In this document: one piece after another, positions 1 through 64,000 of the stretch
How the letters are laid out: each line of letters starts with the position of its first letter
Position numbering within the stretch: position 1 is the first letter of the stretch
Assembly (NCBI RefSeq): GCF_033097365.1
Contig: NZ_AP028461.1
Location: 9,327,501 to 9,391,500, forward strand
Length of the DNA stretch: 64,000 bases
Origin: Actinoplanes sichuanensis
GTDB lineage: Bacteria; Actinomycetota; Actinomycetes; Mycobacteriales; Micromonosporaceae
Reading direction: 5' to 3'
Translations under genes and position numbers: made by a program
The notes under the pieces: model-generated
Database searches by the model: none
What the model saw: the letters and a program-made list of their open reading frames with translations, nothing else
Told to the model about the DNA's origin: nothing

Positions 1-826
<826 letters not shown>

Positions 827-941
827 AATCTGTTGAAAAACTCATCCCGGCAACAAAAATGTTGCCAAAGGAATCTCCCACTTATCGCCTAAACGACAAG
901 CCGGGGTATTGCCATAATTGGCACTGGCTTATCAAGCACCC

Positions 942-961
942 TGTTGAGTTCTCAAAGAACA
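942..961 (-). promoter_or_regulatory. boxA-like antitermination element in rRNA leader
   Basis: The minus strand of the leader reads TGTTCTTTGAGAACTCAACA, the motif commonly found ahead of actinobacterial 16S genes. It lies about 115 nt upstream of the 16S 5' end. It probably recruits the Nus antitermination complex, which is inferred from the motif and its position. Confidence 0.7.
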
Positions 962-1017
962 ACCGCACACCTTAAACCGAACCGCTTTCGCGGCCCGCCC
1001 TCCGGGGCACTCGCTCT

Positions 1018-1046
1018 ACTTTACTAGGCCTTCTCGGTGTTGTCAA
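1018..1046 (-). promoter_or_regulatory. rRNA operon promoter
   Basis: The minus strand shows -35 TTGACA (1046-1041), a 17-nt spacer, and -10 TAAAGT (1023-1018). This is close to the housekeeping sigma consensus and reads toward the 16S gene about 190 nt away. An inverted repeat, CAACCGG (1044-1050) / CCGGTTG (1057-1063), overlaps the upstream edge of the -35 box. Confidence 0.85.
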
Positions 1047-1302
1047 CCGGTTTCTCCCGGTTGGTCCCGATCTGCCCTAGTATCTCCGCGCTCAGGCGCA
1101 CGGCTGGGCCGTGATCCGAAGTTCGAAGGTTTTCCGTCAGGACGGCCGGCCGGGCCCCAAAGTTCAGGTCCCGCTCGCTCGCCCGTCTCCCTGGCGGCTC
1201 CCAAAACATTACCCGCTGGTTTCTGGCGCTCCAAATCGGGGGTCACCCTTAGTCGTTTCCGCAGGTCAACGTGGGTGTGCGCTCCTCAAGGAACTCATCC
1301 GC

Positions 1303-1359
1303 CAGGGAGGAAGACAGAAGCAGGGAGGAAGACAGAAGCAGGGAAGGGGAGGACAGAAG
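1303..1359. repeat. Purine-rich 18-bp tandem repeat
   Basis: The 18-bp unit CAGGGAGGAAGACAGAAG occurs at 1303-1320 and again at 1321-1338. A third, degenerate copy runs to about 1359. It sits between the rRNA promoter region and the 3' end of the Rieske-protein gene. No function is evident. Confidence 0.85.
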
Positions 1360-1385
1360 GCCACAAGCGAAGGCGCGCAAGACGC

Positions 1386-2228
1386 TCAGGGGCGGCGCAC
1401 CTCGACCATCCCGTCGCGCACGCGGACCGGCAGGGTCGGCTGATCATTCCCGGCCGGCCCGTGGATCACCGCCCCGTCGTTGATCCGGAAGGTGCTCCCG
1501 TGCCACGGGCAGACCACACACCCGTCGACGACCGACCCTTCGCTGAGCGGCCCGCCCTCGTGCGAGCACCTGTCGATCAGGGCACTCACCTGGTCGCCCT
1601 GGCGGAAGAGCAGCACCGCGGTGTCGCCGACCCGCCGTGCCGCGGGCTTCCCCTCGGGCAGGGAGGCGAGCGACCCGGCCACGGTCCATTCCTCCGGCAC
1701 ACGGGCGACCTCGGGCGCCGCATGACTGGTCCCGCCGCCTTGGGCGTACGACAGATGCCCTCCCAGAAAGGCACCGGCACCCGCAACCGAAAGGCCCGCG
1801 AAAGCCAACGCCCGCCCCGATTTCGATCGCCCGGTGAGCCGGGCGATCAGGGAGCCGGCATAGAGCCCGGTGGCCACCAGATTGGTGGCGGCGTGGACGA
1901 GCCCGACCCGCCGCCGGTCCCGGGTCATCTCCGACCAGTCGACCCAACCGGCCACCGCGGCCGGCAGCACCCCGGCCAGACCGACCCCGATGAGGGCGGT
2001 CGAGGCGTTCGACCGGGACGGGCGGAGGTCGAGGACCGCGGCGGAGAGGAAGGCCCCGATCGGCACCTGGACGAGCACCGGGTGGAGTGGATGCCCCAGC
2101 CGGCTCCCGTGCAATACGTCGCGCAGGGTGCGCGGCCGGACCGCGGACGAGACCGCGGCCTGCAGTTTGTCGCTGGCGCCGTCGAGGGCGTCGGCCTGTT
2201 CGATCCGGGTGAGTGCCTGCCGCAACAT
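1386..2228 (-). CDS. DUF2231 membrane protein with C-terminal Rieske [2Fe-2S] domain
   Basis: This 280-aa protein has a hydrophobic N-terminal half (about residues 45-165, several membrane helices) of the DUF2231 type. The C-terminal half is a Rieske domain. The cluster ligands are visible as C221-S-H223 and C240-P-W-H243, with 16 residues between the pairs as in the family. It should hold a [2Fe-2S] centre at the membrane, but the electron donor and acceptor are unknown. It lies 36 bp downstream of the FAD oxidoreductase gene on the same strand, so the two may be co-transcribed and exchange electrons; that partnership is inferred. The start is ATG with a weak purine-rich RBS. Confidence 0.88.
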   Translation of the reverse strand: MLRQALTRIEQADALDGASDKLQAAVSSAVRPRTLRDVLHGSRLGHPLHPVLVQVPIGAFLSAAVLDLRPSRSNASTALIGVGLAGVLPAAVAGWVDWSEMTRDRRRVGLVHAATNLVATGLYAGSLIARLTGRSKSGRALAFAGLSVAGAGAFLGGHLSYAQGGGTSHAAPEVARVPEEWTVAGSLASLPEGKPAARRVGDTAVLLFRQGDQVSALIDRCSHEGGPLSEGSVVDGCVVCPWHGSTFRINDGAVIHGPAGNDQPTLPVRVRDGMVEVRRP

Positions 2229-2264
2229 GTAGTGGCGGTGCCCACCCGGATCCGGCCCAAACGT

Positions 2265-3614
2265 TCAGAGAGCCTTGAGCGCGTCGCCGATGCCGCGGTG
2301 GAAGGTCGGGTACGCCCAGATCTGGCTCTGCAAGGTGGTGATCGGCACCTCGGCGTGGACGGCGACGGCGAGCGCCCCGATCATCTCGCCGCCGGCCGGT
2401 CCCGCGGTGGTGGCGCCGACCAGCACACCCCGGTCCATGTCGGCGACGACTTTGATGAAGCCCTCGTTGCCGGGCCCGTGTACGAAGCCGCGTGAGGTGT
2501 GACCGAGGGGAACGTGCCCGACGCGCACGTTCGTCAGCGAGGAACGTGCTTGAGCAGCGGTGAGTCCGACCGCACCGATCTCCGGGTCGATGAAGGTGAC
2601 GCGGGGTCGGGCGCGGTAGTCGGCACCCGGTCCGCCCTGGCCGAGGATGTCGCGGACGGCGATGTCGGCCTCGTACATGGCCATATGGGTGAAGGCGCCG
2701 TTGCCTGTCACGTCGCCGACCGCCCACACCCGGTCGGCGGCGCGCATCCGGTCGTCGGTGGTCAGGAAGCGGGTGGTCGGGTCGAGTCCGATGCGGTCCA
2801 GGCCGAGATCACCGAGGCGGGCGGCGCGTCCGGTGGCGACGAGGAGCTTCTCGCCGGAGACGGAGCTGCCGTCGGAGAGTTGGACGGTGAAGCCGCCGTC
2901 GTGGGAGACGTTCGTGGCACGGACTCCGGTACGGATGGTGGCGCCGATCACCGAGGCGGCGACTTCGGAGGACTCGGGTTCCTCCATGGCGAGGATCCGG
3001 TCGGACCCCTCGATGATCGTGACCTGGACCCCGAAGCGGGCGAAGACCTGGGCGAACTCGCAGCCGATGGCACCACCACCGAGGATGACGAGCGACTCGG
3101 GCAGGGTGGTGGCCTCGACGGCTTCCCGGTTGGTCCAGTACGGGGTGCCGGCGAGACCGTCGATCGGCGGGATGACGGCGACCGTGCCGGTGGCGACGAC
3201 CAGGGCGCGCGAGGCGGCGTACTCCTGCTCGCCGACCTTGACCCGGCCGGGACCGGTGATGGTGGCCCGGCCGCGCACGAAAGTCCCGCCCTTACTCGTG
3301 AACCTGTCGACGGCGACCTTGTCGTTCCAGTCGTCGGTGGCCTGCTCGCGGATCCGGCGGGCGACGGGCGCCCAGTCGGGTTCGACGGTGGCGGCGCCGG
3401 CGAGACCGGGGATGCGGCGGGCTTCGGCGAGCGCGGATCCGGCCCGGACCATCATCTTGGTCGGGATGCATCCCCAGTACGGGCATTCGCCGCCGACCAG
3501 GTTGTGTTCCACCCCGATCACGTCGAGTCCGGCGGCGGCGAGTCGTCCGGCGGCCTCCTCGCCGCCCACGCCGAGTCCGATGACCACCACGTCCACGTTC
3601 CGCACGTCGTCCAT
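2265..3614 (-). CDS. FAD/NAD(P)-dependent pyridine nucleotide-disulfide oxidoreductase
   Basis: This 449-aa protein has the class I flavoprotein disulfide reductase layout. It has an N-terminal FAD motif (VIGLGVGGEEAAG), a redox-type motif GGECPYWGCIPTKM near residue 41, a central NAD(P) motif (ILGGGAIGCEFA), and a C-terminal dimerisation domain. Family members include dihydrolipoamide, mercuric and mycothione reductases. The usual C-terminal catalytic His-Glu dyad (HPT-x-x-E) is not present: the sequence reads WAYPTFHRG. It is therefore probably not a canonical lipoamide or mycothione reductase. The cysteine pair is kept. The downstream Rieske gene suggests an electron-transfer role, which is inferred. 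Confidence 0.88.
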   Translation of the reverse strand: MDDVRNVDVVVIGLGVGGEEAAGRLAAAGLDVIGVEHNLVGGECPYWGCIPTKMMVRAGSALAEARRIPGLAGAATVEPDWAPVARRIREQATDDWNDKVAVDRFTSKGGTFVRGRATITGPGRVKVGEQEYAASRALVVATGTVAVIPPIDGLAGTPYWTNREAVEATTLPESLVILGGGAIGCEFAQVFARFGVQVTIIEGSDRILAMEEPESSEVAASVIGATIRTGVRATNVSHDGGFTVQLSDGSSVSGEKLLVATGRAARLGDLGLDRIGLDPTTRFLTTDDRMRAADRVWAVGDVTGNGAFTHMAMYEADIAVRDILGQGGPGADYRARPRVTFIDPEIGAVGLTAAQARSSLTNVRVGHVPLGHTSRGFVHGPGNEGFIKVVADMDRGVLVGATTAGPAGGEMIGALAVAVHAEVPITTLQSQIWAYPTFHRGIGDALKAL

Positions 3615-3705
3615 GGGTGTCAGCTAACCACCGATGGGTTTCCTCATGTGGGCGGTGCGGTGGCCGATTCAGAACCTTCGCGGAAGCGGGTAACACCGAG
3701 GAAGC

Positions 3706-3764
3706 GGCGGCCATGAGGGGGCGATGGCGAGCGTTGGCTGGCGCTCACCATTCTCATGGCCGCC
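3706..3764. repeat. Long inverted repeat
   Basis: The arms GGCGGCCATGAG (3706-3717) and CTCATGGCCGCC (3753-3764) are perfect 12-bp complements. Inside them, a partial second pairing (GGCGAGCG with CGCTCACC) could extend the stem. It lies in the roughly 225-bp gap between phr and the oxidoreductase gene. There is no T-run, so it may be a processing or operator structure rather than a terminator. Confidence 0.6.
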
Positions 3765-3794
3765 CATCGGTGTTCAAAAGTCGGTGTTTGAAAG

Positions 3795-3836
3795 ACCCGC
3801 CGGAAGAAGGTTTGACGGACGCAACCGCCGGCGGGT
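3795..3836 (-). terminator. Terminator after phr
   Basis: A 9-bp stem, ACCCGCCGG (3795-3803) / CCGGCGGGT (3828-3836), begins 4 nt past the phr stop codon. On the minus strand it is followed by the mildly U-rich GTCTTTC. It probably ends the crtB-phr transcript. Confidence 0.6.
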
Positions 3837-3840
3837 CCCG

Positions 3841-5163
3841 TTATCGCAGCCAGACCGCTTCGTCCCGGTGTGATTCGAGCGGGCCGGGGTAGTCGAGGCT
3901 GCGGAATTCCGACTCGGGGAGACGCCACGGCTGGTGCACGGCGGCGCCGTCGATCCCCTTCAACTCAGGTACGTAACGACGAACGTACACGCCTTCGGGG
4001 TCGAATCGGAGCGCTTGGCGGATCGGGTTGAAGCGCCGGTAGGGCCGGGTGTCGTTGCCGGTGCCGGCGGTCCACTGCCAGTTGCCCGAGTTGTTCGGTA
4101 CGTCTCCGTCGAGGAGCCAGCGGAAGAACCAGGCGACGCCGGGCCGCCAGTCGATGCCGAGGTGTTTGGTGAGGAAGGCCGCGGTGATCAGCCGGGCACG
4201 GTTGTGCATCCAGCCCTCTTCGCGCAATTGGCGCATGCCGGCGTCGACGATCGGCACGCCGGTGAGCCCGTCTTTCCAGTGTTGGAGGGCGTCGTCGTCG
4301 TGGCGCCAGTCACGGTCGGCGGCCGGGCGCATCGCCTCGGTGGAGAGTGTCGGGAAGGCCCGGGTGACCTGGTAGTAGAAATCGCGCCAGCAGAGCTGGC
4401 GGACGAAGGCGTCGGCGCCACGTTCGCGGGCCGCCTCGGCGAGAGCGAGTGGGGAGAGGCAACCCCAGCGGAGGTACGGGCTGAGTCGGCTCGTGCCGTC
4501 GCCGGGTAGATCGTCGTGCGCTTCGCCGTACCCCTCGATGTCCTGTCGCATCCACGTGGTGAGCCGGTGTCGCGCCGCGGTCTCGCCACCTTCGCAGGCG
4601 TGCGGTGATTCGCCGGCCGGGAGGCCGGGCAGGCGGCCGATGGTGACGCCGTTCGGGAGGTCGATCTGTTTCGGTGTCGGCGCCTGTCGTCGCCAGGTGG
4701 CCGCTGACCAGGAGCGGAAGTAGGGCGTGAAGACCTTGTAGGACTCGCCGCCGCCGCCCGGGCGGACCGCGCCGGGTTCGACGACGGTGACGCCGGGGTG
4801 GAGTTCGAGGCCGATGCGGTGGCGTTCGCTCTCGGTCCGGAGGCGCTGTTCGCGGCGGCGGGCGTATCCGCTGACGTCGGCGGCCAGGTTGATCGTCTCG
4901 GCGCCGGTGTCGCGGGCGACGCGGATCGTCTCGGCGACCGGGTCGCCCTCCCGGACGATCAGGTCGCCGCCCCTGTTGCGGAGCTGTTCGCGCAGGTCGA
5001 CGAGGCTTTGGTGAAGGAAGCGGGTGCGGTTCGGGGAGAGGCCGGCGAGTTTCGGGTCGAGGACGTAGAGGGGGACGGTCCGGTCCGCGGCGCAGGCTGC
5101 GGCGAGTGCCGGGTTGTCGTGTACACGCAGGTCCCGGGTGAGCAGGACCACCGCGGTACCCAT
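3841..5163 (-). CDS. phr: Deoxyribodipyrimidine photolyase
   Basis: This 440-aa protein has an N-terminal alpha/beta antenna domain (VVLLTRDLRVHDNPAL) and a C-terminal FAD-binding helical domain with family motifs (SPYLRWGCLSP, CWRDFYYQ, MHNRARL, NNSGNWQWTAGTG, FNP). The length fits class I CPD photolyases. It uses blue light to split UV-induced pyrimidine dimers. The chosen ATG (5163-5161) overlaps the crtB stop as TGATG; a GTG one codon earlier is also possible. Translation is thus probably coupled to crtB, which fits joint light induction of photoprotection and DNA repair, as described for Streptomyces crt/lit loci. Confidence 0.95.
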   Translation of the reverse strand: MGTAVVLLTRDLRVHDNPALAAACAADRTVPLYVLDPKLAGLSPNRTRFLHQSLVDLREQLRNRGGDLIVREGDPVAETIRVARDTGAETINLAADVSGYARRREQRLRTESERHRIGLELHPGVTVVEPGAVRPGGGGESYKVFTPYFRSWSAATWRRQAPTPKQIDLPNGVTIGRLPGLPAGESPHACEGGETAARHRLTTWMRQDIEGYGEAHDDLPGDGTSRLSPYLRWGCLSPLALAEAARERGADAFVRQLCWRDFYYQVTRAFPTLSTEAMRPAADRDWRHDDDALQHWKDGLTGVPIVDAGMRQLREEGWMHNRARLITAAFLTKHLGIDWRPGVAWFFRWLLDGDVPNNSGNWQWTAGTGNDTRPYRRFNPIRQALRFDPEGVYVRRYVPELKGIDGAAVHQPWRLPESEFRSLDYPGPLESHRDEAVWLR

Positions 5164-6050
5164 CACGCCGCCAGTTGGACCGGGGTGCCGGGCCGGGTGA
5201 GGAGGCTACGCACGGCGACGGCGGCCCGGCGGTGGTTGGGGACGGTGGCGCGGCGGCCGAAGACGTCGTAGTCGATCGCCTCGATCTGGTCGAGGATGCC
5301 GCCGTAGAGCTGGAACGCGGTGCGCATGCAGGCCTGCGAGGCGTTCTCGAGCAGCGGGATGCCGGGCGCGGCGAGGGCGTAGTGCTCGCGGGCTCGGGCG
5401 ACCTCGGCCTTGATCAGTGCCTTGACCGCGGGCGTGGCGACGCCCTCGTCCAGGATCGCGCGGGTGACGCCGAACTCGGCGAGGTGGTCTTCGGGCAGGT
5501 AGACGCGGCCGCGTTCGAGGTCTTCGGCGACGTCCCGGATGAAGTTGGTGAGCTGGAAGGCGAAGCCGAGCTGGCGGGCCGGTTCGCGGGCGGCGGCCGG
5601 GTCGGAGGAACCGAGGATGGGCAGCATCATGGTGCCGATGACGGCGGCCGAGCCCTCCATGTAGTCGAGCAGGTCGTCGTAGGTGCGGTAGCTCGTGACG
5701 GTGATGTCCATCGTCATGCTGCGCAGGAACTTCTCGAAGTCTTCGAGGTCGAGGTCGAAGACCGCGATGGTGTGCAGGACGGCCGGCAGGAGTTCATCGT
5801 CGGTGGGTTCGCCGCGGAGCCCGTCGAGGAACTGGTTTGACCATGCGGTGAGCAGGGCAGCCCGCTCGGCAGAGGGCCGGGACTCGGTTCGGTCGACGAT
5901 TTCGTCCGCATATCGGGTGAATCCATAGAGGGCGTGGACATGTCGCCGCTTCCACGCCGGTAGCAACCGGGTCGCCAGGTAGTACGTCCGCCCGTGCTCA
6001 CGGTGCAGTTCGCGGCAGCGCTCGTAGGCAGCTGCCAGATCGGTTTCCAC
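5163..6050 (-). CDS. crtB: Phytoene synthase
   Basis: This 295-aa protein belongs to the squalene/phytoene synthase family. Two aspartate-rich motifs are visible: DEIVD near residue 49, and a second block DVAEDLERGRVYLP with the family signature. It condenses two geranylgeranyl diphosphates to phytoene, the first committed carotenoid step. The start is GTG with GGAGG seven bases upstream. It is transcribed divergently from crtE over a 69-bp gap and overlaps phr downstream, so it heads a crtB-phr operon. Confidence 0.95.
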   Translation of the reverse strand: METDLAAAYERCRELHREHGRTYYLATRLLPAWKRRHVHALYGFTRYADEIVDRTESRPSAERAALLTAWSNQFLDGLRGEPTDDELLPAVLHTIAVFDLDLEDFEKFLRSMTMDITVTSYRTYDDLLDYMEGSAAVIGTMMLPILGSSDPAAAREPARQLGFAFQLTNFIRDVAEDLERGRVYLPEDHLAEFGVTRAILDEGVATPAVKALIKAEVARAREHYALAAPGIPLLENASQACMRTAFQLYGGILDQIEAIDYDVFGRRATVPNHRRAAVAVRSLLTRPGTPVQLAA

Positions 6051-6067
6051 TCCGGGACCTCCGGCTA

Positions 6068-6120
6068 AATCGACGCACGAATCGACGCAACTTCAGAAAG
6101 TTAGGGTACGGTACTGAGCG
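6068..6120 (+). promoter_or_regulatory. crtE leaderless promoter with direct-repeat operator candidate
   Basis: A 10-bp direct repeat, AATCGACGCA, occurs at 6068-6077 and 6080-6089 (12-bp period). Downstream, TACGGT (6107-6112) is a good -10 placed seven bases before the GTG start of crtE, which suggests a leaderless transcript. The second repeat covers where the -35 would sit. Direct repeats at -35 are typical operators of CarH/LitR-type repressors, one of which is encoded at the end of this operon. The site also lies just upstream of crtB on the other strand. Confidence 0.55.
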
Positions 6121-7190
6121 TGGCCAATCACACCCTCGAGGGAAATCGTCTCGAAGCGATCCCTCGCCAGCCGGTCTCGCACCGAGCGCTGATCGGCGCC
6201 GTCGAGGGCACGCTGGCCGACTTCCTCGCCTGCCAGATCGCCTCCCTCGATACCGTCGACCCCGCTCTCGGCGGGTTCGCCCGGACCACCCGCGACCTGG
6301 TCATGGCCGGAGGCAAGCGCATTCGACCGACCTTCGCCTACTGGGGCTGGCGCGGCGTCGTCGGATCCCACGAACCGGTCGAGGGCGTCTTACCCGCTCT
6401 CGGCGCACTTGAACTCATGCACACGTTCGCGCTGGTCCACGACGACCTGATGGACCGGTCCGCCACCCGGCGCGGCCGGCCCACCGCACACCGGCTGTTC
6501 GCCGCCCAGCACGGCGAGCGGTTCGGTGACTCGGCCGCCATCCTGGTCGGTGACCTGTGCCTGGTCTGGGCCGACCAGTTGCTCGCCCGGACCGCGCTGC
6601 CGCCCACCACCCTCCTCGATGTGCGCACCCGTTACGACCGGATGCGGGTGGAGGCGGTCGCCGGGCAGTACCTCGACGTGCTCGGCGAGACCGACCCGGC
6701 GGCCTGGTCGGTGGAGCGGGCGCTACTCGTGGCCCGGCACAAGACGGCCAGTTACACGGTGCAGTGGCCGCTCGGGTTCGGGCTGGCCCTGGCGGCCGGC
6801 GGTCACGCCGCTCTCGAGGAGGCGTACCGGATCTACGGTCTCGCCGTCGGGGAGGCCTTCCAACTGCGCGACGACCTGCTCGGTGTCTACGGCGACCCGA
6901 GGATCACCGGCAAACCCGCAGGCGACGACCTGCGCACCGGCAAGCCCACCACCCTGCTCATGCTGGCTCGGCAACTGGCCACCGACGCGCAACTCGACGA
7001 GTTCGAAGCGGCCGACATCACCCGGCAGGCCGAGATCATCGCGGCCACCGGGGCACCCGCCCAGGTCGAGGAGATGATCCGGTCCCGAGTCGACGCCGGT
7101 GTCGCGGCCATAGCCGAGGCCCCGGTCCGCACCGACGCCCGCGCCGCCCTGATCGAGCTGGCCACCGCGGCCACGCACCGACCGGCATGA
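6120..7190 (+). CDS. crtE: Geranylgeranyl diphosphate synthase (polyprenyl synthetase)
   Basis: This 356-aa trans-isoprenyl diphosphate synthase carries the first aspartate-rich motif DDLMD and the second DDLLGVYGD. Basic substrate-binding segments (GGKRIRP, RRGRPTAHR) are present. It elongates dimethylallyl/farnesyl diphosphate with IPP to supply GGPP to CrtB. The GTG start sits directly behind a TACGGT -10, so the mRNA is likely leaderless. It heads crtE-crtI-idi-litR, with crtI 25 bp downstream. Confidence 0.93.
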   Translation: MANHTLEGNRLEAIPRQPVSHRALIGAVEGTLADFLACQIASLDTVDPALGGFARTTRDLVMAGGKRIRPTFAYWGWRGVVGSHEPVEGVLPALGALELMHTFALVHDDLMDRSATRRGRPTAHRLFAAQHGERFGDSAAILVGDLCLVWADQLLARTALPPTTLLDVRTRYDRMRVEAVAGQYLDVLGETDPAAWSVERALLVARHKTASYTVQWPLGFGLALAAGGHAALEEAYRIYGLAVGEAFQLRDDLLGVYGDPRITGKPAGDDLRTGKPTTLLMLARQLATDAQLDEFEAADITRQAEIIAATGAPAQVEEMIRSRVDAGVAAIAEAPVRTDARAALIELATAATHRPA

Positions 7191-7215
7191 TGAAACCTAC
7201 TTTTGGAGCCGTGAC

Positions 7216-8697
7216 GTGCGAATAGTGACCGGACCCACCGACCGGGTCGTCATCGTCGGTGCCGGGCTCGGCGGTCTCGCCTGCGCCCTGCACCTGGCCG
7301 CGGCCGGCCGGCAGGTCACCGTCGTCGAGCGGGAGCCGGTGCCCGGCGGACGGGCCGGCCGGTTGTCCGTCGGCGGGTACGACTTCGACACCGGTCCGAC
7401 CGTGCTCACCATGCCCGAACTGATCGCCGAACCCCTCAACGCGGTCGGCGAGAACCTGAGCGACTGGCTCGAACTGAGCCCGCTCGACCCGGCGTACCGG
7501 GCCTACTACCCGGACGGGTCCACGCTCGACGTGCGTACCGACACCACCCGGATGGCGGCGGAGATCGCCCGAGTCTGCGGCGCCCGCGAAGCCGACGGCT
7601 ACCTGCGGTTCGTCGACTTCACCAGGCGGTTGTGGCAGCTCGAGCGCGACCACTTCATCGACCGGAACCTCGACACCCCGGTCGACCTGATGAACCTCAA
7701 CCTGTTGAAGCTCCTCGGACTCGGCGCGTTCCGGCGACTCCAGCCCAAGATCGACCAGTATTTCCGTGATCCCCGTACCCAGCGGATCTTCTCGTTCCAG
7801 GCGATGTACGCCGGTCTGGCCCCGCACGACGCGCTCGCCATCTACGCCGTCATCGCCTACCTCGACTCGGTCGCCGGGGTCTACTTCCCCAAGGGCGGCA
7901 TGCACGCGGTGCCGAAGGCGCTGGCCGGGGCGGCCGAGAAACACGGGGTCACGTTCCGCTACGACACCACGGTCGACCGGGTGCTCACCTCGAACGGCCG
8001 CGCCACCGGCGTCGTCACCGCCGACGGCGAGCACATCCCGGCCGACGTCGTCGTCCTCAACCCGGACCTGCCGGTCGCCTACCGCGACCTCCTCCCGGCT
8101 CGCCGCCTCCGGCGACTTCGCTACTCACCGTCGTGCGTGGTCCTGCACATCGGTTCCAGCCAGGCTTATTCCAAGATCGCCCACCACAACATCCATTTCG
8201 GTACGGCGTGGAAGGGCACTTTCGACGAGATCATCAACAAGGGTCTCCTGATGAGCGATCCGTCCCTGCTGGTGACGAACCCCACCCACACCGACTCGAC
8301 GGCGGCACCCGACGGCCGGCAGACCTACTACGTGCTCGCCCCCACGCCCAACCTCGAGACCGGGCCGATCGACTGGCGCGGCGGCATGGACCGGCGCTAC
8401 GCCGACGAGCTGCTCCGGGTCCTCGAAGGGCGCGGGTATGTCGGGTTCCGGGACGGGGTCGAGGTGCAACGGATCATCACGCCGGCCGACTGGGCCGACG
8501 ACGGGATGGCTGCCGGCACGCCGTTCGCGGCCGCGCACACGTTCGCCCAGACCGGGCCGTTCCGTCCGTCCAACCTGCACCCGACCCTGCCCAACGTCGT
8601 CTTCACCGGTTCCGGCACCCAGCCCGGGGTGGGTGTGCCGATGGTTCTGATCTCCGGGAAGCTGGCCGCCGACCGGATCACCGGAGGTTCCGCATGA
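7216..8697 (+). CDS. crtI: Phytoene desaturase
   Basis: This 493-aa FAD-dependent desaturase has an N-terminal Rossmann motif (VIVGAGLGGLACALHL) and the early PGGRAG motif. The C-terminal signature GSGTQPGVGVPMV is typical of bacterial CrtI. It converts phytoene to lycopene in several steps. The chosen start is GTG at 7216 with GGAG eight bases upstream. The gene overlaps idi by ATGA, indicating a tight operon. No lycopene cyclase is present in the window. Confidence 0.94.
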   Translation: MRIVTGPTDRVVIVGAGLGGLACALHLAAAGRQVTVVEREPVPGGRAGRLSVGGYDFDTGPTVLTMPELIAEPLNAVGENLSDWLELSPLDPAYRAYYPDGSTLDVRTDTTRMAAEIARVCGAREADGYLRFVDFTRRLWQLERDHFIDRNLDTPVDLMNLNLLKLLGLGAFRRLQPKIDQYFRDPRTQRIFSFQAMYAGLAPHDALAIYAVIAYLDSVAGVYFPKGGMHAVPKALAGAAEKHGVTFRYDTTVDRVLTSNGRATGVVTADGEHIPADVVVLNPDLPVAYRDLLPARRLRRLRYSPSCVVLHIGSSQAYSKIAHHNIHFGTAWKGTFDEIINKGLLMSDPSLLVTNPTHTDSTAAPDGRQTYYVLAPTPNLETGPIDWRGGMDRRYADELLRVLEGRGYVGFRDGVEVQRIITPADWADDGMAAGTPFAAAHTFAQTGPFRPSNLHPTLPNVVFTGSGTQPGVGVPMVLISGKLAADRITGGSA

Positions 8698-9434
8698 CCG
8701 CTCCCGCGCCGCGTGCGGGCAACGCATCCTGCCCGGTCTCCCCGTCGATCTCCTCCACATCGTCCCCCGCTTCTTCTCCGTCGGTCTCGGCTTCTCCCGT
8801 GCCGGCTTCTCACGTGTCGGCCTCGGCTTCGTCCGTCTCGGCTTCGGCCCGGGAGGGCGAGCTCGTCGAGCTCGTCGATGGGACCGGGGATTTCGCCGGC
8901 ACCGCGACGGTTCGCGACGCGCACGAGGCACCCGGGATGCTGCATCGCGCGTTCTCGGTCTTCCTGCGCCGGCCCGACGGGCGGGTGCTGCTGCAACAGC
9001 GGGCCGCGGTGAAGACCCGTTTCCCGCTGCGCTGGGGTAACACCTGCTGCGGACACCCGGTCCCGGGCGAGGAGGTCACCGTCTCGGCCGGGCGGCGGCT
9101 CCGCGAGGAACTCGACGTCTCGGCCGTGGCACTCCGCGAGGTCGGCGTCTACGTGTACTTCGCGGAGGATCCGGTCACCGGGCGGGTCGAGCGGGAATAC
9201 GACCACGTCCTGCTCGGCGACGTCCCGGCCGACACGGAGTTCCGACCCGATCCACAGGAGGTCACGAAACTTCGGTGGGTGACGGTCGACACGATCCTGC
9301 GGGAGGTCGAGGCGGCGCCCACGGCGTACGCACCCTGGTTGGAAGGTGTGACCCGCCGCCTGGCCGACCACCTCGACCCGCGGACCTCAGTCGCATCGAC
9401 CGAATCGGCAGCGGAGCGGTCGGGTGGCAAATGA
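8694..9434 (+). CDS. idi: Isopentenyl-diphosphate delta-isomerase, type I (Nudix)
   Basis: This 246-aa protein interconverts IPP and DMAPP and feeds CrtE. The catalytic-cysteine region reads NTCCGHP, followed by a Nudix-like segment (GRRLREELD) and the acidic EYDHVLLGD block. The ATG overlaps the crtI stop (ATGA). The first roughly 55 residues are an unusual Ser/Ala/Pro/Val-rich low-complexity extension before the fold begins near LVELVD; type I enzymes are usually about 180-200 aa. A later start is possible but no better RBS was found. It overlaps the regulator gene by 11 bp. Confidence 0.93.
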   Translation: MTAPAPRAGNASCPVSPSISSTSSPASSPSVSASPVPASHVSASASSVSASAREGELVELVDGTGDFAGTATVRDAHEAPGMLHRAFSVFLRRPDGRVLLQQRAAVKTRFPLRWGNTCCGHPVPGEEVTVSAGRRLREELDVSAVALREVGVYVYFAEDPVTGRVEREYDHVLLGDVPADTEFRPDPQEVTKLRWVTVDTILREVEAAPTAYAPWLEGVTRRLADHLDPRTSVASTESAAERSGGK

Positions 9435-10470
9435 CGGCCTGAGCGCCGGAGCCGCCGCACGCCGCCTCGGCGTCGCGGTGACCACGCTGCGCACCTGGCA
9501 TCAGCGGTACGGTCTCGGGCCCAGCCGGCACGAGCCCGGTCATCATCGGCGGTACACCGTCGAGGACATGGTCCGCCTGCAGGTCATGCAGCGGCTCACC
9601 GCGCAGGGGGTGGCCCCGGCGGAGGCGGCGGCGTGGGCGCGGCGCTCGCCCGATCCGGCCGCCCCTGAGCCGAATCCGGACAGCCCGGCTTCCTTCGCCG
9701 GAGCGGTCGCTCCCGCGGATTCGGACGAGCCCGTGCTTCGAGCCGCCGCGGCGGCCGCGCGGGAATCGATCCTGTCGCTCGTCGAGTCGGGCGCACTGAT
9801 CCCGGACGTGCGACCCGGTGACGGTCGGGCCGGCGGTGGGCAGACCATCGCGCTCGGCCCCCGAGCCGATCCGGCCGCTCGGGGCCTGGCCCGGGCGGCG
9901 ATGCGGCTGGACGCGCCGTCGATGCGCTACATCCTGGAGTCGGCGGTCACCCATCGCGGCGTGATCTCCGCCTGGAACGACGTGATGATGCCGGTGCTGA
10001 TCGGGATCGGTGAACGGTACGAGGCCACCGAACGGTTCGTCGAGGTCGAGCACCTGCTGTCCCGTTCGGTCACCGAGGCGCTCAGCATCGTGCCCCGCCC
10101 CGCCCGGGACCTCGACCCGCGGGTCCTGCTCGCCGCGGCCGACGAGGAGCAGCACACCCTGCCGTTGGAGGCGCTGGCGGCCGCACTGGCCGAGAACGGG
10201 GTACCCAGCCGCCTCCTGGGGGCTCGAGTGCCGTCCCGGGCGTTGCTGGACGCGGTGGACCGTACCGGGCCGGCCGTGGTGGTCCTGTGGTCGCAGCTGC
10301 CCGGCACCGGCGACGTGACCCAGCTGGAGCATCTGCTGTCCCTGCCGCACCCGCCACTCGTGGTCGCGGCCGCCGGACCGGGCTGGCCGATCGCCGATCT
10401 GCCCCCTCTGGTGACCCCGCTGAGCGGCCTGGCCGAGGCGGTCCGGGTGGCCTCCGCCGCGAACGCCTGA
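9424..10470 (+). CDS. litR: MerR-family regulator with B12-binding-type domain (LitR/CarH-like)
   Basis: This 348-aa protein has a MerR helix-turn-helix (residues 1-70; RRLGVAVTTLRTWHQRYG, then HHRRYT), an Ala/Pro-rich linker, and a C-terminal B12-binding-type region (about 150-348). Light-sensing CarH proteins use a W-x9-EH motif and a lower-ligand His. Here the EH pair (E208-H209) and a His in EEQH (H243) are present, but the capping Trp position is Y198. It is probably a repressor of the flanking crt genes released by light, by analogy with CarH and Streptomyces LitR. Whether it binds cobalamin is uncertain because of the Tyr. The GTG start overlaps idi. Confidence 0.85.
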   Translation: MANDGLSAGAAARRLGVAVTTLRTWHQRYGLGPSRHEPGHHRRYTVEDMVRLQVMQRLTAQGVAPAEAAAWARRSPDPAAPEPNPDSPASFAGAVAPADSDEPVLRAAAAAARESILSLVESGALIPDVRPGDGRAGGGQTIALGPRADPAARGLARAAMRLDAPSMRYILESAVTHRGVISAWNDVMMPVLIGIGERYEATERFVEVEHLLSRSVTEALSIVPRPARDLDPRVLLAAADEEQHTLPLEALAAALAENGVPSRLLGARVPSRALLDAVDRTGPAVVVLWSQLPGTGDVTQLEHLLSLPHPPLVVAAAGPGWPIADLPPLVTPLSGLAEAVRVASAANA

Positions 10471-10531
10471 CGTTTGCCCAGGTCAGAGGGGATTTTGCAA
10501 GAAAGGGGGATACCGATTTGAAGATCAGTAC

Positions 10532-10557
10532 AGGCATCGCATATGCTTTGCATGCCT
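10532..10557. repeat. Imperfect palindrome upstream of tRNA cluster
   Basis: AGGCAT (10532-10537) and ATGCCT (10552-10557) flank GCATATGC, giving a largely palindromic 26-bp site. It lies in the 171-bp gap between the regulator gene and tRNA-Glu. It could be an operator or part of the tRNA promoter region; nothing else is recognised in this gap. Confidence 0.4.
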
Positions 10558-10641
10558 CAAGCGGGGGGCGCGGTTGGGGCTAGAAACCACCAAGCGTTGC
10601 CGATCGCGCAGCCAGCGCGATGTGCAATGATGGCGGAAGTT

Positions 10642-10714
10642 GCCCTCATCGTCTAGTGGCCTAGGACGCCGCCCTTTCAAGGCGGTAGCACGGGTTCGAA
10701 TCCCGTTGGGGGTA
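10642..10714 (+). tRNA. tRNA-Glu (anticodon TTC)
   Basis: A cloverleaf can be drawn: 7-bp acceptor stem ending in discriminator A, anticodon loop CTTTCAA with anticodon TTC, and T arm ACGGG/CCCGT around TTCGAAT. The first pair is G-U, as in related actinobacterial tRNA-Glu genes. CCA is not encoded. Confidence 0.97.
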
Positions 10715-10771
10715 CTGGTAAGTTAGTGGTCGCAAGCCACTGGCGAGCCAAGCAAGACAGTTACATAGCAA

Positions 10772-10845
10772 GGTCCTGTGGAGCAGTTGGAGTGCTCGCC
10801 GCCCTGTCAAGGCGGAGGTCGCGGGTTCAAGTCCCGTCAGGACCG
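10772..10845 (+). tRNA. tRNA-Asp (anticodon GTC)
   Basis: The acceptor GGTCCTG pairs with CAGGACC, the anticodon loop CTGTCAA gives GTC, and the T loop is TTCAAGT. The discriminator is G. It lies 57 bp after tRNA-Glu and is probably co-transcribed. Confidence 0.97.
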
Positions 10846-10858
10846 CAAGTAAGTTCAC

Positions 10859-10932
10859 GGCCAGGTAGCTCAGTTGGTACGAGCGTCCGACTGAAAATCG
10901 GAAGGTCGGCGGTTCGACCCCGCCCCTGGCCA
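10859..10932 (+). tRNA. tRNA-Phe (anticodon GAA)
   Basis: The acceptor GGCCAGG pairs with CCTGGCC, the anticodon loop CTGAAAA gives GAA, and the T loop is TTCGACC. The discriminator is A. It lies 13 bp after tRNA-Asp. Confidence 0.97.
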
Positions 10933-10955
10933 CAAATCACCGAAACTCGGTACGC

Positions 10956-10997
10956 AAGCCCTCACCTGCGAAATCGCGGTTGAGGGCTTCGTCTTTT
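10956..10997 (+). terminator. Terminator of the tRNA cluster
   Basis: A 9-bp stem, AAGCCCTCA (10956-10964) / TGAGGGCTT (10981-10989), is followed by CGTCTTTT. This is a good intrinsic terminator shortly after tRNA-Phe. Confidence 0.85.
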
Positions 10998-11652
10998 CCG
11001 GGATCGGCACCGGGTGAGGTCGGCCTTTACTCACCGCGGCTCACCGATGATCGCCATCCCGAGTGGCACGGTCGGTGCACGCTGTCCCCCGCCTCGCGCC
11101 GTAGTCGGTCATCGCCCAGAAGAATGACGTGCGCCACAACTACCCATCGGTGCGGGACAACCGGCACGGCCACGCCCGCCGCCGGGAGGGTCCCAATCGG
11201 TGGCAAGCCGCGAAGCGGAACGCACGGCGTCCAGACTCCTGGGGCTTATCCGTTCTGCTGCGTCCTGACCCCGCATCGTTGGAGGACCTGGCCGATACGG
11301 CGCATGATGCGGCCCGCATCGCCGGCGGGAGCCACTGGATAACCGGAGCGAAGGACAGCGCGCACCTGACGATGCGAACGCTGGAGCCCTGGCACACCTC
11401 ATCTGAATCGCGTACACGGTGATCATCGAACGTGCCGAGGACGGCGCCTGACCTTCCCGGTAGCTCACCCGCGATCGGAACGAACCTTCTCCGGGTCGGT
11501 GGAGCACTTCGGAGTCTCGGGCGATCCGGGCCGCTCGGTAGCCGGCGGTTCGCCGCAGAGGGTGTAGCGGCTGTTGCCCGAGTTGCGCCTCTCGATGTTC
11601 TGGATCAAAAGCGTGGATGGACTTACTTGCGCGGCCCTCCAATACTCTAGGG
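10998..11652. other. Gene-poor stretch with a possible gene remnant
   Basis: About 650 bp have no confident gene. Plus-strand 11129-11422 encodes a 97-aa reading frame that ends in a protein-like segment (LADTAHDAARIAGG, then HLTMRTLEPW). The apparent continuation (AYTVIIERAEDGA, about 11410-11451) is in another frame. This looks like a frameshifted remnant, possibly of a protein with 2H-phosphoesterase-like HLT motifs, but the family link is weak. Confidence 0.4.
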
Positions 11653-13056
11653 ATGGACGTGAATACGGGGGGTAGTTTCGCCGATAGGCCCGCAGATGTC
11701 GTCGTCGAGTTGAGTGCGGCCGAGGCCGCCAGTGGCGTGGCCAAGACGATCGCCATGCCGCCGGACGGGTCGCCCGTCATGATTTATTTTCCGCCCGGCG
11801 CCCAGGACGGCATGGTGCAGAACGTCGACCTGCCCTGGGTCGATCCGGCCACCGGTGTGACCTCCACCCGAACCGTCTCCGTGGCCATCCGGGTGCCTCC
11901 CGCCGGCCCGTTCCCTCCGGCGCCGCCGTACGGGCCCGGCTACCCCTCGCCCGGTCCGGCCCAGCCCGGCTATGCCCCGCCCGGCTATCCCCAGCCCGGT
12001 CAGGCCCAGCCTGGTTATGCCCAGCCCGGTTATGTCCAGTCCGGCTTCGCCTCGCCTCCGCCACGCCGGTTCGGCACCCGCGCCCGGGTCGTCGCCGGCG
12101 CCGTGGGTGTCGCCCTCGTCGCCGGGATCTGTCTGGTGCCGACCCTGTTCCGGGAGAGCGACGCCGACACCACGAGCGGCACCGGTGACACGACCACCAC
12201 CTCCACCACGACGGCGACGCAGCCGACCGAGACCGCGGCTCCCACGGCGGCACCGCTCGATCCGGCCGACTTCCAGGCGTCGCTCGACGAGGCGAACAAG
12301 CAGCTGTCCGCCGCTGTCGGCAAGTTGCGGTCGGCCACTTCGCCGCGGGCGGTGTCGAGTGCAGCCGACGCCCTGGCCCAGACGGTGAGCACGCAGACGT
12401 CCACGCTGTCCGCGTTGACCGCGCCGGAATCGGTCAGTGCGGCGCACCGTGACCTGGTCTCCGCGCTCTCCGCCCTGGAGAGCGACCTGAGCGAGGTGTC
12501 CAGCGCCGCGGACAGCCGTAGCGTCTGCACCGGTGGGTCGGCCAGCGCGGCGCTCAGCCGGGCCGGTGGCGCGGCCGACCTGCGGTCCGCGATCACCGCT
12601 CTGGGCGCCGCCGATCCGGCTGCGAAATACCGGTTCGGTTCGTTCCTTCCGGCGGCGACCAAGGATCAGAACCGTCGCAAGGCCAACGGCAGCTACCTGA
12701 CCCGTACGACGGGTGGCAGCGGCGAGCTGAAGGTGGACAACGGCAACAATGTGGACACCGTGATCAACCTGGTGAAGAACGGCTCCAAGAAGCCTGCCGT
12801 CTCGGTCTACATCCGAGGACAGAAGAAGGTCACCACCGGCCGTATCAAGGACGGCACCTACCAGGTCTTCATGTCCTCCGGCGCCGACTGGGACGGTAAG
12901 CGTTTCACCCGTAACTGCCAGTTCAGCAAGTTCGACTCGAGCTTCAAGTTCACCACCACCTCACGCCAGTACACGATCTGGGAGCTCAGCCTGAAGGTGC
13001 GGCTGGGTGGCAACGCCAGCTCGTCCGACGTCGATCCGGACTCGTTCCCGAGCTGA
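11653..13056 (+). CDS. Membrane-anchored protein with DnaJ-C-like N-terminus and proline-rich linker
   Basis: This is a 467-aa protein counted from the ATG at 11653. Residues about 12-75 (VVVELSAAEAASGVAKTIAM, then YFPPGAQDGMVQNVDLPW) resemble the substrate-binding C-terminal fold of DnaJ/Hsp40, although no J-domain or zinc region is present. Next come PGY-type repeats (PGYAPPGYPQPGQAQPGY), one membrane helix (AGAVGVALVAGICLVPTLF), a Thr-rich linker, a helical segment, and a C-terminal beta-rich domain with two Cys. It is probably bitopic with the C-terminus outside. Function is unknown. A TACTCT box lies just before the ATG, suggesting a leaderless mRNA. Confidence 0.75.
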   Translation: MDVNTGGSFADRPADVVVELSAAEAASGVAKTIAMPPDGSPVMIYFPPGAQDGMVQNVDLPWVDPATGVTSTRTVSVAIRVPPAGPFPPAPPYGPGYPSPGPAQPGYAPPGYPQPGQAQPGYAQPGYVQSGFASPPPRRFGTRARVVAGAVGVALVAGICLVPTLFRESDADTTSGTGDTTTTSTTTATQPTETAAPTAAPLDPADFQASLDEANKQLSAAVGKLRSATSPRAVSSAADALAQTVSTQTSTLSALTAPESVSAAHRDLVSALSALESDLSEVSSAADSRSVCTGGSASAALSRAGGAADLRSAITALGAADPAAKYRFGSFLPAATKDQNRRKANGSYLTRTTGGSGELKVDNGNNVDTVINLVKNGSKKPAVSVYIRGQKKVTTGRIKDGTYQVFMSSGADWDGKRFTRNCQFSKFDSSFKFTTTSRQYTIWELSLKVRLGGNASSSDVDPDSFPS

Positions 13057-13070
13057 ACCCGGGATACACG

Positions 13071-13098
13071 AACGGCCCGGCCAGATGGCCGGGCCGTT
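13071..13098. terminator. Bidirectional terminator hairpin
   Basis: A perfect 12-bp stem, AACGGCCCGGCC (13071-13082) / GGCCGGGCCGTT (13087-13098), has an AGAT loop. It lies between two convergent genes and can serve both. Confidence 0.85.
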
Positions 13099-13114
13099 CA
13101 GACGTGGGTGACGA

Positions 13115-14209
13115 TCAGGCGATGCGGGCCAGGCGAACCTCGAGGGCCGACGGCTTGGCGGCGAGGCTGCTCGCGCCGAAGCTGTTCAGGTAGTCCGACC
13201 ACTTCTTGTACTCACAGCCGGAGTACTTGGCGCCCTTGAGCGCGATGCACAGGTCAACGCTGGAACCGCCGTACAGCTTGTCCTTGGCCTTGGCGCTGCC
13301 GACCGGCAGGACCTTGCTGTTGATCTTCTCGCCGACCAGGAGGTCCTCACCGGCGCCGCCGCTGAGGGTGTCGTTGCCGGACTCGCCGATCAGGGCGTCG
13401 GAGCCGGCGCCACCGGAGACGGTGTCGTTGCCGGTGCCGCCGTAGATCTCGTCGGCGCCGCCCTCACCGTAGATGGTGTCGTTGCCCGCGCCGCCCCAGA
13501 CGGTGTCGCCGTTGTAGTCGGCGTCCTCGCCGGCACCGGCGTAGATCTTGTCGTTACCGGCCTGGCCGGCGATCTTGTCGATCCCGTTGCCGCCGTTGAG
13601 CAGGTCGACGCCGTTGCCACCGTAGATGGTGTCGTTGCCGTCCTGGCCGAAGACCCGGTCGTTGCCGTCGCCCGCGGAGATGCTGTCGTTGCCGCTGTAG
13701 CCGTAGATCGTGTCGTTGCCGGCCTGGCCCCAGACGGAGTCGTTGCCCGCGCCACCGTAGATGGTGTCGTTGCCCGACGCGCCGTCCAGCCGGTCGGCGT
13801 TCGAGCCGCCGTAGATGGTGTCGTTGCCGGCGCCACCGTTGGCGGACAGGCGGACCGCGGTCTGGTTCTTGACCCAGTCGTTCAGGTCGCCGAGGTTCAC
13901 GTTGATCGCGGTGGTCACGCCGGTCGTGATGCAGGTGACCTTGGTGGCGTCGCCCGCGACCGCGGTGCAGCCGGCACCCGGCTTGATCGCGACCAGGTCG
14001 TCGAGGGTGACGGTCTGGTCGGCGATGGTGATGGTGAGGCCGTTGGCCTTGCCCGCCAGCGCCGTGAACTCGACCGTGCCGGTCCCGGCGACCTGCGCGG
14101 TGCCGGCGGGCGCGGCGGCCAGCGCCGGGGCGGAGAAGAGCGCGGTGGAGCCCATCGCGGCGGCGGTGACGCCGACAGCGGCCAGGGTCCGACGGTTGAG
14201 CAGGAACAT
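13115..14209 (-). CDS. Secreted RTX-repeat calcium-binding protein (paralogue 1)
   Basis: This 364-aa protein has an N-terminal signal peptide (LLNRRTLAAVGVTAAAMGS, cleavage after ALAAA or nearby) and a short beta-like domain with a Cys pair. About 20 glycine/aspartate nonapeptide repeats of the RTX type follow (GGAGNDTIYGG and variants), with a C-terminal segment containing two Cys. RTX repeats fold as calcium-bound beta-rolls. No type I secretion genes are present, so Sec export and calcium-dependent folding outside the cell are likely. The ATG start was chosen because GGGGGA precedes it by about 7 nt. The partner paralogues lie immediately upstream. Confidence 0.88.
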   Translation of the reverse strand: MFLLNRRTLAAVGVTAAAMGSTALFSAPALAAAPAGTAQVAGTGTVEFTALAGKANGLTITIADQTVTLDDLVAIKPGAGCTAVAGDATKVTCITTGVTTAINVNLGDLNDWVKNQTAVRLSANGGAGNDTIYGGSNADRLDGASGNDTIYGGAGNDSVWGQAGNDTIYGYSGNDSISAGDGNDRVFGQDGNDTIYGGNGVDLLNGGNGIDKIAGQAGNDKIYAGAGEDADYNGDTVWGGAGNDTIYGEGGADEIYGGTGNDTVSGGAGSDALIGESGNDTLSGGAGEDLLVGEKINSKVLPVGSAKAKDKLYGGSSVDLCIALKGAKYSGCEYKKWSDYLNSFGASSLAAKPSALEVRLARIA

Positions 14210-14264
14210 GTTGATTCCCCCGTGTCGAGGTAGGCGCGAAACAGGCCGACCGTGGCGATGATCG

Positions 14265-14285
14265 TAGAACGCTACCGTTTCGACG
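14265..14285 (-). promoter_or_regulatory. Shared 21-bp element upstream of RTX paralogue 1
   Basis: The minus strand reads CGTCGAAACGGTAGCGTTCTA, 56 nt upstream of the start codon. The same 21 bp with one mismatch precedes paralogue 2 (15673-15693) at a nearly identical distance. It probably contains the promoter, perhaps for an alternative sigma factor, or an activator site. Confidence 0.65.
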
Positions 14286-14325
14286 TCACCAGCCGAACGG
14301 ATGATGTGAGTCACTTTCGGACACG

Positions 14326-14355
14326 AAAAAGCCCGGCCGCCGAAGCAGCCGGGCT
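14326..14355 (-). terminator. Terminator after RTX paralogue 2
   Basis: On the minus strand, AGCCCGGC/GCCGGGCT (14355-14330) forms an 8-bp stem followed by TTTTT. It begins 23 nt after the stop codon of the gene at 14378. Confidence 0.85.
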
Positions 14356-14377
14356 CTGTCGATGAACTGTTGCGGTA

Positions 14378-15610
14378 TTACCGACGCGCCTTCGCGTTCT
14401 TGACCACGTCTCCGAACGCACCGGCGGGCACCGGGACGGCCGTACGACCGGCGGCCTTGGCACCCGCGGTCCCGGACTGCGGCTCGCAGTTGACCGCAGT
14501 GGACAGAGCGGTCACGACGCAGACGTCACCGAGGGCGTCGTTGGTGCCGCCGTCCGCGTAGTCGACGGCGTTCGGGTCCTCGACGAGCTCCCAGTTCTTG
14601 TCGGTGAACTCGCCGATCACCACATCGTCGTTCTCGCTGCCGTAGACCCGGTCGTTGCCGAAGCCGCCCTCGACCCAGTCCCGTCCGGCGCCACCGCTCA
14701 CGGTGTCGACGCCGTCCTCACCGTTGATGTAGTCGTAGTCGCCCTGGCCGTAGATGGTGTCGTTGCCGGCACCGCCGTAGCTCTCGTCACCGTAGGTCTG
14801 GTTGTCGGAGCCGACGTACTGACCGCTGCCGGCGTAGATGGTGTCGTTGTCGGCACCGCCGTCGATGAGGTCGGCCCCGGCCGCGCCCGAGATGGTGTCG
14901 TTGCCGGCACCGCCCTCGAGCTGGTCGTTGCCGTTGTCACCGTAGATGGTGTCGTTGCCGGTCTCACCGTCGATCTTGTCGACGCCGTCGCCGCCGGAGA
15001 GCACGTCGTAACCGCTGTCACCGAAGATGGTGTCGTTGCCGGCCTGGCCCCACACCCGGTCGAGGCCGTAACCGCCGTCGGCGTAGTCGTTGCCGTAGCC
15101 GCCGTAGAGGTAGTCGCCGTCGGACTCGCCGAACAGGGTGTCGTTGCCGCCGTTGCCGTACAGCTTGTCGACGCCGTAGGAGCCCTGCAGCTGGTCACGC
15201 CCGGGACCGCCGACGAGGGTGTCGTTGCCGCTGCCACCGAAGACGAGCAGGAAGACCGAGGTCTTGTTGTTGATGTAGTCGTTCTTGTCGCCCAGGGCGG
15301 CCGTGATCTGCGCCGTCTTCTTCGACGTCGTGCACTTGACCTTGGTCTTGTCGCCCTTGACGGCCTTGCAGCCCTTGCCGGCCTTGATCGCCACCTTGTC
15401 GTCGAGCGTGACGGTACGCCCGGAGATGGTGATGGTCAGCGAGTTCGACTTGCCGACGAGTGCCTGGAACTGAACCTTGTTGGTGCCGACCACCTTGGCC
15501 AGGCCTGCGCCGGCCGCCTGCGCCGGGTTGGCGAGGAAGAGTGAGGACGTAGCGACCGCGACCGCGGTAGCTCCGATCATGGACAGGGTTCGACGATTGA
15601 CCAGTGCCAC
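14378..15610 (-). CDS. Secreted RTX-repeat calcium-binding protein (paralogue 2)
   Basis: This 410-aa protein has the same architecture as its downstream neighbour: a signal peptide (LVNRRTLSMIGATAVAVATS, cleavage near PAQAA), an N-terminal domain with a Cys pair and the TISGRTVTLDDKVAIK segment, about 22 RTX-type repeats (GGSGNDTLVGG, YGGAGNDTIYGQG), and a Cys-containing C-terminus. The start is GTG at 15610 with GGGGA eight bases upstream, matching the paralogues. It is probably an extracellular or wall-associated calcium-binding protein. The conserved 21-bp element lies 63 nt upstream. Confidence 0.88.
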   Translation of the reverse strand: MALVNRRTLSMIGATAVAVATSSLFLANPAQAAGAGLAKVVGTNKVQFQALVGKSNSLTITISGRTVTLDDKVAIKAGKGCKAVKGDKTKVKCTTSKKTAQITAALGDKNDYINNKTSVFLLVFGGSGNDTLVGGPGRDQLQGSYGVDKLYGNGGNDTLFGESDGDYLYGGYGNDYADGGYGLDRVWGQAGNDTIFGDSGYDVLSGGDGVDKIDGETGNDTIYGDNGNDQLEGGAGNDTISGAAGADLIDGGADNDTIYAGSGQYVGSDNQTYGDESYGGAGNDTIYGQGDYDYINGEDGVDTVSGGAGRDWVEGGFGNDRVYGSENDDVVIGEFTDKNWELVEDPNAVDYADGGTNDALGDVCVVTALSTAVNCEPQSGTAGAKAAGRTAVPVPAGAFGDVVKNAKARR

Positions 15611-15672
15611 AGTGAAATCCCCGTTCGAAGCAGACGGGCCGAACGGTGGGTCCGGCCACGCTGCCACGATGC

Positions 15673-15693
15673 TAGAACGCTACCGTTCCGACG
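15673..15693 (-). promoter_or_regulatory. Shared 21-bp element upstream of RTX paralogue 2
   Basis: The minus strand reads CGTCGGAACGGTAGCGTTCTA, differing at one position from the element at 14265-14285. It overlaps the stop codon of paralogue 3, so that gene's end and this promoter share sequence. Confidence 0.65.
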
Positions 15694-16243
15694 TTCGCCC
15701 CAATATCGAGTGATCTGCATCACTCAATGGAGCGATGTAGTCGTACCCCCTGACTCCGACGATGTGGTCCGCACCGGAATCGCCGAACAGTTCGTCCCGG
15801 CCCCTGCCGCCGTACAGCCGGTCGTTGCCGGGACCGCCCTGAAGCTGGTCGATGCCGGACCCGCCGATCAGGGTGTCATTGCCTGCGGAGCCGCTGGCCA
15901 GCATGAAGACACCGGTGTAGTTGCGGACGTAGTCGTTCCGATCGCCGAGCGCCACCTTGATCGTCCTGGTGGCCTGACTGGTGGTGCATCGCACCCTGGT
16001 CCGGCTGACCGAACGGCAGCCGGTGCCGGCCCTGATCGCGACCCGGTCGGTGAGGGTGACGGTCCGGCCGGAGATGGTGACGGTGACTCGGTTGGTCCGG
16101 CCCATCAGGGCGCGGAAGCTGACGGTGCTCTTGCCCGCGGCCGCCAGACCGGCCGAGGCGGCCTGGGCCGGCGACGCGAAGAACACGGTGGAGGCGGCCG
16201 CCACCGCGGTGGCGCCGAGCGCGGAAAGGTGCTTCACATTCAT
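15680..16243 (-). CDS. Short RTX-repeat secreted protein (paralogue 3, probably truncated)
   Basis: This 187-aa protein has a signal peptide (VKHLSALGATAVAAASTVFF, cleavage after PAQAA) and the same N-terminal domain as its two neighbours (TISGRTVTLTDRVAIRAG, Cys pair). It has only about five RTX repeats before degenerating (VRGYDYIAPLSDADHS). It lacks the C-terminal Cys segment of the paralogues. The ATG at 16243 has GGGGG about 8 nt upstream. The stop codon lies inside the 21-bp element of paralogue 2, consistent with loss of the 3' part during tandem duplication. It may be functional as a short form or decaying. Confidence 0.75.
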   Translation of the reverse strand: MNVKHLSALGATAVAAASTVFFASPAQAASAGLAAAGKSTVSFRALMGRTNRVTVTISGRTVTLTDRVAIRAGTGCRSVSRTRVRCTTSQATRTIKVALGDRNDYVRNYTGVFMLASGSAGNDTLIGGSGIDQLQGGPGNDRLYGGRGRDELFGDSGADHIVGVRGYDYIAPLSDADHSILGRTSER

Positions 16244-16275
16244 CGTGGAACCCCCGTTCGAAGACTTGCGAGCGT

Positions 16276-16755
16276 TCAACACCCGAGTTCGGCTCCGGGG
16301 CGGCTGCCGTCGGGACGCATCACCACCCGGATCCGGTCGACGCCGCTCATCTTCCGGATCAACGGGAGCGGCCCGCAGTCGAAGTCTCGGCCCACAGTGG
16401 TCAGATGCAGTGACTCCGGCATCGTGGCGGCCTCGATTCCCTCCATCTGGGTGGGATCGCCGGCCACTCGCTGGCGGAGTTTCTCGTACGCCTGCTCCCG
16501 CGTCTGCAACCGAACCCCGTCGACGGCCGGCAGTTCACCGAGCCGGCGCTGCACCGCCTCGCGCTGGGTGGTGTCCGCGTCCGGTTGCATGACGACCGCG
16601 ACGGTGAACTCCCGTTCCGGAACATATCGCCAGCCGGCGAGAAGCATCGCCGTGGTCGAGGCGATGGAGCCGAGCACCAGCGCGGCCGCGACGACGGCCA
16701 GTAGTCGCAGCCAACGCCGGCCGGATAAGTCGTCTGTCGGCTGTGGATCACTCAT
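16276..16755 (-). CDS. FtsX extracellular-domain-like membrane protein
   Basis: This 159-aa protein has one N-terminal membrane helix (WLRLLAVVAAALVLGSIAST). The rest is a domain that reads like the extracellular domain of FtsX: FTVAVVMQPDADTTQREAV, then VDGVRLQTREQAYEKLRQR, and MPESLHLTT. FtsX proper is a 300-aa permease with four helices. Here the C-terminal helices are missing, so it cannot form an FtsEX transporter by itself. It may bind a peptidoglycan hydrolase or modulate one; that is inferred. TAGCTT seven bases before the ATG suggests a leaderless mRNA. The stop lies 32 bp upstream of RTX paralogue 3. Confidence 0.72.
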   Translation of the reverse strand: MSDPQPTDDLSGRRWLRLLAVVAAALVLGSIASTTAMLLAGWRYVPEREFTVAVVMQPDADTTQREAVQRRLGELPAVDGVRLQTREQAYEKLRQRVAGDPTQMEGIEAATMPESLHLTTVGRDFDCGPLPLIRKMSGVDRIRVVMRPDGSRPGAELGC

Positions 16756-16885
16756 GATCCGCAAGCTATATCAACGGACGGTGATGCGGTTGTCCACACC
16801 CGTCACGGAGGGCCTTGTAGGCGGTCGCCGGTTGCTACAGAGTTGTCGGGATCGGTCACACCCACGGACGCAAGGAGGCGTCGGC

Positions 16886-17194
16886 GTGAACGGCTTTGCG
16901 AATGATGCGGAGAACGCGGCCTACACCCTGGCCGAGGCGCTCAGCGAGAAGGCCCTCTCCTGTATGAAACACGCGGAGGAGGCGGCCGAGGCGTTCCGCG
17001 CCGGCCGGGTGGCGATGCGCCGGCAGTTCAAGGCGCGCGGGCTCTCCGAGGCGGAGGCGGACATCCGCTGGGCGGGGACGTCACAGGCGTCCCGGGCGAT
17101 CGCCGACAATGAGTTCTTCATGTCGCAGGCGTCGATGTACAACAACGCGGCCGCCGCGCAGTATGCGAAAGCCCTCTACCTGAAGAGCAAGTAA
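16886..17194 (+). CDS. Small helical protein of unknown function
   Basis: This 102-aa, soluble, Ala/Glu/Arg-rich protein is predicted to be mostly alpha-helical (AYTLAEALSEKALSCMKHAE, QASMYNNAAAAQYAKALYLK). The GTG start at 16886 has a strong AAGGAGG eight bases upstream. I do not recognise a named family. It ends 6 bp before the stop of the convergent gene at 17201. It could be a packing or partner protein, but nothing in the context shows its role. Confidence 0.7.
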   Translation: MNGFANDAENAAYTLAEALSEKALSCMKHAEEAAEAFRAGRVAMRRQFKARGLSEAEADIRWAGTSQASRAIADNEFFMSQASMYNNAAAAQYAKALYLKSK

Positions 17195-17200
17195 CCGGGT

Positions 17201-17590
17201 TCACGCCGCCCGGTGGCGCAGAGTCGCGACCGTCGACCCGGCCAGGGCGAGCAGGCAGTCGGGCAGCGTGCCGTCGGCTATCGCGGCTCCGAAGAGCGCC
17301 TCACCGGTCGGGAAGTCGCCGTTGACATAGGCACTGACGAACCGGGCCACCCAGCGCTTGTCATATCGCGCATCGTCGATCCCCGGGAACTCCAGGGTCC
17401 ACGCCCCACCCGGGGGGAACTGGCCGACCATGGTCGCCGCGAGGCACCACGCGACGTCCCACGCGCCGACCACACCGTCACGATCGACGACCGCGTCGAA
17501 GGTGTCGGCCACAGCCGCGGTGTCGCCGCTGAGCGCACACTGCAGAACCTGCGCGGCGTCGTCGAATGCGTGCTGTGGTACGTCGGTCAC
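17201..17590 (-). CDS. Hypothetical protein
   Basis: This 129-aa soluble protein has no recognisable motif (AFDDAAQVLQCALSG, GVVGAWDVAWCLAATM, FVSAYVNGDFPTGEALFG); it looks alpha-helical. GTG at 17590 is chosen because TACCTT lies seven bases upstream, the leaderless pattern seen repeatedly here. A longer form starting further upstream (up to 159 aa) would read through promoter-like sequence. The thioesterase gene ends 50 bp upstream on the same strand. Confidence 0.65.
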   Translation of the reverse strand: MTDVPQHAFDDAAQVLQCALSGDTAAVADTFDAVVDRDGVVGAWDVAWCLAATMVGQFPPGGAWTLEFPGIDDARYDKRWVARFVSAYVNGDFPTGEALFGAAIADGTLPDCLLALAGSTVATLRHRAA

Positions 17591-17640
17591 GTTGCAAAAG
17601 GTACGTCGGGCGGTCAAGGAACGCACCCGGACGTGGGAAT

Positions 17641-18060
17641 TCAGGCACCCCTGAGCAGGCAGGTGATCCTGGCCGTGCACACCCGGTCGCCCGTCTCATC
17701 GGTGATGACGACCTCGTAGGTGGCGACCGCACGACCCCGGTGCACCGGGACTGCGATTCCGGTCACCAGTCCCGAGCGGGCCGCCTTGTGGTGAGTGGCG
17801 TTGATGTCGACGCCTACCGCGAACGGACGATCGACGGTCTGCCCGTGCAGGACCGCGCCGACCGAACCGAGGGTCTCGGCGAGCACGCAGGAGGCTCCGC
17901 CGTGCAACAACCCGTACGGCTGGGTGTTGCCTTCGACGGGCATGATTCCTACGACCCGTTCGGCGGTGGCCTCAGTGATCTCGATACCCATACGTTCTGC
18001 GAGCGCACCACCGCCACCGCTGGTGAACAGGTGTTGCTTGCCGTCCTCAGCGATATCCAC
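17641..18060 (-). CDS. PaaI-type hotdog thioesterase
   Basis: This 139-aa protein matches the PaaI/YdiI thioesterase family, with PVEGNTQPYGLLHGGA containing the conserved HGGA, then LAETLGS and the VGVDINATHHK strand. These enzymes hydrolyse acyl-CoA thioesters in the cytoplasm as hotdog-fold tetramers. The substrate cannot be read from sequence; aryl-CoA or menaquinone-pathway CoA esters are typical. The GTG start has TAAGGT eight bases upstream, suggesting leaderless expression. Confidence 0.88.
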   Translation of the reverse strand: MDIAEDGKQHLFTSGGGGALAERMGIEITEATAERVVGIMPVEGNTQPYGLLHGGASCVLAETLGSVGAVLHGQTVDRPFAVGVDINATHHKAARSGLVTGIAVPVHRGRAVATYEVVITDETGDRVCTARITCLLRGA

Positions 18061-18190
18061 GTCGGCGTACCTTACGCCCGTTCAGGAGCGGCACCAGCGA
18101 CAACCATCACAGCATCGGGGACTGTTCGATTGATCCGTTGGGTACTGACGGGCACACCGCCGGACCCTCCGGCCGACGAGAGGAAGCAGT

Positions 18191-18445
18191 ATGAGCGAGC
18201 CGCAGGAGGTCATCGAGACGCGCGGTGACGACCGTGTCGACCTGCTGAAGAACGACGCGAACGGCGACGGCCGTACCGATGTCTGGGTCTCGGACACCGA
18301 CGGTGACGGCAAGCCGGACCTCTACCAGTTCGACACCGACGGCGACGGCAAGGTCGACGTGACCATGGTCGACCTGGACGAGGACGGCACCCCGGACCTG
18401 ATCGTCGACGGCGACGGCGGCCTGCCGCCTGCCGGGACGGTCTGA
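18191..18445 (+). CDS. Small acidic protein with EF-hand-like calcium loops
   Basis: This 84-aa protein has repeated DxDGDGxxD loops (DANGDGRTD, DTDGDGKPD, DTDGDGKVD, DLDEDGTPD), spaced 12-13 residues, as in type-3 thrombospondin or dockerin-like calcium motifs. It has no signal peptide or membrane helix, so it is probably a cytoplasmic calcium-binding or buffering protein. The ATG has GAGGAAG upstream. It ends 5 bp before the convergent protease gene. Divergent from the thioesterase. Confidence 0.75.
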   Translation: MSEPQEVIETRGDDRVDLLKNDANGDGRTDVWVSDTDGDGKPDLYQFDTDGDGKVDVTMVDLDEDGTPDLIVDGDGGLPPAGTV

Positions 18446-18450
18446 GAAGC

Positions 18451-19725
18451 TCAGCCACCCCCGAGGGCGGACAGGGTCACCCAGAGGACCGCGATGGCGA
18501 CCACCGCGGTTCCGATGGTGGAGGCGGTGTGCCGCCAGGACCGCACGCCCTCGACCGCCTCCGGATGTCCGAGGGCGGCGAGGGCGACGCGGTGTTCCCG
18601 GACCTCCACGGCCCGGGCCTCGGTGGCGTCGTCCGGCACGTCGGCTTCGGCCCGGCTCAACTCGACGGCCAAGCCGGCCTGGGCGCGCTGGAGTCGCCGT
18701 ACCGCTGCCCGGGCTTTGTGCCCCGCGCTAGCCGCAGCGTGCCGCCGAGCCGCACCCCGCCGGGAGTGCGAACCGAGAACCCGCAGCTCGCCCTCGGTGA
18801 TCAGGTCCGGATCCCGGACCGTGGCCAGAATGGCCACGTAGTAGGCCGCCTCCCGATCGTGCGCCCGCCGCACCAGGTAGAGGACCAGCAGTAGCGGTGG
18901 CAGGCCCTTGAAGAGCAGTACCGCGAGCAGGGCCACCGCACTGTCGCCGAGACTCTCCCGGAACAGCGGCGAGTTCCACAGCGAGTGCGACGCCCAGGCC
19001 GCGAACAGGGCCAGGGCGGCCACCGTCAGCCGGCGGGCCCGGCTCCGATCTCGGTTGACCACCAGGTATCCGATGCCGGCCCCGGCCAGCGCGCCGAACA
19101 GGGTGTGACTCCACACGCCGGCCAGGAAGCCGCGCACCAGGAACGTGACGATCACCGGCTGGATGCGGTCACCCTCGCCGGCCTGCTGCACCGCTCCGAC
19201 GGCGAACACCACGTCCTCGACGATCTGGAACCCGAGCCCCACGAGAGCGCCGTAGACGATGCCGTCGAGCACGCTGTTCACCTGGGCGCGGGCGATCAGC
19301 ACGATGGCGACCACGCCGAGCGTCTTGGCGATCTCCTCGACCGTGGGCCCGGCCAGGGCGGCACCCCATTCGGCGGCCAGGTCGGGAGAGCCGAGTTTGG
19401 CGATCAGGTTGTCCAGGGCGGTGCTGCCCGGGATGGAGACGCTGGTGGCGACCAGGCCACCCCACGCGAACGCGAGGACACGCAGGCTCGGCGGTTCCCG
19501 TTCCAGAAAATCCAGTTCATCGAGGAAGAGCCAGAAGGGTACGGCCAGAAGCCCGAACAACACGATCGCGGTGATCGTCGCGATCGGAAAGCTGTCCATG
19601 AAGATCGCAGTGATCTGGGCGATCCGCACCGCGCCGGCGACCAGCAGCGCGATCACCACCCAGAAGGCGGGCTGCCGGGCGAGCACGACCACCCGAGGCG
19701 TCCCGGGCCGGACCGGCTCGCTCAT
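18451..19725 (-). CDS. PrsW-family intramembrane metalloprotease
   Basis: This 424-aa protein has about eight membrane helices in the first 300 residues and a cytoplasmic Arg-rich helical tail plus a final helix. Family motifs are visible: an EE pair in GPTVEEIAKTLGVV, a Glu in GLGFQIVEDVVF, and a His in GVWSHTLFGALAGAG. PrsW in Bacillus cleaves an anti-sigma factor in the membrane. The substrate here is unknown and no anti-sigma gene is adjacent. It overlaps the upstream gene by ATGA, so the two are translationally coupled. Confidence 0.87.
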   Translation of the reverse strand: MSEPVRPGTPRVVVLARQPAFWVVIALLVAGAVRIAQITAIFMDSFPIATITAIVLFGLLAVPFWLFLDELDFLEREPPSLRVLAFAWGGLVATSVSIPGSTALDNLIAKLGSPDLAAEWGAALAGPTVEEIAKTLGVVAIVLIARAQVNSVLDGIVYGALVGLGFQIVEDVVFAVGAVQQAGEGDRIQPVIVTFLVRGFLAGVWSHTLFGALAGAGIGYLVVNRDRSRARRLTVAALALFAAWASHSLWNSPLFRESLGDSAVALLAVLLFKGLPPLLLVLYLVRRAHDREAAYYVAILATVRDPDLITEGELRVLGSHSRRGAARRHAAASAGHKARAAVRRLQRAQAGLAVELSRAEADVPDDATEARAVEVREHRVALAALGHPEAVEGVRSWRHTASTIGTAVVAIAVLWVTLSALGGG

Positions 19726-20300
19726 TTACCGGTCTCGTAGCGCAGGGTGCGGGTGCTGGCGTCGATCGCCGGTAGGGCCGGCCCGAGGTCGTTGTCGTCT
19801 CCGCTGACCATGACCTCGATGGTGAGTCCGTCGGCGACGAAGACGGCATACCGACCGTCCCGTTCACCCGTGGTGTAGCCGCCCTGCACCCCGGCGAATC
19901 CACCGGCTGTGGAGACCGCGAGTTGGGTGCCGGTGATCCGGTGACCGTTGATGCCGGTGATGCGCTGCCGGAGCCGGACGGCGGCCGCGGTCAGATCACC
20001 GTCGAACGGCTCGACGTCTATCGCGTAGCGCACCGGGCCGAGGCGGAACAGGACGGTTCCGCGGTCACTGCCGGGCCGGGTGCCGGTCACGTCGAGCACG
20101 GCCCCGGGTGGGGGCACCACGGTGACCCCGGCGCCCACCCGGTAGGGCCCGGACGCGACGGCTCGCTCGGCCGGTACGGCCCGGTCCAGCACGGGGAGAC
20201 CGAAGGCGAGAACGGCCAAGATCGATGCCACCGCTAGTGCGACGGGCAGACCGAGGGTGCCGGGAAGGTCGGTGAGATGACGCCGAGTGACCCTCCCCAT
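19722..20300 (-). CDS. Single-pass membrane protein of unknown function
   Basis: This 192-aa protein has one N-terminal helix (VALAVASILAVLAFGLPVL) and an extracytoplasmic beta-rich domain (VTVVPPPGAVLDVTGTRPG, FRLGPVRYAIDVEPFDG). No named family is recognised. The stop overlaps the start of the PrsW-type protease gene (ATGA), so it may be a partner or substrate of that protease; this is inferred from position. TAACTT six bases before the ATG suggests a leaderless mRNA. Confidence 0.7.
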   Translation of the reverse strand: MGRVTRRHLTDLPGTLGLPVALAVASILAVLAFGLPVLDRAVPAERAVASGPYRVGAGVTVVPPPGAVLDVTGTRPGSDRGTVLFRLGPVRYAIDVEPFDGDLTAAAVRLRQRITGINGHRITGTQLAVSTAGGFAGVQGGYTTGERDGRYAVFVADGLTIEVMVSGDDNDLGPALPAIDASTRTLRYETGK

Positions 20301-20382
20301 CCGTCCAAGTTAACGGCGGTTACCCGCCGCTGTCCGGAGAACCGCTGACCGGCCACAGTGGATGGAGGGGCGACCTGGCAGA

Positions 20383-20949
20383 TTACGTATTTGTCCGTTT
20401 TACCGAAAGATGCTGTGACGGTACGACAGCGGTCAGCCATACCCCGTTGTCACTGCGGTGGAAGATGTGCCCCTCCGCCACCATCACCCCCGCGGCCACG
20501 CTGAACACCACCACGTCCGGCGAGCGGCGGCGACCGACGGTCACCGCGGTCGACAGATCAACCGACAGGTGTACGTGGTGCCGGCTGCGTGGACGAAGCC
20601 CCTCCCGCAGGATCGCGTCGAGGTTGGCCCGCGGTGTCCCGTGGAACAGCTCGGCGGGCGGGGTGGCGGCCGGTAGGTCGAGATCGACGGCGACCCGCCG
20701 GGAGTGGCCCTGGCTGGCGCGGATGCGCTCGATGCCGTCCGGGCCGGTCTGCACGGCGAACCGTGACTTGTCGTTGTTCGCGACCACGAGGTCCAGGTCG
20801 GTGCGGCTCATGCCGAGGGCGGTCAGCAACTCGGCGACCGGCACCCATCCGTTCGCGTCGAGGGTGAGGCCGGCCACCTCGGGCCGGTGTCGCAGGACCA
20901 GGGACATCCGCTTACTCATGCGGACCTGATCCCGGCTGAGAACTGTCAT
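20383..20949 (-). CDS. kptA: RNA 2'-phosphotransferase (KptA/Tpt1)
   Basis: This 188-aa protein has the Tpt1 fold: an N-terminal winged-helix segment (SKRMSLVLRHRPEVAGLTLD, GWVPVAELL) and a C-terminal NAD-binding ADP-ribosyltransferase-like segment (ELFHGTPRANLDAILREGL, HVHLSVD). The RASQGHS motif is typical. The enzyme removes an internal RNA 2'-phosphate using NAD. In bacteria its role is unclear because the usual tRNA-splicing substrate is absent. It overlaps the methyltransferase gene by 4 bp. A Hen1/Pnkp RNA-repair operon lies 33 kb away in this window. Confidence 0.92.
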   Translation of the reverse strand: MTVLSRDQVRMSKRMSLVLRHRPEVAGLTLDANGWVPVAELLTALGMSRTDLDLVVANNDKSRFAVQTGPDGIERIRASQGHSRRVAVDLDLPAATPPAELFHGTPRANLDAILREGLRPRSRHHVHLSVDLSTAVTVGRRRSPDVVVFSVAAGVMVAEGHIFHRSDNGVWLTAVVPSQHLSVKRTNT

Positions 20950-21722
20950 CCGGTGTACTCCATGACCGCAACGTAATACGGCCGGTCCTGCTCGTCGATC
21001 GATTTCAGCCGCCAGGAAGTGCCCGCCAGCAGGGACTCCAGCTCACCGACGGAGCAGTTCAGGTAGTCGAACCAGCCGGTTGCGATCTCCCGGTAGCGCA
21101 GCCGCAGCCGCAACTGCCCACCCAGCCGACCACGAGCCCGGTTGTTCTCGTGATAGCTCACGTGCAGTGGGTCCGTCGTCCCGTACGGGTCCGCGCCCTG
21201 GGCCACGATCCGCGCCCCGGGCGCCGCCAGTCGGGCCAGCGCGGCCAGGAAGGCGGGCGCCCGCTCCGCGCTCTCCAGCAGCCCGAGGTTGTTGCCGAGC
21301 AGTAGGAACGTGTCGTACCGGACGCTGGCCCGGGAGAACTCGTCGACCGTGGCCAGGACGGTGTCCCGCAGCCCCCGGTCCCGGGACACCTCGATCGCGC
21401 CGGCCGACGTGTCCAGCCCGGTCACCGCGATCCCCCGGCGCTGGAGCTCGATCGCGATCCGGCCGGCGCCCACCCCGATGTCGAGCACCCGGCCGCGGCA
21501 CAGCCGTACCGCCCGGTGGTCGAAGGATCGCCACTCGTCCGGCTCGGCCAGGTAGTGGGCGGCCGGTGCGCCGTTGATCAGGCCGTCCTCGCGCTCGATC
21601 ACCTCGATCACCGGCCGCGGGTATCGGCCGCCCGCCAGTGGCCGCCTCCCGACCCCGGTGTGCACCGCGTACGCGTCGCGGATCATCTCTCCGAAGGCGT
21701 CACCGATCGCCGGCTGTGTCAT
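20946..21722 (-). CDS. SAM-dependent methyltransferase
   Basis: This 258-aa class I methyltransferase has motif I VLDIGVGAGRIAIELQ and motif II region VTGLDTSAGAIEVSRDRG. The N-terminal 80 residues are family-specific; no substrate is evident. ATG at 21722 is taken as the start; a TTG two codons earlier is possible. It overlaps kptA (4 bp) and is divergent from a flavin/F420-type oxidoreductase over only 18 bp. Coupling to kptA may hint at an RNA or nucleotide substrate, which is speculative. Confidence 0.85.
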   Translation of the reverse strand: MTQPAIGDAFGEMIRDAYAVHTGVGRRPLAGGRYPRPVIEVIEREDGLINGAPAAHYLAEPDEWRSFDHRAVRLCRGRVLDIGVGAGRIAIELQRRGIAVTGLDTSAGAIEVSRDRGLRDTVLATVDEFSRASVRYDTFLLLGNNLGLLESAERAPAFLAALARLAAPGARIVAQGADPYGTTDPLHVSYHENNRARGRLGGQLRLRLRYREIATGWFDYLNCSVGELESLLAGTSWRLKSIDEQDRPYYVAVMEYTG

Positions 21723-21740
21723 GGTCAATACTCTTCAAGC
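21723..21740. promoter_or_regulatory. 18-bp divergent leaderless promoter region
   Basis: Only 18 bp separate the ATG codons of the methyltransferase (minus) and oxidoreductase (plus) genes. On the plus strand TACTCT (21729-21734) lies six bases before the ATG at 21741, a leaderless arrangement. Each promoter must therefore lie inside the opposite gene's 5' coding sequence. No RBS exists for either gene. Confidence 0.6.
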
Positions 21741-22118
21741 ATGACCGCATTGGAGCAACTCGGCTCGGAGAAATACGTCCTTCTCACCACATTCCGCCGA
21801 GACGGCCGGGCGGTCGCGACACCGCTCTGGGTCGTGCCGGACGGCACCGGCCTGGGCTTCTGGACGGTGGCCGGCAGCGGCAAGCTCAAGCGCATCCGCA
21901 ACAGCGGCCGGGTCACCGTCGCGGCCTGCGACATGCGGGGCAACCCCACCGGCGGCGAGCCGATCGAGGCGACCGCGCGGATCGGCGACCACGCCGATCG
22001 GGTCCGCGTCGGCGACGGCATCAAGAAGAAGTACGGGATGATCGGGCGGCTCACCATGCTCGGCAGCCGATTGCGCCGGGGCACCGACGGAACAGTCGCC
22101 GTACTGGTGACGGAATAG
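21741..22118 (+). CDS. PPOX-class F420/flavin-dependent oxidoreductase
   Basis: This 125-aa split-barrel protein of the pyridoxamine-oxidase-like superfamily reads KYVLLTTFRRDGRAVATPLW, then GLGFWTVAGSGKLKRIRNSG. The pattern is that of the small TIGR03666-like group that binds F420 or flavin in actinobacteria. The substrate is unknown. The start is leaderless, behind TACTCT. A terminator hairpin follows. Confidence 0.85.
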   Translation: MTALEQLGSEKYVLLTTFRRDGRAVATPLWVVPDGTGLGFWTVAGSGKLKRIRNSGRVTVAACDMRGNPTGGEPIEATARIGDHADRVRVGDGIKKKYGMIGRLTMLGSRLRRGTDGTVAVLVTE

Positions 22119-22121
22119 AAG

Positions 22122-22150
22122 AAGCGCCGGCGTCTGCCGGCGCTTTTCAT
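22122..22150. terminator. Intrinsic terminator between convergent genes
   Basis: A perfect 10-bp stem, AAGCGCCGGC (22122-22131) / GCCGGCGCTT (22136-22145), is followed by TTCATTT on the plus strand. It serves the oxidoreductase gene and possibly bldC from the other side. Confidence 0.85.
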
Positions 22151-22218
22151 TTCTACGAAGAAGGGGCGATCGCCTTCCCCAGCGTTCGCCCCTTGCGACG
22201 TGTTCTCGGTCGACTCGG

Positions 22219-22428
22219 TCAGTCGCCCTGGCGCTGCGTGGGGATCTGCCCCTGCAGCAGGGCGCGGACCTCCGACTCCCGGTAGCGACGGTGGCCACCC
22301 AGCGTGCGAATAGCGCTGAGCTTGCCCGCCTTGGCCCACCGAGTAACGGTCTTCGGGTCGACTCGGAACATCGACGCCACCTCGGCCGGCGTTAGTAGCG
22401 GCTCAGGATCGTGCGTACGCGATGCCAT
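22219..22428 (-). CDS. bldC: BldC-family developmental regulator
   Basis: This 69-aa MerR-like helix-turn-helix protein is nearly identical in pattern to Streptomyces BldC: LLTPAEVASMFRVDPKTVTR, then GKLSAIRTLGGHRRY. BldC binds direct repeats cooperatively and delays entry into sporulation in Streptomyces. Here it stands alone with a clear GGAGGAG RBS. In Micromonosporaceae it probably controls development or morphology genes. Confidence 0.95.
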   Translation of the reverse strand: MASRTHDPEPLLTPAEVASMFRVDPKTVTRWAKAGKLSAIRTLGGHRRYRESEVRALLQGQIPTQRQGD

Positions 22429-22710
22429 CGGTCACTCCTCCACAGGTGCCTAAAAAACATCGGCCGGGGTCCCGCCGGCCGGTGCGTCTCTCATGGTCCG
22501 GCTAGTCCCCGATGTCCGACATGGGCCGAACGGACGAACGTCCCCAGATAGACGGATGAAGCATGCCCGATTTTTGCGCGTTTTATACGCCAGATAGTGT
22601 CTCGTTTAGCCCGATTATCACGCTTAGGGGACCGGCGATTACGAAGAGTGTTCGCTTCGGGAGCGCTCCCGCGGGCCGAGAAAAGTAGGCGTCTGTCCCA
22701 TTTCCGCAGG
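22429..22710. other. bldC upstream region
   Basis: This 282-bp gap has no protein gene. It is visibly less GC-rich than its surroundings around 22560-22620 (TTTTTGCGCGTTTTATACG), which fits promoter DNA for bldC. The length suggests a long 5' UTR or several regulatory sites. No terminator for the upstream gene was found. Confidence 0.5.
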
Positions 22711-23550
22711 TCAATTGCATCGCTCGAGAAGTTGGACGACGCGCCAACGCGCCACCAACTTCTCGTAAGCCTCACTTGCTGACTCTGCGTCACCGCGAGA
22801 AAGTGCGGAAAGTCCGGCTGCCACCAGTCCGGGGGAATCGTCCTCGGTCAGGCTGTCCTCCGGGAGGAGGTTGACGAGACCGCCGTAGTCCAGCTCCACC
22901 ACCGACCGCGGATGGAACTCCTCCAGCCAGCGCGTACCCTCCTCGACCGCCTCGGTGATCGGCGCGTCGCCGAGCGACTTGCGCAGCACCGAGACCGCCC
23001 GGTGCGCCCGCCGCCGGGCCTTGGAGATCTCGGTGCGGTACCGCAGGACCTTGCGCCGGCCGGACAGCGCGATCTCCCGCTCGTCCAGATCGACGAACGC
23101 GAACCAGCGCAACGGGACACCCCATGTGGCGGTCTGCTCGTGCACCCGCGGCACACCCTGTTCGAGGACCTTCGCGCCGCTGCGCCAGTCCTCCACGACC
23201 GCTTTCGCCTGCCCGGCCAACACCGGCGGGACGAACGCGTCGGCGAGCACGGCGGGCACCCCGTCCCGGGCGTTCAACGCGGCCTCGGCGACCCGCAGGC
23301 GCAGGTTCCACGGACAGACCAGCACCGCGCCGTCCCACTCCAGCACATAGGCCTCGTCCGGCAGGTCGGGCAGTCGGGTCCACCCGGCGCCCAGTGCTTC
23401 GAGCACGGCGGTGCGCTGCCGTGCGGGGCCCTCGACCAGGCCCAGATCGCGGCCCTCGCGCGCGTACTCACGCCAGAAGACCTGACGCTCCCGGTCGAAG
23501 GCGGTCAGTGGCTCGTAAACCCGTAGGTACGACGCGAACAGTGACGGCAC
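22711..23550 (-). CDS. Conserved actinobacterial hypothetical protein
   Basis: This 279-aa soluble protein is probably a widespread actinobacterial protein of unknown function (LFASYLRVYEPLTAFDRERQ, YVLEWDGAVLVCPWNLRLRV, TATWGVPLRWFAFVDLDERE). No catalytic motif is seen. The start is GTG with AAAGGA seven bases upstream. It is divergent from valine dehydrogenase. Confidence 0.8.
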   Translation of the reverse strand: MPSLFASYLRVYEPLTAFDRERQVFWREYAREGRDLGLVEGPARQRTAVLEALGAGWTRLPDLPDEAYVLEWDGAVLVCPWNLRLRVAEAALNARDGVPAVLADAFVPPVLAGQAKAVVEDWRSGAKVLEQGVPRVHEQTATWGVPLRWFAFVDLDEREIALSGRRKVLRYRTEISKARRRAHRAVSVLRKSLGDAPITEAVEEGTRWLEEFHPRSVVELDYGGLVNLLPEDSLTEDDSPGLVAAGLSALSRGDAESASEAYEKLVARWRVVQLLERCN

Positions 23551-23700
23551 GGCGCGATCCTTTCATGAATCCGGCCGACTGGAACTTCCCGGCGCGACGT
23601 AATCAGCGCGCTATTCGCACGACTACGCTCGGCGTAACCGGCTCACCCCGCCGGGATCATGGCCCCACGAAGGCCTACGCAGAGATCAGGAGAACCCACG

Positions 23701-24765
23701 ATGGACGTGTTCGACACCGACGGGCACGAACAGGTCGTCTTCTGCCAGGACCGGGACACCGGACTGAAGGCGATCATCGGTATCTACTCGACCGCTCTCG
23801 GCCCCGCGCTCGGCGGCACGCGCTTCTACCCGTACGAGAGTGAGGCAGCCGCCCTCGCCGACGTCCTGAAGCTGTCCCGCGGCATGGCCTACAAGAACGC
23901 CATGGCCGGGCTCGACCTGGGCGGCGGCAAAGCGGTCATCTGGGGCGACCCGGCAAAACTCAAGAGCGAGGCCCTCCTCCGGGCGTACGGCCGGTTCGTC
24001 GACTCGTTGCGCGGCCGCTACTACACCGCCTGCGACGTCGGCACCTACGTGCAGGACATGGACGTGGTCGCCCGCGAGACGAGGTATGCGACCGGCCGCA
24101 GTGTCGAGCACGGCGGTGCCGGTGACTCCTCGGTCCTCACCGCCTGGGGCGTCTTCCAGGGCATGCGAGCCGCGGCCGAGCACACCTGGGGCACCCCGTC
24201 GCTCGCCGGCCGTACGGTCGGTGTCGCCGGTCTGGGCAAGGTCGGCAAGTATCTGGCCGGTCACCTGCTCGACGACGGCGCGACGGTGGTCGCCACCGAC
24301 GTGAACGAGGCGGCGCTGACGTGGGCCCGCACCACCTACCCGCAGATCACGCTGGTGCCGGACACCCAGACCCTGATCACCTCCGACATCGACGTCTACG
24401 CGCCCTGCGCCCTCGGCGGCGCGCTGAACGACGACACGGTGCCGGTGCTGCGCGCCAAGGTGGTGACCGGCGGCGCCAACAATCAACTCGCCCACGCGGA
24501 CATCAGCAAGGTCCTGGTGGACCGCGGCATCCTCTACACCCCGGACTACGTGGTGAACGCGGGCGGCGTCATCCAGGTCGCCGACGAGATCCACGGCTTC
24601 AACTTCGACCGGGCCAAGCTGCGGGCCACCGGGATCTTCGAGACCACCCGGCGCCTGCTCCAGCTCGCCGTCGACGAGGGTGTGCCGCCGGCGGTCGCGG
24701 CCGACCGGCTCGCCGAGAGGCGGATGGCGGAGGTCGGCCGGCTGCGTTCGATCTACCTCGGCTGA
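23701..24765 (+). CDS. vdh: Valine/leucine dehydrogenase
   Basis: This 354-aa amino-acid dehydrogenase of the Glu/Leu/Phe/Val family has the catalytic segment [16 protein letters not shown] (two active-site lysines), a tetramer-type N-terminal domain, and an NAD-binding motif ([17 protein letters not shown]). It deaminates branched-chain amino acids to 2-oxo acids, supplying precursors for branched fatty acids and polyketides. The ATG has AGGAGA upstream. A long GC-rich hairpin follows 12 bp after the stop. Confidence 0.93.
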
Positions 24766-24777
24766 GGCGCTGAAATC

Positions 24778-24822
24778 ACTGCCGCGCGCCGCTGGAGAAG
24801 GTCAACCGCGACGCGCGGCAGT
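24778..24822 (+). terminator. Hairpin after vdh
   Basis: The arms ACTGCCGCGCG (24778-24788) and CGCGCGGCAGT (24812-24822) form an 11-bp stem. No T-run follows, so termination is probable but unproven. Confidence 0.55.
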
Positions 24823-24898
24823 GTCACACGCAACCCGAGGTGCCGAACTAGGCATCGTCCATGTACCGTAAGACCCACGAGAGATGCCTGACGTCATC

Positions 24899-24922
24899 GG
24901 GGCCCAGCCTTCGGGCTGCCCC
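24899..24922 (+). promoter_or_regulatory. TTCG-capped hairpin in the 5' UTR of the DUF3073 gene
   Basis: CAGCC (24905-24909), TTCG, GGCTG (24914-24918), extended by GGGG/CCCC on the outside, forms a stable tetraloop stem. It ends 25 nt before the ATG. It may be a terminator for upstream transcription or a leader structure. Confidence 0.45.
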
Positions 24923-24947
24923 GAATTCTGTGCGAGGGGGTCGAGCC

Positions 24948-25181
24948 ATGGGGCGCGGCCGTGCTAAGGCCAAGCAGACGAAGGTGGCCCGGGAGTTGAA
25001 GTACCACTCCCCGAACACCGACCTCACCGCCTTGCAGCGCGAATTGGCGGGAACCCGCCAATCGGACCGTCATTTCGACGACGACAACGATGAGTTCGTC
25101 GACGATGACGAGGACGACGCTGCGGAAGACCAGGACACCTGGGGTGACCAGGACTCCTGGTCGCCTTCAAGGCGGAGCTGA
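24948..25181 (+). CDS. DUF3073 protein
   Basis: This 77-aa protein begins GRGRAKAKQTKVARELKYHS, the DUF3073 signature, and ends in an acidic Asp/Glu tail. DUF3073 proteins are small, conserved across actinobacteria and of unknown function; the basic head and acidic tail suggest nucleic acid or ribosome interaction. The ATG has GAGGGGG upstream with a few extra bases between. Confidence 0.92.
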   Translation: MGRGRAKAKQTKVARELKYHSPNTDLTALQRELAGTRQSDRHFDDDNDEFVDDDEDDAAEDQDTWGDQDSWSPSRRS

Positions 25182-25197
25182 CCCCGTTTTCCACAGA

Positions 25198-25293
25198 GCA
25201 CGCGGACTCACCCGCGTGCTCCCGTGTGTCACGGGGTGACGATTCCTACGGTTGAACGACTGAAGCCCACGCGGTTCGTCCGCGTGGGCTTCA
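25198..25293. terminator. Two tandem GC-rich hairpins
   Basis: The first stem is AGCACGCGG / CCGCGTGCT (about 25198-25220). The second is a perfect 14-bp stem, TGAAGCCCACGCGG (25261-25274) / CCGCGTGGGCTTCA (25280-25293). They lie between the DUF3073 gene (plus) and the RiPP precursor gene (minus), so they probably terminate transcription from both sides. Confidence 0.75.
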
Positions 25294-25311
25294 ACCGAGC
25301 CGCGTCGATCT

Positions 25312-25539
25312 TCAGCGTGGGCGGTTGTTCCAGTTGTAGAACGTAGGAATGTTTTCGAAGTGGTTCCAGGCGCACACCGCCGAGCCGCCGCTCTCTGGTG
25401 ACTCCTCAGCGCGCTGTTGCCTGGCCTCTTCCGCCTCCGCGATGAGCGCGGCCAGCCCGGCCCGGGTGTCGTGCACCCGTGCCGTCACCGGATCCGTCTC
25501 CACGTCGTCAGACAGCCGTGGCTTCGTGATCTCGGGCAT
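25312..25539 (-). CDS. Putative RiPP precursor peptide (aromatic-X-N/H triplet core)
   Basis: This 75-aa peptide has an acidic/Ala-rich leader-like part (residues 1-50, with a predicted helix AGLAALIAEAEEARQQ) and a core-like C-terminus after GGSAV. The core reads W58-N-H, F61-E-N, I-P-T, F67-Y-N, W70-N-N, then RPR: four aromatic-X-Asn/His triplets in one register, plus C56. Such Aro-X-X triplets are the substrate of radical SAM/SPASM enzymes that join an aromatic ring to the beta-carbon two residues later. The gene starts inside the 3' end of such an enzyme gene (32-bp overlap) with GGAGGG 11 bases upstream. The function of the product is unknown. Confidence 0.8.
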   Translation of the reverse strand: MPEITKPRLSDDVETDPVTARVHDTRAGLAALIAEAEEARQQRAEESPESGGSAVCAWNHFENIPTFYNWNNRPR

Positions 25540-26632
25540 GGTCCAGCACTCCCTCCAATAGGCGAATCTTGCTGTTCCGGCAGTGGTTCGTCTCGGTCAC
25601 GTCGAACCTGCCGTGTTCGAAGTACCGGTTGGCGGCGTGTGCTCCACCGCAGAAGCCGAAGTAAGGGCAGCTGCTCCGGCATGCCTCGATCCCGGTCAGG
25701 AACTCGCGGATCCACAGCGTGTCCTCCGCCCCGGCCAGGATCTCCGGCAGCGGTGTGGTCAGCACGTTGCCGCTGGAGAAGTCGCCGTACCGCGGGTCGT
25801 GGAAACCGGCCAGCTCGGGCGAGAGCAGCACGACTGTGCCGTCGTGAGCGATCGTCGGGATCGGGTCCAGCCGGCGGGGCAGCAGATCGTCCGCCCGGCC
25901 CTCCAGAACCGCTGACGCATACCTCAGCGACCACTCCACCTCACGCAGGTGGATCCGTGGGTCACGGCGCCAGGCGGTCACCAGCTCGGCCCAGAAGGCG
26001 CTCACCGCGGCCGGGTCGTGGCAGTTGAGTCGGGTGTTGACGCCCTCCTGCTCCTCGACGTTGATGCCGAGCACCTCGCAGCCGAGACCGAGGAAGTAGT
26101 CGTACAGCTCGGTGGCGACCCCGGGCCGCGGATCACCGACCACACACAGGGTGGAGAACGGGATGCCGTGCGCCCGGAGCCGCTCGATCCCGCGCACGAT
26201 CAGGTCGTAGGCGGGCTTACCGGCCCGGTCCACCCGGTCGCCGTTGCGGCCACGCGGGCCGTCCACGCTGACGCTGACCCGGACATCGTGCTCGACGAAG
26301 AACTCGCACCACTCGTCGTCGATCAGCGTCGCGTTGGTCTGCACGTGGTGCTCCACGCCCGCGCCGAACGGCGCGAACAACGCGGCCAGATGGGCCCGGC
26401 CCGCGGCGAGCGGCTCACCGCCGTGCCACACCACCGAGAATCTTCCGGTACGGGCGAAGCCGGCCACACCCGCAGCGACCGCCTCGGCCACCGCGACCGG
26501 CATCTTCAAATTCTCCCGGCGCAACGGCAGGTAGCAGTACCCGCACGCGAGATTGCAGAGCGTAGTGGGCTGCATGACGACGTAGCCGGGTTCTGCCGAG
26601 ATGCCCCGCATCCCGCTCCACGCAACCGTCAT
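25508..26632 (-). CDS. Radical SAM/SPASM peptide maturase (cyclophane-forming type)
   Basis: This is a 374-aa protein from the ATG at 26632 (GTG at 26659 and ATG at 26611 are alternatives; the last has GGAG four bases upstream). The radical SAM cluster motif is C26-NLA-C30-GY-C33. The C-terminal SPASM region has C318, C322, C328 and C351, with the pattern FCGGAHAANRYFEHGRFDVT that recurs in peptide maturases of the FxsB/GrrM-like class. It should reduce SAM and install C-C crosslinks in the adjacent precursor. The precursor is translated from an overlapping start. No protease or transporter is next to it. Confidence 0.88.
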   Translation of the reverse strand: MTVAWSGMRGISAEPGYVVMQPTTLCNLACGYCYLPLRRENLKMPVAVAEAVAAGVAGFARTGRFSVVWHGGEPLAAGRAHLAALFAPFGAGVEHHVQTNATLIDDEWCEFFVEHDVRVSVSVDGPRGRNGDRVDRAGKPAYDLIVRGIERLRAHGIPFSTLCVVGDPRPGVATELYDYFLGLGCEVLGINVEEQEGVNTRLNCHDPAAVSAFWAELVTAWRRDPRIHLREVEWSLRYASAVLEGRADDLLPRRLDPIPTIAHDGTVVLLSPELAGFHDPRYGDFSSGNVLTTPLPEILAGAEDTLWIREFLTGIEACRSSCPYFGFCGGAHAANRYFEHGRFDVTETNHCRNSKIRLLEGVLDHARDHEATAV

Positions 26633-26784
26633 GTCCCCGCACACTCCCGTTTCCGGCACCTCGTGACTCAGGTCAGGCTAGGCCTCGCGCTCCACAGTCC
26701 ATGCGAAAGATCCGCATGTGCCGGACATCGACACACGCGGATCATTTCACGTTGGGACTATTGCCAACCAGAATCACTTTCCGG

Positions 26785-27936
26785 TCAGCCCCGGGTGTAC
26801 GACCCCATCATCTGCACGTCGCCGGAGCCCTCGACGACCTCGCCGACCTGCCAGGCCTCGACACCACGGCCGGTCAGGTAGGCCATCGCCCGGTCCGCGT
26901 CGTCGGATGAGACGACCGCGAACATGCCGACACCCATGTTGAAGGTGGCCTCCATCTCCGAGTCCTCGATCCGGCCCTTGGCCTGGATCAGGTCGAAGAT
27001 CGGCTGCGGGCGCCACGTGGAGCGGTCCACGATCGCGTCCATGTTGGTGGGGAGCACCCGGTTCAGGTTGCCGGGGATGCCGCCGCCGGTGACGTGCGAG
27101 AACGCCCGGACGTCGGTCTCCTCGATCAGGCCCAGGCAGTCCTTGGCGTAGATCTTGGTGGGGGTGAGCAGTTCCTCGCCCAGGGTGCGCTGGGTGCCGA
27201 AGTCGTCGACCACGGTGTCCAGGCGCATCCGGCCGGCGCCGAGCAGCACGTGCCGGACCAGCGAGTAGCCGTTCGAGTGCAGGCCGGAGGAGCGCATCGC
27301 GATGACCGCGTCGCCCAGCTCGACCCGCTCCTTGCCGAGGATCTCGCTCTCCTCGACCACACCGACACCGGTGGCGGACACGTCGTACTCGTCCGGACGC
27401 AGCACACCCGGGTGCTCCGCCGTCTCACCGCCGAGCAGGGCACAACCGGCGTACCGGCAGCCGTCCGCGATCCCGGCGCCGATCTCGGCCACCTTGTCCG
27501 GGACGACCTCGCCGCAGGCGATGTAGTCGAGCAGGAACAGCGGCTCGGCGCCACACGCCACCAGGTCGTCGACGACCATGGCGACCAGGTCGATGCCGAT
27601 CGTGTCGTGGATGTCGAGCTGCTGGGCGATCACCAGCTTGGTGCCCACGCCGTCGGTGGACGACGCCAGGATCGGGCTCTTGTACTTCGCGGTGTTCAGC
27701 CGGAACAGGCCGGAGAAGCCACCCAGGTCGCCGATCACCTCGGGCCGGGAGGTCTTCTTCACCTTCGCCTTGAGCAGCTCGACGGCACGGTCACCGGCGT
27801 GGATCGAGACACCCGCTTCCGCGTACGTGGCCGAGCGCTTGCGCGGACCGCGGCCTGAGCCGGCCGTCCAGGGCTGACGGTCGCCTCCCTCGGCGCCGTT
27901 GGATCCGGCACTGTTGCGCTCGGACACGTGCGTCAC
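26785..27936 (-). CDS. purM: Phosphoribosylformylglycinamidine cyclo-ligase
   Basis: This 383-aa AIR synthetase uses ATP to close FGAM to AIR in purine synthesis. Family motifs are visible: TYAEAGVSIHAGDRAVELLK, DGVGTKLVIA, GGETAEHPGV, HVTGGGIPGNLNRVLP. The first 35 residues are an unconserved extension rich in Gly/Ser/Arg. The start is GTG with GGGGAG six bases upstream. It is 36 bp downstream of purF, same strand, and probably co-transcribed. Confidence 0.97.
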   Translation of the reverse strand: MTHVSERNSAGSNGAEGGDRQPWTAGSGRGPRKRSATYAEAGVSIHAGDRAVELLKAKVKKTSRPEVIGDLGGFSGLFRLNTAKYKSPILASSTDGVGTKLVIAQQLDIHDTIGIDLVAMVVDDLVACGAEPLFLLDYIACGEVVPDKVAEIGAGIADGCRYAGCALLGGETAEHPGVLRPDEYDVSATGVGVVEESEILGKERVELGDAVIAMRSSGLHSNGYSLVRHVLLGAGRMRLDTVVDDFGTQRTLGEELLTPTKIYAKDCLGLIEETDVRAFSHVTGGGIPGNLNRVLPTNMDAIVDRSTWRPQPIFDLIQAKGRIEDSEMEATFNMGVGMFAVVSSDDADRAMAYLTGRGVEAWQVGEVVEGSGDVQMMGSYTRG

Positions 27937-27972
27937 GGTTCTCCCCTTAGCGGTTCTGTGTAACTGAAAGAA

Positions 27973-29583
27973 TCACGGGTGGTGCAGCGCGGTCGCGCCG
28001 CCGGGGCTGGCGACCAGCGGCTCCGATGCCGCCCGGTCGTCCTTTGCGAACTCGCGAGCCTCGTAGTCGCTCTCGAGCTCGGCGACGGCGGCACTGGCGG
28101 CCTCCGGGGAGGCACCGGGCATCTTCGCCCGGCGGCCGACACCCTCCAGGACGTGCTTGCCGATCAGATCGCCGGCCGGCAGCTCGATCGGGTACTCCCC
28201 GTCGAAGCACGCCATGCAGAGCCGCGACTTCGGCTGCTCGGTCGCCTGGACCAGACCGTCGAGCGAAACATAACCCAGGCTGTCGGCGCCGATCGAACGG
28301 CGGATCCCGTCGATCTCCAGACCGTTGGCGATCAGCTCGGCCCGGGTCGCGAAGTCGATGCCGTAGAAACACGGCCACTTCACCGGCGGCGACGAGATCC
28401 GGACGTGGATCTCGAGCGCGCCGGCCTCCCGCAGCATGCGGATCTGGGCGCGCTGGGTGTTACCGCGGACGATCGAGTCGTCGATCACCACGATCCGCTT
28501 GCCGCGGACCACCTCGCGCAGTGGGTTCAGCTTCAGCCGGATGCCGAGCTGACGGATGGTCTGCGACGGCTGGATGAAGGTGCGGCCCACATAGGCGTTC
28601 TTCATGAAACCGGCGCTGTACGGAATACCGGAGGCCTCCGCGTAACCGATCGCGGCCGGGATGCCCGACTCCGGCACACCGATCACCAGGTCGGCCTCGA
28701 CCGGGTGCTCCTTGGCGAGTTTGCGGCCCACCTCGACCCGGGCCGAATAGATGTTGCGGCCGGCGATCGTGGTGTCCGGACGAGCGAGATACACATACTC
28801 GAAGAGGCAGCCCTTGGGCTCGGGCGCGGCGAAGCGGCTGGACCGCAGGCCGTGCTCGTCGATGGCGATTATCTCGCCGGGCTCGACCTCGCGGACGAAG
28901 CTGGCGCCGGTGATGTCCAGCGCGGCCGTCTCACTGGCGACCACCCAGCCACGCTCCATCCGGCCCAGCACCAACGGGCGGACGCCCTGCGCGTCACGGG
29001 CGGCGTAGAGGGTGTGCTCGTCCATGAAGACGAAGCTGAAGGCACCCCGCAGGGTCGGCAGCAGCTCCAGCGCGGCGGCCTCGACCGAGAGATCGGGACG
29101 GCCGGCGAGCAGCGTGGTGACCAGCGCGGTGTCGGACGTGGAGTCGCCGACCTCGAGGCCGCGGTCGGCGACCTCCTTGGCCAGCTCGGCCGTGTTGACC
29201 AGGTTGCCGTTGTGGGCCAGCGCGATCGTCGTGCCGGCCGGAGTGGCACGGATCGTGGGCTGCGCATTTTCCCAGTTGGAGCCACCGGTCGTGGAATAGC
29301 GCGCGTGGCCGATCGCGAGGTGGCCGCGGAGGCTCGCCAGCGTCGGCTCGTCGAACACCTGGGAGACCAGGCCGATGTCCTTGTAGACCACCACGCCGGA
29401 CCCGTCACTCACCGCAATGCCGGCGGCTTCCTGCCCCCGGTGCTGAAGTGCGTAGAGCCCGAAATACGTGAGTTTGGCAACCTCCTCCTCGGGGGCCCAG
29501 ACGCCGAAGACGCCGCAGGCATCCTGGGGGCCGCGCTCCTGGGGGTCGAGATCGTCGGTCAGTAGGCCGTCGCCTCGGGGCAC
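27973..29583 (-). CDS. purF: Amidophosphoribosyltransferase
   Basis: This 536-aa enzyme of the first committed purine step transfers glutamine nitrogen to PRPP. The N-terminal nucleophile is in ACGVFGVW (Cys about residue 23, preceded by a propeptide of about 22 residues). The glutaminase domain continues with LYALQHRGQEAAG. The PRPP-binding loop reads VVIDDSIVRGNT. The C-terminal tail beyond about residue 480 is less conserved. The start is GTG with GGGAG upstream. It is followed by purM. Confidence 0.97.
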   Translation of the reverse strand: MPRGDGLLTDDLDPQERGPQDACGVFGVWAPEEEVAKLTYFGLYALQHRGQEAAGIAVSDGSGVVVYKDIGLVSQVFDEPTLASLRGHLAIGHARYSTTGGSNWENAQPTIRATPAGTTIALAHNGNLVNTAELAKEVADRGLEVGDSTSDTALVTTLLAGRPDLSVEAAALELLPTLRGAFSFVFMDEHTLYAARDAQGVRPLVLGRMERGWVVASETAALDITGASFVREVEPGEIIAIDEHGLRSSRFAAPEPKGCLFEYVYLARPDTTIAGRNIYSARVEVGRKLAKEHPVEADLVIGVPESGIPAAIGYAEASGIPYSAGFMKNAYVGRTFIQPSQTIRQLGIRLKLNPLREVVRGKRIVVIDDSIVRGNTQRAQIRMLREAGALEIHVRISSPPVKWPCFYGIDFATRAELIANGLEIDGIRRSIGADSLGYVSLDGLVQATEQPKSRLCMACFDGEYPIELPAGDLIGKHVLEGVGRRAKMPGASPEAASAAVAELESDYEAREFAKDDRAASEPLVASPGGATALHHP

Positions 29584-29683
29584 CTGCTCGCTCCCTCATG
29601 TCGGGGTCTGCACGGACCGCGAACTCGCTGGTCCGTCCGACCGACCAGTGTACGCGAGCCCACGGGAAGGGCACCCGGGCTCG

Positions 29684-30043
29684 TCAGCCGAGAAGTGGCA
29701 GGTAGTCGGTGAGATCAGTACGTACACCGCTCGCTCGGAGACGTCCGTCACGCACCGCCTCGTCCCAGGGAAGGCGGCCGGTGGCCACGAGCAGCCACGT
29801 CATCGGATCCGTTTCGACCACATTGGGCGGTGTGCCACGCGTGTGCCGCGGACCGGCGACGCACTGAATCGCACCGAAAGGAGGAATCCGCACCTCCACC
29901 GAACGGCCAGGCGCCCGAACGGACAACTCGGTCAGCAGTGCTCGCACCGCATCACGCAGCACCGGACGGTCGGGCTCGACACCCCGGTCGACCGCATCCA
30001 ACGCCTCGGCCACCGACTCGGATTTACTGTGCGCAGGAGACAT
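29684..30043 (-). CDS. Sterol-carrier-like family protein
   Basis: This 119-aa protein matches the small actinobacterial sterol carrier family often found beside purF: VEVRIPPFGAIQCVAGPRHT, PPNVVETDPMTWLLVATGRL. These fold like SCP2/MDMPI-type domains, and the ligand is unknown. The ATG start at 30043 has TATCGT six bases upstream, a leaderless pattern. It lies 100 bp upstream of purF on the same strand, so it may be co-transcribed. Confidence 0.8.
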   Translation of the reverse strand: MSPAHSKSESVAEALDAVDRGVEPDRPVLRDAVRALLTELSVRAPGRSVEVRIPPFGAIQCVAGPRHTRGTPPNVVETDPMTWLLVATGRLPWDEAVRDGRLRASGVRTDLTDYLPLLG

Positions 30044-30197
30044 GTCGGGACGATACGACCCGACTTGAGGAGAACGGCACACCGCCCTGGGTCGCGCGAG
30101 TGACGTATGACAAGGCATAGTTGCCGACGGTGTACACGTCGCGGGATCCACCGGACATCGAAGGAACCGGGGACCGCGCGACCGGAAGGCGGTGGAC

Positions 30198-31970
30198 GTG
30201 ACAACGCACCTACGTGCCCGGACGGCCCAGGCCGGTGCGTTCCTGGCACTGGTCGCAGGGCTGGTGGTCGGCATCCCAACGGCTGCTCAGGCTGTGACCC
30301 CGACTGTAACGATCGACTCTATCGAGCGTACGGTCTCGTCGGGCTCTACTGTAACCATTTCATACACCGTAAGTAACCCAGGGGCCTCAACCGCCACTCG
30401 GATCGACACGGACGTCACCACCAGCGCCGGCCGGTGCAACAGCGGCTGCCGGCCCGGCGACCCGATCGGTGCCGAGCCGAAGAAGTACCAGGCCACCCTG
30501 ACCGCGCCGACAGTGGCCGCCGGTCAGACACAGCCGATGACGATCACGATCACGGCCAAGGATCCGACGGACCAGGCCGGTACCGGCTCGGCCGAGGAGA
30601 CCATCCAGGTCGAGGGTCCGGCGGCGCCGACCACCGTGCGGCAGGTCTCCGGCCGGATCAAGGACGACTCGGGTGACCGCGTCTCCGGCGTCCAGGTGAT
30701 CATGAAGGACAGCCAGGGCCACACCTACACGACCACCACCGACGGCAACGGCGGGTACACGTTCAACTCGTCCGACTCGCAGCCGATCGCGGTCGGCCAG
30801 ATCCAGGTCGCCGCGGCCAAGGCCGGCTACGAGGCCGCCGACGCGACCGTGCAGGGCGCGGCCGGGCGGACCGTGACCGTCCCGCTGACGATCAAGAAGT
30901 CGGCCGCCGCAACCTCGGCGACGCCGTCCGCGAGCGCCTCGGCCACGACCGCGCCGACCGACGAAGCCACCGAGGACGAGGCCGAAGAGGGCGACGCCGG
31001 CGTCAACAAGATCGGCGACGACACCCAGCAAGCCTCCAACGCCTCGGACGACGGCGGCAGCAGCTGGCTGCTGATCGTCATGGGCGGCGTGCTCGTGGCG
31101 GCCGGTATCGCCGTCATGGTGCTGGTCCTGATGCGGCGTAAGAAGGCCGAAGAACTCGCCTCGGACACCGGTATCGGTCAGGTCCCGGCTCAGGTCGGCG
31201 GTGGCTTCGACGCCACCCGGGTGGCCGCTCCGGTCGGCGCCGGTCGCAACGACGCCACGATGGTCGCCCCCGGCGGCATGGGCGTGCGGCCCGCGGGGAT
31301 GGCCGGCGGGCTCGGCGACGCGCCCACGATGGTCCACCGGACGCCGGTCGAGGACGAGTTCCCCGACCCGTACGGTGCTCCGCTGCCGTCGGGTGGCCAG
31401 TACGGCGGCGGCAACCAGTGGGACGACCAGCAGCAGGGTGGTGGGAACTACGGCGGCGGCCAGTACGGCGGCGCCACGCAGACCTACGGCCAGCAGGGTG
31501 ACGCGTACGGTTCGGCGCAGGGCGGCGGCTACAACGACGGCGGCGGCCAGCAGCGCTACGACGAGCACACCAACCTGTACCAGCCGGAACAGCCCCAGCG
31601 GTACGACGAGCACACCAACCTCTACCAGCCCGAGCAGGGCGGCGGAAACTACGGTGGCGGTCAGTACGGCGGTGGCCAGGGTGGTTACGACCAGGGCGGG
31701 TACGACCAGCAGGGCGGCTACGACCAGGGCGGGTACGACCAGCACCAGCAGGGCGGCTACGACCAGCAGGGCGGGTACGACCAGGGCGGCTACCAGCAGG
31801 GTGGCAACTACGGCGGTGGTTACGACCAGGGTGGGTACGACCAGCACCAGCAGGGCGGTTATCCCCAGCAGGGTGGCAACTACGGCAACGGCTACCCGCA
31901 GCAGCAGCCCCCGCAGCAGGGTGGCGGCAACTACGGTCAGCGCCCCAACCGCGACTGGGACGACAACTGA
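30198..31970 (+). CDS. Membrane-anchored protein with carboxypeptidase-regulatory-like domain and prion-like Gln/Gly/Tyr tail
   Basis: This is a 590-aa protein. A signal peptide (GAFLALVAGLVVGIPTAAQA) leads to an Ig-like region (about 35-140) and a carboxypeptidase-regulatory-like fold (VSGRIKDDSGDRVSGVQVIM). A Ser/Thr/Glu linker, one membrane helix (about 288-312, then RRKK), and a cytoplasmic tail of nearly 280 residues follow. The tail first has repeated DATRV/DATMV/APTMV Thr motifs, then two RYDEHTNLYQPEQ copies, then many GGYDQ repeats (DNA 31680-31860). The composition resembles phase-separating prion-like domains, and the Thr motifs resemble kinase/FHA sites. Function is unknown. GTG at 30198 is preferred over 30192 because GGAAGG lies eight bases upstream. 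Confidence 0.78.
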   Translation: MTTHLRARTAQAGAFLALVAGLVVGIPTAAQAVTPTVTIDSIERTVSSGSTVTISYTVSNPGASTATRIDTDVTTSAGRCNSGCRPGDPIGAEPKKYQATLTAPTVAAGQTQPMTITITAKDPTDQAGTGSAEETIQVEGPAAPTTVRQVSGRIKDDSGDRVSGVQVIMKDSQGHTYTTTTDGNGGYTFNSSDSQPIAVGQIQVAAAKAGYEAADATVQGAAGRTVTVPLTIKKSAAATSATPSASASATTAPTDEATEDEAEEGDAGVNKIGDDTQQASNASDDGGSSWLLIVMGGVLVAAGIAVMVLVLMRRKKAEELASDTGIGQVPAQVGGGFDATRVAAPVGAGRNDATMVAPGGMGVRPAGMAGGLGDAPTMVHRTPVEDEFPDPYGAPLPSGGQYGGGNQWDDQQQGGGNYGGGQYGGATQTYGQQGDAYGSAQGGGYNDGGGQQRYDEHTNLYQPEQPQRYDEHTNLYQPEQGGGNYGGGQYGGGQGGYDQGGYDQQGGYDQGGYDQHQQGGYDQQGGYDQGGYQQGGNYGGGYDQGGYDQHQQGGYPQQGGNYGNGYPQQQPPQQGGGNYGQRPNRDWDDN

Positions 31971-31986
31971 GGTTCTGAAGTAGTGA

Positions 31987-32018
31987 AAAGGCCCCGCGCG
32001 GATCCGCGCGGGGCCTTT
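31987..32018. terminator. Bidirectional terminator
   Basis: A perfect 14-bp stem, AAAGGCCCCGCGCG (31987-32000) / CGCGCGGGGCCTTT (32005-32018), has a GATC loop. It sits between the plus-strand membrane-protein gene and the convergent purL. Confidence 0.92.
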
Positions 32019-32034
32019 CTCCATGCGGTGCCTA

Positions 32035-34508
<2,474 letters not shown>

Positions 34509-34512
<4 letters not shown>

Positions 34513-35204
34513 TTTTGTCCCCCTGCGAGCTGACCGTCCTTCGCCAGGCTGCGCAGGACTGAGGTGAAGAAGCCGAGGCCGTCGAGCGACGGGCCGGTCA
34601 GCGCCTCCACGGCGTGTTCCGGGTGCGGCATGATGCCGACGACGTTGCCGGCCTCGTTGGTGATTCCCGCGATGTCGCGCTGCGAGCCGTTCGGGTTGCC
34701 CTTGATGTAACGGGCGATGACCCGGCCCTCGGCCTCCAGCGCGTCGAGGGTCTTGGTGTCGGCGACGAAGCAGCCCTCACCGTTCTTCACCGGGATCAGG
34801 ATCTCCTGGCCCGGGGTGAAGCCGTTGGTCCAGGCGGTGCCGGTCGACTCGACCTTGAGCCACTGGTCACGGTTGCGGAAGTGCAGGTGCTGGTTTCGGG
34901 TCAGGGCGCCGGGCAGCAGATGTGCCTCGCACAGGACCTGGAAGCCGTTGCAGATGCCGAGCACGGGCAGACCGCCCCGCGCCGCATCGATGATGGACTC
35001 CATCACCGGCGCGAACCGGGCGATGGCGCCGCAGCGCAGATAGTCGCCATACGAGAACCCGCCCGGGAGGACGACCGCGTCGACGCCGTGCAGGTCCGGG
35101 TCGCCGTGCCAGAGGCGGACGGCCTCGGCTCCGGCGATCCGGGCGGCGCGGGCGGCGTCCCCGTCATCCAGCGAACCCGGGAAGGTGACCACACCGATCC
35201 GCAT
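34509..35204 (-). CDS. purQ: Phosphoribosylformylglycinamidine synthase, glutaminase subunit
   Basis: This 231-aa class I glutamine amidotransferase has a nucleophile in [12 protein letters not shown] and a His/Glu pair in MPHPEHAVE. It hydrolyses glutamine and passes ammonia to PurL. It starts 2 bp after the purS stop and overlaps purL. Confidence 0.97.
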
Positions 35205-35206
35205 GG

Positions 35207-35461
35207 TCAGGCGACCTCCGCCGCGGCGCCCTCGACGCGGATCTCGAAGTCCTCGATCACCGGGTTGGCGAGCAGCTTGTCGGCGATCTCACGGGCCCGG
35301 TCAAGGTCGGGCTCCCCAGTGAAATCGATCTCGATCCGGCGGCCGATGCGGACAGAAGAGACATCGGTGACGCCGAGCCGGGGCAGCGCATTCGCCACCG
35401 CTTGACCCTGCGGGTCCAGGATCTCCGGCTTGAGCATGACGTCGACCACGACGCGAGCCAC
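35207..35461 (-). CDS. purS: Phosphoribosylformylglycinamidine synthase subunit PurS
   Basis: This 84-aa protein ([30 protein letters not shown]) is the small structural subunit that joins PurQ and PurL. The GTG at 35461 is chosen because AGGAG lies five bases upstream and family members begin at this point; a GTG two codons earlier is also open. It heads purS-purQ-purL. Confidence 0.95.
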
Positions 35462-35599
35462 GGGCACTCCTGACTGATAGGTGTAAGCAGGCGAAGCCTA
35501 CCCGGTGGACCCCGCGGACCAGCCGGGGGCCGGTGTCGGCAGCCCGACGCGAGCGTCTTTGAGCAGGGCTTGCGTGTCCGCCCCGCAGCCATCACCCAG

Positions 35600-35618
35600 T
35601 GATATGTATCAATTGGAC
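35600..35618 (+). promoter_or_regulatory. Candidate operator/promoter of the protease gene
   Basis: The inverted repeat TGATATGTATCA (35600-35611) abuts TTGGAC (35613-35618), a possible -35. It lies in the 234-bp divergent gap between purS and the protease gene, which is AT-richer near 35640-35680. A clear -10 was not identified. Confidence 0.35.
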
Positions 35619-35695
35619 TCTGGGCCGGGGGCCTGGAAGCGTCTTAGTTTGCATTCGTCGATTTCTATTAACGTTCCCCAGAAGGAGATCTCGAC

Positions 35696-36370
35696 GTGCG
35701 CATTCGACTCCTGGCTGCCGTCGCCGGCACGGTCGCGGCCCTGATCGCCCCCACCGCCGCCCAGGCCGAACCGGCCGTCCCCAGCATCATCGGAGGTGGC
35801 ACCGTCTCGTCGGCGCCGTGGGCCGCCGCCGTCTTCAGTAACGGCAGTTTCACCTGCTCCGGCACGATCATCTCGGCCAACTACGTGCTCACCGCGCGGC
35901 ACTGCGTGAGCGGCACCATGTCGGTACGCGTCGGCAGCGTCACCTACGCCTCCGGCGGTGTCACCCGGACCGTCGCGTCCTCGTCGACCCGCTACGACCT
36001 GGCCCTGCTGCGCCTGAGCAGCTCGGTCAGCACCTCGTACATGCCGCTGTCCAGCGCGTACCCGCCGGTCGGCTCGACCAACAGCATCTACGGGTGGGGC
36101 ATGACCTGCTACTCGGGCTGCTCGGCGTCACCGACCCTGAAGACCGCCACGGTGCAGGTCACCTCGACCAACCAGACCGACGCCTACGGCGGCCGGGCGA
36201 TCGGCAGCACCCGGATCAACGGCAACGCCTGGCGCGGCGACTCGGGCGGCCCGCAGGTCTACAACGGCGCCCAGGTGGGTGTCGCGTCGACCGCGGACGG
36301 CACGAGCCGCCAGTACTACGGCAGCGTCGCCTACAACCGGGCGTGGATCACGTCGATCGCGGGCGTCTGA
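35696..36370 (+). CDS. Secreted trypsin-like serine protease
   Basis: This 224-aa S1 family peptidase has a signal peptide (LLAAVAGTVAALIAPTAAQA). The catalytic triad is visible: H69 in LTARHC, D101 in RYDLALLRL, and S183 in WRGDSGGPQ. Likely disulfides are C54-C70 and C138-C142. The propeptide is very short (EPAVPS before IIGGG), suggesting trypsin-style activation. Specificity cannot be read with certainty. The GTG start has AGAAGGAGA upstream. Confidence 0.93.
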   Translation: MRIRLLAAVAGTVAALIAPTAAQAEPAVPSIIGGGTVSSAPWAAAVFSNGSFTCSGTIISANYVLTARHCVSGTMSVRVGSVTYASGGVTRTVASSSTRYDLALLRLSSSVSTSYMPLSSAYPPVGSTNSIYGWGMTCYSGCSASPTLKTATVQVTSTNQTDAYGGRAIGSTRINGNAWRGDSGGPQVYNGAQVGVASTADGTSRQYYGSVAYNRAWITSIAGV

Positions 36371-36373
36371 AAA

Positions 36374-36450
36374 AAGCCAGGCACCTGAGAGAAAGCAAGG
36401 CACCTCTGAGAAGCAAGGCACTTCAGGGAGCCAAGCCAGGCGCCTCAGGA
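36374..36450. repeat. Four-copy direct repeat after the protease gene
   Basis: Units beginning AAGCCAGGCACCT or AAGCAAGGCACCT start at 36374, 36393, 36411 and 36433 (18-22 bp apart). The array fills the gap between the protease stop and the purB stop. No hairpin terminator is evident in this convergent gap. Confidence 0.75.
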
Positions 36451-36451
36451 G

Positions 36452-37873
36452 CTAGAGGATCGGCGCGGGTGCGTACGCCGCCGCTGACGGATGCTGGGCC
36501 ACGATCTCAGCGACCCGATCGGCGACCGCACGCACCTGCGCCGGCGCCGCGCCGACGAAGGCGGCCCGGTCCGCGACCAGCGTGTCGATCTCGCCCCGGG
36601 AGAGCTGCAGCCGCTCGTCGGCCGCAAGGCGGTCGAAGAGGTCGTTGACCGCCACACCCTTCTCCCGCATGGCCAGCGCCACGCCGACCGCGTGCTCCTT
36701 GATCACCTCGTGCGCGACCTCCCGGCCGACACCCTTGCGCACCGCCGCGACCAGCACCTTCGTGGTGGCCAGGAAGGGCAGGAAACGGTCCAGCTCACGG
36801 CCGATCACCGCCGGGTACGCCCCGAACTCGTCGAGCACGGTGAGGAACGTCTGGAACAGGCCGTCAGTGGCGAAGAACGCATCCGGCAGAGCCACCCGGC
36901 GCACCACCGAGCAGGAGACGTCGCCCTCGTTCCACTGGTCGCCGGCCAACTCGCCGACCATCGACAGGTAGCCCCGGACGATCACCGCGAGGCCGTTGAC
37001 CCGCTCCGACGAGCGAGTGTTCATCTTGTGCGGCATCGCCGACGAGCCGACCTGCCCCGGCTTGAAGCCCTCGGTGACCAGCTCCTGGCCGACCATCAGC
37101 CGGATCGTGGTGGCCAGCGACGACGGACCGGCGACGACCTGGGCGAGCGCCGAGACCACGTCGAAGTCGAGCGACCGCGGATAGACCTGGCCGACGCTGG
37201 ACAGCACCCGCTTGAACCCCAGGTGCTCGGCGACCCGCTGCTCCAGGCTCGCCACCTTGTCGGAGACGCCGTCGAAGAGGTCGAGCTGGTCGGCCGCGGT
37301 GCCGACCGGGCCCTTGATGCCGCGCAGCGGGTAGCGGCCGATCAGGTCGTCCAGCCGCTCGTAGGCGATCAGCAACTCCTCGGCCGCCGACGCGAACCGC
37401 TTACCCAGCGTGGTGGCCTGCGCCGCGACGTTGTGCGACCGGCCGGTCATCACCAGGTCGGAGTGCTCGACGGCGAGCGTGGTCAGCCGAGCCAGGGTGG
37501 CCACCACCCGGCCGCGGACCAGCTCGAGCGAGGCCCGGATCTGAAGCTGCTCGACATTCTCGGTGAGGTCGCGCGACGTCATGCCCTTGTGGATCTGCTC
37601 GAACCCGGCCAGCTCGCTGAACTCCTCGATGCGGGCCTTCACGTCGTGCCGGGTGACCCGCTCGCGCTGGGCGATCGACTCCAGGTCGACCCGGTCGAGC
37701 ACCGCCTCATACGCCTCGACCGCGCCCTCCGGAACGTCGACGCCGAGGTCACGCTGAGCCTTGAGGACCGCGAGCCAGAGCTTGCGCTCCATCCGGATCT
37801 TCTCCTCCGGGGACCAGAGGGTGACGAGGTCGGCGGAGGCGTACCGGGCGGCGAGCACGTTCGGGATGGTCAC
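36452..37873 (-). CDS. purB: Adenylosuccinate lyase
   Basis: This 473-aa enzyme of the fumarase/aspartase superfamily carries the signature GSSAMPHKMNTRSSER, plus HKGMTSRDLTEN and MTGRSHNVAAQ. It acts twice in purine synthesis, on SAICAR and adenylosuccinate. The start is GTG and overlaps the stop of the upstream MFS gene by 4 bp, so its expression may partly follow the ArsR-MFS unit. Confidence 0.96.
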   Translation of the reverse strand: MTIPNVLAARYASADLVTLWSPEEKIRMERKLWLAVLKAQRDLGVDVPEGAVEAYEAVLDRVDLESIAQRERVTRHDVKARIEEFSELAGFEQIHKGMTSRDLTENVEQLQIRASLELVRGRVVATLARLTTLAVEHSDLVMTGRSHNVAAQATTLGKRFASAAEELLIAYERLDDLIGRYPLRGIKGPVGTAADQLDLFDGVSDKVASLEQRVAEHLGFKRVLSSVGQVYPRSLDFDVVSALAQVVAGPSSLATTIRLMVGQELVTEGFKPGQVGSSAMPHKMNTRSSERVNGLAVIVRGYLSMVGELAGDQWNEGDVSCSVVRRVALPDAFFATDGLFQTFLTVLDEFGAYPAVIGRELDRFLPFLATTKVLVAAVRKGVGREVAHEVIKEHAVGVALAMREKGVAVNDLFDRLAADERLQLSRGEIDTLVADRAAFVGAAPAQVRAVADRVAEIVAQHPSAAAYAPAPIL

Positions 37874-39114
37874 GGCACCGATTCTGTCACGGGCCGCGGT
37901 TCGTCCTCCGGCAGCCGGTGACGCAGGGTGCGTACGTCACGGCTGGCCAGCATGCCCAGCACCGCGACCACGGCCACCACACCGGCTCCGATCAACGCCG
38001 CCCGCGGCCCGACCACCTCGGCGATCGGCCCGATCGCCACCTGCCCCACCGGGATCGCGGCGAAAGAGCCGACCATGTCGTACGAGTAGACCCGGGCCAG
38101 CCGGTCGGCGGGCACGTGCTCCTGCATCGTGGTCTCCCAGGCGACCCCGAACTGTTCGAGCGTCAACCCGGTCACGAACATGGCCAGGAACAGCGCCCAG
38201 AGCTGTGGATGGCCGCCCAGCACGAACAGCGGCAGCGCCATCCCGAAACAGCTCACCACTCCGACGAGGAGCAGCCGGCGCAGCTTCAGGCGGATGGCCA
38301 GCAGCCCGCCGAGGATCATCCCGGCCGTCTCGGCGGCGAGCACCAGGCCCCAGGCCGGCCGGCCGATGGTCTGGTCGGCCACCACCGGCCCGAGCACGTA
38401 GAGCCCACCGGACCAGGCCGCGTTGAGCAGCGAGAAGCCGGCCACCACCACCCACAGCCAGGTGCGGGACCGGAATTCCGACCACCCGGTCCGCAGGTCG
38501 GCGAACACCTTCGAGCGCTCGCCGGACCGGACCGGCATGGTGACCCGGATCAGCGCGAAACAGAGCCCGGCGACGACGAACGCGGCCGCGTCGACGGCGA
38601 TCCCGACACCGGGCCCGGTCGCCGCGACCACCACCCCGGCGAGCGGGGAGCCGAGGACCATCGCGCCGTTCAGTGCGATCCGGCTGACGGCGATGGCCTG
38701 CAGGCGTACCCCCTCGGGCACGGTCAGCGGCAGCAGCGCCGCGCTGGCCGGAAGCGCCACCGCGGCGGTCACCCCGTTGACCACCGAGAGGGCGATCAGC
38801 AGCGGGATCGTCGCGGTGCCGGTCAGCACCAGGACGGCGACCGCGGCCTGGGTCGCCGCCGCGGCGGCGTTCGACCCGACCATCAGCAGATGCCGCGGCA
38901 GCCGGTCGGCCAGCACCCCGCCGAACAGCAGGAACAACACGTTGGCGAGGGTGCGGGCACCGACGACGAGGCCCAGGTCGCCGGCGGAGCCGGTCAGGTC
39001 GAGGACGGCGAAGGCGAGGGCGATCGGCGCGAACGAGTTGCCCAGCGCGTTGACGGTGCGTCCGGCGAGCAGGAATCGGTACGGGATGTGCCGCAGCGGC
39101 GCGAGCGCGTTCAC
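37870..39114 (-). CDS. MFS exporter (DHA3-like)
   Basis: This 414-aa integral membrane protein has 12 predicted helices in two halves (YRFLLAGRTVNALGNSFAPI, FGGVLADRLPRHLLMVGSNA). The pattern is that of drug- or siderophore-exporting MFS proteins. It overlaps the ArsR-family regulator gene by ATGA and the purB start at the other end. The exported substrate is unknown. Its position between a regulator and purB may be accidental. Confidence 0.87.
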   Translation of the reverse strand: MNALAPLRHIPYRFLLAGRTVNALGNSFAPIALAFAVLDLTGSAGDLGLVVGARTLANVLFLLFGGVLADRLPRHLLMVGSNAAAAATQAAVAVLVLTGTATIPLLIALSVVNGVTAAVALPASAALLPLTVPEGVRLQAIAVSRIALNGAMVLGSPLAGVVVAATGPGVGIAVDAAAFVVAGLCFALIRVTMPVRSGERSKVFADLRTGWSEFRSRTWLWVVVAGFSLLNAAWSGGLYVLGPVVADQTIGRPAWGLVLAAETAGMILGGLLAIRLKLRRLLLVGVVSCFGMALPLFVLGGHPQLWALFLAMFVTGLTLEQFGVAWETTMQEHVPADRLARVYSYDMVGSFAAIPVGQVAIGPIAEVVGPRAALIGAGVVAVVAVLGMLASRDVRTLRHRLPEDEPRPVTESVP

Positions 39115-39641
39115 TCCGCCTCCTCCTCTCGCACCTGGAACATGCCGACCGTGGTGCTGGTGCGGACGGTGCCGGGAGTGCGTGGCGGCCGGGCCGCCCG
39201 GTGCAGGTCGTCGACGGCCGCCGAGATCCGGTCGCGGATGCTCAGCCAGACGTCGGGCTCGACCCAGAAGTCACCGTCGGCGAAAAGACCCGCACCCTCG
39301 ACGAAGCGGGCGTCCGAGCTGCGCCGGATCAGCTCGTGGGCGAGCGAGGCGAGTTCGGCCCGGCGTTGCTCGTCGGACCAGGGCGTACGGGGCTCGCGGT
39401 GTAAGTCGTACCGGTATCTCTTGGCCACGCCTCCGCGGATCTTCTCCTCGCCGGCCACCACGATCAGCCCGCCGGAGAGAAGATTGCGGAGGTGGTAGCT
39501 GGCGTTGGCGTGGGTGAGCCCGAGCTCGCGGGCGACCTCGGCCGCGGTCATCTCCGCACCGGTCAGCAGCGACATGATCTGCAACCGGACCGGGTGGGCC
39601 AGCGCTCGCAACGCGGCCGTCTCACCATCTCCCAAAGACAT
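39111..39641 (-). CDS. ArsR-family transcriptional regulator
   Basis: This 176-aa winged-helix repressor (ETAALRALAHPVRLQIMSLL, AEVARELGLTHANASYHLRN) has a C-terminal extension of about 90 residues. No metal-binding Cys are seen, so it may sense a small molecule. It should control the MFS gene it overlaps. ATG at 39641 has TAGACT seven bases upstream and TGGACA as a possible -35 (18-bp spacing), consistent with a leaderless mRNA. Confidence 0.87.
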   Translation of the reverse strand: MSLGDGETAALRALAHPVRLQIMSLLTGAEMTAAEVARELGLTHANASYHLRNLLSGGLIVVAGEEKIRGGVAKRYRYDLHREPRTPWSDEQRRAELASLAHELIRRSSDARFVEGAGLFADGDFWVEPDVWLSIRDRISAAVDDLHRAARPPRTPGTVRTSTTVGMFQVREEEAE

Positions 39642-39675
39642 GTTGGGCAGTCTAAGGACGCACCGCCCCCACTGT

Positions 39676-39690
39676 CCAATGGTTATTTGG
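39676..39690. promoter_or_regulatory. Palindromic operator candidate
   Basis: CCAATGGTTATTTGG is an imperfect palindrome upstream of the ArsR-family gene. It overlaps the possible -35 (TGGACA) on the minus strand and could be the autoregulatory site. Confidence 0.4.
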
Positions 39691-39770
39691 GAGTGGCACA
39701 CTGCACGAACACGCGGCATTCTCGCTAAAGTTACCGGCGAGTAAACCGGCGAACTCCGAGAGGAACCCTG

Positions 39771-40223
39771 ATGACTGACTTCAGCCCCGAGTCGCTTGCG
39801 TCGATCGGTCCGAAGGAGTTCACGCAGCTCGTCAAGTCCACCCCGGACGCCAAGATCTCCGAGGTGATGGCCTCGGAGAGGCGCACCAAGATCCTCGACG
39901 AGGTTTTCAACCGGATGCCGGGGCTCTTCCGCGCGGACCGGGCCGGCGACACCGCCACCGTCATCCACTGGATCATCTCGGGCGGCCCCGAGGACACCTC
40001 GGACACCTACGAGACCGTGATCGAAAACGCGACGTGCACGGTGACCAGCACCCCGATCCGCGAACCGAAGCTCGCGATGACGATGGACGGACTGACCTTC
40101 CTCAAGATCGTCTCCGGCACCGGCAACCCGGTGATGCTGTTCATGACCGGCAAGATCAAGACCAAGGGCGACGTCACCCTCGCCACCAGCATCCCCAAGC
40201 TGTTCGACATCCCCAAGGGCTGA
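39771..40223 (+). CDS. SCP2 sterol-binding domain protein
   Basis: This 150-aa protein has an SCP2-like fold (TATVIHWIISGGPED, LTFLKIVSGTGNPVMLFMTG, KIKTKGDVTLATSIPKLFDI). Such domains bind hydrophobic ligands; in bacteria the ligand is usually unknown. The ATG has AGAGGAA upstream. It is divergent from the ArsR-family gene and converges on the response regulator gene. Confidence 0.87.
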   Translation: MTDFSPESLASIGPKEFTQLVKSTPDAKISEVMASERRTKILDEVFNRMPGLFRADRAGDTATVIHWIISGGPEDTSDTYETVIENATCTVTSTPIREPKLAMTMDGLTFLKIVSGTGNPVMLFMTGKIKTKGDVTLATSIPKLFDIPKG

Positions 40224-40252
40224 TCGACCCCGCGGCGGTACGACTGACCGCG

Positions 40253-40897
40253 TCAGAGAAAGCCGTGGTCGCGGGCGTAGATGGCGGCCTGGGTCCGGTC
40301 CCGTAGGCCGAGCCGGGCCAGGATGTTCGAGACGTGATTCTTGACCGTCCCCTCACTCACGTAGAGCTGCGCGGCGATCTCCCGGTTGGTGGCACCCCGG
40401 GCGATCAGCCGCAGCACGGCCCGCTCCCGGTCGGTCAGGTCGACCCGGGGCGTCGCCGTCACCGCGCCCCGGTCCAGAGCCGTGACCAGCCGCTGGAGCA
40501 CCGCGCTGTCGTGCTGGTCGACGCCGGCGCGGGCCAGCCGTACCGCCTGGGCCAGGTCTTTCGGGGGTAGGTCCTTGAGCAGGTAACCGCCGGTTCCGGC
40601 CCGCAGCGCCCGGACGACGTATTCCTCGTCGTCGAAGGTGGTCAGCATCAGCACCCGGCAGGCCGGCAGTCGTTCGCGCAACAGCTCGGCGGCCCGCAGA
40701 CCGTCCAGGACCGGCATTCGGACGTCCATCAGCACCACGTCCGGGACGGTGGCCAGAGCCAGCTCGACCGCGGCCCGACCGTCGGCCGCCGTGCCGACCA
40801 CCTCGATACCCGGTTCGATGCTCAGCAGCGAGGCGATGCCCTCCCGGATCAGGGCCTGATCGTCGGCGACCAGCACCCGGACCGGCTGCTCGGTCAC
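40253..40897 (-). CDS. NarL/FixJ-family response regulator
   Basis: This 214-aa protein has a receiver domain with acidic pocket D12-D13 and phosphoacceptor D58 (VVLMDVRMP), and a C-terminal LuxR-type helix-turn-helix (TNREIAAQLYVSEGTVKNHV). It pairs with the histidine kinase it overlaps (GTGA). The target is unknown. The adjacent membrane protein at 42218 is a candidate. Confidence 0.95.
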   Translation of the reverse strand: MTEQPVRVLVADDQALIREGIASLLSIEPGIEVVGTAADGRAAVELALATVPDVVLMDVRMPVLDGLRAAELLRERLPACRVLMLTTFDDEEYVVRALRAGTGGYLLKDLPPKDLAQAVRLARAGVDQHDSAVLQRLVTALDRGAVTATPRVDLTDRERAVLRLIARGATNREIAAQLYVSEGTVKNHVSNILARLGLRDRTQAAIYARDHGFL

Positions 40898-42045
40898 CGG
40901 GCCACCGCCGGGACACTCGCCACGATCCGGGTTCCGTGACCCGGCCGGGACTCCACCCGCACGCTGCCGCCCAGCGCCGCCAGCCGATCCCGCATCCCGC
41001 TCAGCCCGCCACCGGACGTGCTCTCCGGCTCGAACCCGCGCCCGTTGTCCTCGACCTCCAGCACCGCCTCGGCCCCGGCGCCGCGGACCGCCACCCGCAC
41101 CAGGTCGGCGTCGGCGTGGCGGCGGGCGTTGGTCAGCGCTTCCTGGGCGACCCGGTAGAGCGCCTCCGTACCCGCCCCGCCCTGTTCGAGTTCGGTGTCA
41201 CCCAGGTCGAGGACCACCCGGAAATCCGGGTCGTCCAACCCCTCGACCAGCGCGTACAGGGCGGTGACCAGGGAGAACGGCTCGGCTCGAAGGGCACCGA
41301 CCGACTCGCGTACCTCCTGGAGGGCACGGCTCGCCGCCCGCCGCGCGTCAGCGACCGCGCGGTCCGCGGCCTCCGGATCCCGTTCCCGGAACGCCTCCGC
41401 CTTCGCCAACTGCACGCTGATCGCGGTCAGATGGTGGCCGACGCTGTCGTGGATGTCCCGGGCCAGCCGGTTCCGTTCGCTCGCGGCGCTCAGCTCGGCG
41501 ACCCGCTCCTGTGTCGCGGTCAACTCCGTCACCAGTCGTTCCGCCTGTAACCGGCTTCGGTTCTGCTCGACCGCGACGGCAGCCGTGGCCACCGCCAGGA
41601 CCAGGCCGATGAAGAGCATGAACAGTTCGGAGACGACCGCGGGGTCGGACCGGCCGCCGCTGACCGTGGTGGCCCGGGTCAGCGCCATCACCAGGTAGAA
41701 CGTCGCCAGCCCGATACCGGCGGCGCGGCCCAGCCAGAAGTACGCGAAGAACGGCACCAGCACGAAGAGGGCCCGCGAGAATCCCGCGCCGTCCGCCGCG
41801 TACACCGTCTCCAGCAGCACGATCCGGATCAGCAGCATGGCCATCGACCATCGCCGCGTGCGGGGCCGCCGCCAGTCCACCTGTTCGACCACGAGCAGCG
41901 CGATCAGGCCGCCGAGGTAGACGGCCAGCTCGACGCGCGACCAGTCCGGGGCCAGGCCGGCGCCGACGTAGTAGAGACCGGTGAGCATGACGGCGGTGTA
42001 GAGGAGCGAGGCCATCCAGCGCAGCGGCGGAGCATCCACAGCCAT
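40894..42045 (-). CDS. Sensor histidine kinase (HisKA_3 type)
   Basis: This 383-aa protein has an N-terminal membrane region (about five helices to residue 160), a dimerisation segment with phosphoacceptor His199 (ARDIHDSVGHHLTAISVQLA), and an ATPase domain (ALTNARRHADADLV, EDNGRGFEPES). The absence of a large external loop suggests sensing within the membrane. It is followed by its response regulator. Confidence 0.94.
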   Translation of the reverse strand: MAVDAPPLRWMASLLYTAVMLTGLYYVGAGLAPDWSRVELAVYLGGLIALLVVEQVDWRRPRTRRWSMAMLLIRIVLLETVYAADGAGFSRALFVLVPFFAYFWLGRAAGIGLATFYLVMALTRATTVSGGRSDPAVVSELFMLFIGLVLAVATAAVAVEQNRSRLQAERLVTELTATQERVAELSAASERNRLARDIHDSVGHHLTAISVQLAKAEAFRERDPEAADRAVADARRAASRALQEVRESVGALRAEPFSLVTALYALVEGLDDPDFRVVLDLGDTELEQGGAGTEALYRVAQEALTNARRHADADLVRVAVRGAGAEAVLEVEDNGRGFEPESTSGGGLSGMRDRLAALGGSVRVESRPGHGTRIVASVPAVAR

Positions 42046-42217
42046 GCCGCCACGCTAGGTGACCGCCACGAGCCTGGACCAGCGCCGGCGTCGATGTCTG
42101 GCCACAGGTCATGTGCCGGATGACCGCCCACCCCGGAGACTCCTGGCCGGGCGGCACTGTCCCGGTCCCGGGCGGCCCGGCCACGGTGGTCGGCATCCAC
42201 CCGACCAAGGAGTCACC

Positions 42218-42796
42218 ATGTCCGATCGGATGCTCTACCGCCTCGCAGCCCTCACCGGCCTCGTCGGCGGGTTCCTCACCCTGGTCGCCGTCGCCCGGCG
42301 TGCCGGACTCCTGCCGGAGAACGCCTTCACCCATGCTCTGGCGCCGCCCGCCTCGGCACTCCTGCTGCTCACCCTGACCGCGCTCTACCTGCGCCAACGA
42401 CGGGAGGCGGGCCGGCTCGGGCTGGCCGGGTTCGTGCTGCACCACCTCGGACTGAGCGGGCTCTTCGCGATCGAGTTCCTCACCCACGCGGTCCTGCAAT
42501 ATCAGGACGCGGCGACCCGGGAGGCCGTGCTCACCGGGCCGGGACGACCGTACTTCCTGGTGGTCGCCTTGACGTTCCTGATCGGGGTGGTGCTCTTCGG
42601 CGTCGCGTCGTGGCGGGCCGGGATGCTGCCCCGGGCGGCTCTGGCCCTCTACGTGCCGGGGCTGAGTGCGGCGGCCTTGCGGGCCGTCGTGCCCGAGGCG
42701 CTCTACCTGGGTGGGCTGGTGGCCGGGGCCGCGGGCGTCCTGTGGTTCTCGATCACGCTGCTGCAGGACGCCACACGGCCGATCGTCACAGCGTGA
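42218..42796 (+). CDS. Six-helix membrane protein of unknown function
   Basis: This 192-aa hydrophobic protein (about six helices; [40 protein letters not shown]) is reminiscent of DUF4386-like proteins, but the family is not certain. The ATG has AAGGAG upstream. It is divergent from the two-component system, which may regulate it. Its 3' end overlaps purD by 11 bp, tail to tail. Confidence 0.75.
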
Positions 42797-44027
42797 TGCG
42801 ACCCTCGACGGCACGCAGGGCGATGTCGGTCCGGTACTGGGCGCCGTCCAGTCGGATCCCGTCGACCAGGGCGTAGGCGGCCTCGCGGGCACCCGTCAGA
42901 TCGGCGCCGGAAGCGGTCACGCTGAGCACCCGGCCACCGGCGGAGACCAGCGCGCCCTCGGCGTTGCGGGCGGTACCGGCGTGGATCACGCCGGGCCGCT
43001 CGGCACCCTCGATGACATCACCGGTCCGAGGCACACCCGGGTAGTTGTGACTGGCCACGACGACCGTGATGGCCGAGCCGGACTTCCAGCTCAGCGGGGC
43101 GTGCTCGGCCAGTGTGCCGGTGGCCGCGGCATTCAGCAGACCGGCCAGCGGGGTCTCCAGCAGTGCCAGCACCACCTGGGTCTCCGGGTCACCGAAGCGG
43201 GCGTTGAACTCGATCACCTTCGGGCCGTCGGGGGTGAGCGCCAAGCCGACGTAGAGCAGGCCGGCGAACGGCGTACCCCGTCGGCGCATCTCGGCCAGCG
43301 TCGGCTCGACGGTCTCCCGCAGCACCCGCTCGGTCAGGTCGGCCGGTGCCCAGTCGAGCGGGGCGTAGGCGCCCATGCCGCCGGTGTTCGGCCCCTCGTC
43401 ACCGTCGAGCAGACGCTTGAAGTCCTGCGCCGGCATCAGCGGGGCGACCGCGGTGCCGTCGGTGACCACGAAGAGCGACACCTCGGGGCCGGGCAGGAAC
43501 TCCTCGATGACGACCTTGCCGCACGCCTCGGCGTGGATCAGCGCCTCGTCGAGGTCGTCGGTCACCACCACGCCCTTGCCGGCGGCCAGGCCGTCGTTCT
43601 TCACCACGTAGGGCGCACCGAGCTCCTCCAGCGCGGCCCGGGCCTCGGCGACCGTGGTGCAGTCGAACGAACGGGCGGTGGGCACACCGGCGGCGGCCAT
43701 CACCTCGTTGGCGAACGCCTTGGAGCCCTCCAGGCGCGCGGCCGCCGCGGACGGGCCGAAACAGGCGATGCCCTTGGCCCGGACCGCGTCGGCGACACCG
43801 GCCACCAGCGGGGCCTCCGGGCCGATCACCACGAGGTCGGCACTCAGCTCGACGGCGAGCGCGGCGACGGCGGCCGGATCGGTGGCCTTCACGTCGTGCA
43901 GCTCAGCGAGCTGGGCGATGCCCGGGTTACCCGGCGCCGCGGCCAGGAAGTCGACGGACGGGTCGGCGGAGAGCCCGACGGCAAGCGCGTGCTCGCGCCC
44001 ACCGGAGCCGATCAGAAGTACGCGCAC
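42786..44027 (-). CDS. purD: Phosphoribosylamine-glycine ligase
   Basis: This 413-aa ATP-grasp enzyme makes GAR from phosphoribosylamine, glycine and ATP. Motifs: [58 protein letters not shown] at 44027 is the family-typical start; TAGGAT lies eight bases upstream, suggesting a leaderless mRNA. It is divergent from purA. Confidence 0.97.
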
Positions 44028-44061
44028 GACGGCCCATCCTACCTGCGGTGGCGTCGCGTAA

Positions 44062-45410
<1,349 letters not shown>

Positions 45411-45411
<1 letters not shown>

Positions 45412-46367
45412 TGTATGACGTCGTTCTCCTGAGCCTGGCCGAGGGCTCGGGCGATTCCTGCGGCTCCGGTGACTCGGGCTGCGGCGGCTGCAACGCCGTC
45501 TGCGCCACACCCCGTACCCCGGTCCTGGCCTGCGCGGACGCTCTCCGCGCGGCCGGGGCGCTGGTGGAGACCGTGCTGGCCGGCTCCGACCAGGAGATCG
45601 ACGCGGTCCTCGCCCGGTTCGACGGCCCGACCCGGCCGGACGGCCTGACCTGGCCCGACCCGGACACCAAGGTGCGCCTCGTGGTGGCGACCGCGACCGA
45701 CGGCCAGCTGCGCGCCGTGATGCGCCGGCTGGTTCGGCGGTACGCCCCGCCGCCCAGCAAGCGGCCCGCCGATCTGGTCGCCGGGCGGACCGTGCCGGAC
45801 CTGCCGCCGGTTGCGATCCTGCCGCTCGACCCGGGCAACACCGAGGACCTGGCGGCCCAGCTCGGCCTACCCCGGACGCCGGAAGCCGTCGCGGCGGCCG
45901 TGATGAACGGCACAGTCCGACGGCTGGACCTGCTACGCAACGACGGTGGCTCGGTGACGCTCGACGGGGCGTTGCTCGGCGGTTCCGACGACAACGGGCG
46001 GGCCGTGCCGTGGCGCGGTCGAGTCGAGGTCGACGACGCGGTGCTCACCGACGGCGCGGAGCCGGTGCTGGCCTGTGCGATCGGCAACGGCGCCGGCTAC
46101 GCCGAGTTCGACGGCCTCCGGCTGCTCGCCGACGGCGATCCGACCGACGGCCGGGTCGAGGTGGCGGTGGCGGTCCCGGTCGTCGTCAAAAAGCTGTTCA
46201 AGGGCACGCGGGTACGGGTGGAGGTGCGCCGGGTCCGCGGTCGCGCCGTGTCCGTCCTGCCACGTGAGGGTGACCTGCAGTTCCTCGACGACGGGGTGGC
46301 GGGTTCGACCAGCCGCAAGCGATCCTGGTGGACCGAGCCGGGCGCCTGGGCGGTGTACGCGGGCTGA
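45411..46367 (+). CDS. Diacylglycerol-kinase-like protein with Cys-rich N-terminus
   Basis: This 318-aa protein's C-terminal region (RVEVAVAVPVVVKKLFKG, VRGRAVSVLPREGDLQFLDD, SWWTEPGAWAVYAG) matches the C-terminal part of actinobacterial diacylglycerol-kinase-like proteins often found beside purA. Residues 13-35 hold five or six Cys (CGSGDSGCGGCNAVC), which could bind metal or an Fe-S cluster. The usual GGDG nucleotide motif is not obvious, so kinase activity is doubtful. It overlaps purA by one nucleotide (TGATG). Confidence 0.7.
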
Positions 46368-46428
46368 GGTCCGTGCAACTCTGGACGGGCAGCTGAGCCA
46401 AGATTTCGTGATACCGGAGGTCTCATCC

Positions 46429-48495
46429 GTGGCGGACGAGAACGCCGACCGTGTCTACGTCCCCGGCGCCGAGGGTTCGACCCCGGCCCGGGACGTGGAG
46501 CCGTTCTGGGCCGACGAGCCCGAGACGCCGGTGCACGGCCGTGCCGTGCCACTGACTGATCGGGTGCCACCGGTCGGGATGGTCCAGGTCGAGCCGGGCG
46601 TGTTCCGGCCGGCCGACGGTCCGCCACTGCCACCCGGGGTGCACGTGCCCGGCCAGCGGTCCACGGATTCACCCGCCCACCCGCAGCCGTTTCCGCAGCC
46701 CGGCCCGCCGCCGGTTCCGCATTCGGGCCCGCCGCCGGTCCCGCATTCGGGCCCGCCGCCGGTCCCGGATCCGGGCCCGCAGCCGGTTCCGCAGTCCGGC
46801 CCGCCGGGCGGTTCTCAGTCCGGTCCGCCGGCCGCGCCTTTCGGGCAGCCGGAGGGGCACAGCACGGCCGACTCGCCGTGGGCGCAGCCCCTGCACCGGC
46901 CGACCCCGGCCGCGCCGCAGCCGGTCGCCTCGGAGCCGGACCGCCCGCACCAGGCGATTCCGCAGCAGGACGTCTTCACATCGCCGGTCGACCAGCGGCC
47001 CGGCGTTCCGCAGGCAGTCGACCAGCAGGGTGCTTTCCCCTCGCCGACCAGCCGACAGGGCACCCATCCGCAACCGACTGATCAGCAGGGCCCCTTCCCG
47101 CAACCGACTGGCCAGCAGAGCGCCTTTCCACAACCGGTCGACCAACGGCCGACTTTCCCGTCGCCCGGTGACCAGCGGCTCGGCGATCAGCAGCCGGTCA
47201 CTCGACCCGTTTCCGCTCAACCGTCCGTCGACCTCAGGTCGTCCGGGAACGCGACAGCCGTACCCCCGCAGGCGCAGCCCCATCCGCAACCACCGGATGC
47301 CGCCCCGGCGACGCCGCCGAACGCGCACGCCGCGCCCACCGACCGCCCGCAAGGCGCCACTGACGGCTGGCCCAACGCGCACGCCGCGCCCACCGACCGT
47401 CCGCAAGGCGCCGCTGAGAGCTGGCCGAACGCGCACGCCGCGCCCCACGATGGCGGGCAGGCCTGGCCGCAAGCGCACACGCCCGATGCCCAACAAACCG
47501 GGACAGAACAGGCGTCAGGCGGTGAGGTGGATCCGTTCCAGGAGCTGAACTGGATGGTGGACGGCACGCCGACCGCCGAGGAGTTCGCGCGGCGGCGGCT
47601 GGCCCGGCCCTCCCAGCAGAGTGCCACGATGGGTGCTCGGGCGGTGCTTCAGAAGGGCATGTTCGGGCTGGTCAAGCTGGCTCCGGGGCAGCGTGAGCTG
47701 GAGTACAAGCAGGACGTCGAGATGGTTCGCCGCAACTTCGGTGGGCTGCGGCAGGTGACCGTGGTCAACCCCAAGGGCGGTGCCGGCAAGACGGTGGCCG
47801 TTCTTCTGCTGGCGATGACATTCGGGCAGAAGCGCGGTGGATACGTCCTGGCCTGGGACAACAACGAGACCCAGGGCACCCTCGGGATGCGGGCGCAGCA
47901 GGATTTCCATGCTCGGACGGTCCGCGACATGATGCGTGATCTGCATCTCTTCCAAGGTGCGCAGGGTCGTGTCGGTGACCTGTCGCAATATGTCCGGGCC
48001 CAGGGCGAGGGCATGTTCGACGTGCTCGCCTCGGACGAATCGGCGACCGCCGGTGAGATGCTGACCGCGGCGTCGTTCGCCGAGATCCGCGATGTGGTGA
48101 GCCGGTTCTACAAGCTGATCTTCGTGGACACCGGGAACAACGTCCGCGCGGAGAACTGGCAGGCCGCGATGGACGCCACCGACCAGCTGGTGATCACCAT
48201 GTCGGCCCGTAACGACTCGGCCGAGACGGCGGCCCGGGCTCTCGACCATCTGGAGCAGAGCGGGCGCCGACGGCTCGTCCGTCAGGCGGTGACGATTGTC
48301 ACGATGCCGCCCACCCGCAAGGACATCGACCTCCAGTGGATCCAACAGCACTTCGCGGCCCGAACCAGGGCGGTGCTGGTGGCCCCGTACGAGCGGCTGA
48401 TCGACTCGGGTGAACCGATCCGCTACGGCGAACTCTCCGGCAACACGAAGGACGCCTGGCTCAAGATCGCCGCAGCGGTGGCCGACGGCCTGTGA
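46429..48495 (+). CDS. MinD/ParA-family ATPase with long proline-rich N-terminus
   Basis: This 688-aa protein has roughly 400 N-terminal residues rich in Pro/Gln/His with short repeats (PPPVPHSG, NAHAAPTDRPQGA). The C-terminal part is a P-loop ATPase with deviant Walker A PKGGAGKT and downstream WDNNETQGTLG. The layout resembles EspI-type ATPases linked to type VII secretion, but no ESX genes are nearby. It may position a membrane or secretion complex. GTG at 46429 has GGAGG about nine bases upstream. Confidence 0.82.
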   Translation: MADENADRVYVPGAEGSTPARDVEPFWADEPETPVHGRAVPLTDRVPPVGMVQVEPGVFRPADGPPLPPGVHVPGQRSTDSPAHPQPFPQPGPPPVPHSGPPPVPHSGPPPVPDPGPQPVPQSGPPGGSQSGPPAAPFGQPEGHSTADSPWAQPLHRPTPAAPQPVASEPDRPHQAIPQQDVFTSPVDQRPGVPQAVDQQGAFPSPTSRQGTHPQPTDQQGPFPQPTGQQSAFPQPVDQRPTFPSPGDQRLGDQQPVTRPVSAQPSVDLRSSGNATAVPPQAQPHPQPPDAAPATPPNAHAAPTDRPQGATDGWPNAHAAPTDRPQGAAESWPNAHAAPHDGGQAWPQAHTPDAQQTGTEQASGGEVDPFQELNWMVDGTPTAEEFARRRLARPSQQSATMGARAVLQKGMFGLVKLAPGQRELEYKQDVEMVRRNFGGLRQVTVVNPKGGAGKTVAVLLLAMTFGQKRGGYVLAWDNNETQGTLGMRAQQDFHARTVRDMMRDLHLFQGAQGRVGDLSQYVRAQGEGMFDVLASDESATAGEMLTAASFAEIRDVVSRFYKLIFVDTGNNVRAENWQAAMDATDQLVITMSARNDSAETAARALDHLEQSGRRRLVRQAVTIVTMPPTRKDIDLQWIQQHFAARTRAVLVAPYERLIDSGEPIRYGELSGNTKDAWLKIAAAVADGL

Positions 48496-48512
48496 CATCC
48501 GGCCACCCCGGC

Positions 48513-48546
48513 CGATCTTGTGAGGTTGCAGAACCTCACAAGATCG
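48513..48546. terminator. Perfect 15-bp inverted repeat between convergent genes
   Basis: The arms CGATCTTGTGAGGTT (48513-48527) and AACCTCACAAGATCG (48532-48546) have a GCAG loop. It is moderately AT-containing and lies between the MinD-like gene and the DUF3151 gene, so it is probably a bidirectional terminator. Confidence 0.75.
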
Positions 48547-48565
48547 ACGCGGGGCGGTGCGGTCG

Positions 48566-48988
48566 TCACGTCAGGGCGTCGGCGGCGGCCGGGTCGCTGT
48601 CGCGGAGGAACTGGGCGCAGCGGGCCGCCTCGTCCGCCTCGCCGATCGACGCCGCCGCCTGCGACAGGGCGTGCAGGCAGCGCAGGAAACCCTGGTTCGG
48701 CTCGTGCGCCCACGGGACCGGGCCGTGACCCTTCCAACCGTTGCGGCGCAGCGCGTCCAGACCGCGGTGGTATCCGGTACGGGCATAGGCATAAGCGGTC
48801 ACCGGCTCGTCAGCGGCCAACGCGGCGGCGGCCAGCGGCGCCCAGGCGGCGCTGTAGGCGGGGAATCTGGCGGCGACCGCCTTGAAGGCCTGCTCGGAGC
48901 CCGATGCGGCGGCTTCGGCCAGGGCCTTGTCGGCTTCGGCGTCGGCGGGCAGTCGGGTGGCGGGCGGCTCGGGAAGGAGGTTCTGCAT
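48566..48988 (-). CDS. DUF3151 protein
   Basis: This 140-aa protein beginning QNLLPEPPATRLPADAEAD matches DUF3151 of actinobacteria, with the conserved TGYHRGLDALRRNGWKGHGP and WAHEPNQGFLRCLHAL segments. It is often encoded near fructose-bisphosphate aldolase and purA, as here. Function is unknown. ATG at 48988 is chosen; a TTG four codons upstream exists. Confidence 0.9.
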   Translation of the reverse strand: MQNLLPEPPATRLPADAEADKALAEAAASGSEQAFKAVAARFPAYSAAWAPLAAAALAADEPVTAYAYARTGYHRGLDALRRNGWKGHGPVPWAHEPNQGFLRCLHALSQAAASIGEADEAARCAQFLRDSDPAAADALT

Positions 48989-49108
48989 GCCCCCATTCAA
49001 CCCGTCCGGGCCGCGTTCATTCCGCCGCCACCACGTTTAAGTTCCGGCCGGCCCCCAGGGCTGCCGAAACGGGCGTGCGACAGCTCTGGAGGCCGGCCCG
49101 GATCGTGC

Positions 49109-50098
49109 TCAGTCCCAGGCGGTGCCCAGGCGGAAGAGGCGGTCGGCGTACTCGATCTGGGTCTGCCAATCGGCTGGCCAGGCCGTCAGGCCCAGGGCCG
49201 CACCGGCGAACGCACCGGCCAGGCAGGCGATCGAGTCGGAATCGCCGGAGGAGGCGGCTCCCCGGCCGAGAACGGCGACCGGCTCGTCCGGCGAGATCAG
49301 GTAGACGTAGAGAGCGGTGGCCAGCGCCTCCTCGGCGATCCACCCGGCGCCGGTCCGCAGGCAGGGGTCGCCACTGTGATCGCTCCCGGACAGCGCAGCG
49401 GCCACCCGGTCGAGGGCGGCGGCGCACTCGTCCCAGCCCAGGGCGATGAACTCCTCGGGCGAGGTCATCGCCGGGCGGTGCCACAGCTCGCCGAGCCAGT
49501 CACCTCGATAGACCTTGCGCTGCTCGGCACAGCGTTCCCGCAATGCCGCGAGCAGGTCCGACGGTGCGAGACCACCGCGGAGCCAGAAGACGGCGTACGC
49601 CGTGAGCTCGCTGGCCGCCAGCCCGGTCGGATGCCCGTGCGTCAGTGCGGCCTGGAACTGCGCCGCCCCGGACCGCTGGTCGTCGGTGAGCCCGGGCAGC
49701 AGGCCGACCGGGGTGACCCGCATGTTCGCCCCGCACCCTTTCGACCCGGACTGGGTGGCCTGGATCCAGGGCCGTCCGTCGGCGAGGTTCCCGATCGCAC
49801 GCAGACACGTCATGCCGGGTGCCCGGTCGTTCTCCGGGCTGGCCGCCCATTCCAGGAAGCGGCGGCGCAGCACCGGTTCGAGCGCTGCGGGAGTGATCGC
49901 GCCGGCTTCGCGCAGCGATTCACCGACGGCGAGCGCCATCTGGGTGTCGTCGGTGACGAGCGCCGGCTCCCCGACGAGCTGCCGGGGACCGCCGGGACCG
50001 TACCGGGCGACGATCGTCTCGTACTCCTGGAATTCGGTCGGTTTCCCGAGCGAGTCGCCGTAGGCCAGACCGAGAAGTGAACCCGTCGCAGCACGCAT
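49109..50098 (-). CDS. ADP-ribosylglycohydrolase family protein
   Basis: This 329-aa protein of the DraG/ARH fold has GSLLGLAYGDSLGKPTE, TDDTQMALA, and DSDSIACLAGAFAGAALG, which place the metal-binding aspartates. It should cleave ADP-ribose from proteins or other acceptors; the target is unknown. ATG at 50098 has TAGAGT six bases upstream, a leaderless pattern. Divergent from the LOG-like gene. Confidence 0.92.
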   Translation of the reverse strand: MRAATGSLLGLAYGDSLGKPTEFQEYETIVARYGPGGPRQLVGEPALVTDDTQMALAVGESLREAGAITPAALEPVLRRRFLEWAASPENDRAPGMTCLRAIGNLADGRPWIQATQSGSKGCGANMRVTPVGLLPGLTDDQRSGAAQFQAALTHGHPTGLAASELTAYAVFWLRGGLAPSDLLAALRERCAEQRKVYRGDWLGELWHRPAMTSPEEFIALGWDECAAALDRVAAALSGSDHSGDPCLRTGAGWIAEEALATALYVYLISPDEPVAVLGRGAASSGDSDSIACLAGAFAGAALGLTAWPADWQTQIEYADRLFRLGTAWD

Positions 50099-50143
50099 GC
50101 GCCAACTCTAGGGAGTCGGTCAACGACTCGCTCGGTTCGAGCG

Positions 50144-50178
50144 AAGGGCGAGCAACAAAGGGCGAGCAAGGCGAGCAA
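50144..50178. repeat. Short direct repeats at the start of the LOG-like gene
   Basis: AAGGGCGAGCAA occurs at 50144 and 50158, and a shortened copy AAGGCGAGCAA at 50168, ending two bases before the ATG at 50180. The last copy may double as the ribosome-binding site. Confidence 0.6.
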
Positions 50179-50179
50179 G

Positions 50180-51376
50180 ATGGACACCATGCCCGATCCC
50201 CTGCAACCAGTACTCGGCGGGGACGCGCCCTTCGACGCGACCGCCGACGAGATCGAGACCCGAGCCGAGCTGGACGTGCACCTGGCCAAGAACACCCTGG
50301 CCGGCCTCTGCGTCCTGGGCCTGCGACTGGACCGCGACCCGCCCGATCTGACCGGGGTGGATGTGCGCGACACCATGTTCGTCGGCTGCCATCTGGCCGG
50401 TCACGAGGTGGAGTCCGACCTGATCCTGCGCGGGGCGCACGTGGTCCCGCCGTTCGACGAACGGCCCTATCCGACCCATCCGGCGCTGCTCTACACACCC
50501 GAGGATCTTTCCGCCGGCTTCGCCGACAGGGGCTTTTCCGGGATGTACGACACAGTCGTCTACCAGCATTTCGTGGCACACGGTGGCGCGGTTCCGGACA
50601 TCCGGGAGGCGCTCGCCCAGCGGTTGCACGACGCCGGGGTCGACAACGCACTCGGCAAGGCGCTCAACGAGTGGGCGACCGTGCACGGCACCCGTGGTGC
50701 GATCGGGATCATGGGCGGGCACGCGGCGCCGCGGGGCTCGGAGCCGTACCGCATGGTGGCGACCCTGGCCCGTCGCCTGGCCGCCGCCGACCGGTTGATC
50801 GTGACCGGCGGCGGGCCCGGGGTGATGGAGGCGGCCAACCTGGGCGCCTACTTCGCCTCGTTCGACGAGGCCGAGCTCGCCACCGCGATCGACCGGCTCT
50901 CGGTGGCGCCGCACTTCATGGACCACGAGCCGTACACGGCGGCCGCGCTGTCGGTCCGGGCCGCGCATCCGCTGCCCGCCCTCGACGTCGCCGGGCGGCT
51001 CCGGCACGGCGGTCTGGCTCTACCCACATGGTTGTACGGCCACGAGCCGGCCAATCTGTTCGCCGGGCAGATCGGGAAGTACTTCTCCAACGCGGTACGG
51101 GAGGACTCGATCCTGCGACTGGCCCGGGGCGGGATCGTGTTCGCGCCCGGCTGGGCCGGCACGGTGCAGGAGATCTTCCAGGCCGCGACGAAGACGTTCT
51201 ATGCCACCGACGGCCCGTCCGGGGCGTACGTGTTCCTCGGCGTGGAGCACTGGTCGCGGCTGCCGGTGACCGATCTGCTGGGGCCGTTGCTGGCCCGTTC
51301 GCCCCAGGGCGACCAGTCCGATCTGATCGTGGTCACCGACTCCCTGGACGAAGCGATGGCCGCTCTCTCGCAGTAG
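50180..51376 (+). CDS. LOG-like Rossmann-fold nucleotide-binding protein
   Basis: This 398-aa protein contains VTGGGPGVMEAANLGAYFAS, the first LOG-family motif, but the second motif PGGxGT reads APGWAGTVQE. LOG proteins split cytokinin nucleotides or similar nucleoside monophosphates. The altered second motif and the extra 160 N-terminal residues suggest a distinct subfamily of uncertain activity. ATG at 50180 (50189 is an alternative). Confidence 0.8.
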   Translation: MDTMPDPLQPVLGGDAPFDATADEIETRAELDVHLAKNTLAGLCVLGLRLDRDPPDLTGVDVRDTMFVGCHLAGHEVESDLILRGAHVVPPFDERPYPTHPALLYTPEDLSAGFADRGFSGMYDTVVYQHFVAHGGAVPDIREALAQRLHDAGVDNALGKALNEWATVHGTRGAIGIMGGHAAPRGSEPYRMVATLARRLAAADRLIVTGGGPGVMEAANLGAYFASFDEAELATAIDRLSVAPHFMDHEPYTAAALSVRAAHPLPALDVAGRLRHGGLALPTWLYGHEPANLFAGQIGKYFSNAVREDSILRLARGGIVFAPGWAGTVQEIFQAATKTFYATDGPSGAYVFLGVEHWSRLPVTDLLGPLLARSPQGDQSDLIVVTDSLDEAMAALSQ

Positions 51377-51402
51377 TGGCGCGGCTACCGCACACTGCTG
51401 CC

Positions 51403-51759
51403 ATGGAAGCCTTGTTGTTCGTCCCGGTGATCCTGGGCCTGGTCGTCGCGTTGTTCGCCGTGGTGTTCGTCGTGAAGCTGATCAGGCATAACACCAGGGC
51501 CGCCTACCACGAGGGCCGCTATGGCAAGGGCCGGTCGCGTAGTGGCGGCGCGTGGGTGGCCGGTGGCTCGACGTACCACCACTCCGACGGGAGCAGCGGC
51601 ACCTGGGACTCGTCGAGCTCGTCGGACTCGTCGTCGTCCTCCGACAGCGGGGGCAGCTGGTGGGGTGGCGGCGACAGCGGCGGTTCGTCCTGGGGCGGCG
51701 GCGACAGCGGCAGCTCGTTCTCGGGTAGTGGGGACAGCGGCGGTGGCGGCGGCTACTGA
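51403..51759 (+). CDS. Small membrane protein with Ser/Gly/Asp/Trp-rich tail
   Basis: This 118-aa protein has one N-terminal helix (LLFVPVILGLVVALFAVVFV) followed by a basic stretch and a low-complexity tail (SSSSSDSSSSSDSGGSWWGG type repeats). It is probably membrane-bound with a flexible tail. No family is recognised. It ends 4 bp before a convergent gene. Confidence 0.7.
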   Translation: MEALLFVPVILGLVVALFAVVFVVKLIRHNTRAAYHEGRYGKGRSRSGGAWVAGGSTYHHSDGSSGTWDSSSSSDSSSSSDSGGSWWGGGDSGGSSWGGGDSGSSFSGSGDSGGGGGY

Positions 51760-51763
51760 TCCG

Positions 51764-52285
51764 CTAGGCCACGTGCACACGGCGCCAATGTGCCGCCGGT
51801 AGGTCGCCTTCGGGGACGTCGGTGATGCCGTTCTCGTCCATGGCGTTGTAGATCGCGAGGCGCGCGCCGTCGAACAGGAACTCGACGGCGTGCAGCACCC
51901 GGGGCCGCCAGTCGGCCGGAGTGGTCCGCTCGATGACGTTGACCGCCCGGAGCGGCCGGCCCCGGGCGTTGCGCAGCGCGGCGTGCGGGTCGGACCGCCA
52001 GTCGAAGTGCTCGTAAAGGTCCACCGGGAGGGTCGTGTCGATCTGGTCCCAGGTGATCGCACACTCATCGAATTTACGGTGAGTGATCTCGACGCGACTG
52101 AGTCCGAAGTCGAGGATCACCGGACCGTCGGCGAACCAGCCTCGCTCGGCGACATCCCACATCAGCCGACTTGATCGCAGTTTCTTGCCGATGAGCCGCA
52201 CGAACATGTGTCGATGGGTGGCGGCGAGGGCCTCGGCATCGTGATGCCACTCGGGTTTCCAGCCCTCGATTCCGAGCACGTCCAC
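51764..52285 (-). CDS. Hypothetical protein
   Basis: This is a 173-aa soluble protein from GTG at 52285 (GTG at 52279 also open). It contains KPEWHHDAEALAATHRHMFV and WFADGPVILDFGLSRVEITH; no family is recognised. The N-terminal His cluster could bind metal. A longer frame reaches back through the aldolase terminator, so the shorter start is preferred. It lies downstream of fba on the same strand. Confidence 0.65.
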   Translation of the reverse strand: MDVLGIEGWKPEWHHDAEALAATHRHMFVRLIGKKLRSSRLMWDVAERGWFADGPVILDFGLSRVEITHRKFDECAITWDQIDTTLPVDLYEHFDWRSDPHAALRNARGRPLRAVNVIERTTPADWRPRVLHAVEFLFDGARLAIYNAMDENGITDVPEGDLPAAHWRRVHVA

Positions 52286-52348
52286 CGTCCCGCCGATCTT
52301 GATCGGTCGATGGTACCCGCGCCTCTGTGTGACCCCGCAAGACGACAA

Positions 52349-52379
52349 CGGCCGGTCCCCACGAAGGGGGCCGGCCGTC
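52349..52379 (-). terminator. Terminator after fba
   Basis: The arms ACGGCCGG (52349-52356) and CCGGCCGT (52372-52379), extended by a CCCC/GGGG pairing inside, form a stem followed on the minus strand by TTGTCGTCTTG. It begins 17 nt after the aldolase stop. Confidence 0.7.
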
Positions 52380-52396
52380 ACCGCTGGATCGAGTGC

Positions 52397-53422
<1,026 letters not shown>

Positions 53423-53620
53423 CGGGTGCGCTCCTTGCTCATTTTCACGGGCTGCGAGAGGGCAGGACCGCGCTGTCCTCCAGGACGCAAGTATTCCGCA
53501 GTTGCGGTGCGTAGTGGAAACCGCCTCGAAATCCGCACCGACGCATGCCCGTTTGCGTGGCATCGGTCCGGATTAAGTCGCACCATGGAGGCGAACACGC
53601 CGAGTGGAAGGGAGTCGAGG

Positions 53621-53773
53621 ATGACGTATCCGATGAACGAGATCGACCTTGAGACGCCCGAGGTCGACGCAGCCGAGCAGGCGACGACCGTGCCCGGCTG
53701 GCAGGACGACGCGGATGAGCAGGAGTCCGCCGAGCAGGACCGGATCGTCGAGTTCGACGACGACTACCGCTGA
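53621..53773 (+). CDS. Small acidic protein upstream of hen1
   Basis: This is a 50-aa acidic peptide (EIDLETPEVDAAEQATTVPG, EQESAEQDRIVEFDDDYR) with no Cys. ATG at 53621 has a GGAG/GAGG region upstream; ATG at 53585 would add 12 residues. It ends 41 bp before hen1, so it may be co-transcribed with the RNA-repair genes. No family is recognised. It could be a small regulator or substrate, which is speculative. Confidence 0.55.
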   Translation: MTYPMNEIDLETPEVDAAEQATTVPGWQDDADEQESAEQDRIVEFDDDYR

Positions 53774-53814
53774 ATTCGATCGCCGGAAAACGCACCCGCT
53801 GTCACGATCGACGG

Positions 53815-55164
53815 GTGCTGCTCACTCTGACGACCACCCATCGGCCCGCCACCGATCTGGGCTATCTGCTGGTCAAGCACCCCGGCAAGGTGCATTCCTT
53901 CAGCGTGCCGACGGGTACGGCGTACGTCCTCTACCCCGAGGCCGACGACGACCGCTGCACCGCCGCGCTGCTGCTGGACGTCGACCCTCGACTGTTGCGC
54001 GCGCAGCGGGACGCCTTCGAGTTGAGCCAGTACGTCAACGACCGGCCGTACGCCGCCTCCAGCCTGTTGTCGAGCGCCCTGGCCAAGGTCTTCCGGACCG
54101 CGCTGCGGGGCGCCTCGAAGGACCGCCCCGAGCTGGCCGCCGTGCCGATTCCGCTGGAGATCCGGGTGCCGGTGCTACGTGGCACGCCGGCCCTGGTGAC
54201 CCGTCTGTTCGCCCCGCTCGGTTGGTCGGTGACGGCCACGCCGATCCCGTTCGAGCCGGAGATCGGTGGCGACAGCCGTTACGTCGACCTGCGACTGACC
54301 GGCGAGGTACGGGTCGCCGACGCGCTCAACCACCTGTACGTGCTGCTTCCGGTCCTGGACGACGGCAAGCACTACTGGGTCGCCCCGGACGAGATCGAGA
54401 AGCTGCTGCGTTCCGGTGAGGGCTGGTTGGCCGCGCACCCGGAGAGGGTGCTGATCGCCCGCCGCTACCTGGCGCACCGGAAGTCCCTGGCCACGACCGC
54501 CCTCCAGCTGCTGGAGGCGGACCAGCCGGTCACCGAGGAGGAGGCCGAGCTGCCGGTGACCCGCCGGGCGCCGCTGGCCGAGCAGCGCCGGGACGCGGTG
54601 CTGGACGCTCTGGCCGAGGTGGGCGCGTCCCGGGTGCTCGACCTGGGCTGCGGCCCGGGCGCCCTGCTCGCGGCGCTGGTCAAGAACCGGGCCTTCACCG
54701 AGATCGTCGGTGCCGACGTGGCCACCCGCACGCTGGAACAGGCGGCCCGCAAACTCAAGATCGAACGACTGGGTGACCGGGTCAAGCTGATCCAGACCGC
54801 GCTCACCTACCGTGACGATCGGCTGCGCGGCTTCGACGCGGCGGTGCTGATGGAGGTCATCGAACACGTCGACCTGCCCCGGCTGCCCGCGTTGGAGACG
54901 GCCGTCTTCGGGCACGCGAAGCCCCGTTCGGTGATCGTGACCACGCCGAACGTCGAGTACAACGTGCACTACGAGGGCCTGACCGGGATGCGTCACTCGG
55001 ACCACCGCTTCGAGTGGACACGGGCCGAGTTCGCCGATTGGGCCTCGCGGGTCGCCGCGGCGCACGGCTACTCGGTCACCATCCGTGGCGTCGGTGCGGC
55101 CGACGAGACCACCGGTGCCCCGACCCAGCTCGCCCTCTTCCGGATCCTGGAGGTGTCCGCATGA
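53815..55164 (+). CDS. hen1: 3'-terminal RNA ribose 2'-O-methyltransferase Hen1
   Basis: This 449-aa protein has an N-terminal bacterial Hen1 domain (LLTLTTTHRPATDLGYLLVK, YVNDRPYAASSLLSSALAKV) and a C-terminal methyltransferase with motif I VLDLGCGPG. The metal/active site is in E347-VI-E350-H351 and the later HSDHRF block (H394, H397). It 2'-O-methylates the 3' end of cleaved RNA before Pnkp seals it, making the repaired RNA resistant to re-cleavage. The start is GTG. It overlaps pnkp by ATGA. Confidence 0.96.
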   Translation: MLLTLTTTHRPATDLGYLLVKHPGKVHSFSVPTGTAYVLYPEADDDRCTAALLLDVDPRLLRAQRDAFELSQYVNDRPYAASSLLSSALAKVFRTALRGASKDRPELAAVPIPLEIRVPVLRGTPALVTRLFAPLGWSVTATPIPFEPEIGGDSRYVDLRLTGEVRVADALNHLYVLLPVLDDGKHYWVAPDEIEKLLRSGEGWLAAHPERVLIARRYLAHRKSLATTALQLLEADQPVTEEEAELPVTRRAPLAEQRRDAVLDALAEVGASRVLDLGCGPGALLAALVKNRAFTEIVGADVATRTLEQAARKLKIERLGDRVKLIQTALTYRDDRLRGFDAAVLMEVIEHVDLPRLPALETAVFGHAKPRSVIVTTPNVEYNVHYEGLTGMRHSDHRFEWTRAEFADWASRVAAAHGYSVTIRGVGAADETTGAPTQLALFRILEVSA

Positions 55165-57656
55165 TCATCGATGTTCCCGAGCTGTCGCTGGTGACCCTGG
55201 TCGGCATCTCCGGCTCCGGCAAGTCGACCTTCGCCCGTACCCATTGGAAGCCGACCCAGGTGCTGTCCTCGGACTTCTTCCGTGGTCTGGTCGCCGACGA
55301 CGAGAACGACCAGTCCGCCTCGGCCGACGCCTTCGAGGTGCTGCACTACGTGGCGGGCAAGCGGCTCGCGGCCGGCCGGCTCACCGTGGTCGACGCCACC
55401 AACCTGCAGTCGCACGCCCGTGCGGGCCTGGTCAAGGTGGCCCGCGAGCACGACGTGCTGCCGGTGGCGATCGTCCTGGACGTGCCGGAGTCGCTGGCCT
55501 GGGAGCGCACCGAGGCGCGCGAGGACCGCACCTTCGGCCGTCAGGTCCTCACCCGGATGCACCGTGACCTGCGGCGTTCTCTCAACCAGCTGGCCAAGGA
55601 GGGCTTCCGCAAGATCCACGTACTGCGCGGGGTGGACGAGATCGCGGCGGCCGAGATCCGCTACGAGAAGCTCTTCAACGACCGTAAGGACGAGCACGGG
55701 CCGTTCGACGTCATCGGTGACATCCACGGCTGCCGCGCCGAGCTGGAGTCGCTGCTGACCAAGCTCGGCTGGGAGCTGATCCGCGACGAACGGGATCGGC
55801 CGGTGGACGCGGTCCACCCCGAGGAGCGCAAGGCGGTCTTCGTCGGTGACCTGGTCGACCGTGGTCCGGACTCGCCTGGCGTGCTGCGCCTGGTGATGGG
55901 CATGGTGGCGGCCGGCCACGCGATCTGTGTGCCCGGTAACCACGAGCAGAAGCTGGCTCGCAAGCTGAGCGGGCGCAACGTGCAGCTCACCCATGGGCTG
56001 CCGGAGACGCTGGAGCAGCTGGACGCCGAGGACCCGGCCTTCGTCGCCGAGGTGCGCACCTTCATCGACGGGCTGGTCAGCCACTACGTGCTGGACGACG
56101 GCAAGCTGGTGGTGGCGCACGCCGGGCTGAAGGAGGCGTACCACGGCCGGGCCTCCGGTCGGGTGCGCAGTTTCGCGCTCTACGGCGAGACCACGGGCGA
56201 GACCGACGAGTACGGCCTGCCGGTCCGCTACCCGTGGGCGCGCGACTACCGCGGTTCCGCGGCTGTCGTCTACGGCCACGTCCCCACCCCACAGCCGGAG
56301 TGGATCAACAACACCATCTGTCTGGACACCGGTTGTGTCTTCGGGGGTGCGCTGACCGCGCTGCGCTGGCCGTCCCGCGAGATCGTGGCGGTCCCGGCGG
56401 CGAAGGAGTACTACGCCCCGGTGCGTCCGTTCGCCGCGGTCGCGAGCAAGCCGGACAGCGGGCTCGACATCGCGGACGTCATCGGACGACGGCACATCGA
56501 GTACGGGTACGGCCAGACCACCGTCCCGGCCGAGAACGCCGCCGCCGCGCTGGAGGTGATGGGCCGGTTCTCGGTCGACCCGGAGAACCTGGTCTGGCTC
56601 CCGCCCACGATGGCTCCGTGCACGAGCTCGACGGTGGAGGGCTACCTGGAGCACCCGTCGTCCGCCTTCGCCGATCTACGGAGCGCCGGGGTGGACCGGG
56701 TGGTGTGTGAGGAGAAGCACATGGGCTCCCGGGCCGTGGTGCGGGTCTCCGCCTCCGGCGCCGGCGACGCGATCTGGACCCGGACCGGCCGGCCGTTCTT
56801 CGGTCCGGAGCTGGACGAGCCGCTGCTGGCCCGGGTACGCGCCGCGGTCGCCCCGATCCTGACCGAGCTGGCGACCGACTGGCTGCTCATCGACGCCGAG
56901 CTGCTGCCGTGGTCGGCCAAGGCGGGCAGCCTGATCCGGGACCACTACGCCGGAGTGGGCGCCGCCGGTCGGTCGGCCCTGCCCGCGGCGCTGTCGGTGC
57001 TGGAGCGGGTGGCCGGGCGCGGCCTCGATGTGGGCGAACTACGGGATCGGCTGGAACTGCGGGCGGCCGAGATCGACGGCTACTCGGCGGCGTACCGGTC
57101 CTACGTGCGGCCGACGGACGGGCTCACCGGAGTCACGCTCGCCCCGTTCGTGTTCCTGGCCGGCGCCGGTGTCTCGTACGCCGAAAAGGATCATGATTGG
57201 CACCTCGCTCTTGCCGACCGGCTGGTGGCGGCCGACCCGGAGCTCTTCACCCCGACCCGGCGGATGGTCGTGGACCTGGCCGACCCGGTGTCGGAGGCCG
57301 CCGCGACCGAGTGGTGGCTGACGCTGACCGGCGCGGGCGGCGAGGGCATGGTGGTCAAGCCGTGGTCCGGTCTCGCGGCGGTCGACGGGAAGGGTCGTCT
57401 CGTGCAGCCCGGCGTGAAGTGCCGTGGCCGTGAGTACCTGCGGATCATCTACGGGCCCGAGTACACCCGGCCGGAGCAGCTGGAACGTCTGCGGCAGCGA
57501 AACCTGGGCCGGAAGCGGTCGCTGGCGCTGCGTGAGCACGGACTCGGACTGGCGGCCCTGGACCGCCTGGCCGAGGGCGCCCCGGCGTGGCGGGTGCACG
57601 AGCTGGTCTTCGCCATCCTGGCCGCCGAATCGGAGCCGGTCGACCCCCGACTGTGA
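55161..57656 (+). CDS. pnkp: Polynucleotide kinase-phosphatase-ligase Pnkp
   Basis: This 831-aa three-domain RNA repair enzyme has an N-terminal kinase (P-loop GISGSGKST, residues 15-23), a central metallophosphatase (GDIHG at about 186, GDLVDRGPDS, GNHE), and a C-terminal adenylyltransferase with K519-x-x-G. It heals 5'-OH and 2',3'-cyclic phosphate ends and, with Hen1, seals them. The length is near that of the Clostridium enzyme. It is translationally coupled to hen1. Confidence 0.97.
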   Translation: MIIDVPELSLVTLVGISGSGKSTFARTHWKPTQVLSSDFFRGLVADDENDQSASADAFEVLHYVAGKRLAAGRLTVVDATNLQSHARAGLVKVAREHDVLPVAIVLDVPESLAWERTEAREDRTFGRQVLTRMHRDLRRSLNQLAKEGFRKIHVLRGVDEIAAAEIRYEKLFNDRKDEHGPFDVIGDIHGCRAELESLLTKLGWELIRDERDRPVDAVHPEERKAVFVGDLVDRGPDSPGVLRLVMGMVAAGHAICVPGNHEQKLARKLSGRNVQLTHGLPETLEQLDAEDPAFVAEVRTFIDGLVSHYVLDDGKLVVAHAGLKEAYHGRASGRVRSFALYGETTGETDEYGLPVRYPWARDYRGSAAVVYGHVPTPQPEWINNTICLDTGCVFGGALTALRWPSREIVAVPAAKEYYAPVRPFAAVASKPDSGLDIADVIGRRHIEYGYGQTTVPAENAAAALEVMGRFSVDPENLVWLPPTMAPCTSSTVEGYLEHPSSAFADLRSAGVDRVVCEEKHMGSRAVVRVSASGAGDAIWTRTGRPFFGPELDEPLLARVRAAVAPILTELATDWLLIDAELLPWSAKAGSLIRDHYAGVGAAGRSALPAALSVLERVAGRGLDVGELRDRLELRAAEIDGYSAAYRSYVRPTDGLTGVTLAPFVFLAGAGVSYAEKDHDWHLALADRLVAADPELFTPTRRMVVDLADPVSEAAATEWWLTLTGAGGEGMVVKPWSGLAAVDGKGRLVQPGVKCRGREYLRIIYGPEYTRPEQLERLRQRNLGRKRSLALREHGLGLAALDRLAEGAPAWRVHELVFAILAAESEPVDPRL

Positions 57657-57731
57657 CCGCCGGGTCACATCTTGGAGTGCACAGCATTCATACAGGTACC
57701 GGCCTCGGATCGGCCGGTACCCTGGCTCCTC

Positions 57732-58760
57732 GTGGACATGCATGCGCTCACCGAGACGCTCGCCCTGAACCCCCTGGACCCGAAGGACCTGCTCAGTGCC
57801 TTCGGGCTCCCGGGGGTGCTGGCCATCCTCTTCGCGGAGACCGGCCTGCTGGTCGGCTTCTTCTTCCCGGGTGACTCCCTGCTGTTCCTGGCGGGTGTGG
57901 CCGCCTCCGAGGTGGCCAACTCGATCTTCGGCGAGGGCGCGCAGCTGTCCATCGTCGGCTTGCTGATCGGCGCGCCCATCTGTGCCATCGTCGGCGCGCA
58001 GCTGGGGCACTGGCTGGGCGCGAAGTACGGGCGACGGATGTTCGACAAGCCCGAGTCGAAGCTCTTCAAGAAGGAGTACGTCGAGAAGGCGGAGTACTAC
58101 TTCGAGAAGTTCGGCCCGGCCAAGGCGGTGGTGCTGGCCCGGTTCATCCCGATCGTGCGGACGTTCCTCAACCCGGTCGCCGGCACCCTCGGCATGCCGG
58201 CGAAGCAGTTCTTCGTGTGGAACGTGGTCGGCGCGATCCTCTGGACCGACGGCATCATCCTGATCGGCTACCTGCTGGCCGAGCAGATCTACGCCGCCAT
58301 CGGCGACAAGATCGACCGCTACATCCTGCCGGTGGTCGTGCTGATCGTGCTGATCTCGGTGCTGCCGATCCTGATCGAGATCCTCCGCGAGCGGAAGGCC
58401 AAGAAGCGCGGCCTGAAGACGGCCGACCCGGCCACCGCGATCGGCGTCGTGGCCGCGGCCAGCGTCGTCGGCCTGGCCGATGCCGCCCGCGAGGAGTACC
58501 ACGAGCACTTCGATCACGATCAAAACCCGCAGAGCCACAACCAGCAGCAGGGGTACGGCCACCAGCAGGGCTACGGCCAGCAGGAGTACGGCCGGCAGCC
58601 CGGATACGGGCAGCAGCCGGGATACGGGCAGCAGCCGCAGTACCAGGACCCGCAGCAGCCGGCCTACCCGCAGCAGGGGCACCACCCGACCCCGCAGAGC
58701 TACCCGCCGCAGCAGCAGTACCCGCCGCAGCCTCCGCAGGACTACCCGCGGAACTACTGA
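57732..58760 (+). CDS. DedA-family membrane protein with Gln/Pro/Tyr-rich tail
   Basis: This 342-aa protein has a DedA core (FGLPGVLAILFAETGLLVGF, FFPGDSLLF, FIPIVRTFLNPVAGT) with about six helices, as in the undecaprenyl-phosphate or phospholipid flippase superfamily. A cytoplasmic tail of about 85 residues is made of repeated QQGYGQQ/PGYGQQ units. The start is GTG with TACCCT eight bases upstream, a leaderless pattern. A strong terminator follows. Confidence 0.9.
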   Translation: MDMHALTETLALNPLDPKDLLSAFGLPGVLAILFAETGLLVGFFFPGDSLLFLAGVAASEVANSIFGEGAQLSIVGLLIGAPICAIVGAQLGHWLGAKYGRRMFDKPESKLFKKEYVEKAEYYFEKFGPAKAVVLARFIPIVRTFLNPVAGTLGMPAKQFFVWNVVGAILWTDGIILIGYLLAEQIYAAIGDKIDRYILPVVVLIVLISVLPILIEILRERKAKKRGLKTADPATAIGVVAAASVVGLADAAREEYHEHFDHDQNPQSHNQQQGYGHQQGYGQQEYGRQPGYGQQPGYGQQPQYQDPQQPAYPQQGHHPTPQSYPPQQQYPPQPPQDYPRNY

Positions 58761-58762
58761 TC

Positions 58763-58805
58763 CGACACGAAAGGCCGGCCCGATGGGCCGGCCTTTTTCG
58801 TGTCG
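58763..58805. terminator. Bidirectional terminator
   Basis: A long stem, CGACACGAAAGGCCGGCCC (58763-58781) with the complement ending GGCCTTTTTCGTGTCG (58790-58805), closes on a short GAT loop. It serves the DedA gene and the convergent aldolase gene. Confidence 0.93.
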
Positions 58806-58809
58806 CGAA

Positions 58810-59484
58810 CTACACCCGAACGGTGGTCGACCCGGAAAGCTTCTCCAGGAATTCCTCCGGGCACTCCCGCAGGTTCTCCAACCGCCCGGCGGTCAGAGCC
58901 CGGTAGGTGAGCGACGCGGCCTCCTCCAGATTTCGGGCCCGCTTGTGCGCGAGCTCGACGGAGTCGCCCATCACCACGCACCCGTGCTGGCTGAGCACCA
59001 GGCAGTCGGTGCCGTCGGCGGCCATCGCGGCGGTCAGTGCGGCGAGTTCGGTGCCGCCCGGCAGCCGGAACGGCACGGTCGAGACCCGACGCAGGTAATA
59101 CGCGTGATCGGTGGTCACGATCCGGATGTGCTCCCCGACCGCGTCGAGTAGCAGCGCCGTCTGCGGGTGCAGGTGCACCACGGCGTTGACGTCCGGCCGG
59201 GCCCGGTAGAGGGCCAGGTGCAGAGCCAACTCACTGGTCGGCTCGGTCCGTGACGGCGGGGCGGCGCCGACGGTGGCGGGGGCCCCGTCGGAGATCCGCA
59301 CCGCGGTGAAGTCCTTGCGACTGAGTCGTTCCAGCCACGTTCCGCTCGCGGTCACCCAGATGGCGTCCTCGTCGGGAATACGGGCGGACAGATTGCCGCC
59401 CGATCCACAAACGAGGCCCGCCTGCACCACGTCGTAACCCACGTGCGCGAGCTGGTCACGCAGGTCACCGGGGACGTAGTTCAC
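58810..59484 (-). CDS. Class II aldolase/adducin-family protein
   Basis: This 224-aa protein of the FucA/AraD fold has GNLSARIPD, the PTSELALHLALY motif with its active Glu, metal His in VVHLHPQTA, and LSQHGCVVMG. These enzymes are zinc aldolases or epimerases of sugar phosphates; the substrate is not clear. It is downstream of an ArsR-family repressor with an inverted repeat in the gap. Confidence 0.88.
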   Translation of the reverse strand: MNYVPGDLRDQLAHVGYDVVQAGLVCGSGGNLSARIPDEDAIWVTASGTWLERLSRKDFTAVRISDGAPATVGAAPPSRTEPTSELALHLALYRARPDVNAVVHLHPQTALLLDAVGEHIRIVTTDHAYYLRRVSTVPFRLPGGTELAALTAAMAADGTDCLVLSQHGCVVMGDSVELAHKRARNLEEAASLTYRALTAGRLENLRECPEEFLEKLSGSTTVRV

Positions 59485-59531
59485 CCGTTCCTCCTCAGGT
59501 CCGCCGGCCCGTCCGTGGGCCGGGGTCCTCC

Positions 59532-59568
59532 GCCTGGCGTCACGCCCCCATAGTCAATGACGCCAGGC
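59532..59568. promoter_or_regulatory. Inverted repeat between arsR-type gene and aldolase
   Basis: The arms GCCTGGCGTCA (59532-59542) and TGACGCCAGGC (59558-59568) are perfect 11-bp complements 15 bp apart. Being 48 bp upstream of the aldolase start and 28 bp after the regulator stop, it may be an operator or a terminator. No T-run is present, which favours the operator reading. Confidence 0.5.
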
Positions 59569-59596
59569 ATTACCGCGGTACCGAAGCCGTCAGACT

Positions 59597-59974
59597 TCAG
59601 CGGGCCTTCTTGGTGGCCCGCTTCCGCGGCGGGGTCAGCAGGTCGGCGATGGTGGCGATGGCCGTCGGCACCAGCCGGTAGTACGCCCACACACCCCGCT
59701 TCTCCCGCTCCAGCAGACCCGCCTCGGTCAGGATCCGCAGGTGGTGACTCACGGTCGGCTGCGAGAGGCCCAGGGGGGCCGTCAGGTCGCAGACGCACGC
59801 CTCACCGTCCGTCGCGGACTGAATGAGGCTCAACAGGCGTAGCCGGGCCGGGTCGGCGAGCGCCTTGAGCACTCCCGCCAGGCGCTCAGCGTCAGCGCGT
59901 TCAATAGGCTCACCGGCAAGCGGCGAGATTTGAGGCATGGACATTTCCGCCAACGCAGTTCCCACGATCTCCAT
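59597..59974 (-). CDS. ArsR/SmtB-family repressor
   Basis: This is a 125-aa winged-helix regulator (LAGVLKALADPARLRLLSLI, LGLSQPTVSHHLRILTEAGL) with a CVC pair (GEACVCDLT) at the alpha-3 helix, typical of arsenite- or metal-sensing ArsR proteins. Two nearer ATGs at 59944 and 59938 would shorten the N-terminus. A candidate operator TCCTGC/GCAGGA (59998-60015) lies just upstream. No arsenic export gene is adjacent. Confidence 0.87.
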   Translation of the reverse strand: MEIVGTALAEMSMPQISPLAGEPIERADAERLAGVLKALADPARLRLLSLIQSATDGEACVCDLTAPLGLSQPTVSHHLRILTEAGLLEREKRGVWAYYRLVPTAIATIADLLTPPRKRATKKAR

Positions 59975-60031
59975 CCTTCCACCAACTGCATCGATTCTCC
60001 TGCATGTGAGCAGGAACGAACCGGCTAACTT

Positions 60032-60400
60032 TCAGGCCGTAAGGCCGACATCGATCGCCGAGTCGGTCGACCGGACACCCTCATCCGGGTCGACCGTTCG
60101 CGCGACTACGACTTCGGTCTCTGCCTCCTGCAACGCCTCAGCCGCCATCTGGTCGCTACCCATCCGTGTCGAGGTCTCGATCCCCGCCATCGGAGTGAGG
60201 CCGACCACATTGTCAATTCGTCGATTTGTTCGCCAGACAGATCCTCGACGATGACTCGCCACTGAACGCGTCGAGACCATCACGCCACACTGCGCGATCA
60301 CCAGTTCGTCCACACCCCCACGACCCGATGAAAGCACGGCGCCACGCTGCGCGACGGACAATTCAGTGATGAATTTACCCAGGTCGTGCCGTGCTCTCAT
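60032..60400 (-). CDS. Hypothetical protein
   Basis: This 122-aa protein (RARHDLGKFITELSVAQRGA, VVARTVDPDEGVRSTDSAID) has no recognised family. ATG at 60400 has TACGCT seven bases upstream, the leaderless pattern. Third-codon GC is lower than in neighbours, so it may be recently acquired or weakly selected, but the promoter supports a real gene. Confidence 0.55.
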   Translation of the reverse strand: MRARHDLGKFITELSVAQRGAVLSSGRGGVDELVIAQCGVMVSTRSVASHRRGSVWRTNRRIDNVVGLTPMAGIETSTRMGSDQMAAEALQEAETEVVVARTVDPDEGVRSTDSAIDVGLTA

Positions 60401-60771
60401 GACATCGAGCGTACTGGCTGTACGGAAACCGGAATCTTTCGCCCCGGCAGGACGGAACGGAACTATTGACGCGGGACTTTGGGGGCTTCTGTAAACAAGG
60501 TTTACCGATTGGCCATCTGATCTCGCCTCTTCCTCGGAGCATAGATGCTGCTCAAAGCAGTTACCGTCGGTACGCTACCCCCGCCACCCTCAGGATCACC
60601 TGGTGGTCGCGCTGTGAAGAGCCTGTGAAGGCACCAAATCACGTTTGTCCGTACGGGCGAAAACACCCACCGTCCGGCCGATCTCGATCTATCCGGACAG
60701 CCGATCGAGTGACAGTGCCAGAAACGGACCGTACCCGTTCGAGTGACCCACAGTCGTCGATACGGAACCGC
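60401..60771. other. Non-coding gap
   Basis: This 371-bp gap with relatively low GC for the window has no convincing ORF. The left part would hold the promoter of the gene at 60400. No riboswitch or terminator could be identified. Confidence 0.5.
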
Positions 60772-61461
60772 TCACTCGTTCGGTCGTGACCAGAACTCGT
60801 CTTCTGGGTTCGACGTGGACTTCGGCGACAAGGCCGGATCTGAGAACTGATCGGGTTCGGACCCGCCGGTAACAAAAGGGTTCGTTTGTGGTTTGGCCCA
60901 CTCGGGTGACCCAGAATGGCCGAAGAACTCGCTCGGTGCGGTCAGCACCAGGATGCCCACCGTCAGGTAGGCCAACACCTGCGCGGCGGCCATGATGACG
61001 TTGAGAACGATCCACCCGTTCGGGTACGCCGAGTTCAGCGCCTCACTCAACGTGCCCGGAGCCGCCTCACCGGCCCGCTGGGCGGCCAGGATCGCCAGCG
61101 TCCCGCACCCGGTGACCATGCCGAACACACACGCGCCGAGGGTGACCCAGCGGCCGAGTCGGCTGCCCCGCCGCAGCGCGACGCCCAACACCACGAACAG
61201 CGCGGTCATCAGCAGGGACAGCACCAGCGCCAGCGCGGCCACCAGCCACATCACGGCGATGAAGTTGTCCACGGTGTCCGAGGCGGGGGCGGCGTCACGC
61301 AGCCGACCGGCCACGCCCGGTGTCACCGCGATCATGCCGATCGCATAGGTCAGGCCGGCTGCCGCCATGGCCCAGAGCAGGGCGACCGCCGTGGCGACGG
61401 AGACCGGCCGGCGTGCGGCAGGCGGTGCGGCGACGATCGGCGGCTGGACGGCGTAGGACAT
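60772..61461 (-). CDS. Four-helix membrane protein
   Basis: This 229-aa protein has four predicted helices (VATAVALLWAMAAAGLTYAI, VMWLVAALALVLSLLMTALF) and a C-terminal polar tail. It resembles its upstream neighbour at 61563 in layout but not clearly in sequence. ATG at 61461 has GGGAG upstream. Function unknown. Confidence 0.75.
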   Translation of the reverse strand: MSYAVQPPIVAAPPAARRPVSVATAVALLWAMAAAGLTYAIGMIAVTPGVAGRLRDAAPASDTVDNFIAVMWLVAALALVLSLLMTALFVVLGVALRRGSRLGRWVTLGACVFGMVTGCGTLAILAAQRAGEAAPGTLSEALNSAYPNGWIVLNVIMAAAQVLAYLTVGILVLTAPSEFFGHSGSPEWAKPQTNPFVTGGSEPDQFSDPALSPKSTSNPEDEFWSRPNE

Positions 61462-61562
61462 CGATGCTCCCGCTGGTTCGGCTGGCAAGAACCTATCGCG
61501 TGCGGGACCCCGAAAGTGGGCGGACCGGCCCACCCCGTACGGGCGGACCGGTCCGAAAGCGA

Positions 61563-62597
61563 TCAGGAAGGGTCAGTGGGCGGCCGGGGCGGCGGATTCT
61601 CCCCGCCCGGCGCCGGTGGCACCGGTGGGGTGCCCCACGGGTCGGAGGACGGCGGCGGTGCCCACGGGTCCGGCTGAGCGGGCGAGGCGGGCGGTGCACT
61701 GGGCGGCGGGGTGGCCGGCTCGCTCGCACCCGGATACGGCGGCAGGCCCGGCGCCGGCTCACCCGGTTGACCGTACTGCTGCGGCGATCCGAAGTGGCTG
61801 GGCGGCGGCGGGTATCCCGGCTGGCCGTAGGGTGCCTGCGGATAACCGGGCTGGCCCGGGTAACCAGGCTGGCCCGGGTAACCAGGCTGGCCCGGGTAAC
61901 CAGGCTGGCCCGGGTAACCAGGCTGGCCCGGGTAACCAGGCTGAGCCGGATAACCGGGCTGAGCCGGATAACCGGGCTGGCCCGGATAACCCGGGAAGGG
62001 CATCGCCGCGTTCCATGCCGGCGGCTTGCGGAACCACGCGTTCGAGGCCGGCACCGCCAGCAGGATGATCGCCCCGAGCAGACCGAGCACGGTCAGCACG
62101 GTGGAGATCATCAGCACCGGCTCATACCAGCCCGGCATCGCCTCGGCGACCCGCAGGTCGATCTGGGTGGAATCGATCCCGGTCTCGCCGGAGCCGCCGG
62201 CCGCGATGCCGCCCGCCGCGTTACCGCCCAGGCTGAGGACGTTGCAGCAGAGGCCCAGACCGGCGAAGACCCAGGTGACGATCCGGGATGCGTTCTTGCC
62301 GTGGTTGTTCAGGACCGCCAGAACGGTGATACCACCCGCGAGCAGCAGATAGATGACCGACATGAAGATCAGCACGACCCGCATGACCATCTCCAGGTCG
62401 GTGGCGGACTGCGCCTCACCGAGCGTGGTAGCGGCGTCCCGAGCGGCCTCGGCAGCGGTATTCATGGTCGCCAGCAACACGATCGCGTTGAGGACCTGCA
62501 TGGCGACGACTAGGTAGAGAAGACTCGATGAGATGGTCACCGATACCGGGCGACTCGGCGCCGCCGGGTTCGGAACCGGATATGCCGGTACGGTCAC
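61563..62597 (-). CDS. Four-helix membrane protein with PGYPGQ repeat tail
   Basis: This 344-aa protein has four helices in the first 195 residues ([40 protein letters not shown]) and a cytoplasmic or external tail of repeated [12 protein letters not shown] units, then a Pro-rich end. The helix plus PGY-tail layout is common in actinobacteria. Function unknown. It lies upstream of a similar membrane protein, so the two may be paralogues. Confidence 0.8.
61838..61994. repeat. 18-bp tandem repeat coding PGYPGQ units
   Basis: Units of TAACCAGGCTGGCCCGGG (and close variants) are repeated about eight times in tandem inside the membrane-protein gene at 61563. The central units are identical, indicating recent slippage or conversion. 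Confidence 0.85.
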
Positions 62598-62936
62598 GCT
62601 GCCCTCCTATAGATCAATTCACGGTACTTGTCGGGGACCACATCGCGCGACCTGGCCTCACCGTTCGCGACGGTGTGGCAACATCAGGCAACGATGACCC
62701 CAAATGACCGCAAAACGTCGCCCTTTCGGGGGGCGACACGCCTGGACGAGGCCGCCTAGACTTCGATGCCGTGGCGTCCTCCTGGAAGCACAAGGCTCCA
62801 GCGGCACGCCGTGCCCGCACGAGTCGCCCGCCCCGCGCACACCTTCCCGGGGCCGAGGCAGACCGGCAGACGGCGCCACTCCGATTGCGCCGGCCGCGTG
62901 ACCACACCGCGGCCGCCCCAGACCTGACAAGGACCG
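62598..62936. other. Intergenic region with hairpin and promoter-like box
   Basis: A stem GTCGCCC (62717-62723) / GGGCGAC (62731-62737) is present. TAGACT (62757-62762) lies eight bases before a GTG at 62771, a leaderless-type promoter that may drive a small ORF or the gene at 62937. Confidence 0.45.
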
Positions 62937-62983
62937 GTGAGTCCCATGCCCCACGCCGACACCCTGGACGTCGTTCACCATGA
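62771..62983 (+). CDS. Possible small basic protein (doubtful)
   Basis: A 70-aa Arg/Ala/Pro-rich reading frame begins at a GTG placed eight bases after a TAGACT box. It overlaps the following gene by 47 bp in another frame. It could be a leaderless uORF rather than a functional protein. No family is recognised. Confidence 0.3.
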   Translation: MASSWKHKAPAARRARTSRPPRAHLPGAEADRQTAPLRLRRPRDHTAAAPDLTRTGESHAPRRHPGRRSP

Positions 62984-63122
62984 CGACACTCGGACCCGAT
63001 TCAAGGACGTCCGATATCAGCTCCATCGCAACGGCATACGGATCTGGTCCGCGGACGGCGAGCACGCCATCACGGACGTACTGATGACACAGGCCTACCG
63101 GCGGCGGTCGGCCGACAGATGA
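62937..63122 (+). CDS. Small hypothetical protein
   Basis: This 61-aa protein (TLDVVHHDDTRTRFKDVRYQ, HRNGIRIWSADGEHAITDVL) starts at GTG 62937 (AAGGA a few bases upstream) or ATG 62946. A strong terminator follows its stop. No family is recognised. Confidence 0.65.
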   Translation: MSPMPHADTLDVVHHDDTRTRFKDVRYQLHRNGIRIWSADGEHAITDVLMTQAYRRRSADR

Positions 63123-63124
63123 GC

Positions 63125-63156
63125 GAAGGGCCCCGGGTTTCCGCCCGGGGCCCTTC
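63125..63156. terminator. Bidirectional terminator
   Basis: A perfect 13-bp stem, GAAGGGCCCCGGG (63125-63137) / CCCGGGGCCCTTC (63144-63156), lies between the small gene and the convergent clpB. Confidence 0.92.
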
Positions 63157-63175
63157 TGCGTGATTACCGAGTCGG

Positions 63176-64000
63176 CTATCGGATGGTCAGGCCGTCCTTG
63201 GCATCGGCCAGGTCGATCAGGACCGTCGAACCGTCCCGGACCCGGCCGGCCAACAGTGCCTTGGCCAGCAGGTCGCCGATCGACGACTGGATCAGCCGGC
63301 GCAGGGGCCGGGCGCCGTAGATCGGGTCGTAACCGTGCTCACCCAGCCAATCGATCGCGGACTGGGTCACCTGGAGCGTGAGGCGCCGCTCGGCGAGCCG
63401 GTCCCGCAGGCGGGCCAGCTGGATGTCGACGATCCGGGTCAGGTTCTCCTTGGTGAGCGCGTGGAAGACCACGATGTCGTCGAGCCGGTTCAGGAACTCC
63501 GGCTTGAAGTGCGCCCGGACGGCGGCCAGCACCTCATCGTGGCGCTCCTCGTCGCTCATCGTGAAGTCCGAGTTCGCCGAGCCCAGGTTCGACGTGAGGA
63601 CCAGGATGGCGTTGCGGAAGTCGACCGTACGCCCCTGGCCGTCGGTGAGACGCCCGTCGTCGAGGACCTGGAGCAGCAGGTCGAAGACGTCCGGGTGGGC
63701 CTTCTCCACCTCGTCCAACAACACCACGCTGTACGGTCGGCGCCGCACCGCCTCGGTGAGTTGACCACCCTCCTCGTAGCCGACGTACCCGGGTGGCGCA
63801 CCGACCAGCCGGGCCACCGAGTGTTTCTCGGCATACTCGCTCATGTCGATGCGGACCATCGCGCGCTCATCGTCGAAGAGGAACCCGGCGAGCGCCTTGA
63901 CCAGCTCGGTCTTGCCGACACCGGTGGGGCCGAGGAACAGGAAACTGCCGGTCGGCCGATCCGGGTCGGCGATCCCGGCCCGGGCCCGGCGCACCGCACC
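63176..64000 (-). CDS. clpB: ATP-dependent chaperone ClpB, C-terminal part (cut by window edge)
   Basis: About 275 C-terminal residues of a Hsp100 disaggregase are visible. The second AAA+ domain has Walker [21 protein letters not shown], Walker [16 protein letters not shown] and sensor SNLGS, followed by the C-terminal small domain ([27 protein letters not shown]). There is no ClpP-binding loop or signature separate from ClpB, so ClpB is preferred over ClpC. The N-terminus and first AAA+ domain lie beyond position 64000. Confidence 0.95.

Follow-up and report, generated by a model that had tools for sequence, protein, structure and literature searches.

The amcBA gene pair of Micromonosporaceae: a near-invariant candidate triceptide precursor kept beside purM

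Why should a bacterial family keep one peptide maturase and one small precursor at a single chromosomal place, with the precursor core held almost without change? The question is raised by a gene pair in a 64,000-nucleotide stretch of Actinoplanes sichuanensis DNA (hereafter the window), which lies in a 12.1-Mb single-contig genome. The first-pass annotation had placed a radical SAM RiPP pair here, and both open reading frames are found at that place on the minus strand.

25508 to 26659, minus strand: amcB, radical SAM/SPASM peptide maturase of 383 residues with a GTG start (NF041718, PF04055, invariant Cys)
25312 to 25539, minus strand: amcA, precursor peptide of 75 residues, type 3a (NF041722), adjoining amcB in 80/80 named loci
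25315 to 25380, minus strand: amcA core AVCAWNHFENIPTFYNWNNRPR, residues 54–75, identical in 275/354 family genomes
25508 to 25539, minus strand: the last 32 nt of amcB, shared with the beginning of amcA; an overlap of the same length in 73/80 loci
25550 to 25556, minus strand: GGAGGGA, Shine-Dalgarno-like for amcA and within the amcB coding sequence (from sequence)

The full sequence of AmcA is MPEITKPRLSDDVETDPVTARVHDTRAGLAALIAEAEEARQQRAEESPESGGSAVCAWNHFENIPTFYNWNNRPR. Residues 58–72 read W58-N-H, F61-E-N, I-P-T, F67-Y-N and W70-N-N, exactly as had been claimed, and are followed by RPR. The pattern FCGGAHAANRYFEHGRF given for the SPASM radical SAM neighbour is likewise located in the enzyme. 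The position 26632 given in the first-pass annotation is an internal ATG (M10), likewise a plausible start for amcB, giving a protein of 374 residues. The overlap with amcA measures 26, 35 or 38 nt in six of the remaining named loci, and the one other value, −875, is assigned to L081 from its split amcB match. In that locus (L081:6001-7369, Actinoplanes liguriensis), the amcB match falls into two pieces about 240 bases apart, reflecting either a disrupted gene or an error of assembly, and the amcA core is intact. In 61 of the 80 loci, the 20 nt that precede the amcA start contain GGAGGG.

Judging from curated models, the pair are members of the already named AmcA/AmcB family. AmcB scores 519.8 bits against the NCBIfam equivalog model NF041718 (rSAM_phane_AMC, cut-off 425) over model positions 1–361 of 362, and AmcA scores 114.3 bits against NF041722 (phane_AmcA_3a, cut-off 65) as a full-length match (model positions 1–58 of 58). 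The earlier assignment of the two to the AmcB and AmcA types thus stands, and nothing in its sequence sets the pair apart from the named system. The accompanying remark that core and leader look unlike well-known examples does not, since the precursor matches phane_AmcA_3a at full length and its core is the commonest in the family. Public records of several relatives also bear the AmcA/AmcB name. Against the type 3b model NF041723, AmcA reaches 39.6 bits, under the cut-off of 65, while two relatives in other Micromonosporaceae genera pass it (78.5 and 95.6 bits). No Pfam match was obtained for AmcA itself, and PF28164 is a precomputed annotation of the 120 listed relatives out of 1082.

Other maturase families were rejected by score: GrrM/OscB triceptide maturase (TIGR04261, 227.4 bits against a cut-off of 310), FxsB maturase (TIGR04269, 86.3 against 370) and anaerobic sulfatase maturase (TIGR03942, 101 against 349.45). 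The YhhB model gives 93.1 bits, under its cut-off of 445. The enzyme could have turned out to belong to an unrelated sulfatase-maturase family with no conserved small open reading frame; TIGR03942 is not passed and, because the small frame is present and conserved, that outcome is not what we find. AmcB also matches PF04055. The radical SAM CxxxCxxC cysteines (C29, C33 and C36) and the C-terminal SPASM cysteines C323, C327, C333 and C356, in the numbering of the first aligned row, are invariant in 36/36 aligned AmcB sequences. When the predicted model of a natural maturase–precursor fusion protein (from genome G529, described below) was searched with Foldseek, the best solved matches were ChlB (E 1.2e-18) and the anaerobic sulfatase maturase anSME (E 4.7e-18), suggesting that the AmcB fold is like those of these two SPASM enzymes. 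No paper on AmcA was found in the open-access literature searched, where AmcA/AmcB occur as letters only in papers that, judged by title, concern unrelated subjects; a description in the subscription literature is possible.

The position of the pair should be noted. The gene order SCP3-purF-purM-amcB-amcA-DUF3073 is found in the same orientation in 80/80 named loci, a set that leans to close relatives because it keeps the best 80 of 220 relatives in named genomes. Further out, LeuDH and the gene at 22711 are present in 79/80; the exception, L051, ends with its contig. The flanking features in the window are as follows.

26785 to 27936, minus strand: purM, the constant upstream neighbour (AIRS domains), upstream of amcB in 80/80 named loci
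26709 to 26743, minus strand: hairpin followed by TTT, terminator-like, just after purM (from sequence and fold)
26675 to 26682, minus strand: CCTAGCCT, -10-like element, candidate separate promoter of amcBA (from the recurrence of TA[AG]CCT)
25262 to 25292, no strand assigned: perfect hairpin, terminator-like, in the gap where amcA and the DUF3073 gene converge (from sequence and fold)
24948 to 25181, plus strand: DUF3073 gene (PF11273), convergent and downstream, present in 80/80 named loci

Measured to the ends of the BLAST matches in the 80 loci, the purM–amcB space is 107–585 bases (median 138) and the amcA–DUF3073 space 115–991 bases (median 200). The purM–DUF3073 interval thus offers little space for additional genes, and no protease or accessory gene was seen in it in the 80 named loci. 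Each of the 14 divergent members examined also adjoins purM, DUF3073 or both. In four divergent loci (L182–L185), DUF3073 was not found by search and the 22711 gene follows instead.

TA[AG]CCT occurs in 68 of the 76 purM–amcB spacers shorter than 260 bases (four longer ones were left out), whereas 200 shuffles gave a mean of 2.74 and a maximum of 8. A consensus promoter scan of the locus found nothing, and a simple terminator scan called neither the 26709 to 26743 nor the 25262 to 25292 hairpin. Because a hairpin with TTT follows purM and a conserved -10-like element precedes amcB, we doubt that amcBA is co-transcribed with purFM.

The core is far more constant than the rest of the precursor. 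AVCAWNHFENIPTFYNWNNRPR is unchanged in 80/80 named loci, which come from 13 named genera; L055 has an extra Q before the stop after an intact core. Across the wider family sample, which holds one genome per species, the core together with its stop is exact in 275 of the 354 genomes, and the same pattern reversed has no match in any row. The DNA behind it varies: 65 distinct core sequences occur among the 80 loci with zero residue change, so a constraint at the DNA level, considered as an explanation for the invariant core, is rejected. In the same loci, the core pS is 0.353, against a leader pS of 0.460 and pN of 0.268; the core pN of 0.001 is an artefact of path averaging between six-fold Arg codons, as no residue differs. 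Close to the core, the AmcA leader has a helix-like pattern that is invariant; the stretch between its first eight residues and this part differs strongly among loci, both in sequence and in length. In the core, every residue is held by selection. The observation is far beyond chance, as seen from the matches to curated families and from a core identical in protein and not in DNA. Elsewhere in the family, the departures from this core that were read are Y68F in genomes of g143, g145, g146, g168 and g173 (those read of each genus), I64V in G603, a tail of RPPR or RPSR in the three genomes read of g147, and RPRQ in G447.

In a class-wide sample, AmcB exceeds the cut-off in 8/394 genomes, three from Micromonosporaceae and five from one other family, and in none of the 14 controls. 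A looser tally of 192/394 also fires in 12/14 controls and signifies just a radical SAM enzyme. Within Micromonosporaceae, 312/354 genomes pass the AmcB cut-off; the AmcB of the window is at most 95% identical to named Actinoplanes AmcB. Matches at E ≤1e-60 occur in 35/44 genera, dividing the 354 genomes into 316 from these 35 genera and 38 from nine genera with no AmcB at that threshold.

A precursor was found in 312 of the 316 genomes. The type 3a model (E ≤0.001, weak 3b matches included) detects it in 303, and it was read in nine more (G467, G492, G525, G527, G528, G529, G707, G708 and G709). The remaining four (G526, G530, G720 and G743) have a contig end within or next to the locus. Candidate losses within the amc-bearing genera were rejected in the same way: G395, G530 and G720 have no AmcB match at E 1e-60 and G743 has a type-1 AmcB only, located elsewhere in the genome, and in all four a contig stops at the locus or next to it. 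G395 retains the two ends of amcB, split over two contigs, plus the precursor. The amcBA pair is kept by every genome of the 35 genera where the locus is readable, and the 38 genomes of the other nine genera live without it. In loci that have no amcB, low-stringency searches for a remnant gave nothing credible (best E 0.82). One genome, G639, carries two type 3a amcA copies on contig C1, at 209677 and 359011, about 149 kb apart and each with an AmcB.

The amcBA locus descends vertically beside purM. AmcB protein distances correlate with those of purM, purF and LeuDH at r 0.82, 0.81 and 0.83 (79 loci); for the short DUF3073 protein, the agreement is poor both with AmcB and with purF (r 0.397 each). 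Thirteen sampled amc-lacking genomes, among which all nine genera are represented, make up one side of a branch in the purM tree (support 100/99); the other 25 of the 38 are assigned by genus only. One gain and one loss are equally compatible with this branch, because the root of the purM tree is arbitrary.

Sister cores at the same place show which part of the precursor is shared. The type 3b core is ...WRPFEDAFPTFYQFTNRPR, with the variant WRAFEDSFPTFYEFTNRPR in G532 and another form, GPRPFEDAFPTFYQFSN(R/S)PQ(R/K); G492 has GWRAFSDAFPTFWEFSNRPR. The core of genus g165, which we name 3c, is RWTDVFTTQFTEFSNRPR, with an added L in G708. The 3c loci L188, L189 and L192 adjoin purM, with DUF3073 also present in L189 and L192, and for the one 3c precursor scored (L192) the 3b model gives 21.5 bits and the 3a model 16.2, both below the cut-off of 65. 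Four aromatic-x-polar triplets are found in 3b (FED-A-FPT-FYQ-FTN) and in 3c (WTD-V-FTT-Q-FTE-FSN), in the same place as in 3a. The [WF]-x-N end is common to the sister cores, the spacers differ, and I-P-T of 3a corresponds to F-P-T in 3b. The single triplet register read by the first-pass annotation is therefore right for 3a, where a strict every-third-residue frame holds, and does not extend to the sister types, where single residues separate the triplets; what is conserved is thus the aromatic-x-polar triplet and not its register. The 3b and 3c precursors read lack Cys56, His60 and the first Trp triplet of 3a, which means that the product differs within the family.

In G529 (C429; L196 / L241:4026-5297), maturase and precursor form one open reading frame of 423 residues ending TGTYYNWNNRSR / ...CESTGTYYNWNNRSR. 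This fusion carries two triplets only. In its AlphaFold2 model the maturase is well defined (mean pLDDT 85.1, pTM 0.86) and the tail is disordered, with pLDDT below 50 from residue 399. The fused copy may be decaying, and the fusion comes from one fragmented assembly, as amcB of its sister genome, G530, is truncated internally.

What, then, would the pair make? The helix-like part of the AmcA leader would be recognised by AmcB, which, as in its family, would link the aromatic ring at triplet position 1 to the Cβ of position 3. Placed by triceptide chemistry, the most likely product would have four rings, W58-H60, F61-N63, F67-N69 and W70-N72, with I64-P65-T66 as an unlinked spacer, and would be released by a general protease encoded at an unlinked site. 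The earlier prediction of up to four rings is consistent with this count, as four candidate rings fit the sequence. It is rather unlikely, though a serious alternative, that AmcB instead falls short of four three-residue cyclophanes or makes links of another sort, as when only the triplets ending in Asn (FEN, FYN and WNN) close or other bond types are made. The available part of one review names Arg, Asn, Asp, Ser and Ala as triceptide acceptor residues (PMC11002830); His, needed for W58-H60, and the Thr, Gln and Glu of the sister types are absent from that list, so that fewer than four rings are quite possible. The first 3a Trp triplet has no polar third residue in 3b (WRP or WRA), in g154 and G467 it has no Trp at all, and the Y68F substitution indicates that Tyr68 is dispensable as a ring donor. 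Against these points, all three type 3 core classes keep four triplets in different arrangements, with the fused G529 copy as the exception. This is most easily explained by four rings and supports that prediction.

We consider it fairly probable that amcBA is a minimal two-gene, vertically inherited triceptide system of a housekeeping type, most likely making four rings, and that its product serves one fixed partner in the producer and is not a diversifying antibiotic. The single partner and the non-diversifying product are suggested by the vertical locus, the promoter-like element, the near-fixed overlap and the selected core. The partner, fixed within the producing lineage, could be one for which the peptide acts as a cofactor, a hormone-like signal, a metal ligand or a regulator of a conserved protein. 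Since ring residues, spacer and tail are all held and the locus is never seen lost in 35 genera, the product seems more like a cofactor or a signal than a weapon. Conservation alone names no role, and an antibiotic against a universal target could in principle be frozen too.

Another alternative is an ordinary secreted triceptide antibiotic or bacteriocin with a precursor that happens to be conserved, and the type-1 relatives are instructive here. Actinomycete RiPPs are often antimicrobial, and type-1 AmcA relatives lie in patchy clusters in which a pentapeptide-repeat gene stands next to amcB-amcA in 4/5 regions (L235, L236, L237 and L240; not L234). Pentapeptide-repeat proteins can confer immunity, and the gene is a possible immunity or target-mimic gene. 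The window's own genome has a second AmcB (G000 12129171-12130235; L002 / L234), about 14 kb from the contig end, with a type-1 precursor of five triplets (FDN, WDN, FDN, WDN and WNN) and a carbon-nitrogen hydrolase gene nearby. More than one AmcB match occurs in 56/354 genomes, and part of the extra copies were typed; the extra copy in G639 is type 3a. Second copies are patchy, the type-1 cores read are variable, and in the regions read they are not at the pur junction. It is telling that these copies, which belong to one enzyme family with the amcBA pair, stand in such contrast to it. The purM–DUF3073 interval of the 80 loci has scant space for an exporter, protease or immunity gene, the leader varies while the core is invariant, and vertical descent shows no confirmed loss in the 316 genomes, four of them unreadable at the locus. 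An antibiotic role is, in our judgement, improbable.

We give similarly little weight to the idea that the modified precursor stays uncleaved as a small intracellular cyclophane-tailed protein, possibly bound to AmcB. The lack of a visible protease gene between purM and DUF3073, the invariant helix-like leader pattern near the core and the single 423-residue frame of G529 would all suit such a protein. The strong variation of the leader ahead of the helix-like part argues against it, and the G529 fusion is one fragmented assembly with two triplets, a tail disordered in the model and a copy that is maybe decaying. Returning to the housekeeping interpretation, a stronger form of it is put forward tentatively, at slightly less than even confidence: amcBA would represent a cyclophane RiPP outside secondary metabolism, a near-frozen four-ring peptide with a fixed place in every readable genome of 35 genera, acting for its producer on one fixed partner, as a cofactor, hormone or regulator might, and made in G529 as a tail of its own maturase.

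RiPP cores normally diversify. A core that stays fixed through 80 loci from 13 named genera, with its leader and silent sites drifting, marks a molecule needed in its exact form. PQQ and mycofactocin are RiPP pathways that serve the producer itself, and triceptide chemistry would join these few if the housekeeping interpretation is true. Three core types sharing one place are, in addition, a natural experiment from which the triplets closed by AmcB could be learned. As for what was known already, the family had its name; the family-wide upkeep of the pair and its core, and their fixed place, are seen here and are absent from the model names.

Among characterised systems, the 3-CyFE triceptides (XncB, OscB, MscB, YxdB, HaaB and YhhB) likewise combine a SPASM radical SAM enzyme with a small aromatic-x-x precursor, and their links join residues i and i+2, as described in the available part of PMC11002830. 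In contrast to these, amcA has four packed triplets whose third position is partly His (or, among the sister types, Thr, Gln or Glu), the GrrM/OscB and YhhB models are not passed, and no accessory gene accompanies the pair between purM and DUF3073. Type-1 AmcA (NF041721, with FDN/WDN repeats) shares the AmcB family and the triplet core, and differs in the patchiness, core variability, location and pentapeptide-repeat neighbours given above. The closest likeness in conservation is the bulbicupramide-type RiPP of Microbulbifer, likewise obligately conserved, there genus-wide; in the part of that paper available, its authors tie the conservation to critical functions (PMC12538549). Bulbicupramide is a copper chelator and the host is marine; the likeness drawn here concerns conservation, and the case offers a published precedent for taking obligate conservation to reflect physiology.

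AmcB-like genes also occur in other families under the cut-off of 425, at 419.4 bits in L013/L243 (G207) and 351.2 bits in L014/L244 (G035); no small open reading frame of the AmcA kind and no triplet precursor was seen near these two genes (L243 and L244). Motif scans gave no output at many loci, and when the regions around L006 and L140 were re-read, precursors were seen in both. Elsewhere in the window, positions 1–826 (minus strand) hold a 16S rRNA gene truncated where the window begins, and positions 10642–10932 (plus strand) hold three tRNA genes.
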